Of a stretch of DNA of 50,257 nucleotides, positions 1-50,257 are shown one piece after another (the first letter of the stretch is position 1; every line of letters begins with the position of its first letter). The notes beneath the pieces were generated by a model. It saw only the letters and a list, made by a program, of their open reading frames with translations. It ran no database searches and was not told the origin of the DNA. The position numbers and the translations under genes were made by a program. This DNA is from Alphaproteobacteria bacterium (GTDB lineage: Bacteria > Pseudomonadota > Alphaproteobacteria > Micropepsales > Micropepsaceae): contig JAHFQC010000006.1 in assembly GCA_023259375.1 (NCBI GenBank), positions 113,635 to 163,891 of the forward strand. Direction: 5' to 3'.

Positions 1-437
1 GCGAAGAAGCCTGCAACTTTCCAGCCATCATCGAGCTGCTGGACGGTTACGGTCTCATTGATCCCGCGTCGATAGCCCAGAGTACTGAAGTGCAGGACCC
101 AGTAGCGGCCGGACGGCGCGTCGGGCATTTCGGTCGCGGCGTCGGCAGACACGAACGAGCGAGCCCGTACGTGACCAAATTTGCGATGAAGCTCGTCAAC
201 CCGCTCAATCCAATCCTTTGTCGTGATGGAGGATTGGAAAAACGCACCGGCCTGGCTCCAGGCAAGATCGGGCTTGTCGGCGTCGATCACGTCCAGCCAC
301 GCTTTGGCGGCGGCGATAGCGTCGTGCGGAACACCGGTCGTTCTCGATAACGGGTTCAACTGTACGATTTGGGCCGCTGCGCCCGCTGCAAACAAGGCTG
401 CGGTCGCGCAGCCGGAGATCATGACACGTCTATCCAA
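1..437 (-). CDS. DUF4019-family exported protein, C-terminus cut by window edge
   Basis: The reading frame is open to the window edge, so the C-terminus is missing; about 145 residues are visible. After a short hydrophobic leader with a signal-peptide look (ISGCATAALFAAGAAA) it reads AAKAWLDVIDADKPDLAWSQ, then a W-x-x-x-V-x-x-L-H-x-K-F-G stretch, then GRYWVLHFSTLGYRRGINET and GWKVAGFF. That order (Trp-rich helix, W..R..lG, Y..l.fst.f....ET, gW+v.G+f) is the DUF4019 pattern of small exported proteins of unknown function. The preferred start is TTG at 437, with AGGGGG five bases upstream; the first ATG is at 422. The family match is by eye from motif order, and no biochemical function is known to me. 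Confidence 0.72.
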   Translation of the reverse strand, partial: MDRRVMISGCATAALFAAGAAAQIVQLNPLSRTTGVPHDAIAAAKAWLDVIDADKPDLAWSQAGAFFQSSITTKDWIERVDELHRKFGHVRARSFVSADAATEMPDAPSGRYWVLHFSTLGYRRGINETVTVQQLDDGWKVAGFF

Positions 438-477
438 GATGCCCCCTGTGAAGGTAGATGCGGTTATGTTCCGTTCT

Positions 478-945
478 TCAATGCGGCGCCGGATAGTGAT
501 CGAGCCAAGCGCAGCTCAGGGCGTGTGAGCCGGAAGGCTTGGCGTCGTCGCATGCGCTTTTGCTGGGGTAGGGACCTGATGTGATCAAGCCGCCGGGCTC
601 GATCACGTGCCATCCCGCTCCGTGCCAGTTGTTCGGAACATAGGGCAACGTCCAAAGCACGCCGGTATCCCAGCCGTTTTTCGCCAGCGTGTATCCTTTC
701 TCGGCCATGCAGTTCAAAAACTTGGTTGAGCTCGGCCTATCGACCGGATGCCAGCCGGCAATGCCGAGGGGTTCCCAGCGCGGCTTGGCCGCTTGGCGAT
801 GGCAGGTATCGCGGTCGCTCTGAAACTCCGCGTAGGTCGCGTTGGGATTGGAATAGATGAAGTGGATTGGCGTGCGCGTCGAGGCCGACGAACTCGGGCC
901 GCAGACAACCAGTGCAGCGCACGCAATTGCAAACGATACCCGCAT
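478..945 (-). CDS. Small secreted protein of unknown function
   Basis: About 155 residues beginning with a signal peptide (MRVSFAIACAALVVCG). The mature part has several cysteines and a segment, DRDTCHRQAA...KFLNCMAEKGYTL, of a type common in small exported alphaproteobacterial proteins where paired cysteines flank a helix. The ATG at 945 has GGGAG seven bases upstream; an in-frame GTG lies directly before it at 948. It lies 40 nt from the DUF4019 gene on the same strand, upstream of it, so the two may be co-transcribed. I do not recognise the family; a periplasmic or secreted location is the only inference I make. Confidence 0.7.
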   Translation of the reverse strand: MRVSFAIACAALVVCGPSSSASTRTPIHFIYSNPNATYAEFQSDRDTCHRQAAKPRWEPLGIAGWHPVDRPSSTKFLNCMAEKGYTLAKNGWDTGVLWTLPYVPNNWHGAGWHVIEPGGLITSGPYPSKSACDDAKPSGSHALSCAWLDHYPAPH

Positions 946-1232
946 CACATTGCTCCCGCTTGCGTCGTTCGCATCATACGCAATCGTAAGGCGAGCCGAA
1001 ATCGGTCACGCGTCAAATAATTGGTCTTGCGCAAGACCAATGCGGCCGGCGTGCCGGTTCTTCTTTATGTATCAGCGAGATCGCAGGAATACGATTTCCA
1101 TCGTCGATGGACTGGTATGGTGCCGCTGAAGGTTCTCTTCCCTTCGCATGACGCTACGCGCCTTGGCTCGGCCGGGAATGACAAGGAAGAAACCTTCGCG
1201 CATCCCCCTTCGTTCGCCAATCCCCTCTCGTC

Positions 1233-1257
1233 ATGGCCGGGCGTTCGACCCGGCCAT
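1233..1257. repeat. Intergenic palindrome, ATGGCCGGG / CCCGGCCAT
   Basis: A perfect 9-bp inverted repeat (1233-1241 and 1249-1257) around a 7-nt loop. The wording GTCATGGCCGGG...CCCGGCCATCCA is that of short dispersed palindromic elements common between genes in alphaproteobacteria. Only this one full copy is seen in the window; 1161-1180 carries a degenerate half (GGCTCGGCCGGGAATGAC). Confidence 0.6.
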
Positions 1258-1355
1258 CCACCTTTTCACCTCTGCGCTCTATCTGTCATTCCGGACGCGC
1301 CTTCCTTTTCTGCCCCACGCGGGCGCAAGGTTTTCTCAGCTCGCACGTAGAACGC

Positions 1356-1458
1356 GGGGGGAAGTGTCAGCCGACGCGTAAGCGGCGGATGACGAAGGGG
1401 GGATCACGTCGCGCAGAATAAGCCCCTCCTTTCCGCGCTTCGCTGCGGACTTCCCCCC
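1356..1458. repeat. Inverted-repeat element ending in GGGGGGAAGT / ACTTCCCCCC
   Basis: GGGGGGAAGT at 1356-1365 is matched by ACTTCCCCCC at 1449-1458. Between them are a second G-tract (near 1396-1401), a C-rich tract (near 1423-1427) and small internal palindromes such as GCGCTTCGCTGCGG. The layout suggests a folded, MITE-like or REP-like repeat of about 100 bp. It has no coding capacity. Whether it is repeated elsewhere cannot be judged from this window. Confidence 0.45.
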
Positions 1459-1930
1459 ACGGTCTTAGTGCCAACGCAATAAGCTTTGCGCCCGTGGAGG
1501 GCAGAAAAGAACAGCGTATGCGTCTCCGCGCTGCCCCTCCGCGTTCACCAATTCCGTTCATCTCGATGAACGCGTTTCATTCGTCCATCTTCCGGAAATT
1601 ATTGCGGCTGCGTCGCGCGCTTAAGAACGCAGCGATTGTCGCACTCTCTTGAATTGTTGGCATCGCGTACCCACGTCAGTCACGGTGTTTGACAATGGAG
1701 AACTATCTTCGGCTTCGGCCTGCACGATCTGCGCAAATACAGGAGTATCGCGCCCGCACGCGCTGCAACAGACACGACCTCCGCGAGGATGCGTAAGTCC
1801 GGTCGCCCAAGGGGCACTGGCCGCATCGCAAGGCGGCCGGTTGTGGTGAGCACTCCGCAGAATGAGACCAATGCGCCTGTCGATCGCCGTTTGACCACGG
1901 CCTCCGGAGGCGGCGGCGGGCTTGAGGCTG

Positions 1931-1957
1931 AAGGCGGAATTTTGCGATTCCGCCTTT
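1931..1957 (-). terminator. Hairpin downstream of the PilZ gene
   Basis: AAGGCGGAAT (1931-1940), loop TTTGCG, then ATTCCGCCTT form a perfect 10-bp stem about 25 nt after the PilZ stop. On the minus strand no long T-tract follows, so termination is plausible but not certain; on the plus strand the stem is followed by TTTGGTATATTTG. Confidence 0.45.
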
Positions 1958-1981
1958 GGTATATTTGATGCGATCGCGAAG

Positions 1982-2326
1982 CTACCGGCAGGCGCAGTCG
2001 AGCCAGTGCTTGCGCAGGTATCCGAGTTGCGCGGGCATGTTGCTACTTAAGGGGTAGGTGTGCACGAAGCGCAGTCCGACGCGTCCGTCGCGCTGCCACA
2101 CGATGGTGAAGTCGTGCGCGGTACGGTCGCGGACATTGATCAGGCGGGCATTGTCCGGAATCGTGCGGCCTTGTCCGATGCGGATTTGTGCCCCCGATGC
2201 CGAGGTGTCGAGAATGGTGCATTCGATATAGGTGACGCCGTCTTCGGCCACCAAGCGTCCGTTGACCAACTGACGGCGACGCATCTCGCGGCGCGCTTCT
2301 CGTTTCTTGTCCGTTTTTCCGATCAT
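1982..2326 (-). CDS. PilZ-domain protein (probable c-di-GMP receptor)
   Basis: A 114-residue single-domain protein. An arginine-rich N-terminus (REARREMRRRQ, residues 9-19) offers the RxxxR half of the PilZ c-di-GMP site, and D40-T-S42-A-S-G45 is the (D/N)xSxxG half. The following strands (GAQIRIG, HDFTIVWQRDGRVGLRF) fit the PilZ barrel, including the common vW..+.rvGl.F ending. The family binds cyclic di-GMP and passes the signal to motility, adhesion or polysaccharide machinery; the partner here is unknown. It stands alone, in tandem with the YdeI-type gene upstream, and is followed by a hairpin. Confidence 0.85.
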   Translation of the reverse strand: MIGKTDKKREARREMRRRQLVNGRLVAEDGVTYIECTILDTSASGAQIRIGQGRTIPDNARLINVRDRTAHDFTIVWQRDGRVGLRFVHTYPLSSNMPAQLGYLRKHWLDCACR

Positions 2327-2570
2327 TCCATTGCCGGTGTTTTTCGAGCCGGCCCAAGCGCTACGTCTGCTCTTTGAAGTTTCGACGACAGGACGTGCAT
2401 TTTCGTCCGTCCCGGACCTTCTGCCTACGCGTCAAAAGCTGCGGCTTGGTAAAATCCGAAATGTTGGCGGTGGATCAATGCCGCAACAATCGCGAAGGTT
2501 GTAGTTGCTGCTGCGCGCAATGGGTCTTCCGCTTGCATTTGGCACAGAACGCACGCAATCGGCCTCGACA

Positions 2571-3041
2571 CTACCGCACGCGCTTGCACCCTTCCGCCAG
2601 CATTTTTGTCGCCTTTATGATGCGAGCGTCGCGGGTTGCCTGCTGTTTTGCGCTGCAAACCCAGTCGATGAATTCCTTTTTTTGTGCGTGGGTGAGGACG
2701 GCAAACGTGGCGGCGGCCTTCTTGTTTTTCGCGAGCGCTTTGGCGAAGTCGTCCGGCGTGACGATGCTTCGCTCCTTCTCGTCTTTTTCCATTGTGACAG
2801 CGACCGTGTCGCCCGCTCGCGCGTTGGCGCCCGCCTGAAGGTCCTTATTGACCATCATGGAATGTGTGCCGTCGCCTTCCGGCATTAGTGAATTGCGGAA
2901 TGCGAAGCCGTTGATGGTTCCCGCTACCGCAACCCGCGCCTTCGTTCCGAATGCCGTTTGCACGTCGAACGGGATCGGCATGTAGGTCCATGCCCCCGAC
3001 GGCCCTTTGGCCTGCAGCTTCGTCGTGAACGTCTGCTTCAT
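2571..3041 (-). CDS. YdeI/OmpD-associated, DUF1905-type protein
   Basis: About 156 residues from the preferred start. The N-terminal half (FTTKLQAKGPSGAWTYMPIP, then RVAVAGTINGFAFRNSLMP...THSMMVNKDL, then AGDTVAVTMEKD) matches the DUF1905 barrel. The C-terminal half (TPDDFAKALAKNKKAAATF, LTHAQKKEFIDWV, AKQQATRDARIIKATKMLAEG) matches the YdeI/OmpD-associated helical domain. Proteins of this type are sometimes annotated as bacteriocin-protection proteins, but their biochemical role is not settled. An in-frame ATG at 3077 would add 12 residues that do not look conserved, so the start at 3041 is preferred although neither has a strong ribosome site. Confidence 0.8.
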   Translation of the reverse strand: MKQTFTTKLQAKGPSGAWTYMPIPFDVQTAFGTKARVAVAGTINGFAFRNSLMPEGDGTHSMMVNKDLQAGANARAGDTVAVTMEKDEKERSIVTPDDFAKALAKNKKAAATFAVLTHAQKKEFIDWVCSAKQQATRDARIIKATKMLAEGCKRVR

Positions 3042-3127
3042 GGCGGCTACCCGGATGATTGTTGGCACACCATCCAATCCGCACGGGTGTTTTCGGTCAA
3101 GCCGCTGAAATGCGTCCCTACGGAACG

Positions 3128-5569
3128 CTACACCATCTCCCGCTGGCGCTCGGAGAGCGGCGGGGGATTGTCGTGGATGCGGCGCGGGAAGTGGCAGCGC
3201 ACCAGGGTGCCGACGGCTTCCTTGCCCTTCTTGCCATTGCCGCTATCGATCTCGACCCAGCCGTCGTGCAGTTCGATGAAGCGGTTGACGAGCGCGAGGC
3301 CGAGGCCGGCGCCGCCGCGCTGACCGGCGGTCGATTTCGCCGAGAAGCTCTCGAAGGCGCGGGCGCGCATCTCCGGATCCATGCCGGGGCCGTCGTCCTT
3401 GACCCAGAGCTGCACGTCTTCGCCCTCGATGCGGCCGCCCAGGATGATGGTGCCGCCCTTGGGCGTGAACTTGAACGCGTTGGAAAGAAGATTGAATGCC
3501 ACCTGCCGCACGCGTCGCGCATCGGCCAGGAAGAAGCCGGCATCTTCGCCGCATTCGATCTTGAGATTGAGCCCGACCTTGCCGCCCCATTCGTGCGCGT
3601 GCGAGGCCACTTCGCTCAACATCGGATAGAGGTCGACGCGTTCGAGTTCGAGGCGCAGGCCGCCGGATTCGATCATCGCGAGATCGAGGATGTCGCTGAC
3701 CAGGCTGGTGAGGGTGGAGGACGCCTGCATGATGTCCTTCACATACCCGGTCTGGCGCAGATTGAGCGGTCCGAACTCCTCCGACGCGAGCAATTGCGCG
3801 AACCCGGCAATGGTGGTGATCGGCGTGCGCAGTTCGTAGGAAACGTGCTTGATGAATTCCGACTTCAGCCGGTCGGCGGCTTCGAACGCCTCGGCGCGCT
3901 CGCGCAAGACATGCTCGATGCGATAGCGGTCGGTAACATCGGAGAAGGTGGCGAGCGTGGCGCCATCCGGCAGCGGCGACAGGCCGAGTGTCAGGATGGA
4001 GCGATCGTTGCGCTCGAGTTCGCCCATGCGGCGGTCGGTTTCGGCACCGGCGACGATCGCCTGGATGAGGCGCTCCCACAACGGCAGCTCGCCCCACTTC
4101 TCGGCACAGGCCGCTGCGATGGCGCGTACGTGCGGCTCGCCGTCGAGGTCCTTGTCGGTGAGGCTCCACAGCTTGGCGAAGGCGGCGTTGTGCAGTTTCA
4201 GGCGGCCGTCGGGCCCGAACACCGCGACACCTTCCTGCAGCGTATTGAGGGTCGCCGACTGCACCTGGATCAGGGTCTTGTAGGAGGAGGCGAGCGACAG
4301 CTTCTCGGTCACGTCCTCATAAAGGAAGGTGAGGCCGCCGAAGGGATGCGGTTGGGCGACGACGCGCAGCGTCTTGCCGCCGGGAATGTGCCAGAGGTCT
4401 TCCGACGGATAATCGCGTGCGGTCTTGTAGAGATCGAGGCGTTCGCGCTTCCAGCCGTGGTAATCGCGCTGTTCGGGGAGTTTGCGTTCCTCGCGCAGGC
4501 GGTCGAGAATTTCGGCGTCGGTGGGACTGCGGTGAAGCCACTTCTCGGGCAGGTCCCACAGCGCGAGGTAGGCGCGGTTGTAGAAGCTCAGCTTCTGGTC
4601 GGGCCCGAAGATCGCCACCGCGGTCGCCAGCTTGTCGAGCGTGTCGGTATGAGCGTCGATGTGCTGCTTCAGCTTGGCTTCGCTCGCCGCAACGTCGGTG
4701 ACGTCGGATGCGGTGCCGACGATGCCGTTGTCGGTCGGAATCTCGGTGATCTGAAGGGCGCGGCGCTGGCCGGCGATCACGGCATAGCGCTTGGCTTCCA
4801 TCGGCTCGCCTTGCGCCCGCGCCGTGGCGGCGAGATCGCGTTCGGTCTTTTCGAGCGCGGTCTGCGAGCGGGCGGCGGTGTCGAGATCGGAGGCGCCGGT
4901 GGTTCCGAGGAAGGCGCGATTGCCCCAGACCAGCGACAGCGTCTTGTCGCGCAGCCACACCGGAACCGGCAGCGAATTCAGCACGCCGCGGAAATCAAGC
5001 GATTGCGCTTCCGGTGCCGGTTCGATCCACACCGCGGCAAGGCCGCCGACTGCGCGTCCGCGCAAAGTCACCGTGCGTCCGGTCGCATCGCGCGCCGGCA
5101 TGGAGAAGGGGACGCCGTGCGCGGAAAGATCGTCGAGGGCTTTCGATAGCGCCGGCGCGTCGGCACCCTTCAAGCACGAATCGAGTTGGGCTTCGGCGCC
5201 GCCGTAGGACATCGGCCCGTCGCTGTCGCGACCCCAGACGATCAGCGCATCACGGCAGACATCGAGCAACGCATCGCGTTCGCCCACCGCCGCACGCTGG
5301 CGTGCACCGGCATTCTTCAACAGGCGCTTCAGCTTGATCGAGTTCTTCTGCTCCACCAGCGCCCACATGCCGGCGGCAACGGCGAGAACCACTGCGCCCG
5401 CGGTGACCGCTGTGAGAATGACGCCAGTTTCATCAAGGGGCAGGGCAAAGGGCAGCGCCGAGTCTCCGGCCGCAGAAGCCGGACCCGTCGCAATCACGGC
5501 CGAAGCCGCTACCGAGAGGAGAAGTCTCCCGCGCATTACCCATGTTTCCGGTGTTCTTTTATGTCCCAT
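3128..5569 (-). CDS. divL: DivL-like PAS histidine-kinase homologue with Tyr at the phospho-site
   Basis: 813 residues. An N-terminal hydrophobic segment (about 13-34) and a second one (about 48-68) anchor it in the inner membrane. At least three PAS-like units follow (about 195-300, 310-425 and 440-560; note AVAIFGPDQKLSFYNRAY and GVAVFGPDGRLKLHNAAF). The dimerisation helix reads FIKHVSYELRTPITT: where kinases have SHELRTP, this has SYELRTP, with Tyr578. The ATP-binding part is intact (N-box NLLSNAFKFTPKGG, DDGPGM, GGAGLGLALV). Tyr in place of His is the hallmark of DivL, which in Caulobacter modulates CckA and so CtrA activity in the cell cycle. The assignment rests on this residue, the PAS count and the length. 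An alternative start at 5536 gives a cleaner signal-like N-terminus. Confidence 0.85.
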   Translation of the reverse strand: MGHKRTPETWVMRGRLLLSVAASAVIATGPASAAGDSALPFALPLDETGVILTAVTAGAVVLAVAAGMWALVEQKNSIKLKRLLKNAGARQRAAVGERDALLDVCRDALIVWGRDSDGPMSYGGAEAQLDSCLKGADAPALSKALDDLSAHGVPFSMPARDATGRTVTLRGRAVGGLAAVWIEPAPEAQSLDFRGVLNSLPVPVWLRDKTLSLVWGNRAFLGTTGASDLDTAARSQTALEKTERDLAATARAQGEPMEAKRYAVIAGQRRALQITEIPTDNGIVGTASDVTDVAASEAKLKQHIDAHTDTLDKLATAVAIFGPDQKLSFYNRAYLALWDLPEKWLHRSPTDAEILDRLREERKLPEQRDYHGWKRERLDLYKTARDYPSEDLWHIPGGKTLRVVAQPHPFGGLTFLYEDVTEKLSLASSYKTLIQVQSATLNTLQEGVAVFGPDGRLKLHNAAFAKLWSLTDKDLDGEPHVRAIAAACAEKWGELPLWERLIQAIVAGAETDRRMGELERNDRSILTLGLSPLPDGATLATFSDVTDRYRIEHVLRERAEAFEAADRLKSEFIKHVSYELRTPITTIAGFAQLLASEEFGPLNLRQTGYVKDIMQASSTLTSLVSDILDLAMIESGGLRLELERVDLYPMLSEVASHAHEWGGKVGLNLKIECGEDAGFFLADARRVRQVAFNLLSNAFKFTPKGGTIILGGRIEGEDVQLWVKDDGPGMDPEMRARAFESFSAKSTAGQRGGAGLGLALVNRFIELHDGWVEIDSGNGKKGKEAVGTLVRCHFPRRIHDNPPPLSERQREMV

Positions 5570-5642
5570 GCGGGACCGCCCCGGCTACCAACTGACGACG
5601 CCCCATGCGCCGAATCAGTGTGGAATCAACATGATAAGGGCA

Positions 5643-5672
5643 TTAACCCTCTGCGCAACACTTGGTGGTTAA
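5643..5672. promoter_or_regulatory. Inverted TTAACC / GGTTAA half-sites upstream of divL
   Basis: TTAACC (5643-5648) and GGTTAA (5667-5672) face each other about 75-100 bp upstream of divL. TTAA-type half-sites are part of CtrA-bound sequences, but the canonical TTAA-N7-TTAA spacing is not met here. This is a weak, purely positional suggestion. Confidence 0.2.
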
Positions 5673-5772
5673 AAAAGTGTAAACGCGCAGATGTGGTCCA
5701 AGCCGCTATCACCGGGGTCCATTCGCAAATCCTGAGTCAAAACAGACGCCTAAAACGTCAGGCCACGGAAGG

Positions 5773-5802
5773 AAAACCCCGCCAAAAAATTTGACGGGGT
5801 CT
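5773..5802 (-). terminator. Terminator of the SDR gene
   Basis: On the minus strand GACCCCGTCAAA is followed after a short T-rich loop by TTTGGCGGGGTTTTCC: a strong GC stem and a T-tract, about 65 nt beyond the stop of the SDR gene. Confidence 0.8.
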
Positions 5803-5868
5803 CATTAAGGAAGCCTTTACGCAAACGGCCCGGCGGGCGGGTGTGATTCTACGTCGCCGTAGAAGCCC

Positions 5869-6759
5869 CTATTGGTTGAGAAAGATGTCGAGCGGGAGCT
5901 GACGAAGGTCGTCCAAAAGGCTCGGGCCGGCCGGGGTCCAGCCGAGCGCCGCCTGAGTCTTGGCGCTGGACGCGCGCATGTCGATCCCGGCGAACATCGC
6001 CAACCAACCGAATGTGGCGGGCGCTTCATCCGGGGAGATGGATTTGACCGGCAGTTTGAGGCGTTCTGCGATGGCCTCGACGATGGGGCGCATGGCGACG
6101 CCTTCCTCGGCCACTGCGTGATAGCGTACCCCCGCTTCGGCTTTTTCGATCGCCAGCCGGTAGAGGCGCGCAACATCGAGAACGTGGGCCGCACTCCAGC
6201 CGTTCTGACCGTCACCGATGTAGAAGCAGGCGCCTTTCTCCCGATAGAGCTGGATGGCGTAAGAGATGAGGCCTTGGCGGACTGGATCGTGGACCTGCGG
6301 CAGGCGCACCACCGAAGCGTTTACGCCCTCGGCAGCGAGAGCGGCCGCCGCGGCTTCCGACGCGCGCGGGGAATTGGCCGGCGGCGGATCGTCTTCGGTC
6401 ACTACCCGGCCGGGGGCCACAAGGCCTACGCCGCCGGTCACCAGGAGAGGACGGCTGGAGCCTTTGAGGGCGCTGCCAAGCGCTAAAATGGCGCGCCGGT
6501 CGAGTTCGCTGCTTTCCGCAAACTTGGAAAAGTCGTGCCTGAAGGCGAGGTGGATCACCCCATCGCATTCGGCGGCGCCGCGTTTCAATCCCTCGAGGTC
6601 TTCGAGTGTAGCGGCATAGGGTTCGGCGCCGGTTGCCGCCAGCGCCGCTGCCTTTGCTTCGTCGCGGTAAGCGCCGAGCACCTGATGGCCCGCGGCAATC
6701 AACTCTTTGGTGGTCGCCATCCCGATGAAGCCGGTGGCGCCAGTCACGAATACACGCAT
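5869..6759 (-). CDS. NAD(P)-dependent epimerase/dehydratase-like SDR
   Basis: About 296 residues. It opens with MRVFVTGATGFIG, the TGxxGxxG dinucleotide-binding loop of extended and atypical short-chain dehydrogenases, and continues with the usual DGVIHLAF and VVRLPQVHDP segments. The catalytic YxxxK is not evident: the corresponding area reads SPRASEAAAAALAAEG, as in atypical SDRs that are NAD(P)-binding but not always oxidoreductases. The start at 6759 has AAAGGAG nine bases upstream; an ATG at 6786 is less likely. It is transcribed divergently from an MmyB-type regulator, an arrangement that usually means the regulator controls the SDR. The substrate is unknown. Confidence 0.85.
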   Translation of the reverse strand: MRVFVTGATGFIGMATTKELIAAGHQVLGAYRDEAKAAALAATGAEPYAATLEDLEGLKRGAAECDGVIHLAFRHDFSKFAESSELDRRAILALGSALKGSSRPLLVTGGVGLVAPGRVVTEDDPPPANSPRASEAAAAALAAEGVNASVVRLPQVHDPVRQGLISYAIQLYREKGACFYIGDGQNGWSAAHVLDVARLYRLAIEKAEAGVRYHAVAEEGVAMRPIVEAIAERLKLPVKSISPDEAPATFGWLAMFAGIDMRASSAKTQAALGWTPAGPSLLDDLRQLPLDIFLNQ

Positions 6760-6809
6760 GGGTAAGTCTCCTTTGGTTGGAGACAAATCTGGGGTGCCAT
6801 GCTATCCTG

Positions 6810-6838
6810 TTAAAGTAGTGAGTTTATCATAGTATAAT
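6810..6838 (+). promoter_or_regulatory. Promoter/operator between SDR and MmyB-type regulator
   Basis: TTAAAG (6810-6815), a 17-bp spacer and a perfect TATAAT (6833-6838) point to the regulator. The -10 ends only 10 nt before its ATG, so the transcript would be almost leaderless. TTATCATAGTATAA (6824-6837) is an imperfect palindrome (10 of 14 positions) covering the -10 and is a plausible operator shared with the SDR promoter on the other strand. Confidence 0.55.
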
Positions 6839-6848
6839 TGCTACCAGG

Positions 6849-7667
6849 ATGAACGACTGTTCGGAAAATCCACTCGGCTCCTATCTGAAAGATCGGCGCG
6901 CCAAACTCGATCCGGCCGCACTCGGATTCCCATCGGGGCGTCGCCGCACGGCAGGTCTGAGGCGCGAAGAGGTGGCCCAGCGCGCCAATATCAGTCCCAC
7001 TTGGTACACGTGGCTGGAGCAGGGACGCGGCGGCGCGCCATCCGCCGATGTGCTCGACCGCATTGCCCGCGCGCTGATGCTGACCGAGGTCGAGCGCGAG
7101 CATCTGTTCCTGTTGGGACTCGGCCGCGCGCCGGAGGCGCATTACAAGAAAAACGACACCGTCACGCCGCGGCTGCAGCGCGTGCTGGACGCGCTCGATC
7201 CTGTGCCTGCCATCATCCGCACCGCAATGTGGGACGTTCTGGCGTGGAACAAGGCCGCCCTCCTGATGCTGGGCGATTACGCATCGTTGCCGCCGGACCA
7301 GCGCAACATCTTGCGCCATATTTTTCTCGATCCGCGCTCCCGCGCCACGCAATACGATTGGGAGAGCGTGGCGCGCTTCGCCATCGGCTCCTTCCGCGTC
7401 GAGGTCGCGCGTGCCGGCGCGGCCGCGGAGGTCGGACCGATGGTCGAGGACCTCTGCCGCCTAAGCCCCGATTTCAAGCGAATGTGGGAAGAAAAGGTCG
7501 TGCAAGGCCCGCACGGCGAGAAGATCAAGCGCATCCGTCATCCGGTGTTGGGACCGTTCGCCTTCGAATACTCCACCTTCGCTGTCGACGGCCGCACCGA
7601 TCTCAACATGATGGTCTATAACCCCGCCACCAAGGCGGATGCGGAAAAGATAAAAGCACTGTTGTAA
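6849..7667 (+). CDS. XRE-family regulator with MmyB-like ligand-binding domain
   Basis: 272 residues. The N-terminal helix-turn-helix (about 8-75) has the wording GRRRTAGLRREEVAQRANIS and TWYTWLEQGRG, diagnostic for the MmyB/XRE group in actinobacteria and proteobacteria. The C-terminal domain (about 105-270) carries IIRTAMWDVLAWNKAALLM, NILRHIFLDPR and LGPFAFEYSTFAVDGR, the MmyB-like PAS-related ligand domain. Such regulators normally repress or sense for an adjacent SDR gene, exactly the divergent pair seen here. The ligand is unknown. A perfect -10 lies 10 nt before the start codon, so translation may start on a near-leaderless mRNA. Confidence 0.92.
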   Translation: MNDCSENPLGSYLKDRRAKLDPAALGFPSGRRRTAGLRREEVAQRANISPTWYTWLEQGRGGAPSADVLDRIARALMLTEVEREHLFLLGLGRAPEAHYKKNDTVTPRLQRVLDALDPVPAIIRTAMWDVLAWNKAALLMLGDYASLPPDQRNILRHIFLDPRSRATQYDWESVARFAIGSFRVEVARAGAAAEVGPMVEDLCRLSPDFKRMWEEKVVQGPHGEKIKRIRHPVLGPFAFEYSTFAVDGRTDLNMMVYNPATKADAEKIKALL

Positions 7668-7675
7668 GGCATACA

Positions 7676-7709
7676 AAAACGCCTCCCCCGATTGCGCGGA
7701 GGAGGCGAG
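7676..7709 (-). terminator. Terminator of the chemoreceptor gene
   Basis: On the minus strand CGCCTCC pairs with GGAGGCG (7701-7707 with 7680-7686) and is followed by TTTTTG. It lies between two convergent genes and may serve both. Its stem repeats the wording of the ahcY terminator. Confidence 0.7.
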
Positions 7710-7722
7710 GTTCTGGGACGTC

Positions 7723-9597
7723 TTAGAATTCAGTCCAGTCGTCGCTGGCGGCCTCGGCAGGCTTAGCGGCGGCGCCACCTCCGGCCGCGGCGACCTTCAC
7801 CGCCGGCTTGCGCGCGGGCGCGAGACGCTGTGGTGAGGAACGTTGCGGGGCTGCGTGTGCCGCCGGTGATGCCAAGTGGGCTTCCCCGACCGAGAAGAAG
7901 CCGATGAGTTCGGTGAGTGCCTTGGTTTCGCCGGCCATGTTGCGGGCGGCGGCAGTCGATTCTTCGACCATGGCGGCGTTCTGCTGCGTGACCTGGTCCA
8001 TTTGGCTTACCGCCGCGTTGACCTGCTCGATTCCGGTCGACTGCTGCTCGGCGGCTTGCGCCATTTCTCCGACCAGGGCGTTGATCTGCAGCACCTGATC
8101 GACAATCCGCTTCAAGGCCGTGCCGGTTTCGCCGACATATTTCACGCCGTCGCCGACATGCTCGCTGGAGGTGTTGATCAGCGCCTTGATCTGCTTGGCC
8201 GCTTCGCTCGAACGCTGGGCCAGCGAACGCACTTCGCTGGCGACCACCGCAAAGCCCTTGCCGGCTTCACCGGCGCGCGCCGCTTCGACGCCCGCGTTCA
8301 AGGCGAGCAGGTTGGTCTGGAAGGCGATCTCGTCGATGACGCCGATGATGTCGGTGATCTGCTTCGACGACTGGGCAATGGCGTCCATCGCCTTCACCGC
8401 GGTTTCGACCACGCGGCCGCCGTTTTCGGCCGCGTCCTTGGCACCGACCACGCTATGCGAGGCTTCTTTGGCGTTGGTGGCGGTCTTCTTGACGGTCGCG
8501 GTGATCTCTTCGAGCGCCGCAGCGGTTTCTTCGAGAGAAGCTGCCTGCTGTTCGGTGCGATGCGACAGGTCGTCGGCGGCAGTCGCGATTTCGCTGGCGT
8601 TGTTGTCGATCTGATGCGTTGAGGTCAGGACGTTCTTCACGGTTTCCTGCAGCCGCGTCATCGCCAGATTGAAATCTTCCTTGAGCTTGGCAAACGCGCC
8701 GGTCAACTCGGCGGTGACGCGATGGGTAAGGTCACCCTTGGCAAGATGGTCAAGGCCGGTGCCGATCGAAGAAACGATCACCTGCGTCTGTTCTTCCTTG
8801 GCCCGTTCGGCCGCTGCCAACTGGTTCTTGAAGGCGGTCATGGTTCCGGCCAGCTTGCCGATCTCGTCCTGCTGGTCGGCATGAGGTACGTGAACCGTGA
8901 GATTGCCGTTGGCGAGTTCGCTCATGGCGTCCGTCATCCGGGTCAGCGGATCGGAAATGCCTCGCACTAGAACATAACCGGCTCCGGCGCAGAACACGGC
9001 CGCAAGACCGAGCGCAATGTAGATCAACAGCCGCGCACTGCTGGCGACATCCTCGCCGCGCTGGCCGGCAACGTCGCTGCCGTTATCGTTGTATTTCACG
9101 TCGGCATCGACAGCTTTCATGAGCTTGTCGAAGGCGGCCCGCATCGGTCCCTGATAGTAAGCCGCGGCGGCGGCCTGGCCTTCGGTCTTCAGCTTTTCGG
9201 CCAACGTGGCTTGCAGCGGTTCGTAAGCGGCGCTGGCTTCTGCGATCTTCTCCATCAGGGCGCGTTCGGCTTCACCTGCCTGAAGACCCTGGTATGTCTT
9301 CCAGGCTTTGTCCGCATCGCCGGCAAAGGTGCGCAAACGGTCGGCGGACTTCGCGCGCTGCTCGTCGGAGGTGGTCAAGAGATAGCTGGACTGGTTGGCG
9401 CGATAGCGCATGATCGCGTACTTGTACTGCCCGAGATAGCGGATCGACGGCATCCAGTCGGCGCGAATTTCGCTGGATACGTCGGTGAGCTTGGAGAGAT
9501 TACTTTGCGCAAACAGGCCCAATGCGACCGTAACGGTGAGGACCAGAGCAAATACACCGATCAGCTTCTTGCTGACCGAAAGATCTTTGAACGTCAT
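7723..9597 (-). CDS. Methyl-accepting chemotaxis protein with CheR/CheB tether
   Basis: About 624 residues from the preferred start [12 protein letters not shown] (9597); an upstream in-frame start at 9723 would add 42 residues of non-conserved sequence. A first membrane segment (about 13-32) is followed by a four-helix-bundle periplasmic sensor and a second membrane segment (about 192-212). Two HAMP units come next ([18 protein letters not shown] and [13 protein letters not shown]). The long signalling hairpin has its tip at [20 protein letters not shown]. The protein ends in DWTEF, close to the NWETF pentapeptide that tethers CheR and CheB in enteric receptors. It sits alone, without other che genes in the window, and the ligand is unknown. 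Confidence 0.95.
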
Positions 9598-9933
9598 AAC
9601 TGAGACCCCGTCGTTGCGGCGTGCCCGTCGCAAGTTTCTGTGGTAACGAGAATCCCGCGGATTCATTGAAAAGATGTATAGTTCCCTGGTGAACGAATTC
9701 AGGTCGTCGCGCAGTAATCGCAATGAAAAATGAAAACGTATGGTTGCGAAACGGACCAGTAGGCGTCCGGAAACTCAGGAATTACTTGGAAAAATCGGCG
9801 GTACGGAAAAACACTTATACTTCGTCGGTTGCGAATTCTTTGGCTGCAACGGGCAATTAAAAACTGTCCCATAAAGAAAACGCCTCCCCCTCAGGAGAAG
9901 GGGAGGCGCTGTATTCGGGTTCGGTAAAACCGA
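9598..9933. other. Gap between chemoreceptor and ahcY
   Basis: Besides the ahcY terminator (9872-9908), the stretch should hold the chemoreceptor promoter and leader. It is AT-richer than its surroundings around 9720-9860. I see no clear sigma-70 or flagellar-type promoter match and no gene. Confidence 0.5.
9872..9908 (-). terminator. Terminator of ahcY
   Basis: CGCCTCCCC (9881-9889) and GGGGAGGCG (9900-9908) form a perfect 9-bp stem, followed on the minus strand by TTTTCTTT. It lies 25 nt beyond the ahcY stop. Confidence 0.88.
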
Positions 9934-11331
<1,398 letters not shown>

Positions 11332-11394
11332 GGCGGCGGGTCCTTTCAGTTCTGGGCGCCGTCTTTACCAGCGCCTCCGGGGTCGAGCAAGCAG

Positions 11395-11416
11395 CATATA
11401 AAGAAATATGCATATG
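11395..11416. promoter_or_regulatory. AT-rich near-palindrome upstream of ahcY
   Basis: A 22-bp AT-rich block starting CATATAAAG and ending CATATG stands out in a GC-rich leader about 65 bp upstream of ahcY, with matching outer ends (CATAT / ATATG). SAH-cycle genes in many proteobacteria are controlled by the ArsR-family regulator SahR from AT-rich palindromes next to ahcY. Whether this particular block is such a site is a guess from position and composition. Confidence 0.4.
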
Positions 11417-11522
11417 TTTATTTGCCTGGGGTGCTGGGTGCGGCAATTCTGGCGTGCGGCGGCCCCGTCTGGCGCCGGAAAACGGGGGTAAAGTGCCCCG
11501 GAGTGGTAGTGGGGGGCGCACC

Positions 11523-13097
11523 ATGTCGAAATCCTGGATTGCTGCATTTCTTGCGGTCGCGGCGGCGGCAGTGCCCGCCGCGGGGGCGGATCTCATGGAC
11601 AAGCTGGTCTGTGAGAAGCCGGCGCAGTTGCCGATGATTGTCCCCTCGGGGCAATTCGACGGCTGGTTCAACGACAAAATTCCCGAGCTGCTCAGCAAGC
11701 TGTCGTCGTCGGTCTATCGGAATGCGACGGCGCGCGTGATGGGCGAGCGCTACGAGCATGGCGAAGGCGCGGCGCGCGATCCCGCCAAGGCGGTCGAGTG
11801 GTATCGCAAGGCCGCTTTGATCGAGAAAGATGGACGCGTGATCCCCGGCGATGGCTTCGCGATGCGCCGCCTGGGCGAAATGTATCGTGTTGGTGTTGGC
11901 GTGGCGCGCGACGAGAAGCGGGCTGATGTGCTGTTGAAATGTGCCACGCTGCAGGGCGGCGACCGCTCGATGGTGCCTCAGGAGCCGGCCTACTTCGATC
12001 AGTTCAAGGAGACGGGCCCGGAACCGGCGGCGGCGCCATCGACATTGTTCGATCGCGAGATTGCACTCTATTCCTTGCCGCAGAGGGTTTTTGCGCTGGC
12101 CTGGAGCCCGGACGGCGGCCGTTTGGCCGTGTCCTTCGAAGATGACCACCAGATCACATTGCTTGATGCGCACAGCGGCAAGCGGCTCTGGACCGTGGAG
12201 AGGAAACTCTCGAGCCCGGCCGCAAAGCCGGTGCTGGCTTTTTCACCGGACAGAAGCCGGCTCTACATCAGATCGGCAACGGCTTCCCGCGCCACGCCCA
12301 CCGAGATCGTTTCGGTCCTGTCCGCACGCACCGGAGAGATCGAACGAACCCTGTCGAACGGTGATGAAGCGAAGCTCGGCCTGGCCGTCGCCATGGCCCT
12401 CGCGTCGTCGGGAGAGCGGTTGTTTGTCGTCCCCGGCGGACTTGGCAACGCGGTGGTGTCGTTCGACACGGCAAGCTGGACCGCAACCAAAATCATCACG
12501 TTGCCGAACCTGCGGCCCGAGACCGGCAAGGGCTTCAGCACGGCTCGCCTTGCGCTGGACGAGCGGCGTGGAATGCTGTTCTGGACCCATCAGGGCATGG
12601 TGCAGCCGATCCCGCTCAAAGGTGGAAAGCCGATGCCGCAATTCCAGGCCTTCCAACTGAATGTCGAGGCCATGCAGATCAATCCGACGACCGGCGAGCT
12701 GGTGGTTGGCGGCAATGCCAGCTTTGAGACGTCGCGCATCAATCCGAGCAACGAACCCGAGGCGGTCTTCCGCTCGTACCACGACGCGAGTGCCACGCTG
12801 GTCCGCGCCTTCGATCCTCTGTCGGGAAAGCAAACCAAGGTCTATTTGGCACCCGGCACGGATGTCGGCGGGGTCGCGGTATCGCCGGACGGCAAGTTCA
12901 TCGCCGCCACCAAGGGCAGCACCTTCAAAACGGGGGGGCCTTCCTATCTGCATCTGTGGGACGCCGCGACGGGCAGGCTTCTGGCTAGCCGGGATATGGG
13001 TCATGCCTCGATGAGCGATGTCGGGTTCAGCCCGGACGGCAAGCAGCTTTGTTTCGCCGAGGGCAACACGGTTCACATCATCGAAATGGCGCCCTGA
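11523..13097 (+). CDS. Secreted Sel1-repeat / beta-propeller protein
   Basis: 524 residues from the ATG at 11523, which starts a signal peptide (MSKSWIAAFLAVAAAAVPAAGA). Residues about 55-145 hold two Sel1-like repeats (MGERYEHGEGAARDPAKAVE and MRRLGEMYRVGVGVARDEKR). From about 175 to the end are WD40-like blades, such as VFALAWSPDGGRLAVSFED, VLAFSPDRSRLYI, VGGVAVSPDGKFIAATKG and SDVGFSPDGKQLCFAEG. Both repeat types mediate protein contacts, so a periplasmic scaffold or inhibitor-type role is plausible, but no function can be assigned. It is divergent from ahcY and stands alone. The fusion of a short Sel1 block with a propeller is unusual. Confidence 0.8.
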   Translation: MSKSWIAAFLAVAAAAVPAAGADLMDKLVCEKPAQLPMIVPSGQFDGWFNDKIPELLSKLSSSVYRNATARVMGERYEHGEGAARDPAKAVEWYRKAALIEKDGRVIPGDGFAMRRLGEMYRVGVGVARDEKRADVLLKCATLQGGDRSMVPQEPAYFDQFKETGPEPAAAPSTLFDREIALYSLPQRVFALAWSPDGGRLAVSFEDDHQITLLDAHSGKRLWTVERKLSSPAAKPVLAFSPDRSRLYIRSATASRATPTEIVSVLSARTGEIERTLSNGDEAKLGLAVAMALASSGERLFVVPGGLGNAVVSFDTASWTATKIITLPNLRPETGKGFSTARLALDERRGMLFWTHQGMVQPIPLKGGKPMPQFQAFQLNVEAMQINPTTGELVVGGNASFETSRINPSNEPEAVFRSYHDASATLVRAFDPLSGKQTKVYLAPGTDVGGVAVSPDGKFIAATKGSTFKTGGPSYLHLWDAATGRLLASRDMGHASMSDVGFSPDGKQLCFAEGNTVHIIEMAP

Positions 13098-13999
13098 ATC
13101 TATACAACTGCGACGCAATCGCATAAATGTGGCGTCGGGGCGGGCTCGGAGAAGGATGCATGAGCTGGCCCCTGGAACTTTGGCGGCGATCGAGCAGGTT
13201 TCGACATCGCTGCACAAAGCCGGCAGGACCTCGCCGCATGTGCTTGATGCCACCCTCAGGCACACCGAGGGGAGGAGACACAACCGATCGATGGAAACCG
13301 GCTGCGGCGCGACCACCCTTCTGCTTCCCATCTCTGTCGCGCGCAACGCAAAGACCCTGAAGCGGTATCTGCCGAGTCGGGTGTTCGGCCGCCTCAAGAC
13401 TCTGTGGCGGCGATAGTGCCGACTCAAGTGCGCTGCTGAACGCTTGAAGTCGTGCCGGATTCGCGCCGCGGTGGCACCCGCGCGTCCGAAAAAGAGGCAT
13501 CGAGCGGGCAAATATGGCGAAGACGGGCAGGGATGCGCCACATTATTATGCATCTTTGCCGCATGGTTTCCCCCACGTTATCGCCAAAACCGGAAAATCG
13601 ACCCTTCTAGAGGCATGTTTAAACGAATGTAACCGGGTTTTGCTGCCCTTGCGCAATTATAATTCAATTCTGATGAGTGTGGCAGGAACCATAATAAAAA
13701 TCCAATCGATCCATAACGGCTTTGGAATGGCTGTATCGGGGGAACTGCGGATACTCATCCCACAACGGAGACCCCATTTTATTGGGTGTTTTCGATGCCG
13801 GAATACCGGCGCTGCTCGGCCATGAGGCGAGGAGTTTGGAATAAATGTCTCGTCCGCACTTCAATAAGGTCTTTTTAAGATGCTTCCAAATGGCATCTTT
13901 TAACGGGCTTATGGGTCGATAGACTGCAAGAGACAAGCGAACACGTTTCCGCCGCCCAAGAACAAACAAGACGACGGAAGCCGATAAGGAGAATGCACA
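13098..13999. other. 900-nt region upstream of pflB
   Basis: No convincing gene. Composition changes at about 13520: the next 400 nt are clearly AT-richer than the coding DNA around them. They contain possible -10 elements (TATAAT 13658-13663, CATAAT near 13693) and a hairpin (13877-13899). I searched for an FNR/FixK-type TTGAT-N4-ATCAA box and did not find one. The region probably holds the pflB promoter and a leader of roughly 100-330 nt. Confidence 0.5.
13877..13899. promoter_or_regulatory. Hairpin in the pflB leader
   Basis: AAGATGC (13877-13883), a 9-nt loop and GCATCTT (13893-13899) form a perfect 7-bp stem flanked by T-tract on the left and TTTTAA on the right, about 100 nt before the pflB start. 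It could act as an attenuator or terminator in either direction, or stabilise the mRNA end. Confidence 0.4.
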
Positions 14000-16264
14000 G
14001 TGGATCGCGTTACGCCCCAAGTGTTGGATAGTGAGTTGAGCTTGGCCCGCCCGGCCTTCGCAGGAACCTCGTGGAAGCACGAGATCAATGTCCGCGACTT
14101 CATCCAGAACAACGTCACGCCTTACACCGGCGACGAGACCTTCCTGGCCTCGCCGACCGAACGCACTCTGGCCCTGTGGAAGCAGGTCTTGAAGCTCATG
14201 GAAGAAGAGCGCGCGAAGAAGGGCACGCTCGACATGGACACCGAGATCGTCTCGACCATCACCTCGCACGAGCCTGGCTACATCGATAAGCCGCTCGAGC
14301 AGATTGTCGGCCTGCAGACCGACAAGCCCCTCAAGCGCGCACTGATGCCGTTCGGCGGCATCAAGATCGCCGAGAAGGCCGCTGCCGCCTACGGCTACAA
14401 GGTGTCGAAGTCGGTTCATGACGTCTTCACCTATTATCGCAAGACGCATAACGACGGCGTCTTCGACGGCTATACCGAGAACGTCCGCAAGGCCCGTTCG
14501 GCCCACTTGTTGACCGGTCTGCCGGATGGCTACGGCCGCGGCCGCATCATCGGCGACTATCGCCGCGTCGCCCTATACGGCATCGATCGCCTGATCGAGG
14601 ATCGCAAGGTTCAGCACGCCGCTCTCGACCACAACATCAACGAAGAGACCATCCGTCTTCGCGAAGAACTGTCGGAACAGCTCCGCGCTTTGAACGAACT
14701 GAAGGCGATGGCGGCCTCCTATGGTTGCGACATTTCCAAGCCCGCCCGGAACGCCAAGGAAGCGGTGCAGTGGACCTATTTCGGCTACCTCGCTTCGGTG
14801 AAGGAGCAGAACGGCGCCGCCATGTCGCTCGGCCGCGTTTCCACTTTCCTCGACATCTTCATTGAGCGTGATCTCGACGCCGGACTGATCACCGAGACCG
14901 AGGCGCAGGAATACATCGATCACCTGATCATGAAGCTCCGGATGATCCGCTTCGCGCGCACCCCGGAATACAATGATCTGTTCTCGGGCGACCCGGTGTG
15001 GGTGACCGAATCGATCGGCGGTATGGGCATTGACGGCCGCACTTTGGTGACCAAGACTTCGTTCCGGTTCCTTCACACGCTGACCAACCTCGGCCCGGCG
15101 CCGGAGCCGAACCTGACGGTTCTGTGGTCGAACAACCTGCCGGACGCGTTCAAGAAGTATTGCGCCCATATGTCGATCACGTCGTCCGCGATCCAGTACG
15201 AGAACGACGACTTGATGCGTCCGTATTGGGGCGACGACTACGGCATCGCCTGCTGCGTCTCCGCCATGCGGATCGGCAAGCAGATGCAGTTCTTCGGCGC
15301 CCGCGCCAACCTCGCCAAGACGCTGCTCTACGCGATCAACGGCGGCCGCGACGAAATCAGCGGCAAGCAGGTCGGCCCGGCGATGCAGCCGGTCAGCGGC
15401 GACGTGTTGAAGTTCGACGAAGTCATGCCGAAGTTCGACGCGATGATGGACTACGTCGCGCAGACCTACATGGATGCGCTGAACGTCATCCACTACATGC
15501 ACGACAAGTATTGCTATGAGCGCATCGAGATGGCGCTGCATGACCGCGACATTCTGCGCACGATGGCTTGCGGTATTGCCGGCCTGTCGATCGTGACCGA
15601 CTCGCTGTCGGCCATGAAATACGCCACCGTGAAGGTGAAGCGCGACAACCGTGGTCTGGCCGTCGACTTCGAGACCGAGGGCGAATACCCGTGCTACGGC
15701 AACAACGACGATCGGGTTGACGCGATCGCGGTGGATCTGGTCGAGCGCTTCATGAAGAAGCTCAAGAACCTCAAGACCTATCGCAATGCGATGCCGACAC
15801 AGTCGATCCTGACCATCACTTCCAATGTGGTGTACGGCAAGAACACAGGAACGACACCAGATGGCCGCAAAGGTGGCGAACCTTTCGCGCCGGGCGCGAA
15901 TCCGATGCATGGCCGCGACAAGAAGGGCGCCCTGGCGTCACTTTCCTCCGTCGCCAAACTGCCGTATCAGCACTCGCAAGACGGCATTTCCAATACCTTC
16001 TCGATTATCCCCGGCGCGCTGGGCAAAACCAATCACGGGCGCAAGGACAATCTGGCGGGCTTGTTGGACGGTTATTTCATGAGTGGTGGTCACCACCTCA
16101 ACGTCAATGTCTTCGCTCGTGAGACATTGATGGATGCGATGGATCATCCTGAGAAATATCCGCAGCTCACTATCCGCGTCTCGGGCTATGCTGTGAACTT
16201 CATCAAGTTGACGCGGGAACAGCAACTGGACGTCATTCACAGGACGTTCCATCAGTGCGTCTGA
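14000..16264 (+). CDS. pflB: Formate C-acetyltransferase (pyruvate formate-lyase)
   Basis: 754 residues, close to E. coli PflB (760). The enzyme converts pyruvate and CoA to acetyl-CoA and formate without oxygen, using a glycyl radical. The catalytic cysteine pair is C418-C419 (GIACCVSAM), the same numbers as in E. coli. The radical glycine is G729 in RVSGYAVNF near the C-terminus. Other family blocks are present ([76 protein letters not shown]). The start is GTG at 14000 with AAGGAGAA six bases upstream. The activase gene follows 18 nt later. No focA, adhE or hydrogenase genes are seen in the window. Confidence 0.98.
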
Positions 16265-16282
16265 TCTGAGGGGTTACGCGTC

Positions 16283-17026
16283 GTGCATAGTATGAGTGTC
16301 AATGTCGAAGGGTATGTCCACTCCGTTGAAACCGGCGGAGCGGTAGACGGGCCGGGCCTGCGTTTTGTGGTGTTCCTGTCGGGATGCCAGCTGCGGTGCC
16401 TGTACTGTCATAACCCTGACACATGGCACATGAAGGACGCCAAGAAGACGGGCGTGGCGCATCTCCTCAATGAGGTGCTGCTCTACGCCCACTACTTGAA
16501 GCGGACCGGCGGTGGCGTGACGTGCACGGGCGGCGAACCGCTCACGCAGCCGGAGTTCGTCACCGCATTCTTCCAGGGCTGCAAGGCTATGGGACTGCAC
16601 ACGGCGCTCGACACCAACGGCTTCCTCGGCGAACACGCCAACGATGCTTTGCTCAACGCCACCGATCTGGTGTTGCTCGACATCAAGGCGTGGGATCCAG
16701 GCGTCTACAAAGGCCTGACCGGCGTCGAACTTGCGCCGACGCTGCGCTTTGCCGAACGGCTGGCCGAAATGGGCAAGCCGACTTGGCTGCGTTACGTCCT
16801 GGTCCCGGGCTGGACCGACAACCTCGAACACGTCACCGAGCTGGCGGAATATGCGGCCAAGCTCAAGATAGAAAAGGTCGAGGTGCTGCCGTTCCACAAG
16901 ATGGGCGAGCCGAAATGGGAAGCGCTGAAGATTCCCTATCAGCTCAAGGACACCCAGCCGCCGGAGCCCGAACTGATTGCGCATGTGAAGGAGATTTTCG
17001 TCTCCTACGGGCTGAAAACGGTGTAA
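16283..17026 (+). CDS. pflA: Pyruvate formate-lyase-activating enzyme (radical SAM)
   Basis: 247 residues, the normal family length. It uses S-adenosylmethionine and a [4Fe-4S] cluster to abstract hydrogen from the glycine of PflB. The cluster motif CX3CX2C is C35-QLR-C39-LY-C42, preceded by GAVDGPGLRFVVFLSG. The GGGVTCTGGEP block and TNGFLG follow, as expected for radical-SAM activases. GAGGGG at 16268-16273 lies nine bases before the GTG at 16283, which favours that start over the ATG three codons later. It forms an operon with pflB and is followed by a strong terminator. Confidence 0.97.
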   Translation: MHSMSVNVEGYVHSVETGGAVDGPGLRFVVFLSGCQLRCLYCHNPDTWHMKDAKKTGVAHLLNEVLLYAHYLKRTGGGVTCTGGEPLTQPEFVTAFFQGCKAMGLHTALDTNGFLGEHANDALLNATDLVLLDIKAWDPGVYKGLTGVELAPTLRFAERLAEMGKPTWLRYVLVPGWTDNLEHVTELAEYAAKLKIEKVEVLPFHKMGEPKWEALKIPYQLKDTQPPEPELIAHVKEIFVSYGLKTV

Positions 17027-17051
17027 AGAATTCCAATTGGTAGTGTCGAAT

Positions 17052-17081
17052 CGGCCGGGAGCAATCCCGGCCGTTTTCGTT
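17052..17081 (+). terminator. Terminator of the pflBA operon
   Basis: CGGCCGGGA (17052-17060), loop GCAA and TCCCGGCCG form a perfect 9-bp stem, followed by TTTTCGTTT. Confidence 0.92.
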
Positions 17082-17086
17082 TCGGG

Positions 17087-17494
17087 TTATGCGGCGCCGC
17101 GCCGGCTGTTGAAGTAGGCAAACAGGAACAGCACGAGCAGCGTCACCGGCAAGATGATGCCGATCGGCGTGACGGAATCGGCGACCATGCCGCCGCGATA
17201 GAGAAAGAAATAGCGCGCCGAATTGAGCCCGACGACGACCGGGAAGGCCGTTATTGCCAGCACGCCGCGGCGCTCCATGGGATTGCGATCGGCCCAGACG
17301 AGCAGGATCGTCCATCCCGCCATGAACACGGCGGCGAAGAACTGCGCATAGCGGAATTCCAGGCTGGCGTGAAAGTTCGGCACGCGGTTGAGCGCCGCCC
17401 AGATATCCGAATCGATCAGCGGAATGCAGGCCAGCGCGTCGATGATCGCACCGGTCCAGTATGAGATGCGAAGCCAGAGAATTTTCGAAGGCAT
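17087..17494 (-). CDS. Four-helix membrane protein of unknown function
   Basis: 135 residues with about four hydrophobic segments: near 9-27, 50-66, 78-95 and 109-127 (IGIILPVTLLVLFLFAYF). There is no recognised catalytic motif. AAGGAG lies six to seven bases before the ATG at 17494. It is the last gene of a minus-strand series that also contains the esterase-like hydrolase, the RHH-like gene and the LacI regulator; whether they share a transcript is unclear because the gaps are 77-130 nt. Confidence 0.75.
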   Translation of the reverse strand: MPSKILWLRISYWTGAIIDALACIPLIDSDIWAALNRVPNFHASLEFRYAQFFAAVFMAGWTILLVWADRNPMERRGVLAITAFPVVVGLNSARYFFLYRGGMVADSVTPIGIILPVTLLVLFLFAYFNSRRGAA

Positions 17495-17571
17495 TGGAGT
17501 CTCCTTGGGTGCAAGAATCCCGTCCCGTCCGCGTGATCGCGAACGGGTTGGCGGGACGGTTGAAAAAATCG

Positions 17572-18456
17572 CTAGTCTTGTTTCGCCAGCCAGTTCGCAA
17601 ACAGCGCCGGCCAGATCCGGTCTTCACCGATCGCGCGCATGCCGAATCCGTGATCGGCGCCCTTGATCAGGTGGAATTCGCAGCGGCCTCCGGCTTTGGT
17701 AACGGCCGTTGCGATGCGGATGCCGTGTTCGGCGGAAACGTGACGGTCGGAATCGCCGTGGATCACGAAGCAGGGCGGCGTGTCGGCCGTGACCGCCGGT
17801 TCGAACGGGTATTTTGCGAGATAGCGCACGGTCGGACTGTCGGGCGGCATATGAACGAGGCCCAGGTCTTCCTTGCGTGGCACGTAGCCGTAAACCACCG
17901 CGAAGAAGTCGGGCCGCGCGCTGAGCGCGTCATTGGCGTCGACGGGTGCATAGACTTTGCGGTCGTAGTAGACGGCCGAAATCGCCGTCAGATTCCCGCC
18001 GGCCGAAAAGCCCAATGCGCCGACCCGCCGTGGCTTGTGAACGGTCTGCCCGCGGACCACGCGGACGGCGCGCTGGATGTCTTGCACGATGACGTCCTCG
18101 CCGTGCGCATGGCCTTCGGACGGCAGGCGGTACTTCAACACGTAGGCATCGACGCCAAGCGTGTTGAGCCAGCGCGCCACCGCTACGCCTTCGGCATCGA
18201 AGACTTCCGCGCGAAAGCCGGAGCCGGGTGAAACGATGATGGCGGTGCCGCTGGAATGCTTGGCGTAGAACGGCGTCAGCGTCGGGTTAGCGATTTGCGA
18301 GACGATACGGTTGCCGTCGGCATCGGTGGTGACGAGCTCCGTTTCCGGCGCATTTTCCGAACCGGGCGCGACACCGGGCCAAAGCGGCAACGCCGGTTCG
18401 GCGCCTGCCAGACTTGCGGTCATGAACAGCGCCGATGTGGCGGTTTTCCAGGTCAT
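17572..18456 (-). CDS. Secreted alpha/beta hydrolase (esterase-like)
   Basis: 294 residues with a signal peptide (MTWKTATSALFMTASLAGA). The mature protein starts ALPLWPGVAPGS, a wording typical of exported esterase-like hydrolases often found with carbohydrate-degrading genes. The triad is visible: Ser151 in GFSAGG, Asp in HGDSDRHVS and His in GADHGFG. An oxyanion-side motif appears as IIVSPGSGF in place of HGGG. The likely activity is hydrolysis of esters, perhaps sugar acetates, in the periplasm; the substrate is inferred only from family habit. AGGAGAG precedes the ATG at 18456. Confidence 0.85.
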   Translation of the reverse strand: MTWKTATSALFMTASLAGAEPALPLWPGVAPGSENAPETELVTTDADGNRIVSQIANPTLTPFYAKHSSGTAIIVSPGSGFRAEVFDAEGVAVARWLNTLGVDAYVLKYRLPSEGHAHGEDVIVQDIQRAVRVVRGQTVHKPRRVGALGFSAGGNLTAISAVYYDRKVYAPVDANDALSARPDFFAVVYGYVPRKEDLGLVHMPPDSPTVRYLAKYPFEPAVTADTPPCFVIHGDSDRHVSAEHGIRIATAVTKAGGRCEFHLIKGADHGFGMRAIGEDRIWPALFANWLAKQD

Positions 18457-18585
18457 GGAACTCTCCTGTCTTGGCGGCCGGGCTTGCGTGATGACGATGC
18501 CGAGCCTGAGAAGGTCATAAGTCTCCCGTGCCCGCTCACGCAGGCGCGCGAGCGGGTGGGGCAGGGTGGCGATGTCGGGCGGGTA

Positions 18586-18846
18586 TTAGTTCTCGCGCTC
18601 GATGAGGTGGTGGCTGTCGCTCGCCTTGAGGTCGAGGCCGTAAACCTCTTTCAGCTTTGCGATCTTCTCGACCATTTCAGGTGAGAACGGGCATTTGCCC
18701 TCGAAGTTATGGAGAGCGATTCCCTCGATGAGGTCGCCCAGGGATATATCCACGTGCTCGGCAATCGCCTTCAGCACTTTGAGGATACGCTTTTCGAGAC
18801 GGATGCCAGTCTGCACGCGCTCGACGACGGGTTTGGTGTCGGTCAT
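18586..18846 (-). CDS. Small ribbon-helix-helix-like protein
   Basis: 86 residues. The N-terminal part, VQTGIRLEKRILKVLKAIAEH then ISLGDLIEGIALHNFEG, has the strand-helix-helix rhythm of RHH DNA-binding proteins (a short strand TGIRLEKR, then two helices). The C-terminus reads PFSPEMVEKIAKLKEVYGLDL. I know similar short proteins only as hypothetical ones. There is no clear ribosome site, and a promoter whose -10 lies about 10 nt before the ATG suggests a nearly leaderless mRNA. GGTACC repeats cover that promoter, consistent with autoregulation if the protein does bind DNA. Confidence 0.75.
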   Translation of the reverse strand: MTDTKPVVERVQTGIRLEKRILKVLKAIAEHVDISLGDLIEGIALHNFEGKCPFSPEMVEKIAKLKEVYGLDLKASDSHHLIEREN

Positions 18847-18884
18847 GGTGCCAACTTGGTACCATGGTACATTGGTACCGTCAA
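18847..18884 (-). promoter_or_regulatory. GGTACC-rich promoter/operator of the RHH-like gene
   Basis: On the minus strand TTGACG (18884-18879), a 17-bp spacer and TACCAA (18861-18856) make a credible promoter. Within and beside it are GGTACC at 18858-18863 and 18874-18879, the perfect 12-bp palindrome GTACCATGGTAC at 18859-18870, and a variant GGTGCC at 18847-18852 touching the start codon. Repeated short palindromes over a promoter are the usual layout for cooperative binding of a small dimeric repressor. Confidence 0.6.
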
Positions 18885-19252
18885 GTCACTGGGCGAGTGA
18901 CCCGGACGCCGGTGAAGAGGACGATGTGCAGGAGACCCGCTACGACACACGCGGCGGTGATTTTGATGTCTCCCGCCAGCCAGATGAACTCCTCGACGGC
19001 GCGCGTGATGTAGATCAGGGCGCCGAGCGCCAGTGCCGCCGCACCCAGCCAAGTCCCCAGAACTTCGCGGCCGCGAACCAGAAGGGCAAAGGTCAGGAAC
19101 GCCAGCACCAGTGTGCCGCCGACGTTGAAGCTTTGCATCAGGCCGCGGAATAGATCGGGCAGAGGCCAGTGGGCGATCTGCAGCCCAAGGAAAACGTGGA
19201 ACATCACGAACGCGGCATTGAGTAAGCCGGTGACGATCAGCAGCGCGCGCAT
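18881..19252 (-). CDS. Four-helix membrane protein of unknown function
   Basis: 123 residues with about four hydrophobic segments: 1-22, 43-60, 66-84 and 97-115. Histidines and tryptophans sit at the ends of the first helix (FHVFLGLQIAHWPLP). No domain is recognised. AAGGAG lies seven bases before the ATG, and the gene starts 11 nt after the LacI stop, so it is very likely co-transcribed with that regulator. Its 3' end overlaps the -35 region of the RHH-like gene. Confidence 0.75.
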   Translation of the reverse strand: MRALLIVTGLLNAAFVMFHVFLGLQIAHWPLPDLFRGLMQSFNVGGTLVLAFLTFALLVRGREVLGTWLGAAALALGALIYITRAVEEFIWLAGDIKITAACVVAGLLHIVLFTGVRVTRPVT

Positions 19253-19263
19253 TGGCTACTCCT

Positions 19264-20340
19264 TCAGCTTTTCTGCGCGTCGCGCGGAGGGGCAGACGAT
19301 TCACGTTCGACCAGGACGTGGGGAACCACCACATTCTGGCATTCGACGTCGCGGCCCGAGCGCATATCGCTTACGGTCTGGATAAGGACTTCCACCGCCG
19401 TGGAGGCGATGTCGAAAATCGGTTGACGCACCGTGGTCAGAGCGGGCCACAGCGAACTCGCCGAGGTGTCGTCGATGCCGACCACCGAAATGTTCTTGGG
19501 AACCTCGAGGCCCTTGCGGTGCGCCACGCTCATCGCACCGGATGCCATGTCGTCGTTCGAGGCGAAGATCGCGGTCGGCATCGTCTTGCCGGCGAACAGC
19601 TCTTCGGCTGCCACCATGCCCGAGCGATAGCTATAATAGCCTTGTGCAACGCGCGGTTTCTCGACTTTGGCGCCGGCATCGCGGATAGCCGCTTCGAACC
19701 CGGCGAACCTCAGACGGCTGGACGAATGTGACGGATGGCCTTTGATGAAGCCGATACGCTTGTGCCCCAGTCCGATAAGGTATTTCGCCATGTCGTAGCC
19801 GGCGCGGAAATCGTCGATGCCGACGCAAGTGATGTCGCCGGTGTACGAGCCCGTCGCGATACCGACAACGGCAATGCCCAGGTTCTTCAATTCGCCTACG
19901 AGCTCGGCGGACTCGCTCATCGGGGCGGTAAGGATCAATCCGTTGATGCCGCCTTTGATCAGCGTACGCACGGCTGTCATCGCCGCCGCGGGATCGCCGA
20001 TCTTCGACTTGTCGACGACGAGCTGGGCGCCGTTGCGGCCGGCGCCTTCCAGCGCGCCCATGAGGAATTCGGTGAAGTAGGCGACCGACGGGTTGTTGTA
20101 GATGAGGCCGATGCGGATCTCGGTCGCGCCGGCGAGGCTTCGCGCCGCCTTATTGGGGCGGAACTGCAGTTCGCGCATCGCCTTCTGCACTGCCGCGCGG
20201 GTCGCTTCCCGCACGTTGGATTCGCCGTTGACCACACGCGAGACGGTCATCGGCGATACGCCGACCCGGCGTGCCACGTCATAGATCGTCGCGGCATTGG
20301 TCCGCTTCTTGCCGGTTCCCCGCGTTACCTTCGTTGCCAT
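19264..20340 (-). CDS. LacI-family transcriptional regulator
   Basis: 358 residues from the preferred start MATKVTRGTGKK (AGGGGG upstream); in-frame ATGs at 20367 and 20394 would add 9-18 residues. The helix-turn-helix and hinge are clear: ATIYDVARRVGVSPMTVSRV, NGESNVREATRAAVQKAM, FRPNKAARSLAG. The periplasmic-binding-protein-like sensor follows, with IGLIYNNPSVAYFTEFLMGA, GHKRIGFIKGHP, ASNDDMASGAM, VVGIDDTSASSLWPALTTVR. The effector is probably a sugar or sugar derivative. Possible targets are its own operon and nearby carbohydrate-type genes such as the secreted hydrolase; no operator was identified. Confidence 0.93.
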   Translation of the reverse strand: MATKVTRGTGKKRTNAATIYDVARRVGVSPMTVSRVVNGESNVREATRAAVQKAMRELQFRPNKAARSLAGATEIRIGLIYNNPSVAYFTEFLMGALEGAGRNGAQLVVDKSKIGDPAAAMTAVRTLIKGGINGLILTAPMSESAELVGELKNLGIAVVGIATGSYTGDITCVGIDDFRAGYDMAKYLIGLGHKRIGFIKGHPSHSSSRLRFAGFEAAIRDAGAKVEKPRVAQGYYSYRSGMVAAEELFAGKTMPTAIFASNDDMASGAMSVAHRKGLEVPKNISVVGIDDTSASSLWPALTTVRQPIFDIASTAVEVLIQTVSDMRSGRDVECQNVVVPHVLVERESSAPPRDAQKS

Positions 20341-20522
20341 CCCTACGCCCCCTGACTGGTCTGACATTTTCAATTCTTGCGCGCGGGCAAGCAAGTCTGC
20401 CGTACACAGGATCGTGAATTGCGGCGTTTTTACCGAGCCCGGTTTGTGCGGCAGCCGCGGATCGCCAGCATGACGGGAAGAAATCCCTTAACCGAGGCGG
20501 CCGCCCTGCGCAAATCAACAAG

Positions 20523-20549
20523 CAAAAACCCGGCGCGGGGGCACCGGGC
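20523..20549 (-). terminator. Terminator of the ompW-like gene
   Basis: On the minus strand GCCCGG and CCGGG pair around a GC-rich loop and are followed by TTTTTGC, 70 nt after the gene's stop. Confidence 0.75.
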
Positions 20550-20618
20550 TTCGCCGGCCGGATCTTGTTTCCGGCCATGGAGCAAGGGCGGGCGTGCACT
20601 TGCTCCGGATTTGAACGA

Positions 20619-21248
20619 TCAGAAGCGGACGCCGACGCCGGCGCCGATCAGCCAGGGATTGACGTCGACATTGGCAGTCGCTGCCGAGGCGGCGAACGAG
20701 GCGTGTGTCGACACGAAGATCTTCTTCAGGTCCAGATTGAAGAAATAGCGGCCGTCCTCGGTCAGCGGCACGTCGACGCCGGCTTGCAGCGCGGCGCCCC
20801 ATTGGTCGGTCAGTTTGAGTTTTCCGAGCGCCGGAATGCCGCGCTTATCGTAGAACAGCGAGTAGTTGATGCCCGCGCCGACGTACGGCTTCACCCTGCC
20901 GAGATCGAAATGGTACTGCACCGTCAGCGTCGGCGGCAGCAGCCAGGTGGAACCGATCTTGTCCAGACCGTTCACGCCCTTGAGATGGATGCTATGATGG
21001 GTTGTGCCGGCGATCAGCTCGAGTGACCAGTTCGGATCCAGGAAATAGGTCACATCGAGTTCCGGAATGGCGACGTCGGTGATGTCGATCTTGCCGCCGA
21101 CATTGACGCTCGAACTCACGTCGGGAACGACTTCCAGGGCACGCACACGTACCAGCACGGTACCGGCCTCGTAAGGCGCGGCGGAAACGGACGTGGCAGC
21201 CAAAGCAAGGACTGCCCCCAGTCCCAAAACGAATGAACCAAAGCGCAT
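20619..21248 (-). CDS. ompW: OmpW-family outer-membrane protein
   Basis: 209 residues with a signal peptide ending at VSA. The mature sequence has the OmpW order: GTVLVRVRALEVVPD, VNVGGKIDITDVAIPELDVTYFL, NWSLELIAGTTHH, LPPTLTVQYHF, VKPYVGAGINYSLFY, LTDQWGAALQAGVDVPL, and it closes with NPWLIGAGVGVRF, ending in Phe as outer-membrane barrels do. OmpW proteins are eight-stranded barrels with a hydrophobic lumen, implicated in uptake of small hydrophobic compounds. AGGGAG precedes the ATG. Upstream on the minus strand are a possible promoter (TTGTAA, 17-bp spacer, TTATTC) and the small palindrome CTACTTTTTGTAG. Confidence 0.93.
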   Translation of the reverse strand: MRFGSFVLGLGAVLALAATSVSAAPYEAGTVLVRVRALEVVPDVSSSVNVGGKIDITDVAIPELDVTYFLDPNWSLELIAGTTHHSIHLKGVNGLDKIGSTWLLPPTLTVQYHFDLGRVKPYVGAGINYSLFYDKRGIPALGKLKLTDQWGAALQAGVDVPLTEDGRYFFNLDLKKIFVSTHASFAASAATANVDVNPWLIGAGVGVRF

Positions 21249-21552
21249 TTTTATCTCCCTCTCTGCGCAAATCGGTTCGTTTGGAATAACCCTACAAAAA
21301 GTAGAATTACAATTATTTAGAGTCTAACTCGCTCCCCAGCGCATCGGCCAAGCCGACGCCGGGGAAGTCGAGCGAGGAGGGCTACGGCTTTGGTTCTTCA
21401 GCGCTTCTATGTTCTAAATCAAAAATGCAAGCCCTTGGTAGCGCTACAACAATTGTGCGCATCTGCCGCACCTTTGGAGATGTTCAAATTCCAATGCACC
21501 TCGGCCCGCACAGACGAAATCCGGCGGGCCACCGACGTGCGACTCGGTCCTG
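21249..21552. other. Gap upstream of the ompW-like gene
   Basis: The first 80 nt are AT-rich and hold the probable ompW promoter with the palindrome CTACTTTTTGTAG on the minus strand (about 21292-21304). Nearer the methyltransferase, GGCCCGC (21503-21509) and GCGGGCC (21524-21530) form a hairpin without a T-tract, a weak terminator candidate. No gene is seen. Confidence 0.45.
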
Positions 21553-22335
21553 TCAGCCCGGTTTAGCGGCTCTGAAGACGACCGACGGGAACGCCACCTT
21601 GACGCCATCAGGCGTGCGCTGGGCGCTCATGCCGAGCGGGTCGCCTTCGACGCTGCCTTCGAGCAGGGCGGTCAAGCCTTCCCGGTCGCCGCCTTTGGGA
21701 AAACTCCCGGCCACCAGATCTTTGGCGAGATAAGGCACCTGGAAAGTGCGCCGTTCCAGTTCGCCGAGACCGGCGTTCAGAAACAGCCGGTGCAGGTACG
21801 CCTCAGTGCGAAATTCTACTGTCGAAGGATCGCGCCAGCGTTCCATCGCATTGAAGGCGTCCGCCTTGAAGGGATCGGAGGAGGCGATGCCATCGCATAA
21901 CACGATGCGCCCGCCCGGCGCGGCGAGCCGCACCATTTCGGCAAAGGCTGCGACCGGATCGATCAGATGATGGAATGCGAAGCGGCAAGTGACGATCTCG
22001 AAGGCGCCGTCGGGATACGGCACCCGATAAACGTCGCCCTCGAGCCACGTCACATTGGTGCGGCCGGCCCGGGCGGCGAGGGCTCGGGCTTCATCGAGCA
22101 TAGCGGGCGTGGCGTCGAGGCCGGTGGCGTGCGCCGCGGTTTCGGCGAGCGCGCAGACGATCGATCCCGGGCCGCAGGCGAGATCGATGGCGTGGTCATC
22201 GGATTTGGGCGCGGCAGCGTCAACAATCAGTCGAACGACATCCGGTCCATGCAATTCGGGACCGGCAGCAAAGCCGCGTGCTTGTTGGGTGAAGTAATCG
22301 AGAATGGCGCGATCGTGCGCGTTGGTATCGGACAT
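21553..22335 (-). CDS. Class I SAM-dependent methyltransferase
   Basis: About 260 residues from the ATG at 22335 (CGGAGAC upstream). Motif I is AIDLACGPGSIVCALAE, motif II covers ATGLDATPAMLDEARALA, and further on GDVYRVPYPDGAFEIVTCRF and LAAPGGRIVLCDG follow. This is the UbiE/Methyltransf_11 layout. FHHLIDPVAAFAEMVR is typical of small-molecule methyltransferases. The substrate is unknown and no biosynthetic neighbour helps. Confidence 0.9.
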   Translation of the reverse strand: MSDTNAHDRAILDYFTQQARGFAAGPELHGPDVVRLIVDAAAPKSDDHAIDLACGPGSIVCALAETAAHATGLDATPAMLDEARALAARAGRTNVTWLEGDVYRVPYPDGAFEIVTCRFAFHHLIDPVAAFAEMVRLAAPGGRIVLCDGIASSDPFKADAFNAMERWRDPSTVEFRTEAYLHRLFLNAGLGELERRTFQVPYLAKDLVAGSFPKGGDREGLTALLEGSVEGDPLGMSAQRTPDGVKVAFPSVVFRAAKPG

Positions 22336-22471
22336 GGAGTGTCTCCGGAATGTGATGACGCAGAGCTGCAATCCGGCCTCCGTAGAGACCGGTCAGCTAA
22401 GTCGGATCACGTTCCAGAGTGTCGTCATGGGACGGACATAGCATCCCGGATCGCGCGACGACAAGCGTCCC

Positions 22472-22508
22472 AAAAAAGCAAAACCCGGCGCGGGTGAGGC
22501 GCCGGGCT
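22472..22508 (-). terminator. Terminator of rne
   Basis: CCCGGCGC (22484-22491) and GCGCCGGG (22499-22506) form a perfect 8-bp stem; on the minus strand it is followed by TTTTGCTTTTTTGGG. Confidence 0.88.
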
Positions 22509-22526
22509 CGCTTTACTGCTGACGGA

Positions 22527-25397
22527 TCATTCCGAACGGAATGTCCGCTGCCACCAACCCTTCTTGGGCGGGCCGGCCGGGACTTCCGGTTCCGGCGTCG
22601 GTTCGACAGGCTGTGCTGCGACCGGTTTGGCGGGCTTGGACGTTTTGGCGGGAGCGGGCACAGCCGCTACCGGCTCGGCCGGAGGCGGTTCGACGGGAGC
22701 CGTCGCCGTTTCGACGGGTGCCGGCGCTTCCGGCTTGGGAGCGGGGACCACCGGCTTCGGCGGTTCCGCTGGCGTCGTATCGGGCTCGGACGGCGTCGTA
22801 TCGAGCTCGGAGTCGAGCGTCCACACCGGCGTCGAGGCGGCATTCGGGATCACCCCGCGTGGCTCGTCACTTGGTGTGGTGTCGATTTCGTCGACATTGC
22901 CGAAACGGTCCTCGTAGTAGCGGAACGATGTCTGCTGTGGATCGGCCTGTGGTGCCGGGGAGACCTCTTGCGGTGCCGATGCATCGGCCTGGGCTGCCGG
23001 CTCAGCGGCCGACGGTTCGGTAGCCCCCTCGCGCGGCTCGCCGTTATTGAAATCGCGATCGCGTCCGCCGCGGCGGCCACGGCGGCGACGGCGACGGCGG
23101 CGACCGCCTTCACCCTGGCCTTCGCCTTCGCCGGGCTCGCCGGCACCTTGCGGGGCCTCAGTACCCTCGGCTGCGGGCGCGTTGCTCTCTTCACCAGCAT
23201 CGCCTTCGGCGGCGGGCTGTGCTTCGGCGACCGGTTGCGGGGCGCCGTTTTGCTGATCCGTGCCTGCGTAATCGCCATTGTCGCGATCACGGCCGCGTCC
23301 GCCACGGCGGCGGCGGCGACGGCGGCGGCGGCCATCACGATCGCCTTCGCCCTGTTCGCGGTTTTCGCTCGGCGCAGTCTCGGCCGTCTCGCTGACGGCT
23401 TCGTCGGCGGTTTCTTCTTCGGCTTCGACTTCTTCCGGCTCCGGTTCCGGCGGCGGCTCAAGCGCCGCCAGCTTCGGACGCGTGGTCGGATCGCGCTGAC
23501 CCAGCCGATCGATTTCGAAATCGCCGGCTTTGAGGTCTTCCTTCGGCTCGAACGCGATGGTCACGTCGTATTCGGTTTCGAGGCGGGCGAGTTCGGCGCG
23601 CTTCTGGTTGAGCGTGTAGAAGCCGACATCGGCCGCGACATGCACGATCATGCCGTCGCAACGCTGCTTCTGGGCTTCCTCCTCAAGGCCGCGCAAAACG
23701 CGCAGCGCCGTGGATTCGACCGAACGGACAATGCCCTGGCCGCCGCAATGGGGGCAGGGGATGGTCGACCCGGCGATGACGCCTGCGCGCAACCGCTGGC
23801 GGCTCATTTCCATCAGGCCGAACTGACTGATCTTGCCGATCTGGATGCGGGCGCGGTCGTTCTTCACCGCATTGTGGAGGCGCTTCTCGACCGCGCGGTC
23901 GTTGCGGCTGTCCTCCATGTCGATGAAGTCGATGACGATCAGGCCGGCGAGGTCGCGCAAGCGAAGCTGACGGCCGACTTCGTCGGCGGCTTCGAGATTG
24001 GTCTTGGTCGCGGTGTCTTCGATATTGTGTTCGCGCGTCGCCCGGCCGGAGTTCACGTCGATGGCGACGAGAGCTTCGGTCTGGTTGATGACGAGATAGC
24101 CGCCGGACTTCAGCGTCACCGTCTGCGAGAACATCGCATCCAGCTGCGCCTCGATGTGATGGCGCTGGAATAGCGGCACCGGCTCCTTGTACGGCTTCAC
24201 GTTCTTGGCGTGCGAGGGCATCAGCATCCGCATGAAGTCTTTGGCGTTGCGGTAGCCGTCTTCGCCTTCGACCACGACCTCGGTCACGTCCTTGTTGTAG
24301 AGGTCGCGGATGACACGCTTGATGAGGTCGCCTTCCTCGTAGACGCAGGCGGGCGCATTCGATTTCAGCGTCAGCTCGCGGATCGTGTCCCACAGCCGGA
24401 GCAGATATTCGTAGTCGCGCTTGATCTCGAGCTTGGTGCGGTTCTCACCGGCCGTGCGGATGATGAGGCCCATGCCTTCCGGCAGATCGAGGGCCTGTGC
24501 TGCTGCCTTGAGACGCTTGCGGTCGGTCGCATTGGTGATCTTGCGGGAAATGCCGCCGCCGCGCGGGGTATTGGGCATCAGCACGCAATAACGGCCGGCG
24601 AGCGACAGATAAGTAGTGAGGGCTGCGCCCTTGTTGCCGCGTTCTTCCTTGACCACCTGCACCAGGATGATCTGGCGGCGCTTGATGACTTCTTGGATCT
24701 TGTAATGACGGCGGCGCATCCAGCGCTGGCTGGGACGCTTGGCATCGAGGGCCTCGGCTTTCGGAGCGGACCTCTCTTCGCCTTCGGGAACGGGCTCGGC
24801 TTCCGGCGCAGCTTCCGCTGTTTCGGCAGGAGCGGTGTCACCGTCAGTCTCGGCGGGTGCGGCTTCGCCTTCGGCGGCTTCGGCCGGAGCCTCGCCAGCC
24901 GGTTCGGCATCTTCGTGGACGCCGTCCGGTGTCGCGGCTTCGAGCGGAAGAACATCTTCGGGGCTTTCGCTCTCGGACGTCTCCTCGCTGCCGTTCTCTT
25001 CGGCTTCAGCGTCGCCGTCGTCGGCTTCTTCGCCGTCGTGCTTTCTGCCGCGCTTCTTCTTGCCCGACATATCGAACGACTCGATGTCGTCTTCGGAGCG
25101 CGAGCGGGCTTCCTGTTCCTGTTCGGCGAGCAGCGCCTGCCGATCGGCGACCGGAATTTGATAGTAGTCGGGATGGATTTCCGAGAAGGCGAGGAAGCCT
25201 TGGCGGTTACCGCCATATTCCACGAACGCCGCCTGCAGCGACGGCTCTACGCGAGTTACCTTGGCGAGGTAGATATTGCCTTTGAGAGGCCGCTTGGACG
25301 CGGCTTCGAAATCGAATTCTTCGACCCGTTGTCCGTCAAGAACGACGACCCGTGTTTCTTCCGGGTGGCTTGCATCGATTAGCATACGTTTTGGCAT
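22527..25397 (-). CDS. rne: Ribonuclease E
   Basis: About 956 residues from MPKRMLIDASHPEE (GGAGAT six bases upstream); the frame extends upstream to 25496, but without conservation. The S1 RNA-binding region is at about 30-95 and is interrupted by a long acidic, Ala/Pro-rich insert (about 90-230) typical of alphaproteobacterial RNase E. The catalytic core holds VAIDVNSGRATREHNIEDTA and LIVIDFIDMEDSRN with the metal-binding aspartates. The zinc-link CPHCGGQGI follows. The C-terminal half is low-complexity: two arginine runs followed by GRGRDRD/GRRGGRDRD blocks, then Pro/Ala/Glu repeats ending PPKKGWWQRTFRSE, the degradosome and RNA-binding scaffold. It starts mRNA decay and processes rRNA and tRNA at the membrane or nucleoid. 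Confidence 0.97.
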   Translation of the reverse strand: MPKRMLIDASHPEETRVVVLDGQRVEEFDFEAASKRPLKGNIYLAKVTRVEPSLQAAFVEYGGNRQGFLAFSEIHPDYYQIPVADRQALLAEQEQEARSRSEDDIESFDMSGKKKRGRKHDGEEADDGDAEAEENGSEETSESESPEDVLPLEAATPDGVHEDAEPAGEAPAEAAEGEAAPAETDGDTAPAETAEAAPEAEPVPEGEERSAPKAEALDAKRPSQRWMRRRHYKIQEVIKRRQIILVQVVKEERGNKGAALTTYLSLAGRYCVLMPNTPRGGGISRKITNATDRKRLKAAAQALDLPEGMGLIIRTAGENRTKLEIKRDYEYLLRLWDTIRELTLKSNAPACVYEEGDLIKRVIRDLYNKDVTEVVVEGEDGYRNAKDFMRMLMPSHAKNVKPYKEPVPLFQRHHIEAQLDAMFSQTVTLKSGGYLVINQTEALVAIDVNSGRATREHNIEDTATKTNLEAADEVGRQLRLRDLAGLIVIDFIDMEDSRNDRAVEKRLHNAVKNDRARIQIGKISQFGLMEMSRQRLRAGVIAGSTIPCPHCGGQGIVRSVESTALRVLRGLEEEAQKQRCDGMIVHVAADVGFYTLNQKRAELARLETEYDVTIAFEPKEDLKAGDFEIDRLGQRDPTTRPKLAALEPPPEPEPEEVEAEEETADEAVSETAETAPSENREQGEGDRDGRRRRRRRRRGGRGRDRDNGDYAGTDQQNGAPQPVAEAQPAAEGDAGEESNAPAAEGTEAPQGAGEPGEGEGQGEGGRRRRRRRRGRRGGRDRDFNNGEPREGATEPSAAEPAAQADASAPQEVSPAPQADPQQTSFRYYEDRFGNVDEIDTTPSDEPRGVIPNAASTPVWTLDSELDTTPSEPDTTPAEPPKPVVPAPKPEAPAPVETATAPVEPPPAEPVAAVPAPAKTSKPAKPVAAQPVEPTPEPEVPAGPPKKGWWQRTFRSE

Positions 25398-25800
25398 AGA
25401 AATCTCCAGGCGGCTCGTCCGTTCCGGCCGGACGCAATGCGTCAGCCTGCCGGGGCCACCTTGTTTGGGATGTAGAGAGACGTGACTCGCATGCACCCCC
25501 CTGCGGCAGTGCCACAGGCTGATAGGTGAGGGTGGTCGCAGAGTCGTTCATTCGTTCACTTGCACACGCGAGCGGCTGGATGCCGCCCTGCTCATTGCTG
25601 CCTGACGGCCCCGAAGGGCCAAGTCGTTAGGTCTCCCCCTGGAAACCCGCGTCCGCCGCCCCCGGGGGGCGCAGCGCCGAAGCAGCTGAAGATGTTGTAC
25701 GGACCTATGTTGTGCTCAGCAAGAGGAGCCAGGGCCTGGAACGACACCTTTCGGAGCGACACTGACGGGAATGTGGTTAAAATAGAATTACTGCGGCGCC
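25398..25800 (-). promoter_or_regulatory. Long structured leader of rne
   Basis: About 400 nt of GC-rich, non-coding DNA upstream of rne. On the minus strand it can form GGCCC-TTCG-GGGCC (25607-25620), a stem with the unusually stable cUUCGg tetraloop, a second TTCG-containing small hairpin (near 25672-25684), and CCCCCGGGGGC (near 25660). Stable UUCG loops on one strand argue that this strand is transcribed. RNase E of enteric bacteria controls its own mRNA through a long leader; the same is inferred here, without sequence similarity to a known leader class. Confidence 0.5.
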
Positions 25801-25911
25801 ATCCCTAAACCCAACCCGTCGCCGTCTTGACTCATAGTCATCGAGAATGAGACGCGTTATTGATTTACTATGCTGTTGAGTAAACACGGTTTTTATGAAA
25901 TTTCATCCATT

Positions 25912-25917
25912 TATAAT
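25912..25917 (+). promoter_or_regulatory. Probable -10 of the TonB-receptor gene
   Basis: A perfect TATAAT in an AT-rich stretch (25850-25930), about 135 nt before the receptor start. The -35 is poor (GTTTTT at 17-bp spacing), which would suit an activator-dependent promoter. Confidence 0.5.
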
Positions 25918-25979
25918 GCGACTGTGTCTTAACTGAACTAGTCCAAATTTTCCCCAAGCCCTAAACGCGAACAATGGCT

Positions 25980-26021
25980 GCTCCGCCTGCGGGCGGAGCT
26001 GACGGCCCGGACGAGGTCCGG
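25980..26021 (+). promoter_or_regulatory. Tandem hairpins in the TonB-receptor leader
   Basis: GCTCCGCC-TGCG-GGCGGAGC (25980-25999) is a perfect 8-bp stem with a tetraloop, followed by CCGGAC-GAG-GTCCGG (26007-26021), a 6-bp stem. They end about 30 nt before the ATG and just upstream of the AGGGG ribosome site. There is no T-tract, so translational control or mRNA protection is more likely than termination. Confidence 0.5.
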
Positions 26022-26050
26022 CCGCGTCGCGTCTTGACCAGGGGATTTGC

Positions 26051-29000
26051 ATGACCAAGTCGCTTAACCTGTTGAAATCATCCGTTGCCGCCGGCGCGCT
26101 GCTCGCGCTGGGAATGAGCGCTCTTGCCCAGGAGGCCTCCGAGACGGTGGTGGTGACCGGTACCCGCATCCAGCGCACCGAATACGAGCTTCCCAATCCG
26201 GTGCAGATGGTGGGCAGCGACGACATCACCGGTGTCGGGTCGACCAATGTCACCGATTATCTGGTGCGGCTGCCCTCGCTGGTGTCGTCGCTGAGCAGTT
26301 ACGATACCTCGGGCTACGGCACGCCGTCTTCGAACGACGGCTCATCGCTGGCGGGCCTCAATCTGCTCGACCTGCGCAATCTCGGTTATGTCCGCACCTT
26401 GGTGCTGGTCGACGGCAAGCGCCACGTCTCGGAATCGACCGGCAGCGCGGCGGTGGACGTCAATACGATTCCGATCTCGCTGATCGACCGTGTTGAAGTC
26501 GCCACCGGCGGCGCTTCGGCGATTTACGGTGCCGACGGCGTATCGGGCGTGGTGAACTTCATTATGAAGCGCAATCTCGAAGGCCTGCATGTGCGGACCC
26601 AGGGCGCTTTCTCGGAAGACGGCGGCGGCGACACCTTCTTCGGTTCGCTCGCCTACGGCTACAACACCGACGACGGCCGCGGCAACATCTCGGCCGCTCT
26701 CGAGTTCTCGCAGCAGGGCCGTCTCAGCTACATGGATCGCAGCTTCACGCAGCCGGACCATATCCTGCGCTTTGTGCCCAACCCGGATACGTCGACCCCG
26801 AAGCCCAGTCCGCAGCTCGTGCCGGTCCCCAATGCCACCTATATCTGGTCGGCGGTCACCGGTGCGATCTCGACGGATTTTCTCAACACCTTCTCACCCG
26901 ACTTCACCGGCAACGGTCAGCCTTATGTGCATGGCAACGAATACGATTTCTACAACGCGATCGGCGGCAGCGGCCAGCCGTCGGCCAACGTCACCCAAGG
27001 CGACTTCCTCCCGGTGCAGTCGCGCAAGCTCGCCCAGGTCGACGGCCATTACGATTTTTCGGACATGTTCAAGGTCAGTGCCGAATTCAAATATGCCAAG
27101 GTCACGTCGGACTCGCGCAGCACGCCGCCGTGGGACGATTTTCTCGTCATCATGCCGGACAACGCCTTCCTGCCGGCCAATGTGCGCGATGCGATCCTAG
27201 CCGGCGACACCGGCGTAGGCGTGTTCGGTGCCGACTATCTCGGTCTTCGCCGCCGTGAGCGGGTGACGCGCGACACCTACCGCACCTCGCTTGACGTTAC
27301 CGGCGACATCACACCTGCGGGCGGCTTCATCAAGGATCTCATCTACGATGTCTCGTACGTCTGGGGCCAGACCTCGGTCGATGATGGCGACATGGGTATT
27401 CGCGTCGAAGACCGATTCTTCGCGGCGATGGATTCGGTGATCGATCCCAGTTCCGGCAAGCCGACCTGCCGCTCGAATCTCAATCCCGCGGTGCTACCGC
27501 CCGATACCTACGGTTTGCTGCAGGGAGTGCTTGGCGACGGACCGGCGTATTCGGATACCTCGCCGGCGACCTACGGCAAGCTGTCGTTTACGCCCGGCCC
27601 GAACTCGGGTTGCGTGCCCTACAATCCTTTCACGCCGTTCGCCAACCAGGCCGCCTCGCTGGCTTTCATGACCACCGATTTGCACACCCACGGCGTGGTC
27701 AGCCAGCAGGTCCTCACCGGCACGCTGGCAGGCAACTTCCCGATCGCCGAAGCGATCTTTGCCGGTCCTTTGAGCGTGGTGGTCGGCGGCGAGTATCGCT
27801 TCGAGAAAAGCTCGTCGCAGGGCGATCCCAACTGGTACCCGGGCTACACGTTCGACAACCAGCCCGAAGCCACCTCCGGTTCGTTCGATGTTGGCGAGGC
27901 CTTTGCGGAAGTGTCGCTCCCGGTCATCAAGGACCAGCCGTTCATCCGCGAATTCTCGGTCGACGGGGCGGTGCGGTATTCGTCCTATTCGACCGCGGGC
28001 ACGACCACGACCTGGAAATTCGGCGGCGTCTGGGCGCCGTTCGATTGGCTTCGCTTGCGCGGTACCGACGCGTATGCCGTGCGCGCGCCCAACATCGGCG
28101 AGCTGTTCGCGCCGCAGCAGACGCTGTACTCGACGGTCAACGATCCGTGCGACAAGAACAATGTCAACGCCGGAACCTCATATCGCCCCACCAACTGTCA
28201 GGCATTGTTCAATGCCTTGGGCGTGCCGTATACGCCGGGTGTGACCGATCTTTCGACCGCGGGTACCATCAAGACGTTTGTGTCGGGCAATCCCGATCTG
28301 GCGCCGGAGAGTGCCCGCACCTTGACCCTCGGCTTCGTGGTGCAGCCCATTCCCGGGCTCAGCTTCTCAGCCGACTGGTACCGTGTCGTCATTACCAACG
28401 CGATTACCGCGCCCGAAGGCCAGCAGATCGCCGACAAATGCGTCGACCTGTCCTCGATCAACAACGCGTTCTGCGGGCTCGTTACCCGCGATCCCAATGC
28501 CGGCGTGCCGGGGCAGATCACACTTCTCACCGACAAGCAGATCAACGTCGCGTCGTATGAAACCGCCGGCGTCGATTTTGATCTCAGCTATCGCTTCGAC
28601 CCGCGCGATTTCGGGGTCGAAGACAATTACGGCCTGTTCGACCTGCACCTCATCGGCAACTACCTGAACTCGCTTTATCTCACGCCTTTGCAAGGCGAGA
28701 AGCCGGAGTATCAAGTGGCCGAGTCCTTAGAGTCCGCGCCGAAGTGGCAGATGTCGTTCGACCTCAACTGGACCTATGGCGACTTCGACGTGCGCTATAG
28801 TCTGGACTGGTTCTCGCGCACGCTGCGCTACACCCATATTGTGATGAATGCCGCGCCGGACCGCGTCTCGGAGCAGTACAAGTATTACCCGGCGAAGAAC
28901 GTCTCGAACATCCAGGTCGGCTATCGCTTTGCCGAGGAGTACCGGGCGTATTTTGGGCTCAACAATGTGTTCTACCAGAAGCCAGGGCCGGGTAGCTCGG

Positions 29001-29086
29001 GCTATCCCGTCGATCCGCTGGGACGGGTGTTCTATTTCGGCCTCACCATCGACACCAAGAGTGGTCTGCCGAAACTGCCGATCTGA
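26051..29086 (+). CDS. TonB-dependent outer-membrane receptor
   Basis: 1011 residues. A signal peptide (to about 26, ending SALAQ) is followed by ETVVVTGTRIQRTEYELPNP, the TonB-box and plug entrance. Plug hallmarks are LVLVDGKRHV, VDVNTIPISLIDRVEVATGG and ASAIYGADGVSGVVNFIMKR. The barrel contains VRAPNIGELFAPQQT, PDLAPESARTLTLGFVVQP and FSADWYRV. This is the long, oar-type subfamily of receptors abundant in sphingomonads, caulobacters and xanthomonads, which import diverse carbohydrates, peptides or metal chelates. No STN signalling domain is present. It sits between rne and amiC with its own promoter, leader hairpins and terminator, as an independent unit. The last residue is Ile rather than the usual Phe. 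Confidence 0.95.
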   Translation: MTKSLNLLKSSVAAGALLALGMSALAQEASETVVVTGTRIQRTEYELPNPVQMVGSDDITGVGSTNVTDYLVRLPSLVSSLSSYDTSGYGTPSSNDGSSLAGLNLLDLRNLGYVRTLVLVDGKRHVSESTGSAAVDVNTIPISLIDRVEVATGGASAIYGADGVSGVVNFIMKRNLEGLHVRTQGAFSEDGGGDTFFGSLAYGYNTDDGRGNISAALEFSQQGRLSYMDRSFTQPDHILRFVPNPDTSTPKPSPQLVPVPNATYIWSAVTGAISTDFLNTFSPDFTGNGQPYVHGNEYDFYNAIGGSGQPSANVTQGDFLPVQSRKLAQVDGHYDFSDMFKVSAEFKYAKVTSDSRSTPPWDDFLVIMPDNAFLPANVRDAILAGDTGVGVFGADYLGLRRRERVTRDTYRTSLDVTGDITPAGGFIKDLIYDVSYVWGQTSVDDGDMGIRVEDRFFAAMDSVIDPSSGKPTCRSNLNPAVLPPDTYGLLQGVLGDGPAYSDTSPATYGKLSFTPGPNSGCVPYNPFTPFANQAASLAFMTTDLHTHGVVSQQVLTGTLAGNFPIAEAIFAGPLSVVVGGEYRFEKSSSQGDPNWYPGYTFDNQPEATSGSFDVGEAFAEVSLPVIKDQPFIREFSVDGAVRYSSYSTAGTTTTWKFGGVWAPFDWLRLRGTDAYAVRAPNIGELFAPQQTLYSTVNDPCDKNNVNAGTSYRPTNCQALFNALGVPYTPGVTDLSTAGTIKTFVSGNPDLAPESARTLTLGFVVQPIPGLSFSADWYRVVITNAITAPEGQQIADKCVDLSSINNAFCGLVTRDPNAGVPGQITLLTDKQINVASYETAGVDFDLSYRFDPRDFGVEDNYGLFDLHLIGNYLNSLYLTPLQGEKPEYQVAESLESAPKWQMSFDLNWTYGDFDVRYSLDWFSRTLRYTHIVMNAAPDRVSEQYKYYPAKNVSNIQVGYRFAEEYRAYFGLNNVFYQKPGPGSSGYPVDPLGRVFYFGLTIDTKSGLPKLPI

Positions 29087-29110
29087 CGGCGGAAACCTTT
29101 GAGTTTATTG

Positions 29111-29146
29111 AAAATGGCGGGTTCTTTTCGGCCCGCCATTTTGCAT
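29111..29146 (+). terminator. Terminator of the TonB-receptor gene
   Basis: AAAATGGCGGG (29111-29121) and CCCGCCATTTT (29132-29142) form a perfect 11-bp stem with A- and T-tracts, so it could work in both directions. Confidence 0.88.
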
Positions 29147-29220
29147 TAGGGGTGTGCTAACGGGCCGGAAATGGTTTATGTCCATAATCCATATCCGAGT
29201 GCAGAATCGGGCCGGTTGCC

Positions 29221-30525
29221 ATGCGAGTGATGCGGGAATGCGTGCGTGCCGCCGTTGCGTTCATTCTGCTTGGCTCGGCCGCGGCTCAATCGCCGCAATC
29301 CGCCAATGATGTGATCGACCAGGTTCTGCGTGACGGCGCCAGAACCGTTGCCCGTCCGGTCCAGCAGGCGCGCGAACCGATCGTGATGGGCGTGCGCGTC
29401 GGGCAGCATGACGACCGCACACGGTTTGTGGTCGAACTGTCCGAACCGGTGGCGATGCGCACTTTTACGCTCACCAACCCCAACCGGGTAGTGATCGACA
29501 TGCCGCTGGTGAAGTGGCACCTCGAAGGTCCGCCGCGGACCGGCGGCTACGGCGCCGTCCGCAGTTACCGCTACGGCACGTTCCGGACGGGCAATTCGCG
29601 CTTCGTGATCGATCTGGCCCAGCCGGTCAACGTGGGCGAGCCGATGGTGCTGGAGCCGGTCAACGGCTCCGGCTATCGCGTCGTGTTCGACCTGTTTCCC
29701 ACCGCCCAGGCCAAGTTCGACCGTGCCGCCGGCTGGCCATCCGACCTGCGCGCCCGCGACAATGCCGCCCAGGTGGCATCCTTGCCCCAGAACCCGCCGC
29801 CGCTGCGAAGCCGGATCAAACGGGTGATCGTCATCGACCCGGGCCATGGTGGTACCGATCCGGGCACCCATTCCACCGACGGTCAGGCCGAAAAGGAACT
29901 CGTTCTGGGCGTGTCGCTGCAGCTTGAGCGCGTTCTCCTGGCGCGCGGGTACACCGTGCACATGACACGCGATAGCGATGTGGCGGTGGAATTGTCCGAA
30001 CGCCGCGCCATCGCCCAAAGCTGGCACGCCGATCTCTTGATTTCGGTTCATGCCAATTCGCATCCTGATCCGGGGATCACGGGCCTGTCGATCTACACTT
30101 TGTCGGAAAAGGGCTCCGACGCTGAAGCCCGGGCGGTGGCGAAAAAGGAAAACGAGGCCGACAAGCGCTCCGGTGCCGAGCGGGCCGGCGACAACGACGT
30201 CGCCTCGATTCTGCTGGCGCTGTCGCAACGTGACACCATGAACAAATCTTCACGTTTCGCCGAGGCCGCGATTTCTACCCTGCGCAACGAAACGGACATC
30301 TTGCCACACAAGCCCCACCGCGATGCTGCGTTTGTTGTGCTGAAATCGCCGGAAGTGCCTTCCGTCCTGATCGAATTGGGCTACATGACCAATCCGGACG
30401 AAGCGAGGAAGATGCAAAGCGACGGCTGGCGCGCTAGAGTTGCCCGAGCCATTGCGGCGGCCGTGGACCGCCAGTTCATGACCGCAGCGGAAGCCGGGCC
30501 GGCGACGGGCCGCGCTTCGGAATAA
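29221..30525 (+). CDS. amiC: N-acetylmuramoyl-L-alanine amidase, AMIN + Amidase_3
   Basis: 434 residues with a signal peptide (AAVAFILLGSAAAQ). An AMIN-type targeting domain (about 52-155; RTFTLTNPNRVVIDMP, GNSRFVIDLAQPV) is followed by the zinc amidase domain (about 200-415). Zinc ligands are visible: H209 in DPGHGGTD, E224 in AEKELVL and the His of ISVHANS; LIELGYMTN holds the catalytic Glu. It cleaves stem peptides from septal peptidoglycan in the periplasm so that daughter cells can separate. Start ATG 29221 or 29230; neither has a strong ribosome site. mrcA follows 33 nt later, a conserved alphaproteobacterial pair. Confidence 0.95.
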   Translation: MRVMRECVRAAVAFILLGSAAAQSPQSANDVIDQVLRDGARTVARPVQQAREPIVMGVRVGQHDDRTRFVVELSEPVAMRTFTLTNPNRVVIDMPLVKWHLEGPPRTGGYGAVRSYRYGTFRTGNSRFVIDLAQPVNVGEPMVLEPVNGSGYRVVFDLFPTAQAKFDRAAGWPSDLRARDNAAQVASLPQNPPPLRSRIKRVIVIDPGHGGTDPGTHSTDGQAEKELVLGVSLQLERVLLARGYTVHMTRDSDVAVELSERRAIAQSWHADLLISVHANSHPDPGITGLSIYTLSEKGSDAEARAVAKKENEADKRSGAERAGDNDVASILLALSQRDTMNKSSRFAEAAISTLRNETDILPHKPHRDAAFVVLKSPEVPSVLIELGYMTNPDEARKMQSDGWRARVARAIAAAVDRQFMTAAEAGPATGRASE

Positions 30526-30558
30526 TGACGTCAACGAAGCGGTTTTCCAGCTGTCCTC

Positions 30559-33222
30559 ATGAGCAACGATTCCGACGACCTCCCGCGGCCTGGTTCGATC
30601 CCGGGAGCTCCGCCTCCGTCCGATTCCGGTGAGAACGCGCCCTGGAAACTGGGGCGGCCGGAAGGCTTCGGGCATCGCCAGATTGATGACGACGGCTACG
30701 GGCCGGACGACGATCCGCCGCCTCCGCCGCGCCGCCGCCGCCGTCTGTCGACCTTCGGTTCGGTGGGGCGGATCTGGAATAGCCGCAACTGGAAACACCG
30801 GCTCGCGCTCTATGCCGGTCTTAGCGTGCTGGTCATCATTGCCGCCACCGCCCTTGGCACGATGGGCTATGTCTGGTGGGTGACGCGCGATTTGCCGAGC
30901 GTCAAGGATCTGCAGAATTACGCCCCGCCGGTGACGACCCGCGTTTATGCCGGCGACGGCACCTTGATCGGCGAGTATGCCCGCGAGCGGCGCGTGTTCG
31001 TGCCCATCGCGTTCGTGCCCAAGCTCGTGATCAACGCCTTCACCTCGGCGGAAGACCGCAACTTCTACAGCCATCCCGGCATCGACGTGTCGGGCATCCT
31101 GCGTGCCGCGATCAAGGATGTTGGCCGTGTGGCGGCGGGCAAGCGCCCCGAAGGCGGCTCGACCATCACTCAGCAGGTGGCGAAGAATTTCAAGCTCAAC
31201 GCCGACGTCAAGCTCAAGCGCAAGATCCAGGAAGCCGTGCTCGCGCTGCGCCTGGACTCCGCGTACTCGAAGGACAAGATCCTTGAGCTCTATCTCAACC
31301 AGATCAATCTCGGCCAGAACTCCTACGGCGTCGCCGCGGCGGCGCTGAACTATTTCGGCAAATCGCTCGACGAGTTGTCGATCTCCGAAGTGGCGTTCCT
31401 GGCGGCGCTGCCCAAGGCGCCGAGCCATTACGATCCGCGTTACCATTACGAGGCCGCCGTCAATCGCCGCAATTGGGTGATCGGCCAGATGGAAGAGAAC
31501 GGCTACATCACCCGCGAGCAGGCCGATGCCGCCAAGGCCGAGCCGTTGCGCGCCAACACCCGTCCGCTCGGCAGCCAGACCCAGGACGCGCAGTATTTTG
31601 TCGAAGAAGTTCGCCGCCAGCTCTATTCCAAGTTCGGCGGTGCGCAGCTTTATGACGGCGGTCTGCAGGTCCGCTCCACCCTCGACGCGCGGCTGCAGAA
31701 CTACGCCGTGAATGCGCTGCGTATGGGCCTCGTGCGCTACGACCGCCGCCACGGCTGGCGCGGTGCCAAGAAGACCATCGATGTCACCGGCGACTGGAAG
31801 ACGGCGCTGGTCGGCCTCGGCAATCATTCCGGTATCGAGACCTGGGACATCGCCGTGGTGCTCGGCTATCGCGGCAACGATGTGCGCATCGGATTGGCGA
31901 GCGGTGAGCAGGCGACGATTCCGTTCAAGGAATTGCAGTGGGCCCGGCCGCAGCTTGCCAACATGGAAATCGGCGCAGCCCCGTCGAAGCCGCAGTCCGT
32001 GGTCAAGGTCGGCGACGTGATCTACGTCGAAGGCATCGACAAGCGCGGCAATTACGGCTTGCGTCAGGTGCCCGAGGTTAACGGCGGCATCGTCGCCATC
32101 GATCCGCACACGGGCCGCATCCTGGCGCTGTCGGGCGGCTTCTCCTACGACTCCAGCCAGTACGACCGCGCCATGCAGGCGCTGCGTCAGCCGGGTTCGA
32201 CCTTCAAGCCGTTCGTTTATGCCGCCGCGCTCGACAACGGCTTCACGCCGACCGCGAAAATCCTCGACGCGCCGTTCTGCATGTCGCAAGGCGCCGGGAT
32301 GCCGATGTGGTGTCCGGAAAACTTCGAGAAGCACTTCATCGGTCTCGCCACCATGCGGCGCGGCATTGTGCTGTCGAAGAACCTGATGACCGTGCGTTTG
32401 GCGCAGTCCGTCGGCATGGACAAGATCGCGCCCGTCGCCGAGAAGTTCGGCGTCTACAATCATCTCGACCGGCTGCTCGCCAACTCGCTCGGTGCCACCG
32501 GCACGACGCTTTTGAAGATGACCACCGGCTTTGCCGAGTTCGTCAACGGCGGCAAGAAAATCCAGCCCTCGCTGGTCGATCAGATCCAGGACCGCAACGG
32601 CAAGACCATCTGGCGCCACGACGAGCGAAAGTGCGACGGCTGCAATGCCGATTGGCACGACCAGTCCGAGCCGCTGCTCGACGATACGCGCGAGCAGATC
32701 ATGGACCCGCGCACCGCCTATCAAATTGTCTCGTTCCTGCAGGGCGTGGTGCAGAACGGTACCGGCGTGACCGTCGCCAGCGTTGGCAAGCCGCTCGCCG
32801 GCAAGACCGGCACCTCGAACGAAAGCCGCGATGTCTGGTTCGTCGGCTTCTCGCCGGATCTTGCCGCTGGTGTGTATGTCGGCTTCGACAATCCGCGCAC
32901 GCTGGGTCAGAAAGAGCAGGGCGCCACCGTCGCCGCGCCGATCTTCCGCGATTTCATGAAGGGCGCGCTCGCCGATAAGCCGGCGACGCCGTTCCGCGTG
33001 CCGCCGGGGATCGAATTCGTCACCGTCGATCGCTTGACCGGCGCCACGGTTCCGCCCGGCACGCCCGGCTCGATTCAGGAGGCCTTCAAGCAAGGCACCG
33101 CGCCCGGCGAACCCGGCGCCCCGCCGCCCGTCGTGATCGGCGGCGACCAGCCCACGAGCAGCCCCGGCACACCCGGCTCCGCTGCGTCCGGCGTGGAAGA
33201 GGGCACCGGCGGGTTATACTGA
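30559..33222 (+). CDS. mrcA: Penicillin-binding protein 1A (bifunctional)
   Basis: 887 residues. A proline- and arginine-rich cytosolic N-terminus (1-75) precedes a single membrane anchor (about 80-103). The glycosyltransferase-51 domain (about 125-300) has SAEDRNFYSHPGID and GGSTITQQVAKNF. An OB-like insert is at about 340-480. The transpeptidase domain holds the nucleophile S547 in PGSTFKPF, the SxN equivalent SKN, and GKTGTSNESRD. It polymerises and cross-links peptidoglycan. The C-terminal tail is Pro/Gly-rich. The gene lies directly downstream of amiC and the two are probably one operon. Confidence 0.97.
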   Translation: MSNDSDDLPRPGSIPGAPPPSDSGENAPWKLGRPEGFGHRQIDDDGYGPDDDPPPPPRRRRRLSTFGSVGRIWNSRNWKHRLALYAGLSVLVIIAATALGTMGYVWWVTRDLPSVKDLQNYAPPVTTRVYAGDGTLIGEYARERRVFVPIAFVPKLVINAFTSAEDRNFYSHPGIDVSGILRAAIKDVGRVAAGKRPEGGSTITQQVAKNFKLNADVKLKRKIQEAVLALRLDSAYSKDKILELYLNQINLGQNSYGVAAAALNYFGKSLDELSISEVAFLAALPKAPSHYDPRYHYEAAVNRRNWVIGQMEENGYITREQADAAKAEPLRANTRPLGSQTQDAQYFVEEVRRQLYSKFGGAQLYDGGLQVRSTLDARLQNYAVNALRMGLVRYDRRHGWRGAKKTIDVTGDWKTALVGLGNHSGIETWDIAVVLGYRGNDVRIGLASGEQATIPFKELQWARPQLANMEIGAAPSKPQSVVKVGDVIYVEGIDKRGNYGLRQVPEVNGGIVAIDPHTGRILALSGGFSYDSSQYDRAMQALRQPGSTFKPFVYAAALDNGFTPTAKILDAPFCMSQGAGMPMWCPENFEKHFIGLATMRRGIVLSKNLMTVRLAQSVGMDKIAPVAEKFGVYNHLDRLLANSLGATGTTLLKMTTGFAEFVNGGKKIQPSLVDQIQDRNGKTIWRHDERKCDGCNADWHDQSEPLLDDTREQIMDPRTAYQIVSFLQGVVQNGTGVTVASVGKPLAGKTGTSNESRDVWFVGFSPDLAAGVYVGFDNPRTLGQKEQGATVAAPIFRDFMKGALADKPATPFRVPPGIEFVTVDRLTGATVPPGTPGSIQEAFKQGTAPGEPGAPPPVVIGGDQPTSSPGTPGSAASGVEEGTGGLY

Positions 33223-33284
33223 TGGCTCTGTCGTTCTGTCCGCCGGTATGCGATGTGTAGGGCATACCGGTTGACGGAATTTCG

Positions 33285-35126
33285 ATGACATATGACGGAA
33301 AAGCAAACTCCGTCGCGCTGATGATCGCCCGGCTGCGGGCGCTGCAATGGCGGGCGAAAATCAGAGCCATCGCGCTGCGGCCGGTGGTGCGCGGCAACGA
33401 GCCGGTGCAGATCGTTTTCTGCGCTTTTCTCGGCGCGGCGGTCGGCGTTGTCATCGACCTTGTCCACGAGGCAGTGCTGTTTCTCCACCGCATCTGCTTT
33501 GATCTTCCCGCCGGCAGTTTTCTCAGCACCGGCATCGGCATCCCGCCCTGGCGCATCGTGATCATGCCGGTTCTTGGTGGGCTGCTTCTCGGTTTGTTTC
33601 GGCACCTGACGCAGCGGCGTCTGGCGCACGATATCGTCGATCCCATCGAAGCCAATGCGCTGCTTGGCGGTCGCATGTCGTTGCGCGATTCCGTGCGGCT
33701 TGCCTGGACCACGGTGATTTCCAACGGTTCCGGAGCGTCGCTTGGCATGGAGGCGGGCTACACCCAGCTCGGTGCCGGCATCTTTTCGGCGATCGGACAA
33801 TTCTTCCGCTTGCGCCGCACCGACTTGCGCGTGTTCGTGACGGCCGGAGCCGGTGCCGCCATTGCCGCCGCGTTCAACGCTCCGCTGGCTGGCGCCTTCT
33901 ACGGCTTCGAACTGGTTTTGGGCGGCTACACCATTCGCGCGTTGGCGCCGGTAAGCGTGGCGTGCGTCTGTGCCACCCTAGTGGCGCGCTCGCTCAATCA
34001 TACGGCCGCGCTGTTCACCGTCCCCGATACCTCCAGCCTTTTGCCGCTCAGCTATTACCTGTTCGCCGCGATGGGCATCGTTGCCGCCGGGATCGGCATT
34101 CTCACCATGCGGTGTGTCACCTGGACGGAAACCGCGTTGCGGGCGAGCCATGTGCCCTCGTGGCTGCGTCCGGCCATTGGCGGATTGGCAGTGACCGTCA
34201 TCGCTTTGGCATTTCCGCAGGTCCTCGGCAGCGGCCATGGCGCCGTCCAGTTTCATTTCGACCGGCAGCTGCCGTGGCTGATGGTGGCGGCGTTCCTGCT
34301 GGCGAAGATTCTGGCATCCGCCGTTTCCATCGGTTCGGGATTTCGCGGTGGCCTGTTCAGCTCGTCCTTGCTCCTGGGGGCGGTGTTCGGCGCGGTATTC
34401 GTGGAACTTGCGGCGCTGGCAGTGCCGGCGGTGGCGGCAGAGCGGTCGGCCTTCATGCTCGCCGGCATGGGCGCGGTCGCGGCTTCGATCATCGGAGCGC
34501 CGATGACCATGGTGTTTCTGACGCTCGAAGCCACAGGTGATTTCATGATGAGCGTGGGTGTCTTCCTCGCCGTCGTCATAGCCTCGACCATTACGCGCCT
34601 GACTTTCGGGTATTCCTTCGCGACGTGGCGTTTCCATCAGCGCGGCTTGACGATCCGCGGAGCCCAGGACGTCGGCTGGATCGCCGAACTCACGGTCGGA
34701 CGTCTGATGCGATCGGATCCCTTGACCGTGCCCGACAACACGCCGCTGCAGGCGCTGCGGAAGCAGTTTCCGCCGGGCAGCACCAAGTGGCTGTTCGCGG
34801 TCGACCGCACCGGGTCGTATGTCGGCCGCATCGATGTTGCCGAGGCGCACAATGCCGATATCGATGATGCGATGCCCAGTCTGGTGGCGGGCGATTTGGC
34901 CGAGGCTCCGCATCAGTTCCTGGTCCCCGGCGACAATGTCCGCCTGGCGCTGCAGCGGTTTGAGGAGACCCAGAGCGAAACCCTGCCTGTCCTGCTATCG
35001 GCGTCAAAGCGAATGCCGGTCGGCTATCTGACCGAAGCCTACTCGCTCAAACGCTACACCCAGGAATTGGAACGTATCCGCGCCAGCGAGACCGGCAGTG
35101 ACCTTGGGCAACTCTCGCCCCGATGA
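33285..35126 (+). CDS. ClC-family chloride channel/antiporter with CBS pair
   Basis: 613 residues. Ten or more hydrophobic helices (about 40-450) form the ClC fold and the C-terminal 140 residues a CBS pair (VGRLMRSDPLTVPDNTPL and GDLAEAPHQFLVPGDNVRLALQ). The selectivity blocks are GSGASLGMEAGYTQLGAG, in which E156 takes the place of the gating Glu while GREGP has become GMEAG, and GSGFRGGLFSSSLLLGA, the equivalent of the GxFxP region. YGFELVLGG is a candidate for the internal proton glutamate. It probably exchanges or conducts anions across the inner membrane; whether it is an antiporter or a channel cannot be decided. The CBS pair suggests nucleotide regulation. Confidence 0.92.
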   Translation: MTYDGKANSVALMIARLRALQWRAKIRAIALRPVVRGNEPVQIVFCAFLGAAVGVVIDLVHEAVLFLHRICFDLPAGSFLSTGIGIPPWRIVIMPVLGGLLLGLFRHLTQRRLAHDIVDPIEANALLGGRMSLRDSVRLAWTTVISNGSGASLGMEAGYTQLGAGIFSAIGQFFRLRRTDLRVFVTAGAGAAIAAAFNAPLAGAFYGFELVLGGYTIRALAPVSVACVCATLVARSLNHTAALFTVPDTSSLLPLSYYLFAAMGIVAAGIGILTMRCVTWTETALRASHVPSWLRPAIGGLAVTVIALAFPQVLGSGHGAVQFHFDRQLPWLMVAAFLLAKILASAVSIGSGFRGGLFSSSLLLGAVFGAVFVELAALAVPAVAAERSAFMLAGMGAVAASIIGAPMTMVFLTLEATGDFMMSVGVFLAVVIASTITRLTFGYSFATWRFHQRGLTIRGAQDVGWIAELTVGRLMRSDPLTVPDNTPLQALRKQFPPGSTKWLFAVDRTGSYVGRIDVAEAHNADIDDAMPSLVAGDLAEAPHQFLVPGDNVRLALQRFEETQSETLPVLLSASKRMPVGYLTEAYSLKRYTQELERIRASETGSDLGQLSPR

Positions 35127-35210
35127 TGCCGTCACGCCGATATCACGAGCGGACCAGTTGTTTTTCCGCCGGGGAAAAGCGTTCTGTCTGAGGACGATGG
35201 AGTTTCTCGG

Positions 35211-35726
35211 ATGAACGCTAAGGCAATCGTGGCCGGTGTTATCGCTGCGGCACTCGTTGCGGGGTGCGCAACCCGGCCGGAAGGGCCGGAGATTCCGGCG
35301 CGGCCGGGCGAGGGCAAGTCGTGGGAGGCATTCCAGCACGACGATTATGTCTGTCGCGATTTCGCCGACGGGCGTGTTGCCGGCCGGGCCGAGAACGCCA
35401 ACGACCATGCCATTCTCACCACCATTATCGGCGCCGGTCTGGGTGCGGCGCTGGGCGGAGCCATCGGCGGCGGCAATGGCGCGGGCATCGGCGCGGCGGC
35501 GGGCGGCGTCGGTGGTGCCGCTTACGGCAGCAACCAGACCGACCGCTCCCAGTACAGCACGCAGCGCCAGTACGACATCGCCTATGCGCAATGCATGGCG
35601 GCCAAAGGCAACGACGTTCCGCCGCCGTTCGGCTACCGCCACCGCCGCGACCGCGATCGCTATGATGATCGCGATCGCTCCGATCGCGGGGACTACCGCG
35701 ACGACGGCCCGCCGCCGCGGGACTGA
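35211..35726 (+). CDS. Glycine-zipper lipoprotein
   Basis: 171 residues. The signal ends in a lipobox (ALVAGC, Cys19), so it is lipidated. After YVCRDFADGRVAG comes a glycine zipper (about 72-106: GAGLGAALGGAIGGG and repeats), which can insert in or span membranes, then QRQYDIAYAQCMAAKGN and a highly charged Arg/Asp tail (about 145-171). Two cysteines outside the lipobox may pair. Proteins of this type sit in the outer membrane or periplasm; the function is unknown. It is convergent with the GH2 gene, with four bases between stops and no terminator visible. Confidence 0.85.
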   Translation: MNAKAIVAGVIAAALVAGCATRPEGPEIPARPGEGKSWEAFQHDDYVCRDFADGRVAGRAENANDHAILTTIIGAGLGAALGGAIGGGNGAGIGAAAGGVGGAAYGSNQTDRSQYSTQRQYDIAYAQCMAAKGNDVPPPFGYRHRRDRDRYDDRDRSDRGDYRDDGPPPRD

Positions 35727-35730
35727 ACGA

Positions 35731-38301
35731 TCACTTATCCTTCAAGACGCCCGTGATGCGGAATTCCGCAATTCCGGCCACGGCTCCGTTCGGGACCAAC
35801 AACTTGATGCGGATGCGTCCGCCGGTGATGTTCTGGGTCGTGAATTCGCGTTCGCGGCGATCGTCGCCGCCCATTGCGGCTTCGACCAGCGGCACCCAGC
35901 TTCCGTCGCTGCGCAAGATCTCCGCCGCAACGCCGTACGCGGCCTTTTGCGGGAAGGTGATCGTCAGCTTGTGCACTTCCAGAATGCGCTCGGGATCGAC
36001 CATCACCCACGGCGCCTTGTCGCCGGCCGCCGGGGCCCAATAGGTCGCGGCATCGCCGTCGTTGACGAAGCGGGTCGGATGATCGGGTGCGGCGGAACTG
36101 GCGCCGGTGGGATTGTCGCGACCGAAAACAGTCTCGGCACCGCTCTCGTGCCAGGCCACATACGGCCGGTCTGCGGCGACTGGCGTCACGCCGGCAACGA
36201 ACGGCGGGCCAGAGAGCGTCGTGATCGCGATGACGCCATCTTTCAGTCCGGGGGAGGTCGCGCGCACCAGCGTTTTGCCGGCCTGCCATGACCGCATGGC
36301 GATCGCCGCTTGTCCGTCGCGGATCGGAATATCGCTGTCCGGCGCGAAGTGGATGGCGCGTCCGGTCGGCAGTTCGCCGGGGCCGGATTCGATGGCGAGC
36401 GCGACGGGCGGCGAGTTGCTGAGAGCCCGCCCTTGGGCATCGACAACGGTCACCACCAGCTGGACATCGTCGGTGCCGTCAGCGTGGGCAATGGTCGGCG
36501 ACGAGGCGGTGATACGCAGCGCCGCGGCCGTGCCGGCTTGCGGCCATGCCGGCGGAGCGATGCCGCGATAGGCATTGCGATACCAATACCATTGGCGTTT
36601 CGGCAGCCGCGAATAATCGAGAATGCCCATCGAGCCGAACTTGCGTCCGGCAATCGAGCCGTGATCGAAGCCGCACCAGATGACCTCGCCGGAGCGCCAG
36701 GGAAAGCGCCAATCCTGCGGTGTGGTCGCGGTCTTGCCGCCGATCTGCGGAAGATCGCCCCAGCCGGGCGCATAGGTCCCGGGACGATCCTCCATCGTGG
36801 AGCCGTATTCCGCGACGAGGTTCGGGATGCCCGGGTTCAAGAACATCCAGGCGCCGTCGCCGTTATAGCCCGCGATGTCGCCGAGGTGATCGATATCGCC
36901 GCGCTGCGCTCCGTCGATCGCCGCCGGACGCGAGGGATCGAGCTGATGGCTGAGCGCCACCATCTCGCGCAACAGCCGGCGCACATCGTCCATCACGGCC
37001 TTGTCGGAGAAGAACACCTCGTTGTCCATACCCCAGGCGACGATGGAGGGATGATTGCGATTGATGCGGATCATCTCGGCCAACTGCTGCTTCGTCGTAG
37101 CTTCGAACGCCGCGCGATCGGAAGGATCGGTGGGATAGGCGGACGAGGCCCAATCGCTGGGAAAGCCCGCGGTGCCCCAGAACGGCGCCTCGGTGAGGAA
37201 CAGCATGCCGAGGCGATCGGTGGCTTCGGCGAAATGGGGATCGTGCGGATAATGCGAACCGCGGATGAAATCGAATCCGGCGTCCTTGATCAGCTGCACG
37301 TCGCGGTCAATCGCGGCGTTGGTCACCGCATCGCCCCAGCCGGCCTGATCCTGGTGGACGTTGGCGCCGCGGAAATAGTAGTGGTGCCCATTGAGGAAAA
37401 AGCCGCGGTCGGCAGTCCATTCGAACCAGCGAAAACCGAATTCCGTTTCACAGTGGTCGACCGTGCCGGCGCCGGCGACTACATCCGTCACCGCGCGATA
37501 GAGCACCGGCGTTTGCGGGCTCCACAATTGCGGATGGGGAACCGGCGCTGAGGTCTGTTTGGCGATGCGCGTGGCGCCGGGCGCGACGGTGATCTTCTCG
37601 TCCGGCAGCACGGCGACGGTCTTGCCGTCCGCCGCGACGATCCGGGTACGGAGGGTTACGTCCGCCGGCTTGGCGCCGTCATTGCGGATTTCGGTCTCGG
37701 CGGCGACACGGCCGGAGTCTTGCGACAGATCCGGCGTGGTGATGCGGGTGCCGGTCCAAGTGACGTGCACCGCGTCCGTCTCCACCAGCCAGACGTCGCG
37801 ATAAAGGCCGCCCGAGAACACATGCTCGCCGGCGCGCGGCGCCAGTTGCGGGTTCCAGGTGTTGTTGACCCGCACCGCCACCATATTATCGCCGGCGTGC
37901 AGCGCGGAGGTGACGTCGACCGGGAAGCCGGTATAGCCGCCGCGATGGCGCCCGACCGCGAGGCCGTTGACGAACACCTCGACCTCCTGGAAGGCGCCTT
38001 CGAATTCCAGCGCATAGCGGTGGCCGGGCGTAACGCGGGCGAGCTTCAGATGCTTGCGATACCAGCCGGTGCCGGCATAGAAGCGCGACGCCTGGAAGTA
38101 GGGAATGCTGAAACTGTGCGGCAGGCCGACCCTCTGCCAAGCCTTGTCGTCGAATGCCGCGCGCTCGGCCCCGGCCGGATCGCCCAGCGTAAATTGCCAA
38201 TCCGCGTTGAAGTTGCTTTTGGTCCGGACATCCTTCGCCCCGGCCGCGCATGTCAGCGCCAGCAAAAACACCACGGCAAATTTCAACACCCGCGCGTACA
38301 T
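35731..38301 (-). CDS. Secreted glycoside hydrolase family 2 (beta-galactosidase-like)
   Basis: 856 residues with a signal peptide (MYARVLKFAVVFLLALTCAAGA). The N-terminal sugar-binding sandwich (about 30-180) has GTGWYRKHLKL and EGAFQEVEVFVNGLAVGRHRGG, followed by the immunoglobulin-like part and the TIM barrel, with GANVHQDQAGWGDAV and FDFIRGSHYPHDP. The acid/base is E428 in AWGMDNEVFF and the nucleophile is E498 in VAEYGST. Later Ig-like domains and a terminal discoidin/F5-8C-like module (about 725-850; PTRFVNDGDAATYW) probably bind sugar. It most likely removes beta-linked galactose or a related sugar in the periplasm or outside. AGGGGG precedes the start. Confidence 0.93.
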   Translation of the reverse strand: MYARVLKFAVVFLLALTCAAGAKDVRTKSNFNADWQFTLGDPAGAERAAFDDKAWQRVGLPHSFSIPYFQASRFYAGTGWYRKHLKLARVTPGHRYALEFEGAFQEVEVFVNGLAVGRHRGGYTGFPVDVTSALHAGDNMVAVRVNNTWNPQLAPRAGEHVFSGGLYRDVWLVETDAVHVTWTGTRITTPDLSQDSGRVAAETEIRNDGAKPADVTLRTRIVAADGKTVAVLPDEKITVAPGATRIAKQTSAPVPHPQLWSPQTPVLYRAVTDVVAGAGTVDHCETEFGFRWFEWTADRGFFLNGHHYYFRGANVHQDQAGWGDAVTNAAIDRDVQLIKDAGFDFIRGSHYPHDPHFAEATDRLGMLFLTEAPFWGTAGFPSDWASSAYPTDPSDRAAFEATTKQQLAEMIRINRNHPSIVAWGMDNEVFFSDKAVMDDVRRLLREMVALSHQLDPSRPAAIDGAQRGDIDHLGDIAGYNGDGAWMFLNPGIPNLVAEYGSTMEDRPGTYAPGWGDLPQIGGKTATTPQDWRFPWRSGEVIWCGFDHGSIAGRKFGSMGILDYSRLPKRQWYWYRNAYRGIAPPAWPQAGTAAALRITASSPTIAHADGTDDVQLVVTVVDAQGRALSNSPPVALAIESGPGELPTGRAIHFAPDSDIPIRDGQAAIAMRSWQAGKTLVRATSPGLKDGVIAITTLSGPPFVAGVTPVAADRPYVAWHESGAETVFGRDNPTGASSAAPDHPTRFVNDGDAATYWAPAAGDKAPWVMVDPERILEVHKLTITFPQKAAYGVAAEILRSDGSWVPLVEAAMGGDDRREREFTTQNITGGRIRIKLLVPNGAVAGIAEFRITGVLKDK

Positions 38302-38467
38302 GTATCCCCCTGTCGATCCGGTCTACGCCGGTGCAGCGCGTATACATCAGGGGCATGCGGCGGTCGAGGCACGGCCCCGGCTGTGATGATCGCGGCCCGC
38401 GAAACGGCGCATTCTCGCGTGGCGCGGCGCCGTCAGATGTGACAGATAGGACGGGAGGGAGCGCGCC

Positions 38468-39448
38468 GTGCCAGCAAAGCATATCAAAGCCGGAATCGTA
38501 GTGGTGTTTCTGCTCGGGCTGGCGGTCTGCGTGTATCTGGTGTCGCGGATCGGTTTTGCGCCGGTCGCCGATGCCATCGGGCGGGTCGGCCTTGCCGGTT
38601 TCGCGGCGATCATCGTCAGCGGCTTGGTGCTCTCGATTCTTCCCGGATTGGCGCTCGGCACGCTGGTCGGCGGACCGGCGCGCTGGCCTGTTTTCATTGC
38701 AGCGCGGCAGCTGCGGGATTCGGTCGGCGATATCCTGCCGTTCACCCAATTCGCCGGCATCGTGCTGGGCGCCCGCGTGCTCGTTTTGCGTAAGTGTCCC
38801 GCGGCCAAGGTGTTCGCCGGATCGGTGGCCGATGTGACGGCGGAGTTCGTCTCCCAGATCGCCTTCATCGCCATCGGCCTGACGCTCGGCGCCGCGCAGC
38901 TCGCCGCCAATCCCGCCACGGAGCCGTACGTCAATGGCCTGATGATCGGCACCGGCGCCTTGGTGCTGGGCGCAGTGGTGTTCGTGCTGCTGCAATGGAA
39001 GTCGAATGCGCTCGCCGGTTTTCTCGCCGGCCGCGTTCTGCCCGAGGACATTCGCCACACGAAGGATTTCACGCTGGCGCTGTCGCAGCTTTACGCCGAT
39101 CCGCGCCGTCTCGTGATCGCTACGCTGCTGCATCTGGCGAGCTGGGTGGCGAGCGGGGTGTGGATCTGGATCATCATGCGGCTGACGGGCGCCGAGATCG
39201 GCCTCGGTCCGGCCATTGCCATCCAAAGCCTCTTGGAGGCGTTCCGCAGCGCGGCGGTGTTCGTGCCTTCGGCGATCGGCGTGCAGGAAGCCGGCTACGC
39301 CGCCCTGGCGCCGCTGTTCGGCCTCGGCCCCGAAGTCGGCCTCGCCGTCGCGCTTCTCCGCCGCGCCCGCGACATCGCCGTTGGCGTGCCGGTATTGTTA
39401 GCCTGGCAAACATTCGAAGGCCGCCACGCGCTGAAAAAGCCGAAGTAG
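38468..39448 (+). CDS. UPF0104/HpnL-like polytopic membrane protein
   Basis: 326 residues with about eight to nine hydrophobic segments and the family wording RQLRDSVGDILPFTQFAGIVLGAR and LLEAFRSAAVFVPSAIGVQEAGYAAL. This is the lysylphosphatidylglycerol-synthase-type transmembrane fold, and the length and wording resemble HpnL, linked to hopanoid biosynthesis in alphaproteobacteria. Members are thought to move or modify lipids. No other hopanoid genes lie in the window, so the hopanoid link is only by resemblance. The start is GTG at 38468 with GGGAGGGAG upstream; it is divergent from the GH2 gene. Confidence 0.82.
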   Translation: MPAKHIKAGIVVVFLLGLAVCVYLVSRIGFAPVADAIGRVGLAGFAAIIVSGLVLSILPGLALGTLVGGPARWPVFIAARQLRDSVGDILPFTQFAGIVLGARVLVLRKCPAAKVFAGSVADVTAEFVSQIAFIAIGLTLGAAQLAANPATEPYVNGLMIGTGALVLGAVVFVLLQWKSNALAGFLAGRVLPEDIRHTKDFTLALSQLYADPRRLVIATLLHLASWVASGVWIWIIMRLTGAEIGLGPAIAIQSLLEAFRSAAVFVPSAIGVQEAGYAALAPLFGLGPEVGLAVALLRRARDIAVGVPVLLAWQTFEGRHALKKPK

Positions 39449-39492
39449 GAGTGCGCCGAACACCGGCTCACACACCAGCTGTCATCCCCGGC

Positions 39493-39521
39493 GCTTCTGG
39501 ATCGCGCAGCAATCCAGAAGC
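39493..39521. repeat. Intergenic palindrome GCTTCTGGAT / ATCCAGAAGC
   Basis: A perfect 10-bp inverted repeat around a 9-nt loop, framed by GTCATCCCCGGC and GGGGACCCAGG. This wording is common in dispersed intergenic palindromes of alphaproteobacteria. It lies between two convergent genes and may also end transcription. Confidence 0.6.
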
Positions 39522-39585
39522 GGGAAGGGGACCCAGGTGCCGTCATTTGTTGGAATGAAGCAAGTGAGCCCCAACGCAGTCCGGC

Positions 39586-40584
39586 TTAGCCGTGCAGCAC
39601 CAGTTTGATCATGACACCATTTTCCCGGACGTCCTTTTGCCAGCGATAAAGACCACTGGCGCAGACATCGAGCATTTTACCCAAGGAAGCATACAGTCCC
39701 GGTCGAACCACCACGCTGTCGCGGCCCGCTAGCGCGGCCGGCGTCGTGACTGACCCTCCCTGAGCGAGCGGATGTCCCGTCAACGTGACATGGTCGGCGC
39801 CGAGCCAGCGTTCATAACGAACATCGAGCGTCGGTCGCAGTTCGAACCCGGCTTGGTGGACATGGCCGATCATCGTCGTCAAGCCGGCGCTCGCTTTCCA
39901 ACCGGTATTGTCGCTTTTGGAAAATTCCATGGCGGACAGGCCGCTTTCGCTGAAACGGCTCATTGTCACGTTTTGATATTGGATCCCGAAGGACGGAATG
40001 ACCGACCAGAACTGGCCGCCGATCAGATAGCCCGCTTCGGCGCCCATGTTTTCGGCATAGCCATGGCTCTTGGACGCAGCATCGGCCCCCGGTGTCTTTC
40101 GCAAGGCTTTGTTGAAGTCGAGCCAGACGAATGTCTCCTGCGTGCCGAGAAGGAAGTCTCCGTATCGGTGCGTGCCGCTAACGGCGAAGCCGTAGCCGGA
40201 GATGTCGTAGCGGCCTAGCGTGCCGAACTGCGTCCGGCCATCGATGCGCGTTCCCGTGAGGTCGAGGGTCCAGGATACGCCATTCGAATAGGATAGCCGG
40301 AGAGAGGACGCTAGTGCGTGGCTGGCGGACGCCGCGCGGTCACTGCGGCCCTTGCCGTGATACCAGATTTGCGCCGCGCCAAGACCGCCCGACACCCCGC
40401 GTGCCCCTGGTCCGTTGCGCCAGTCGGCATGATAGGTCTCGGTCGCCTGCTCGGACAGGAAATCCGCCGCCGTTCGCGTATCGATGCCGCGTTGGGCCAC
40501 TTGAAGCCCGGCGTCATTGGCCAAGGCCGGGCCCGCTACCGTCAGGACCAGAACGGCCGTCGAACAAAACTTACCCGTGTGCAT
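39586..40584 (-). CDS. Autotransporter-type outer-membrane beta-barrel without passenger
   Basis: 332 residues from MHTGKFCSTAVLVLTVAGPALA, a signal peptide; the start has GGAG nine bases upstream. After about 60 residues, alternating amphipathic strands follow to the end, e.g. SSLRLSYSNGVSWTLDLTGTRI, YGFAVSGTHRYGDFLLGTQE, NMGAEAGYLIGGQFWSVIPS, WKASAGLTTMIGH and VVVRPGLYASLGKM. This is the pattern of the autotransporter barrel, but there is no room for a secreted passenger. The last residues are VLHG, without a terminal Phe. It begins 48 nt after the membrane AraC gene and is probably in its operon. Confidence 0.7.
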   Translation of the reverse strand: MHTGKFCSTAVLVLTVAGPALANDAGLQVAQRGIDTRTAADFLSEQATETYHADWRNGPGARGVSGGLGAAQIWYHGKGRSDRAASASHALASSLRLSYSNGVSWTLDLTGTRIDGRTQFGTLGRYDISGYGFAVSGTHRYGDFLLGTQETFVWLDFNKALRKTPGADAASKSHGYAENMGAEAGYLIGGQFWSVIPSFGIQYQNVTMSRFSESGLSAMEFSKSDNTGWKASAGLTTMIGHVHQAGFELRPTLDVRYERWLGADHVTLTGHPLAQGGSVTTPAALAGRDSVVVRPGLYASLGKMLDVCASGLYRWQKDVRENGVMIKLVLHG

Positions 40585-40631
40585 GTCATGCTCCGCTCGC
40601 GTGAAGGTGATCGTATCGCTGTGGTTCGCGA

Positions 40632-41807
40632 TCAATCTGCGGTTTGGAGCGGGGGGGCGTCGTTCGGTCCGGTAGGCGAGGACGTTCTGCCGGTCCGAAA
40701 AGACGTCGGCGTGGTGCCGGTCAGCTTGCGGAACGCGGTGTTAAAGGCCGATTTGCTGTTGAAGCCGACCTGATAGGCGATATCGAGGATGGTTTTGCTC
40801 GCCTGGGCGGGGTCGTGTAATTGGTTTTTGGCGTCGTCCACCCGGTAGCGGTTCACATACTCATAAAAGCCGCCTCCGGTACCTTGGTTGATCGCCTGCG
40901 AGACATCGTTGGTGCTGGCACCGATCCGCCGGGACAGGACCGTCAGGGAAAGACTACTGTCCCGCCAAGCCTGGGTCCGCAGCATTTCCTGTTCGACCTT
41001 GGCGACCAGCCGGTTCACGTCGGCCGCGGTCAGGGCCGATTTGCGGTACTTGGCCAGCACGGCTTCGATGGCTTCGCGCGGCGGCAGCAAGGAGTCGGGG
41101 TTGAGCAAGGCAAACCCGCCCAGGCAATAGATCGCAATGGCATAGAAGAGATTGCCCAGTTCGCTGATGATCTGGTTGTCACCGAGCAGAAGCCCCCCGC
41201 ATGTGGCTGTGACGGCGCCGATCCAGAGAACCGTCAAGACGCGGAGCAGGAGATCGAGCCATGCCAACCGCGCATTGCGATGCGAGTCGGCCGCGGCGCC
41301 CTTTTTGGCTTCGGCAAGCTGGCGGCGGGCGGACCATAGACAGAGACCTTGCTGAACGAGCGCGGCTACGAGCAGCAGAAATCCGCTCAGGAGCAACAAG
41401 ATCGAGCTGATTTCGATATGGCCATGGGGGATGGCGGACCAACTCGAATACCAGGGAAGCAGAGTGGCCAGAGTGCAGAAACCGGCGGTGGCCGAAAAAA
41501 TCCAATGCCGATACAAGCCCGATGACAATGAAGGCTGTTCAGGGCGGATGACCGCTTCAAAATACGTCAAAGCCAGCGGTCCGAGGACCAAGAGAACGGT
41601 GACGCTCAGCGGCATGAGCCACGCCAGCGTCGGGCCCAAGAACTGGACGAGTTCAAGTGCCAGATCGAGCGTGAACGCCAGCAGTAGCTGAACCAGAACG
41701 CGTCCTTCCCGCCCGCGTGCCTTGAGGTAAAGCAGGGCAGCGAAGAACAGGCCTTGCACGATGGCCAGGAGCAGAAGCGCTTTGATGCATGTCGAGAGAA
41801 AGTGCAT
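40632..41807 (-). CDS. Membrane-bound AraC-family regulator (7-TM sensor)
   Basis: 391 residues. Seven hydrophobic helices occupy about 5-240 (for example KALLLLAIVQGLFFAALLYL and LFYAIAIYCLGGFALL), followed by a linker. A C-terminal AraC helix-turn-helix pair lies at about 285-375 (LSLTVLSRRIGASTNDVSQAIN and ILDIAYQVGFNSKSAFNTAFRKLTGTTPTSFR). The protein therefore binds DNA from the membrane and should respond to an envelope or lipophilic signal. Its gene is followed 48 nt later by the outer-membrane barrel gene, a likely partner or target. Confidence 0.92.
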   Translation of the reverse strand: MHFLSTCIKALLLLAIVQGLFFAALLYLKARGREGRVLVQLLLAFTLDLALELVQFLGPTLAWLMPLSVTVLLVLGPLALTYFEAVIRPEQPSLSSGLYRHWIFSATAGFCTLATLLPWYSSWSAIPHGHIEISSILLLLSGFLLLVAALVQQGLCLWSARRQLAEAKKGAAADSHRNARLAWLDLLLRVLTVLWIGAVTATCGGLLLGDNQIISELGNLFYAIAIYCLGGFALLNPDSLLPPREAIEAVLAKYRKSALTAADVNRLVAKVEQEMLRTQAWRDSSLSLTVLSRRIGASTNDVSQAINQGTGGGFYEYVNRYRVDDAKNQLHDPAQASKTILDIAYQVGFNSKSAFNTAFRKLTGTTPTSFRTGRTSSPTGPNDAPPLQTAD

Positions 41808-42292
41808 CCGAAACTATCCGTCGTCGCTCTTCCGGCATCCGCGACGGGTTCCTACAACGAATTGCGGAATACATGCAGAGGCCTTCGTGTCCCCTTGTAC
41901 TTCCGCTTCTCGTGCCTACATCTCCTATCAGGTGTGTTCTTCACGCTGGCTGTTTGCCTTGTGAATGAACCTGAGAACGAAGCGCAATGAACGCGCCGCA
42001 ATCGCTATGTTTTCATTTTTCGGGCAAGTGGTTGGTGCGTTCTTTAGAGGGATTCGAATTCGATTCTGGACGCCCGACCCGTAGTTGGTGCCCCTCCCGG
42101 CGAAACGTGAAACCGAATGTACCGAGGGAGGGGGGAGCCCCCTCGATTCGCAGTCCGCAAATCAAAGATCAAGCATTTGCGTTTTAGGTACGAGGCGAGG
42201 GTAGATGTTGAGGGCCGCAGGGCGGCAACGGAATTGCACTCCGCCTTCCAAACCCCTATATCCCGCACTCCAACCCTTTGATTTGGAACACC
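41808..42292. other. Gap between the AraC gene and prfB
   Basis: Divergent promoter region of about 485 nt. Open frames here are short and not convincing. I see no clear promoter boxes, hairpins or RNA gene; the AraC and prfB promoters must lie here. Confidence 0.5.
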
Positions 42293-43424
42293 ATGCGCCC
42301 CGAAATCTCCCGCGCCATCGACGAAATCCAGCAGGCGATCGCCCTGCTGAGGAGGCATCTTTGACTGGGACAAGTCTGTCCGCCGTCTCGATGAACTGAA
42401 CGCCAAAGCCGAAGACGCCTCGATCTGGAACGACCCTCTGGCGGCGCAGAAGATGATGCGCGAGCGCCAGAAGCTGGAAGCCGGGATCGCCGGCATCCGC
42501 CGCCTCGAAAACGAGTTGAACGACGCCAAGGGCCTGATCGAACTGGCCGAGGCCGAGGGCGATGCCGCCATGATTGCCGACGGCGAAGCCTCGGTTTTCG
42601 CCATCGCCAAGGAAGCCGAGGCGCAGCGTCTTGAATCCATGCTGTCGGGCGAAGCCGATAGCAACGACACCTATCTCGAAATCCACGCCGGCGCCGGCGG
42701 CACCGAAAGCCAGGACTGGGCCGAGATGCTGTTGCGCATGTACACGCGCTGGGCCGAAAAGCGCCGCTTCCAGGTCGAGTGGCTGGAAGAGAGCGAAGGC
42801 GAAGGCGCCGGCATCAAGTCGGCGACGATTTTGGTCAAAGGCGCCAACGCCTACGGCTGGCTCAAGACGGAGCAGGGCGTGCACCGCCTGGTGCGCATCT
42901 CGCCGTTCGACGCCAATGCGCGGCGGCACACGTCCTTCTCGTCGGTGACCGTCTATCCGGTGATCGATCAGACCATCGAGATCGACATTCCCGAAAAGGA
43001 TGTGCGTATCGACGTCTATCGCGCCTCCGGTGCGGGCGGCCAGCACGTCAACAAGACCGAAAGCGCGGTGCGCATCACTCACTTGCCGACCAATATCGTG
43101 GTGTCGAGCCAGACGCAGCGCTCGCAGTTTCAGAACCGCGACAACTGCTGGAAGATGCTGAAATCGAAGCTTTACGAGGTCGAGCTAAAGAAGAAGCAGG
43201 CCGAGACCGGCGCGTTCGTCGGCGAGAAGTCCGAGATCGGCTGGGGCCATCAGATCCGGTCGTATGTGCTGCAGCCTTATCAGCTGGTGAAGGATCTGCG
43301 CACCGGCGTCGAAAGCCGCACGCCCGACGACGTGCTCGACGGCGACCTCGACCCCTTCATGGCCGCCGCCCTGGCGCAAGCCATCGGCGGCAAGAAGGCC
43401 GAAAAGATCGAGGATCTGGAATAG
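42293..43424 (+). CDS. prfB: Peptide chain release factor 2, programmed +1 frameshift
   Basis: The coding sequence is joined from 42293-42361 and 42363-43424 and gives 376 residues. Codons 1-23 ([20 protein letters not shown]...) end in CTT followed by in-frame TGA at 42362-42364. AGGAGG at 42350-42355 lies three bases before CTT, the exact arrangement that makes ribosomes slip +1 at CUU-UGA-C, so that reading continues GAC TGG GAC. RF2 reads UGA and UAA: the SPF tripeptide ([13 protein letters not shown]) and GGQ ([12 protein letters not shown]) are present. Low RF2 slows reading of UGA and favours the shift, so the gene regulates itself. A finder that ignores the shift would start it falsely near 42453. 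Confidence 0.97.
42350..42365 (+). promoter_or_regulatory. prfB programmed frameshift signal
   Basis: AGGAGG, CAT, CTT TGA C: internal Shine-Dalgarno, 3-nt spacer, slippery CUU and the UGA C stop context, all at the spacing known from E. coli prfB. Confidence 0.95.
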
Positions 43425-43427
43425 CAA

Positions 43428-43459
43428 AAACCCCGCCGCGAAGGATCGCCGCGGGGTTT
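43428..43459 (+). terminator. Bidirectional terminator between prfB and bactofilin
   Basis: AAACCCCGC (43428-43436) and GCGGGGTTT (43451-43459) pair perfectly, with A-tract before and T-tract after, so it ends both convergent genes. Confidence 0.9.
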
Positions 43460-43475
43460 CTCAATTAGCGCTTGC

Positions 43476-44042
43476 TTACGACTTCAGCGGCGTGAAGGTT
43501 GCAGTCGGTCCGGCATTGGTCGCGGGACGCGACACCAGCGTAGCGGCCGGGCTCTCATGATGGGGCGCGGGCGCCGGAGCCGGCGTGGGGGGCGAAACCG
43601 GCGGCACGGCGGCTTTCTCGGCGATGTCGGCCAGCGGGTTTTCGGCGTGGCGGCAATTGCCTTCGAAATAGGCGCCGGTTTCCACGGCGAATGCTTCGTG
43701 CAGGATGTTGCCCTGGACGCGGCAGGTGGAGGCGAGCAGCACCTTGCGGGCGCGGATCCCACCTTCGACGCGGCCGCGCACGGTCACTTCTTCGGCCGCG
43801 ACGTCGCCATGGACGAAGGCTTTCTCGCCGATCACCAAGCTGGAGGCGTAGACGTCGCCCTCGCAGCGGCCGTCGATCTGCACGTCGCCGCTCGACTTGA
43901 GTGTGCCGACCACGACGAGGTCGGCGCTGATGATCGACGGAGCCGAAGGCATCCGCGGTTTGCTGCGCTGGGCCGCCGGAGTCTGCATCGGCGGCGGTGG
44001 CGCCGGAATCGTGACTTTGTCGTCTTTTCTACTGGAGAACAT
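43476..44042 (-). CDS. Bactofilin (polymer-forming cytoskeletal protein)
   Basis: 188 residues. A disordered proline-rich N-terminus (1-37) precedes the bactofilin beta-helix (about 38-137: VVVGTLKSSGDVQIDGRCEGDV, LVIGEKAFVHGDVAAEEVTV, RVEGGIRARKVLLASTCRVQG, YFEGNC) and a Pro/Ala-rich tail. Bactofilins polymerise without nucleotide and position cell-wall enzymes at poles, stalks or division sites. The start codon overlaps the end of the upstream M23 peptidase gene by 14 nt, implying translational coupling and a shared task. Confidence 0.95.
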   Translation of the reverse strand: MFSSRKDDKVTIPAPPPPMQTPAAQRSKPRMPSAPSIISADLVVVGTLKSSGDVQIDGRCEGDVYASSLVIGEKAFVHGDVAAEEVTVRGRVEGGIRARKVLLASTCRVQGNILHEAFAVETGAYFEGNCRHAENPLADIAEKAAVPPVSPPTPAPAPAPHHESPAATLVSRPATNAGPTATFTPLKS

Positions 44043-45444
44043 ATCGCCCTGCCTCGATGAAGTTTCTCGGGTTTCTAACTACGTCGTCGTACCAAATCTC
44101 GTAATGGACATGCGGTCCGGTACTGCGCCCCGTCGAACCGAGTTTTCCGACCGGTGCACCTTCTCCCACCCTGGTCCCAACATTGACGAGGATCGATGAC
44201 AGGTGTGCGTATCTCGTATGAAGACCGTAGCCGTGATTAATTTCCACCATCTTACCATAGCCGCCCCGGTAATCAGCCCAAACAACGACGCCTGGGGCAG
44301 TCGAGCGCACGATAGAGCCCGTCGGGCCTGACCAGTCGACGCCGGGGTGGAAAGCATAGCGGCCGGTGAAGGGGTCGACACGCGCGCCGAAGCCGCTGCT
44401 CCGCTCGAAGGCGGGACCTGCGACCGGCGTGGTCAGAGGAACATGCTTGAGACCGCCCAGAAGCTCGGTCATTTCGGTGAGCTGCGCCGACGATTTTAGA
44501 TAAGCTTGCTGGAATGCGGTGTCGCTGACGCCTTCAATGGAAACCGCCGAGAGTGGGATTTCCGGTCCACCGACGCCGCCTTCGCTGCCTCGCACGCGCT
44601 GTGCGAATTGATCGGGATTGATACCGGTACGTTTCAAAACGGAACGAATGCTGGTGATGCCTTCTTCCACCTGTCCCTGGGTGCGCGCCATCAGCATGGT
44701 CTGGCTGGCGCTAAGGCGGCGGAGGCGCTCGGTCTGGAACGCCAATCGCCGCAAAACCGGATGCCGCGCGATGACTTCGGGCGAGATATCGCCGGTCTGA
44801 CGACGGCCGAAGATTGCGCCGGCAAGGCGGCCGACCGTCGAGCCGAAATCGAGCATGCTCGCTTTGGTCGGCTTGGCGGATCGCGGTTGCGGTTTGACCG
44901 GCTGCGGCGTGACGGTGAAATCCGACGATCCCGAACTGGTCTGGATCTGCGAGGGTGGGGGAGCGGCTTCCAGTGCATCGCCGGGCTTGCCGCCGTCAAA
45001 ACTCTCCTGCGCCGCCTGACCGGTGGTGTCGCGCCGGTTCAGGATCGCATCGACCTCGCGTTTGCGGGTCAGCACGCCCCAGATGATGTTCTGTTTGGTC
45101 TGCAGCTCGTCGGCCACTTCCTTGAAGCGGTCCTCGGCCGTCACGAGAGCGCCGTTCGATTCTTCGTATGAAGTTTGCAGATCTGCGATGCGGTTCTCGT
45201 ACGCCGACTGCATCTGTTGGGTGTGCTGCTCCTTGGCCGCGATGATGCGGTCCTTGAAGATCACATTGACCGTGGCGAAAGCGACCCAGCCGAGGAAAAT
45301 CAGCGCGAGACCTGCAAGCGTCGCTTGAAACACGGGGCTGAACGTGAAGAACTGAACCCGTCCATCACTGCGGATATAGACTTGGCGTTCGGGAAAAGTC
45401 TCGTGTAGCCACGCCCAAGCGCGCTCCAGGAGCGACTCCGCCAT
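44029..45444 (-). CDS. Membrane-anchored M23 (LytM) peptidase
   Basis: 471 residues. One membrane helix (about 36-60) is followed by a coiled coil (about 70-130) and a Pro/Ser-rich linker. The C-terminal M23 domain (about 345-470) has zinc ligands in AFHPGVDWSG and the GPHVHYEIW motif, plus VVVWADYRGGYGKMVEINHG. It probably cuts peptidoglycan cross-links, or activates another enzyme that does. M23-bactofilin pairs are widespread in proteobacteria, and in stalked relatives they shape the cell. AAGGG precedes the start. Confidence 0.93.
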   Translation of the reverse strand: MAESLLERAWAWLHETFPERQVYIRSDGRVQFFTFSPVFQATLAGLALIFLGWVAFATVNVIFKDRIIAAKEQHTQQMQSAYENRIADLQTSYEESNGALVTAEDRFKEVADELQTKQNIIWGVLTRKREVDAILNRRDTTGQAAQESFDGGKPGDALEAAPPPSQIQTSSGSSDFTVTPQPVKPQPRSAKPTKASMLDFGSTVGRLAGAIFGRRQTGDISPEVIARHPVLRRLAFQTERLRRLSASQTMLMARTQGQVEEGITSIRSVLKRTGINPDQFAQRVRGSEGGVGGPEIPLSAVSIEGVSDTAFQQAYLKSSAQLTEMTELLGGLKHVPLTTPVAGPAFERSSGFGARVDPFTGRYAFHPGVDWSGPTGSIVRSTAPGVVVWADYRGGYGKMVEINHGYGLHTRYAHLSSILVNVGTRVGEGAPVGKLGSTGRSTGPHVHYEIWYDDVVRNPRNFIEAGRYVLQ

Positions 45445-45593
45445 GTCACAATGTCCCTTTTAGGCGTCTTGTTGAGCGCCAACCCCATGCGCGGGCATTT
45501 CACCGAATTCCCGGCGCTAGTTCAAGCTGTTGTCCGGGAAAAAGGCGCGCGCGGTTAATTGCAGCGGGAAATGTTTGCGCGAGTTTGTCGCAC

Positions 45594-46058
45594 TTAAAGT
45601 TCTCTTGCCGCAGCGAGCACGGCTTCGGCGTGGCCGTCGACCTTAACTTTCCGCCATACCGTCCGGATTTTCCCGGCCTTGTCGATCAGGAAGGTGGATC
45701 GTTCCATACCCATGGATTTGCGGCCGTAGAGCGTCTTCTCGATCCAGACGCCGTAATCCTGCGCCATCTTGGTCTCGGAATCCGAGGCAAGCGTGAGTTT
45801 CAGACCGTGCTTGTCCTTGAAACGCTCGTGAGAGGTTGTGCTGTCTTTGGAAACACCAATGATATCGACCCCGAGTTCCTGGAACTTCCTGGCCAGCCGG
45901 TTGAAATCGATGGCCTCACGGGTGCAACCAGTGGTGTTATCCTTGGGGTAGAAGTAGAGCACGAAGGGTTTTCCCTTCATCCCCGCGAGGGAGACTTCAC
46001 CGCTACCGTCGGTGGCGAGCTTGAATGCGGGGGCTTTATCGCCGGGCTTGAGGTCCAT
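45594..46058 (-). CDS. bcp: Bcp/PrxQ-type peroxiredoxin lacking the resolving cysteine
   Basis: 154 residues, the usual size. It reduces hydroperoxides in the cytosol. The peroxidatic cysteine is C45 in YPKDNTTGCTREA, the position of C45 in E. coli Bcp. The resolving cysteine expected at position 50 (CTKEAC) is Ile here (CTREAID), and no other cysteine is present, so it should work as a 1-Cys enzyme with an external reductant. Other blocks (VDIIGVSKDS, HGLKLTLASD, MERSTFLIDKAGKI) are normal. Confidence 0.95.
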   Translation of the reverse strand: MDLKPGDKAPAFKLATDGSGEVSLAGMKGKPFVLYFYPKDNTTGCTREAIDFNRLARKFQELGVDIIGVSKDSTTSHERFKDKHGLKLTLASDSETKMAQDYGVWIEKTLYGRKSMGMERSTFLIDKAGKIRTVWRKVKVDGHAEAVLAAAREL

Positions 46059-46185
46059 TCGTGAGCCAGAGTTTAGGTGGTGAACAAGGCGTTAAGCTGT
46101 ATAGCCGATACTGTGCTGTGCGGCGCGATTCTGCGCAATACCCGGCGGCACGGGCGGCGCGGATCTTGAGAGAGCGGACATTTTC

Positions 46186-49100
46186 GTGAACCCGATCGCA
46201 CTGCTGCGGCAAAACATCAAAGCGCACCATTTCCGGCGCGCCGGATTGGTCGCAGCCGGGATCACGACCGCATTTTTGCTGTTTGTTGTCGGCGCGGGCA
46301 TCCGTCTTCTGATCGGGCCGGTGTCTCTCGGACCTTTCGCCGGGTCGCTCGCCGATGCGATCGATCGGGCGTTGCCGGGGATCACCGTCAAATACGACCA
46401 GGCAGCGGTCGAGTGGGAGCGGGACGAGGGCCGGATCAATCTCGTCATTCTCGGCACTCGCGTGTTCGATCGTGATGGCCGTATCATCGCCCAGGCGCCC
46501 AAGGCTGACGTCGACATCGCTGCTCGTCCCTTCATGCATGGGAAAATAGAAGTCCGGCGTATCGCCTTGGTCGGCGTGCAGCTGACCCTAGTGCGTACGG
46601 CAGACGGCGGCCTGCGTCTCGGCATCGGCAAAGATCGGCAGGAAGAAGACATCCTCAAGCGCATCCAGGACGCGCTCAAGGAAAGCAAAGGACCTTCGAC
46701 CCTCAACAGTTTTGCAGTCCGGCGGGCGCGGCTTGCGTTCTACGACGAGAGTTCGAAGCTTTTCATCGTCGCTCCGCGTGCCGACTTTTCGCTGCGCCGA
46801 AAAGGGAACGACTTGACGTCGGTATTCACCGCCGACATGGAGATTTCTGGCTTTCCGGCGCAAGTCAAAGGCGATGTTTTCTTCCCAGCTGACACGCGTC
46901 CGGTGACCGGGCATATCGCGGTGACCGGTCTCTCGCTGCAGTCGCTGGCCGCCAACTCGAGAGCCTTTACGGCGGTGAAGAACACCGCCCTTAAGGTCGA
47001 TCTCGATGGAGCGTTCACAATCGACGGTCCCAAGCTTGTCGCCGCGTATTTCGCTGCGACGGGCACAGGAACATTGACCCTGCCCGACATCAGCAATGGC
47101 GAAATGCATGTATCCCATCTCGCCGCCAAAGGTCATTACGACGGCATCAAACAGCAGGTCGTACTTGATGATGCCTCGATTGCTGCCGACAAGCTGAAGG
47201 CCCATCTGCGCGGTCGCATCGGTTTTGCCGCCAATCCGGCAGGAGACGTCACGGGCCTTTCCGGCGAACTGCATATCGGCAGGATCGGTGTGGCCTGGCC
47301 CGGTGTGTTCGCCAAACCCGTCGATTTCGATAGCGTCGATCTCAAGGGCACCTGGGAGCGCTCCTCGCGCAGGCTTCTCATCGAAAAACTGGCGATTGGC
47401 GGAGCGCCGTTCAATCTTCAGGCATCCGGCCAAATCGCGCTTGCGAGTGGCCAGTCCGCGGGTGTCGACCTGACCGGAACGATTGGCGCCATGAAGGTCC
47501 GCGATTTGGTGCGCTATTGGCCGCTCGGAGCTGCGCAGGGCGGCCGCGACTGGGCCGAGGCCAACATGCCGAACGGGACCGCCGGGCCGGTGAATTTCGC
47601 GATCCATTTTGCTCCCGGCATGCTCGATCAGCCGGTGCTGCCACCCGAAGCCATCGCCGTGAAGTTCCCTGTCAGCAACGCCGAAGTGATCTACATTAAG
47701 GGCCTCACACATTTAACTGAGGTTTCGGGCGTCGCGACGGTGACCGGCAATTCGTTTGTTGCCGACATAGCGTCGGGCCGCATCGGTCCAATAAGCATTA
47801 GGAACGCGCGTTTCGAGATTCCGGATTTCAGCGCGGCCGAAGAAGTTGGCGTCGTTACCGGCCGCATTCAGGGCGCCATGCCTGATGTTCTGGCCTTAGT
47901 CGATATGGGCAACCTGCGTTATCCGTCGCGCTTCGGTGTCAACGCCGCCAGTTCTAGGGGCGACACTACGCTCGACATGACTGTCAAAATCCCGCTGCTG
48001 AAATCGGTGACGGTCGATCGTATTGGTCTCGATATCAAGGCCCAAGTCACCGGGTTCGGCCTGTTGCTCGGCAAGACGACACAACTCTCCGACGGCAACG
48101 TGACGTTCGTCATTACCAATGACCGGCTGAAGGCGAGCGGGACGTCCGGATTGGGCGGTTCGGCGTCGCGCCTGGGACTTGAGTGGACTGAAGAGTTTTC
48201 TGCCAAGAACCCGATTACGACGCGTGTTTCGATCAAAGGGCAGGTTGACGATACCGCCCGCGCGACGCTGGGTCTGAACGTCAAGGAATACGTGAAAGGG
48301 CCGATCGGCATTAGCGGCACATTGACGGGCCATCGTGGGGCGCTGCAGCAGGGCAACCTCACGCTCGACCTGACACCCGCGGTGGTGACGTTGAACGTGA
48401 TCGGCGTCAACAAGCCTGCAGGCTTCCCGATGACCGCGCGATTGGCGGTTGGGTTTGCCGCCGGAAGCGCCCTCGATACCATCGGCATCCGGGTTACGGG
48501 GCCGGGCACCTCGATCAATGCCAATGCCAAGTTCGAAGGCGGTCATCTGGCTCAATTGCAGGCGCCTGCGAGCCGGCTCGGGCCGCAGAACGATTTCTCG
48601 CTGACCTTGACGCGCAATGGTACCGGCAGCGATCTCACCATTCGTGGTCATTCGCTCGATGGCTCTCGCATCGGCTCTCAGGGTACCGGCGGCAACGACA
48701 CCAAGTTCGACGAGCCATTCCGCATCTCCGCGCACCTCGACAAACTGATGCTGCGCGATGGCGTGGCGATTTCGAATTTCGCCCTCGATCTGGCTGGGAT
48801 TGCCGACCGTACCGCCACGCTCTCTCTGTCGGGCAACCTGTCGAAATCAGCCTCGATATCGATGAGCATCGCTCCTCAGGACGGTGGCCGCCGCCTTACT
48901 GTATCGGCTAGCGATATGGGCCTTCTACTGCAGGGGCTTTATGGCTTCACCAGCATGAAAGGTGGCAAGCTCGATATCGCGGCAACGTTCCCGACGCCAG
49001 CCGATCAGAATACGCCTGCGAATGCGCCGGACTTTCAGGGCAAAGCCACGCTGAAGGATTTCCGCATTCTCAAGCAGCCGTTCCTGGCACGCCTGTTCAC

Positions 49101-49563
49101 CGTCGGCTCGCTCGTCGGCCTTGCCAATCTCATGCAAGGGCAGGGCATCGAGGTGTCGGCACTCGAAGTGCCGTTCTCATCCAAGAACAGCGTCATCTCG
49201 GTGCACGATGTGCGCGCCACCGGGCCCGCGATCGGCATCTCTGCCGACGGTTATATCGACCGGCCCAAGAACGCCATTGCCCTCAAGGGCTCGCTGGTGC
49301 CGTTGTTCGGCATCAATAGCGTGCTCGGCAATATTCCGCTGCTTGGTACGATCATCACCTCGAAAGAGGGCGAAGGCATTATCGGTATGACCTATAGCGT
49401 CAACGGCAATACCGACGAGCCGAGCGTGAGTGTCAATCCGCTCTCCGCATTGGCGCCGGGCATCCTGCGCCGCATCTTCGAGGGCCGTATGCCGAACGCC
49501 GCTAACGCGCCGTCGAATGCTCCGCCGACACCGCCCACCCCGACGCCGAAGCCGAAACCCTAA
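46186..49563 (+). CDS. Large AsmA-like / DUF3971 (YhdP-type) envelope protein
   Basis: 1125 residues. One N-terminal membrane helix (about 20-42) is followed by a very long beta-rich periplasmic body of the kind seen in YhdP and TamB, proposed bridges that carry phospholipids to the outer membrane. Family cues are VKYDQAAVEWERDEGRINLV, LVGLANLMQGQGIEVSALEV, PNNAIALKGSLVPLFG-like text near 1040, LGNIPLLGTIITSKEGEGI and PSVSVNPLSALAPGILRRIF. The C-terminal 20 residues are Pro/Ala/Thr-rich. It starts with GTG at 46186, divergent from bcp. Which AsmA-like paralogue it is cannot be fixed by eye. Confidence 0.88.
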   Translation: MNPIALLRQNIKAHHFRRAGLVAAGITTAFLLFVVGAGIRLLIGPVSLGPFAGSLADAIDRALPGITVKYDQAAVEWERDEGRINLVILGTRVFDRDGRIIAQAPKADVDIAARPFMHGKIEVRRIALVGVQLTLVRTADGGLRLGIGKDRQEEDILKRIQDALKESKGPSTLNSFAVRRARLAFYDESSKLFIVAPRADFSLRRKGNDLTSVFTADMEISGFPAQVKGDVFFPADTRPVTGHIAVTGLSLQSLAANSRAFTAVKNTALKVDLDGAFTIDGPKLVAAYFAATGTGTLTLPDISNGEMHVSHLAAKGHYDGIKQQVVLDDASIAADKLKAHLRGRIGFAANPAGDVTGLSGELHIGRIGVAWPGVFAKPVDFDSVDLKGTWERSSRRLLIEKLAIGGAPFNLQASGQIALASGQSAGVDLTGTIGAMKVRDLVRYWPLGAAQGGRDWAEANMPNGTAGPVNFAIHFAPGMLDQPVLPPEAIAVKFPVSNAEVIYIKGLTHLTEVSGVATVTGNSFVADIASGRIGPISIRNARFEIPDFSAAEEVGVVTGRIQGAMPDVLALVDMGNLRYPSRFGVNAASSRGDTTLDMTVKIPLLKSVTVDRIGLDIKAQVTGFGLLLGKTTQLSDGNVTFVITNDRLKASGTSGLGGSASRLGLEWTEEFSAKNPITTRVSIKGQVDDTARATLGLNVKEYVKGPIGISGTLTGHRGALQQGNLTLDLTPAVVTLNVIGVNKPAGFPMTARLAVGFAAGSALDTIGIRVTGPGTSINANAKFEGGHLAQLQAPASRLGPQNDFSLTLTRNGTGSDLTIRGHSLDGSRIGSQGTGGNDTKFDEPFRISAHLDKLMLRDGVAISNFALDLAGIADRTATLSLSGNLSKSASISMSIAPQDGGRRLTVSASDMGLLLQGLYGFTSMKGGKLDIAATFPTPADQNTPANAPDFQGKATLKDFRILKQPFLARLFTVGSLVGLANLMQGQGIEVSALEVPFSSKNSVISVHDVRATGPAIGISADGYIDRPKNAIALKGSLVPLFGINSVLGNIPLLGTIITSKEGEGIIGMTYSVNGNTDEPSVSVNPLSALAPGILRRIFEGRMPNAANAPSNAPPTPPTPTPKPKP

Positions 49564-49578
49564 ACCGGTTGCGCCACA

Positions 49579-50257
49579 TCAACGTTTAGCGGCATCGCTG
49601 TCGATCTCCCGCAGCACAGCGAGGAAGTGATACGGCTCTTCCAGAAACGGGAAGTGCGCCGATTCCTCGAACCAGTAGAGTTGTTTTCGGGGTGCGCAGA
49701 GGCGTGAGAGATACGCGGCGGCGAGCGTCGAAGGCGTATTCCAGTCGCGGCGACCGAGCACGAAATAGACCGGCACTTTGACTGTCAGCACGTTCTGATC
49801 GAGCGGACCTTTGATCACGTCGTAGCGCATTAATTGATCGAGCCGGCTGGACCCTTTGGGCACATTCATCACGTCGGAGAAGGTATATTCGCTCGCCGTG
49901 AAGCCCCACCACAGAATTTTCCAATAGTTGTGGAGGCCGACGATTTCGGCGTCATAGGCGAAACGGTCGTCTTCGTTGGGCTCCTTACCGGCGGCGAGGC
50001 GCGCCAGCATTTCCTTGTCGCCGCGCGTTTTGGCTTCCCGCTGGAAAGAGACCCGTCGGGCGGCGACGTCTCCCTCGTGGTTGGACGCCATTTGGCCAGT
50101 TCCGACATAAGCCGCGTAAAGATCGGGGCGTTCGCGAATGGCCAACATGCCGAGATAGCTGCCCCAGCTGTGACCGATGCGGATCAGCCGGCGGCCGAGA
50201 AATTCCTTGTGCAGGTGCAATGCGAGCGCATGCAGATCGTCGAGGTTGGCGCGTACC
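49579..50257 (-). CDS. Alpha/beta hydrolase, N-terminus cut by window edge
   Basis: The frame is open to the window edge; about 225 residues of the C-terminal part are seen. Reading from the edge, VRANLDDLHALALHLHKEF runs into RLIRIGHSWGSYLG, the nucleophile elbow GxSxG of the prolyl-aminopeptidase/epoxide-hydrolase group. A helical cap follows (about 90-140), then VPVYFVLGRRDWNTPS, which carries the acid, and FEESAHFPFLEEP, which carries the His. An annotated start at 50220 would be an internal TTG. The substrate is unknown. It is convergent with the AsmA-like gene, 15 nt apart. Confidence 0.85.
   Translation of the reverse strand, partial: VRANLDDLHALALHLHKEFLGRRLIRIGHSWGSYLGMLAIRERPDLYAAYVGTGQMASNHEGDVAARRVSFQREAKTRGDKEMLARLAAGKEPNEDDRFAYDAEIVGLHNYWKILWWGFTASEYTFSDVMNVPKGSSRLDQLMRYDVIKGPLDQNVLTVKVPVYFVLGRRDWNTPSTLAAAYLSRLCAPRKQLYWFEESAHFPFLEEPYHFLAVLREIDSDAAKR

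Follow-up and report, generated by a model that had tools for sequence, protein, structure and literature searches.

DivL is a sensor kinase that has become disabled and contributes to the timing of the bacterial cell cycle. In Caulobacter crescentus it is without kinase activity, and its DHp–CA module docks phosphorylated DivK (DivK~P), a preference determined by its PAS domains; DivL stimulates CckA when free and represses it when DivK~P is bound, according to the available part of the primary study (PMC4211667). Shortened and duplicated forms have also been described. In the accessible portions of the respective reports, DivL without a kinase domain is always associated with the absence of DivK (PMC2877005), Rhodobacterales carry a short DivL, with one species that combines it with DivK ascribed to gene transfer (PMC9430884), and many Rhizobiales and several Rhodobacterales carry two divL homologues (PMC8116508). 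Here we analyze a probable divL gene in a 50,257-nucleotide stretch of DNA (the window) from a Rhizomicrobium-like alphaproteobacterium, together with a kinase-less paralogue (P0002) elsewhere in the same genome.

The window protein, which includes KSEFIKHVSYELRTPITTIAGF, comprises a predicted membrane anchor, assigned by eye, followed by several PAS domains, a DHp and a CA domain identified with Pfam (Table 1). The HisKA and HATPase_c matches both exceed the Pfam cut-offs, and the N, G1, F and G2 boxes (LLSNAFKF, DDGPG, FESF, GAGLGL) can be recognized by eye, which bears out the sequence-only reading that the ATP-binding motifs are intact. That reading had also reported a tyrosine H-box within positions 3806–3850, and the SYELRTP motif with Tyr578 lies inside this interval.

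Table 1. Positions of the window gene, its domains and the kinase-less paralogue
Feature	Position	Strand	Basis
Putative divL, pseudo-histidine kinase, 813 aa	3128..5569	(-)	ORF list, Pfam, PDB and own-genome searches
Probable transmembrane helix, hydrophobic stretch, residues 49-72	5354..5425	(-)	Translation, by eye
PAS_8 match, residues 193-229	4883..4993	(-)	Pfam
PAS_7 match, residues 311-423 (best of 2 stretches)	4301..4639	(-)	Pfam
PAS_4 match, residues 441-550	3920..4249	(-)	Pfam
DHp (HisKA), residues 569-636	3662..3865	(-)	Pfam
H-box SYELRTP with Tyr578, codon TAC 3836-3838	3821..3841	(-)	Sequence and alignment
HATPase_c (CA), residues 683-797	3179..3523	(-)	Pfam
Kinase-less DivL paralogue P0002, own genome	G000:C154:29458-30975 = L073:9974-11635	(-)	Search with window protein

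The H-box tyrosine is not a chance feature. Searching the organism's own genome with the window protein gave 47 kinase-like places, of which 30 were fetched as loci and 17 weaker ones were left. The H-box was readable in 25 of the 30: 24 loci, some of them overlapping, have histidine, and tyrosine occurs only in the window gene; the loci without a reading are one that lacks a kinase domain (L002) and those missed by the motif (L025, L027–L029). A sequencing error at Tyr578 is unlikely, because the same tyrosine is present in orthologues from other genomes of the genus. Across an alignment of DivL kinase parts with 103 rows (102 of 142 collected ORFs and the window protein, with the window gene and some genomes represented twice), Tyr occupies the position in 85 rows and Phe in 16; Asp and Ser occur once each, and no row has His. 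The proposal that tyrosine is the signature of DivL thus holds for most rows but not as a universal rule. All 16 Phe rows have the altered H-box SFLFRDP; six come from genomes of the genus (L047, L055–L057, L059, L060) and ten lie on contigs of unplaced genomes (L086, L089, L092, L094, L101, L103, L105, L111, L112, L114). Separately, the DivL at L176 (G300:C187) has a stop codon at the tyrosine position, with the kinase part resuming in frame behind it, which may reflect either a mistake in the assembly or a genuine truncation.

The identification as DivL was examined in both directions. Against the PDB, the window protein matches the kinase region of C. crescentus DivL (4q20) best, at E 2.7e-41 (next 1.2e-28). 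In reverse, with this 235-residue kinase region as query against the own genome, the window gene ranks first (E 2.7e-42; next 3.4e-34), a best match both ways within the scope of a PDB search and an own-genome search with the kinase region only. Apart from the window gene, the genome has a single DivL-like place, the paralogue without a kinase part; no true DivL was found elsewhere in it. Candidates for all four expected partners are encoded in the genome. ChpT (PF10090) and CtrA (NF045991, 425.9 bits; cut-off 350) exceed their cut-offs. The CckA candidate scores 570.9 bits with NF046026, covering model positions 4–676 of 678, which is below the cut-off of 1000 and compares with 141.3 for the next place; its best PDB matches are 5idj and 5idm. 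DivK is represented by a candidate fragment of 70 residues at the end of a contig; its best PDB match is DivK 1m5t (E 1.2e-25; next 1.3e-9). Because of the matches both ways and the presence of these candidates, the original assignment to DivL stands. The concern that automatic naming would be vague was also justified: the 25 NCBIfam matches listed, of 76, are all below cut-off, and none is named DivL. Like Caulobacter DivL, the window protein has the H-box tyrosine and several PAS domains before the DHp–CA module. Among the four DivK-docking positions named in the available part of PMC4211667, R553 and T557 are kept, whereas Y562 is replaced by Phe and H579 by Tyr.

The gene could instead encode a common PAS sensor kinase with no relation to DivL whose histidine was lost independently, in keeping with the many kinases of the genome that match the window kinase part at 30–42% identity. 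We consider this highly improbable, as Caulobacter DivL ranks the window gene first, eight orders of magnitude ahead of the next match, and tyrosine is common to DivL from several orders (e.g. the Hyphomicrobium, Anderseniella and Faunimonas loci). Autophosphorylation on the H-box tyrosine is said to have been first proposed for Caulobacter DivL by Wu and colleagues in 1999, and the window protein, which has tyrosine in the phospho-acceptor position and keeps its ATP-binding motifs, might likewise be an active protein kinase. This seems very unlikely: Caulobacter DivL has no autokinase activity and binds nucleotide weakly, as far as the available text of PMC4211667 describes it, and DivL rows with Phe, Asp or Ser at this position exist; therefore, a phosphorylatable residue there is no general need.

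We conclude, with a probability of about 0.94, that the window gene is the divL of this Rhizomicrobium-like bacterium and would act as in Caulobacter, through DivK~P docking and CckA control. For the missing kinase activity, the binding of DivK~P and the action on CckA, we draw on the Caulobacter literature: the DHp–CA module would have lost self-phosphorylation and would dock DivK~P instead, while the PAS domains would set the DivK~P preference and relay the bound state to the hybrid kinase CckA. The CckA–ChpT–CtrA pathway would then be on with DivL free and off with DivK~P bound.

The paralogue P0002 is 554 residues long when read from its likely start (558 from the first ATG), shares 42% identity with DivL residues 53–555 and ends just past the last PAS domain. 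By Pfam it contains PAS domains only, without DHp and ATPase domains. All full copies in our paralogue alignment (A1) share one end point, and no kinase remnants were found behind the paralogue in the loci (tblastn, E 1e-8). Kinase matches in L064, L067 and L068 were rejected as remnants, being 2.5–6 kb off and parts of other genes. In a predicted structure of P0002 (mean pLDDT 82.3, pTM 0.41) we discern a membrane helix, four PAS-like folds and then a helix that is cut off where DHp would begin; this model matched only generic PAS proteins in the PDB. Some copies are shortened at the N-terminus (L071, L190, L191 and L192, the last at G022:C3:151378-152130), the matches of L191 and L192 beginning at residues 287 and 300 and covering PAS-C and PAS-D only.

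Within the genus, 22 of 69 genomes carry the paralogue, 19 as one ORF (416–634 residues stop to stop) and three as short or split matches (G343, G347, G019); G022 has a second, short copy. Its absence from the other 47 genomes marks it as accessory. It is present in 15 of the 48 genomes with a completeness of 90% or more and a contamination of 5% or less. Assembly contamination was dismissed as its source, given that full DivL and the paralogue occur together in three single-contig genomes (G028, G330, G350). It also occurs, as L185:6001-7656, in Rhizomicrobium electricum DSM 21034 (G329), whose DivL region of 17,440 bases matches the record of that strain without a difference.

To place the paralogue, we built a tree of the PAS part from 60 rows: 19 paralogues, 17 DivL of the genus and 24 sequences from other lineages, some of these outside rows being long-branched, and with full-length Caulobacter DivL left out. 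The paralogues form one clade (support 100/99) and the DivL of the genus another (98/98), and together they make up a single group (100/99) apart from the 24 other-lineage sequences. This topology therefore points to a single duplication in this lineage, followed by a single loss of the kinase part. The dN/dS values are 0.08–0.19 in five paralogue pairs and 0.12–0.17 in the DivL comparisons, with 0.20 for the kinase part of DivL; judged by these ratios, the paralogue is under purifying selection. Positions conserved to at least 90% in both DivL and paralogue number 61 overall, and 39 of the 207 positions of PAS-C and PAS-D are so conserved in both alike, which suggests a DivL-type partner for the paralogue.

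The short DivL of Rhodobacterales resembles P0002 in that the PAS part is kept and the pseudokinase is gone; in the available descriptions, however, it replaces full DivL and is tied to the loss of DivK (PMC9430884, PMC2877005), whereas P0002 coexists with both and, by our tree, was truncated after duplication inside its own lineage. Full DivL is retained alongside the paralogue in the genome of the window organism and in G028, G330 and G350, each a single contig. DivK is likewise not absent: a search with the 70-residue DivK candidate (E 1e-14) gave a DivK-like match in 14 of 14 paralogue-bearing genomes of the genus. The two-divL genomes of Rhizobiales and Rhodobacterales are similar in having two divL-like genes each; compared by description only, the available part of that report makes no mention of kinase loss or of fixK adjacency (PMC8116508).

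A class-wide search of 289 genomes at E 1e-40 matched 168. Thirteen places with shorter ORFs outside the genus were fetched among the matches listed, and four of these end past the last PAS domain (L171, L172, L173 and L179, in G282, G203, G105 and G280, respectively), with no kinase part in the approximately 3 kb fetched behind them. The others are either full or interrupted, by a frameshift, a contig end or, in L176, the stop codon. In G282, G203, G105 and G280 the kinase-less DivL is the sole match at E 1e-40. At the threshold of the DivK search, a DivK-like match is present in G282 and G203 and absent in G105, G280, G101 and G200; with two of the four kinase-less DivL genomes thus containing one, coexistence with DivK is not confined to the genus.

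The surroundings of the paralogue connect it with oxygen-related regulators. Among 24 paralogue loci, the upstream side is visible in 23, and in 19 of these the next gene upstream, in the same orientation, is a FixK-like Crp/FNR gene, 1–61 bases away in ten checked loci; the remaining four have none there (L062, L065, L072, L189). The FixK-like proteins score best in NCBIfam with FixK of Caulobacter, below cut-off. A FixJ-like gene lies within about 6 kb of the paralogue in 18 of the 24 loci, two of these having the DNA-binding part only, and a FixL-like kinase is nearby in seven. Three of the FixL-like sequences have, by eye, what we take to be the haem-PAS residues of FixL. A FixK-type box, TTGA-N6-TCAA, is not general upstream of fixK: it occurs as an exact match in only 2 of 19 loci, against a background of 1.4% of random 500-base windows; it is absent from the own-genome locus, where the best match has four mismatches. 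Some paralogue loci also have a CtrA-like regulator nearby (29–46% identity to the query), which may be an unrelated OmpR-type gene. Next to the own-genome paralogue, the ORF at L073:8534-9229 (+) has no Pfam match up to E 1, its C-terminal half resembling a degenerate receiver by eye, and about 4 kb from the paralogue, L073:2020-5954 (+) contains genes that look like cytochrome bo3 oxidase subunits, again by eye. In the literature searched, with most subscription journals outside its scope, we found no description of a kinase-less DivL adjoining fixK.

We put forward a bold reading, at less than even odds, in which the short DivL would have lost the DivK-docking pseudokinase and come under FixLJ–FixK, and would free CckA from DivK~P at low oxygen, so that a signal of low oxygen would reach the CckA–CtrA pathway. 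In Rhizomicrobium and its relatives, a duplicated DivL would have shed the pseudokinase and come under this oxygen circuit. When oxygen falls, FixK and the short DivL would be made together; through its PAS domains the short DivL would bind CckA or dimerize with full DivL, and by uncoupling CckA from DivK~P it would let oxygen supply override the cell-cycle input to CtrA.

The gene neighborhood is also what one would see if the paralogue were a DivL-derived PAS protein that acts like FixT, as a feedback regulator of FixL serving only FixLJ–FixK and off the CtrA pathway. In Sinorhizobium, fixT occupies a similar place downstream of fixK, and both the position directly behind a FixK-like gene in 19 of 23 loci and the FixL-like kinase in 7 of 24 fit such a role. 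The paralogue would then be a small regulator of the circuit, as is the FixL anti-kinase FixT (available part of PMC9430884). The same source presents FixT as a receiver-like single domain without PAS, however, whereas the paralogue has PAS domains only (Pfam) and keeps the PAS-C and PAS-D residues common with DivL; we regard the FixT-like role as possible but rather unlikely. That the paralogue is merely a decaying duplicate without function appears improbable. Its absence from most genomes of the genus, its faster evolution relative to DivL and the shortened N-termini of some copies point that way, but the dN/dS values of the five pairs, the common end point of all full copies and the retained gene order argue against decay.

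With the window gene, a well-studied pseudokinase is recognized in one more genus; the gene is otherwise an ordinary DivL and serves as a warning against naming such genes active sensor kinases. The paralogue matters more: it splits the PAS part of DivL from the part that reads DivK within one cell, as a natural truncation experiment. If true, the proposed link from oxygen to CtrA would contradict the rule that a kinase-less DivL means no DivK (available part of PMC2877005), to which the accessible text of PMC9430884 already holds one exception. In the type strain R. electricum DSM 21034 it can be tested whether the DivL PAS domains alone steer CckA beside full DivL, and whether the CtrA pathway receives an oxygen input.
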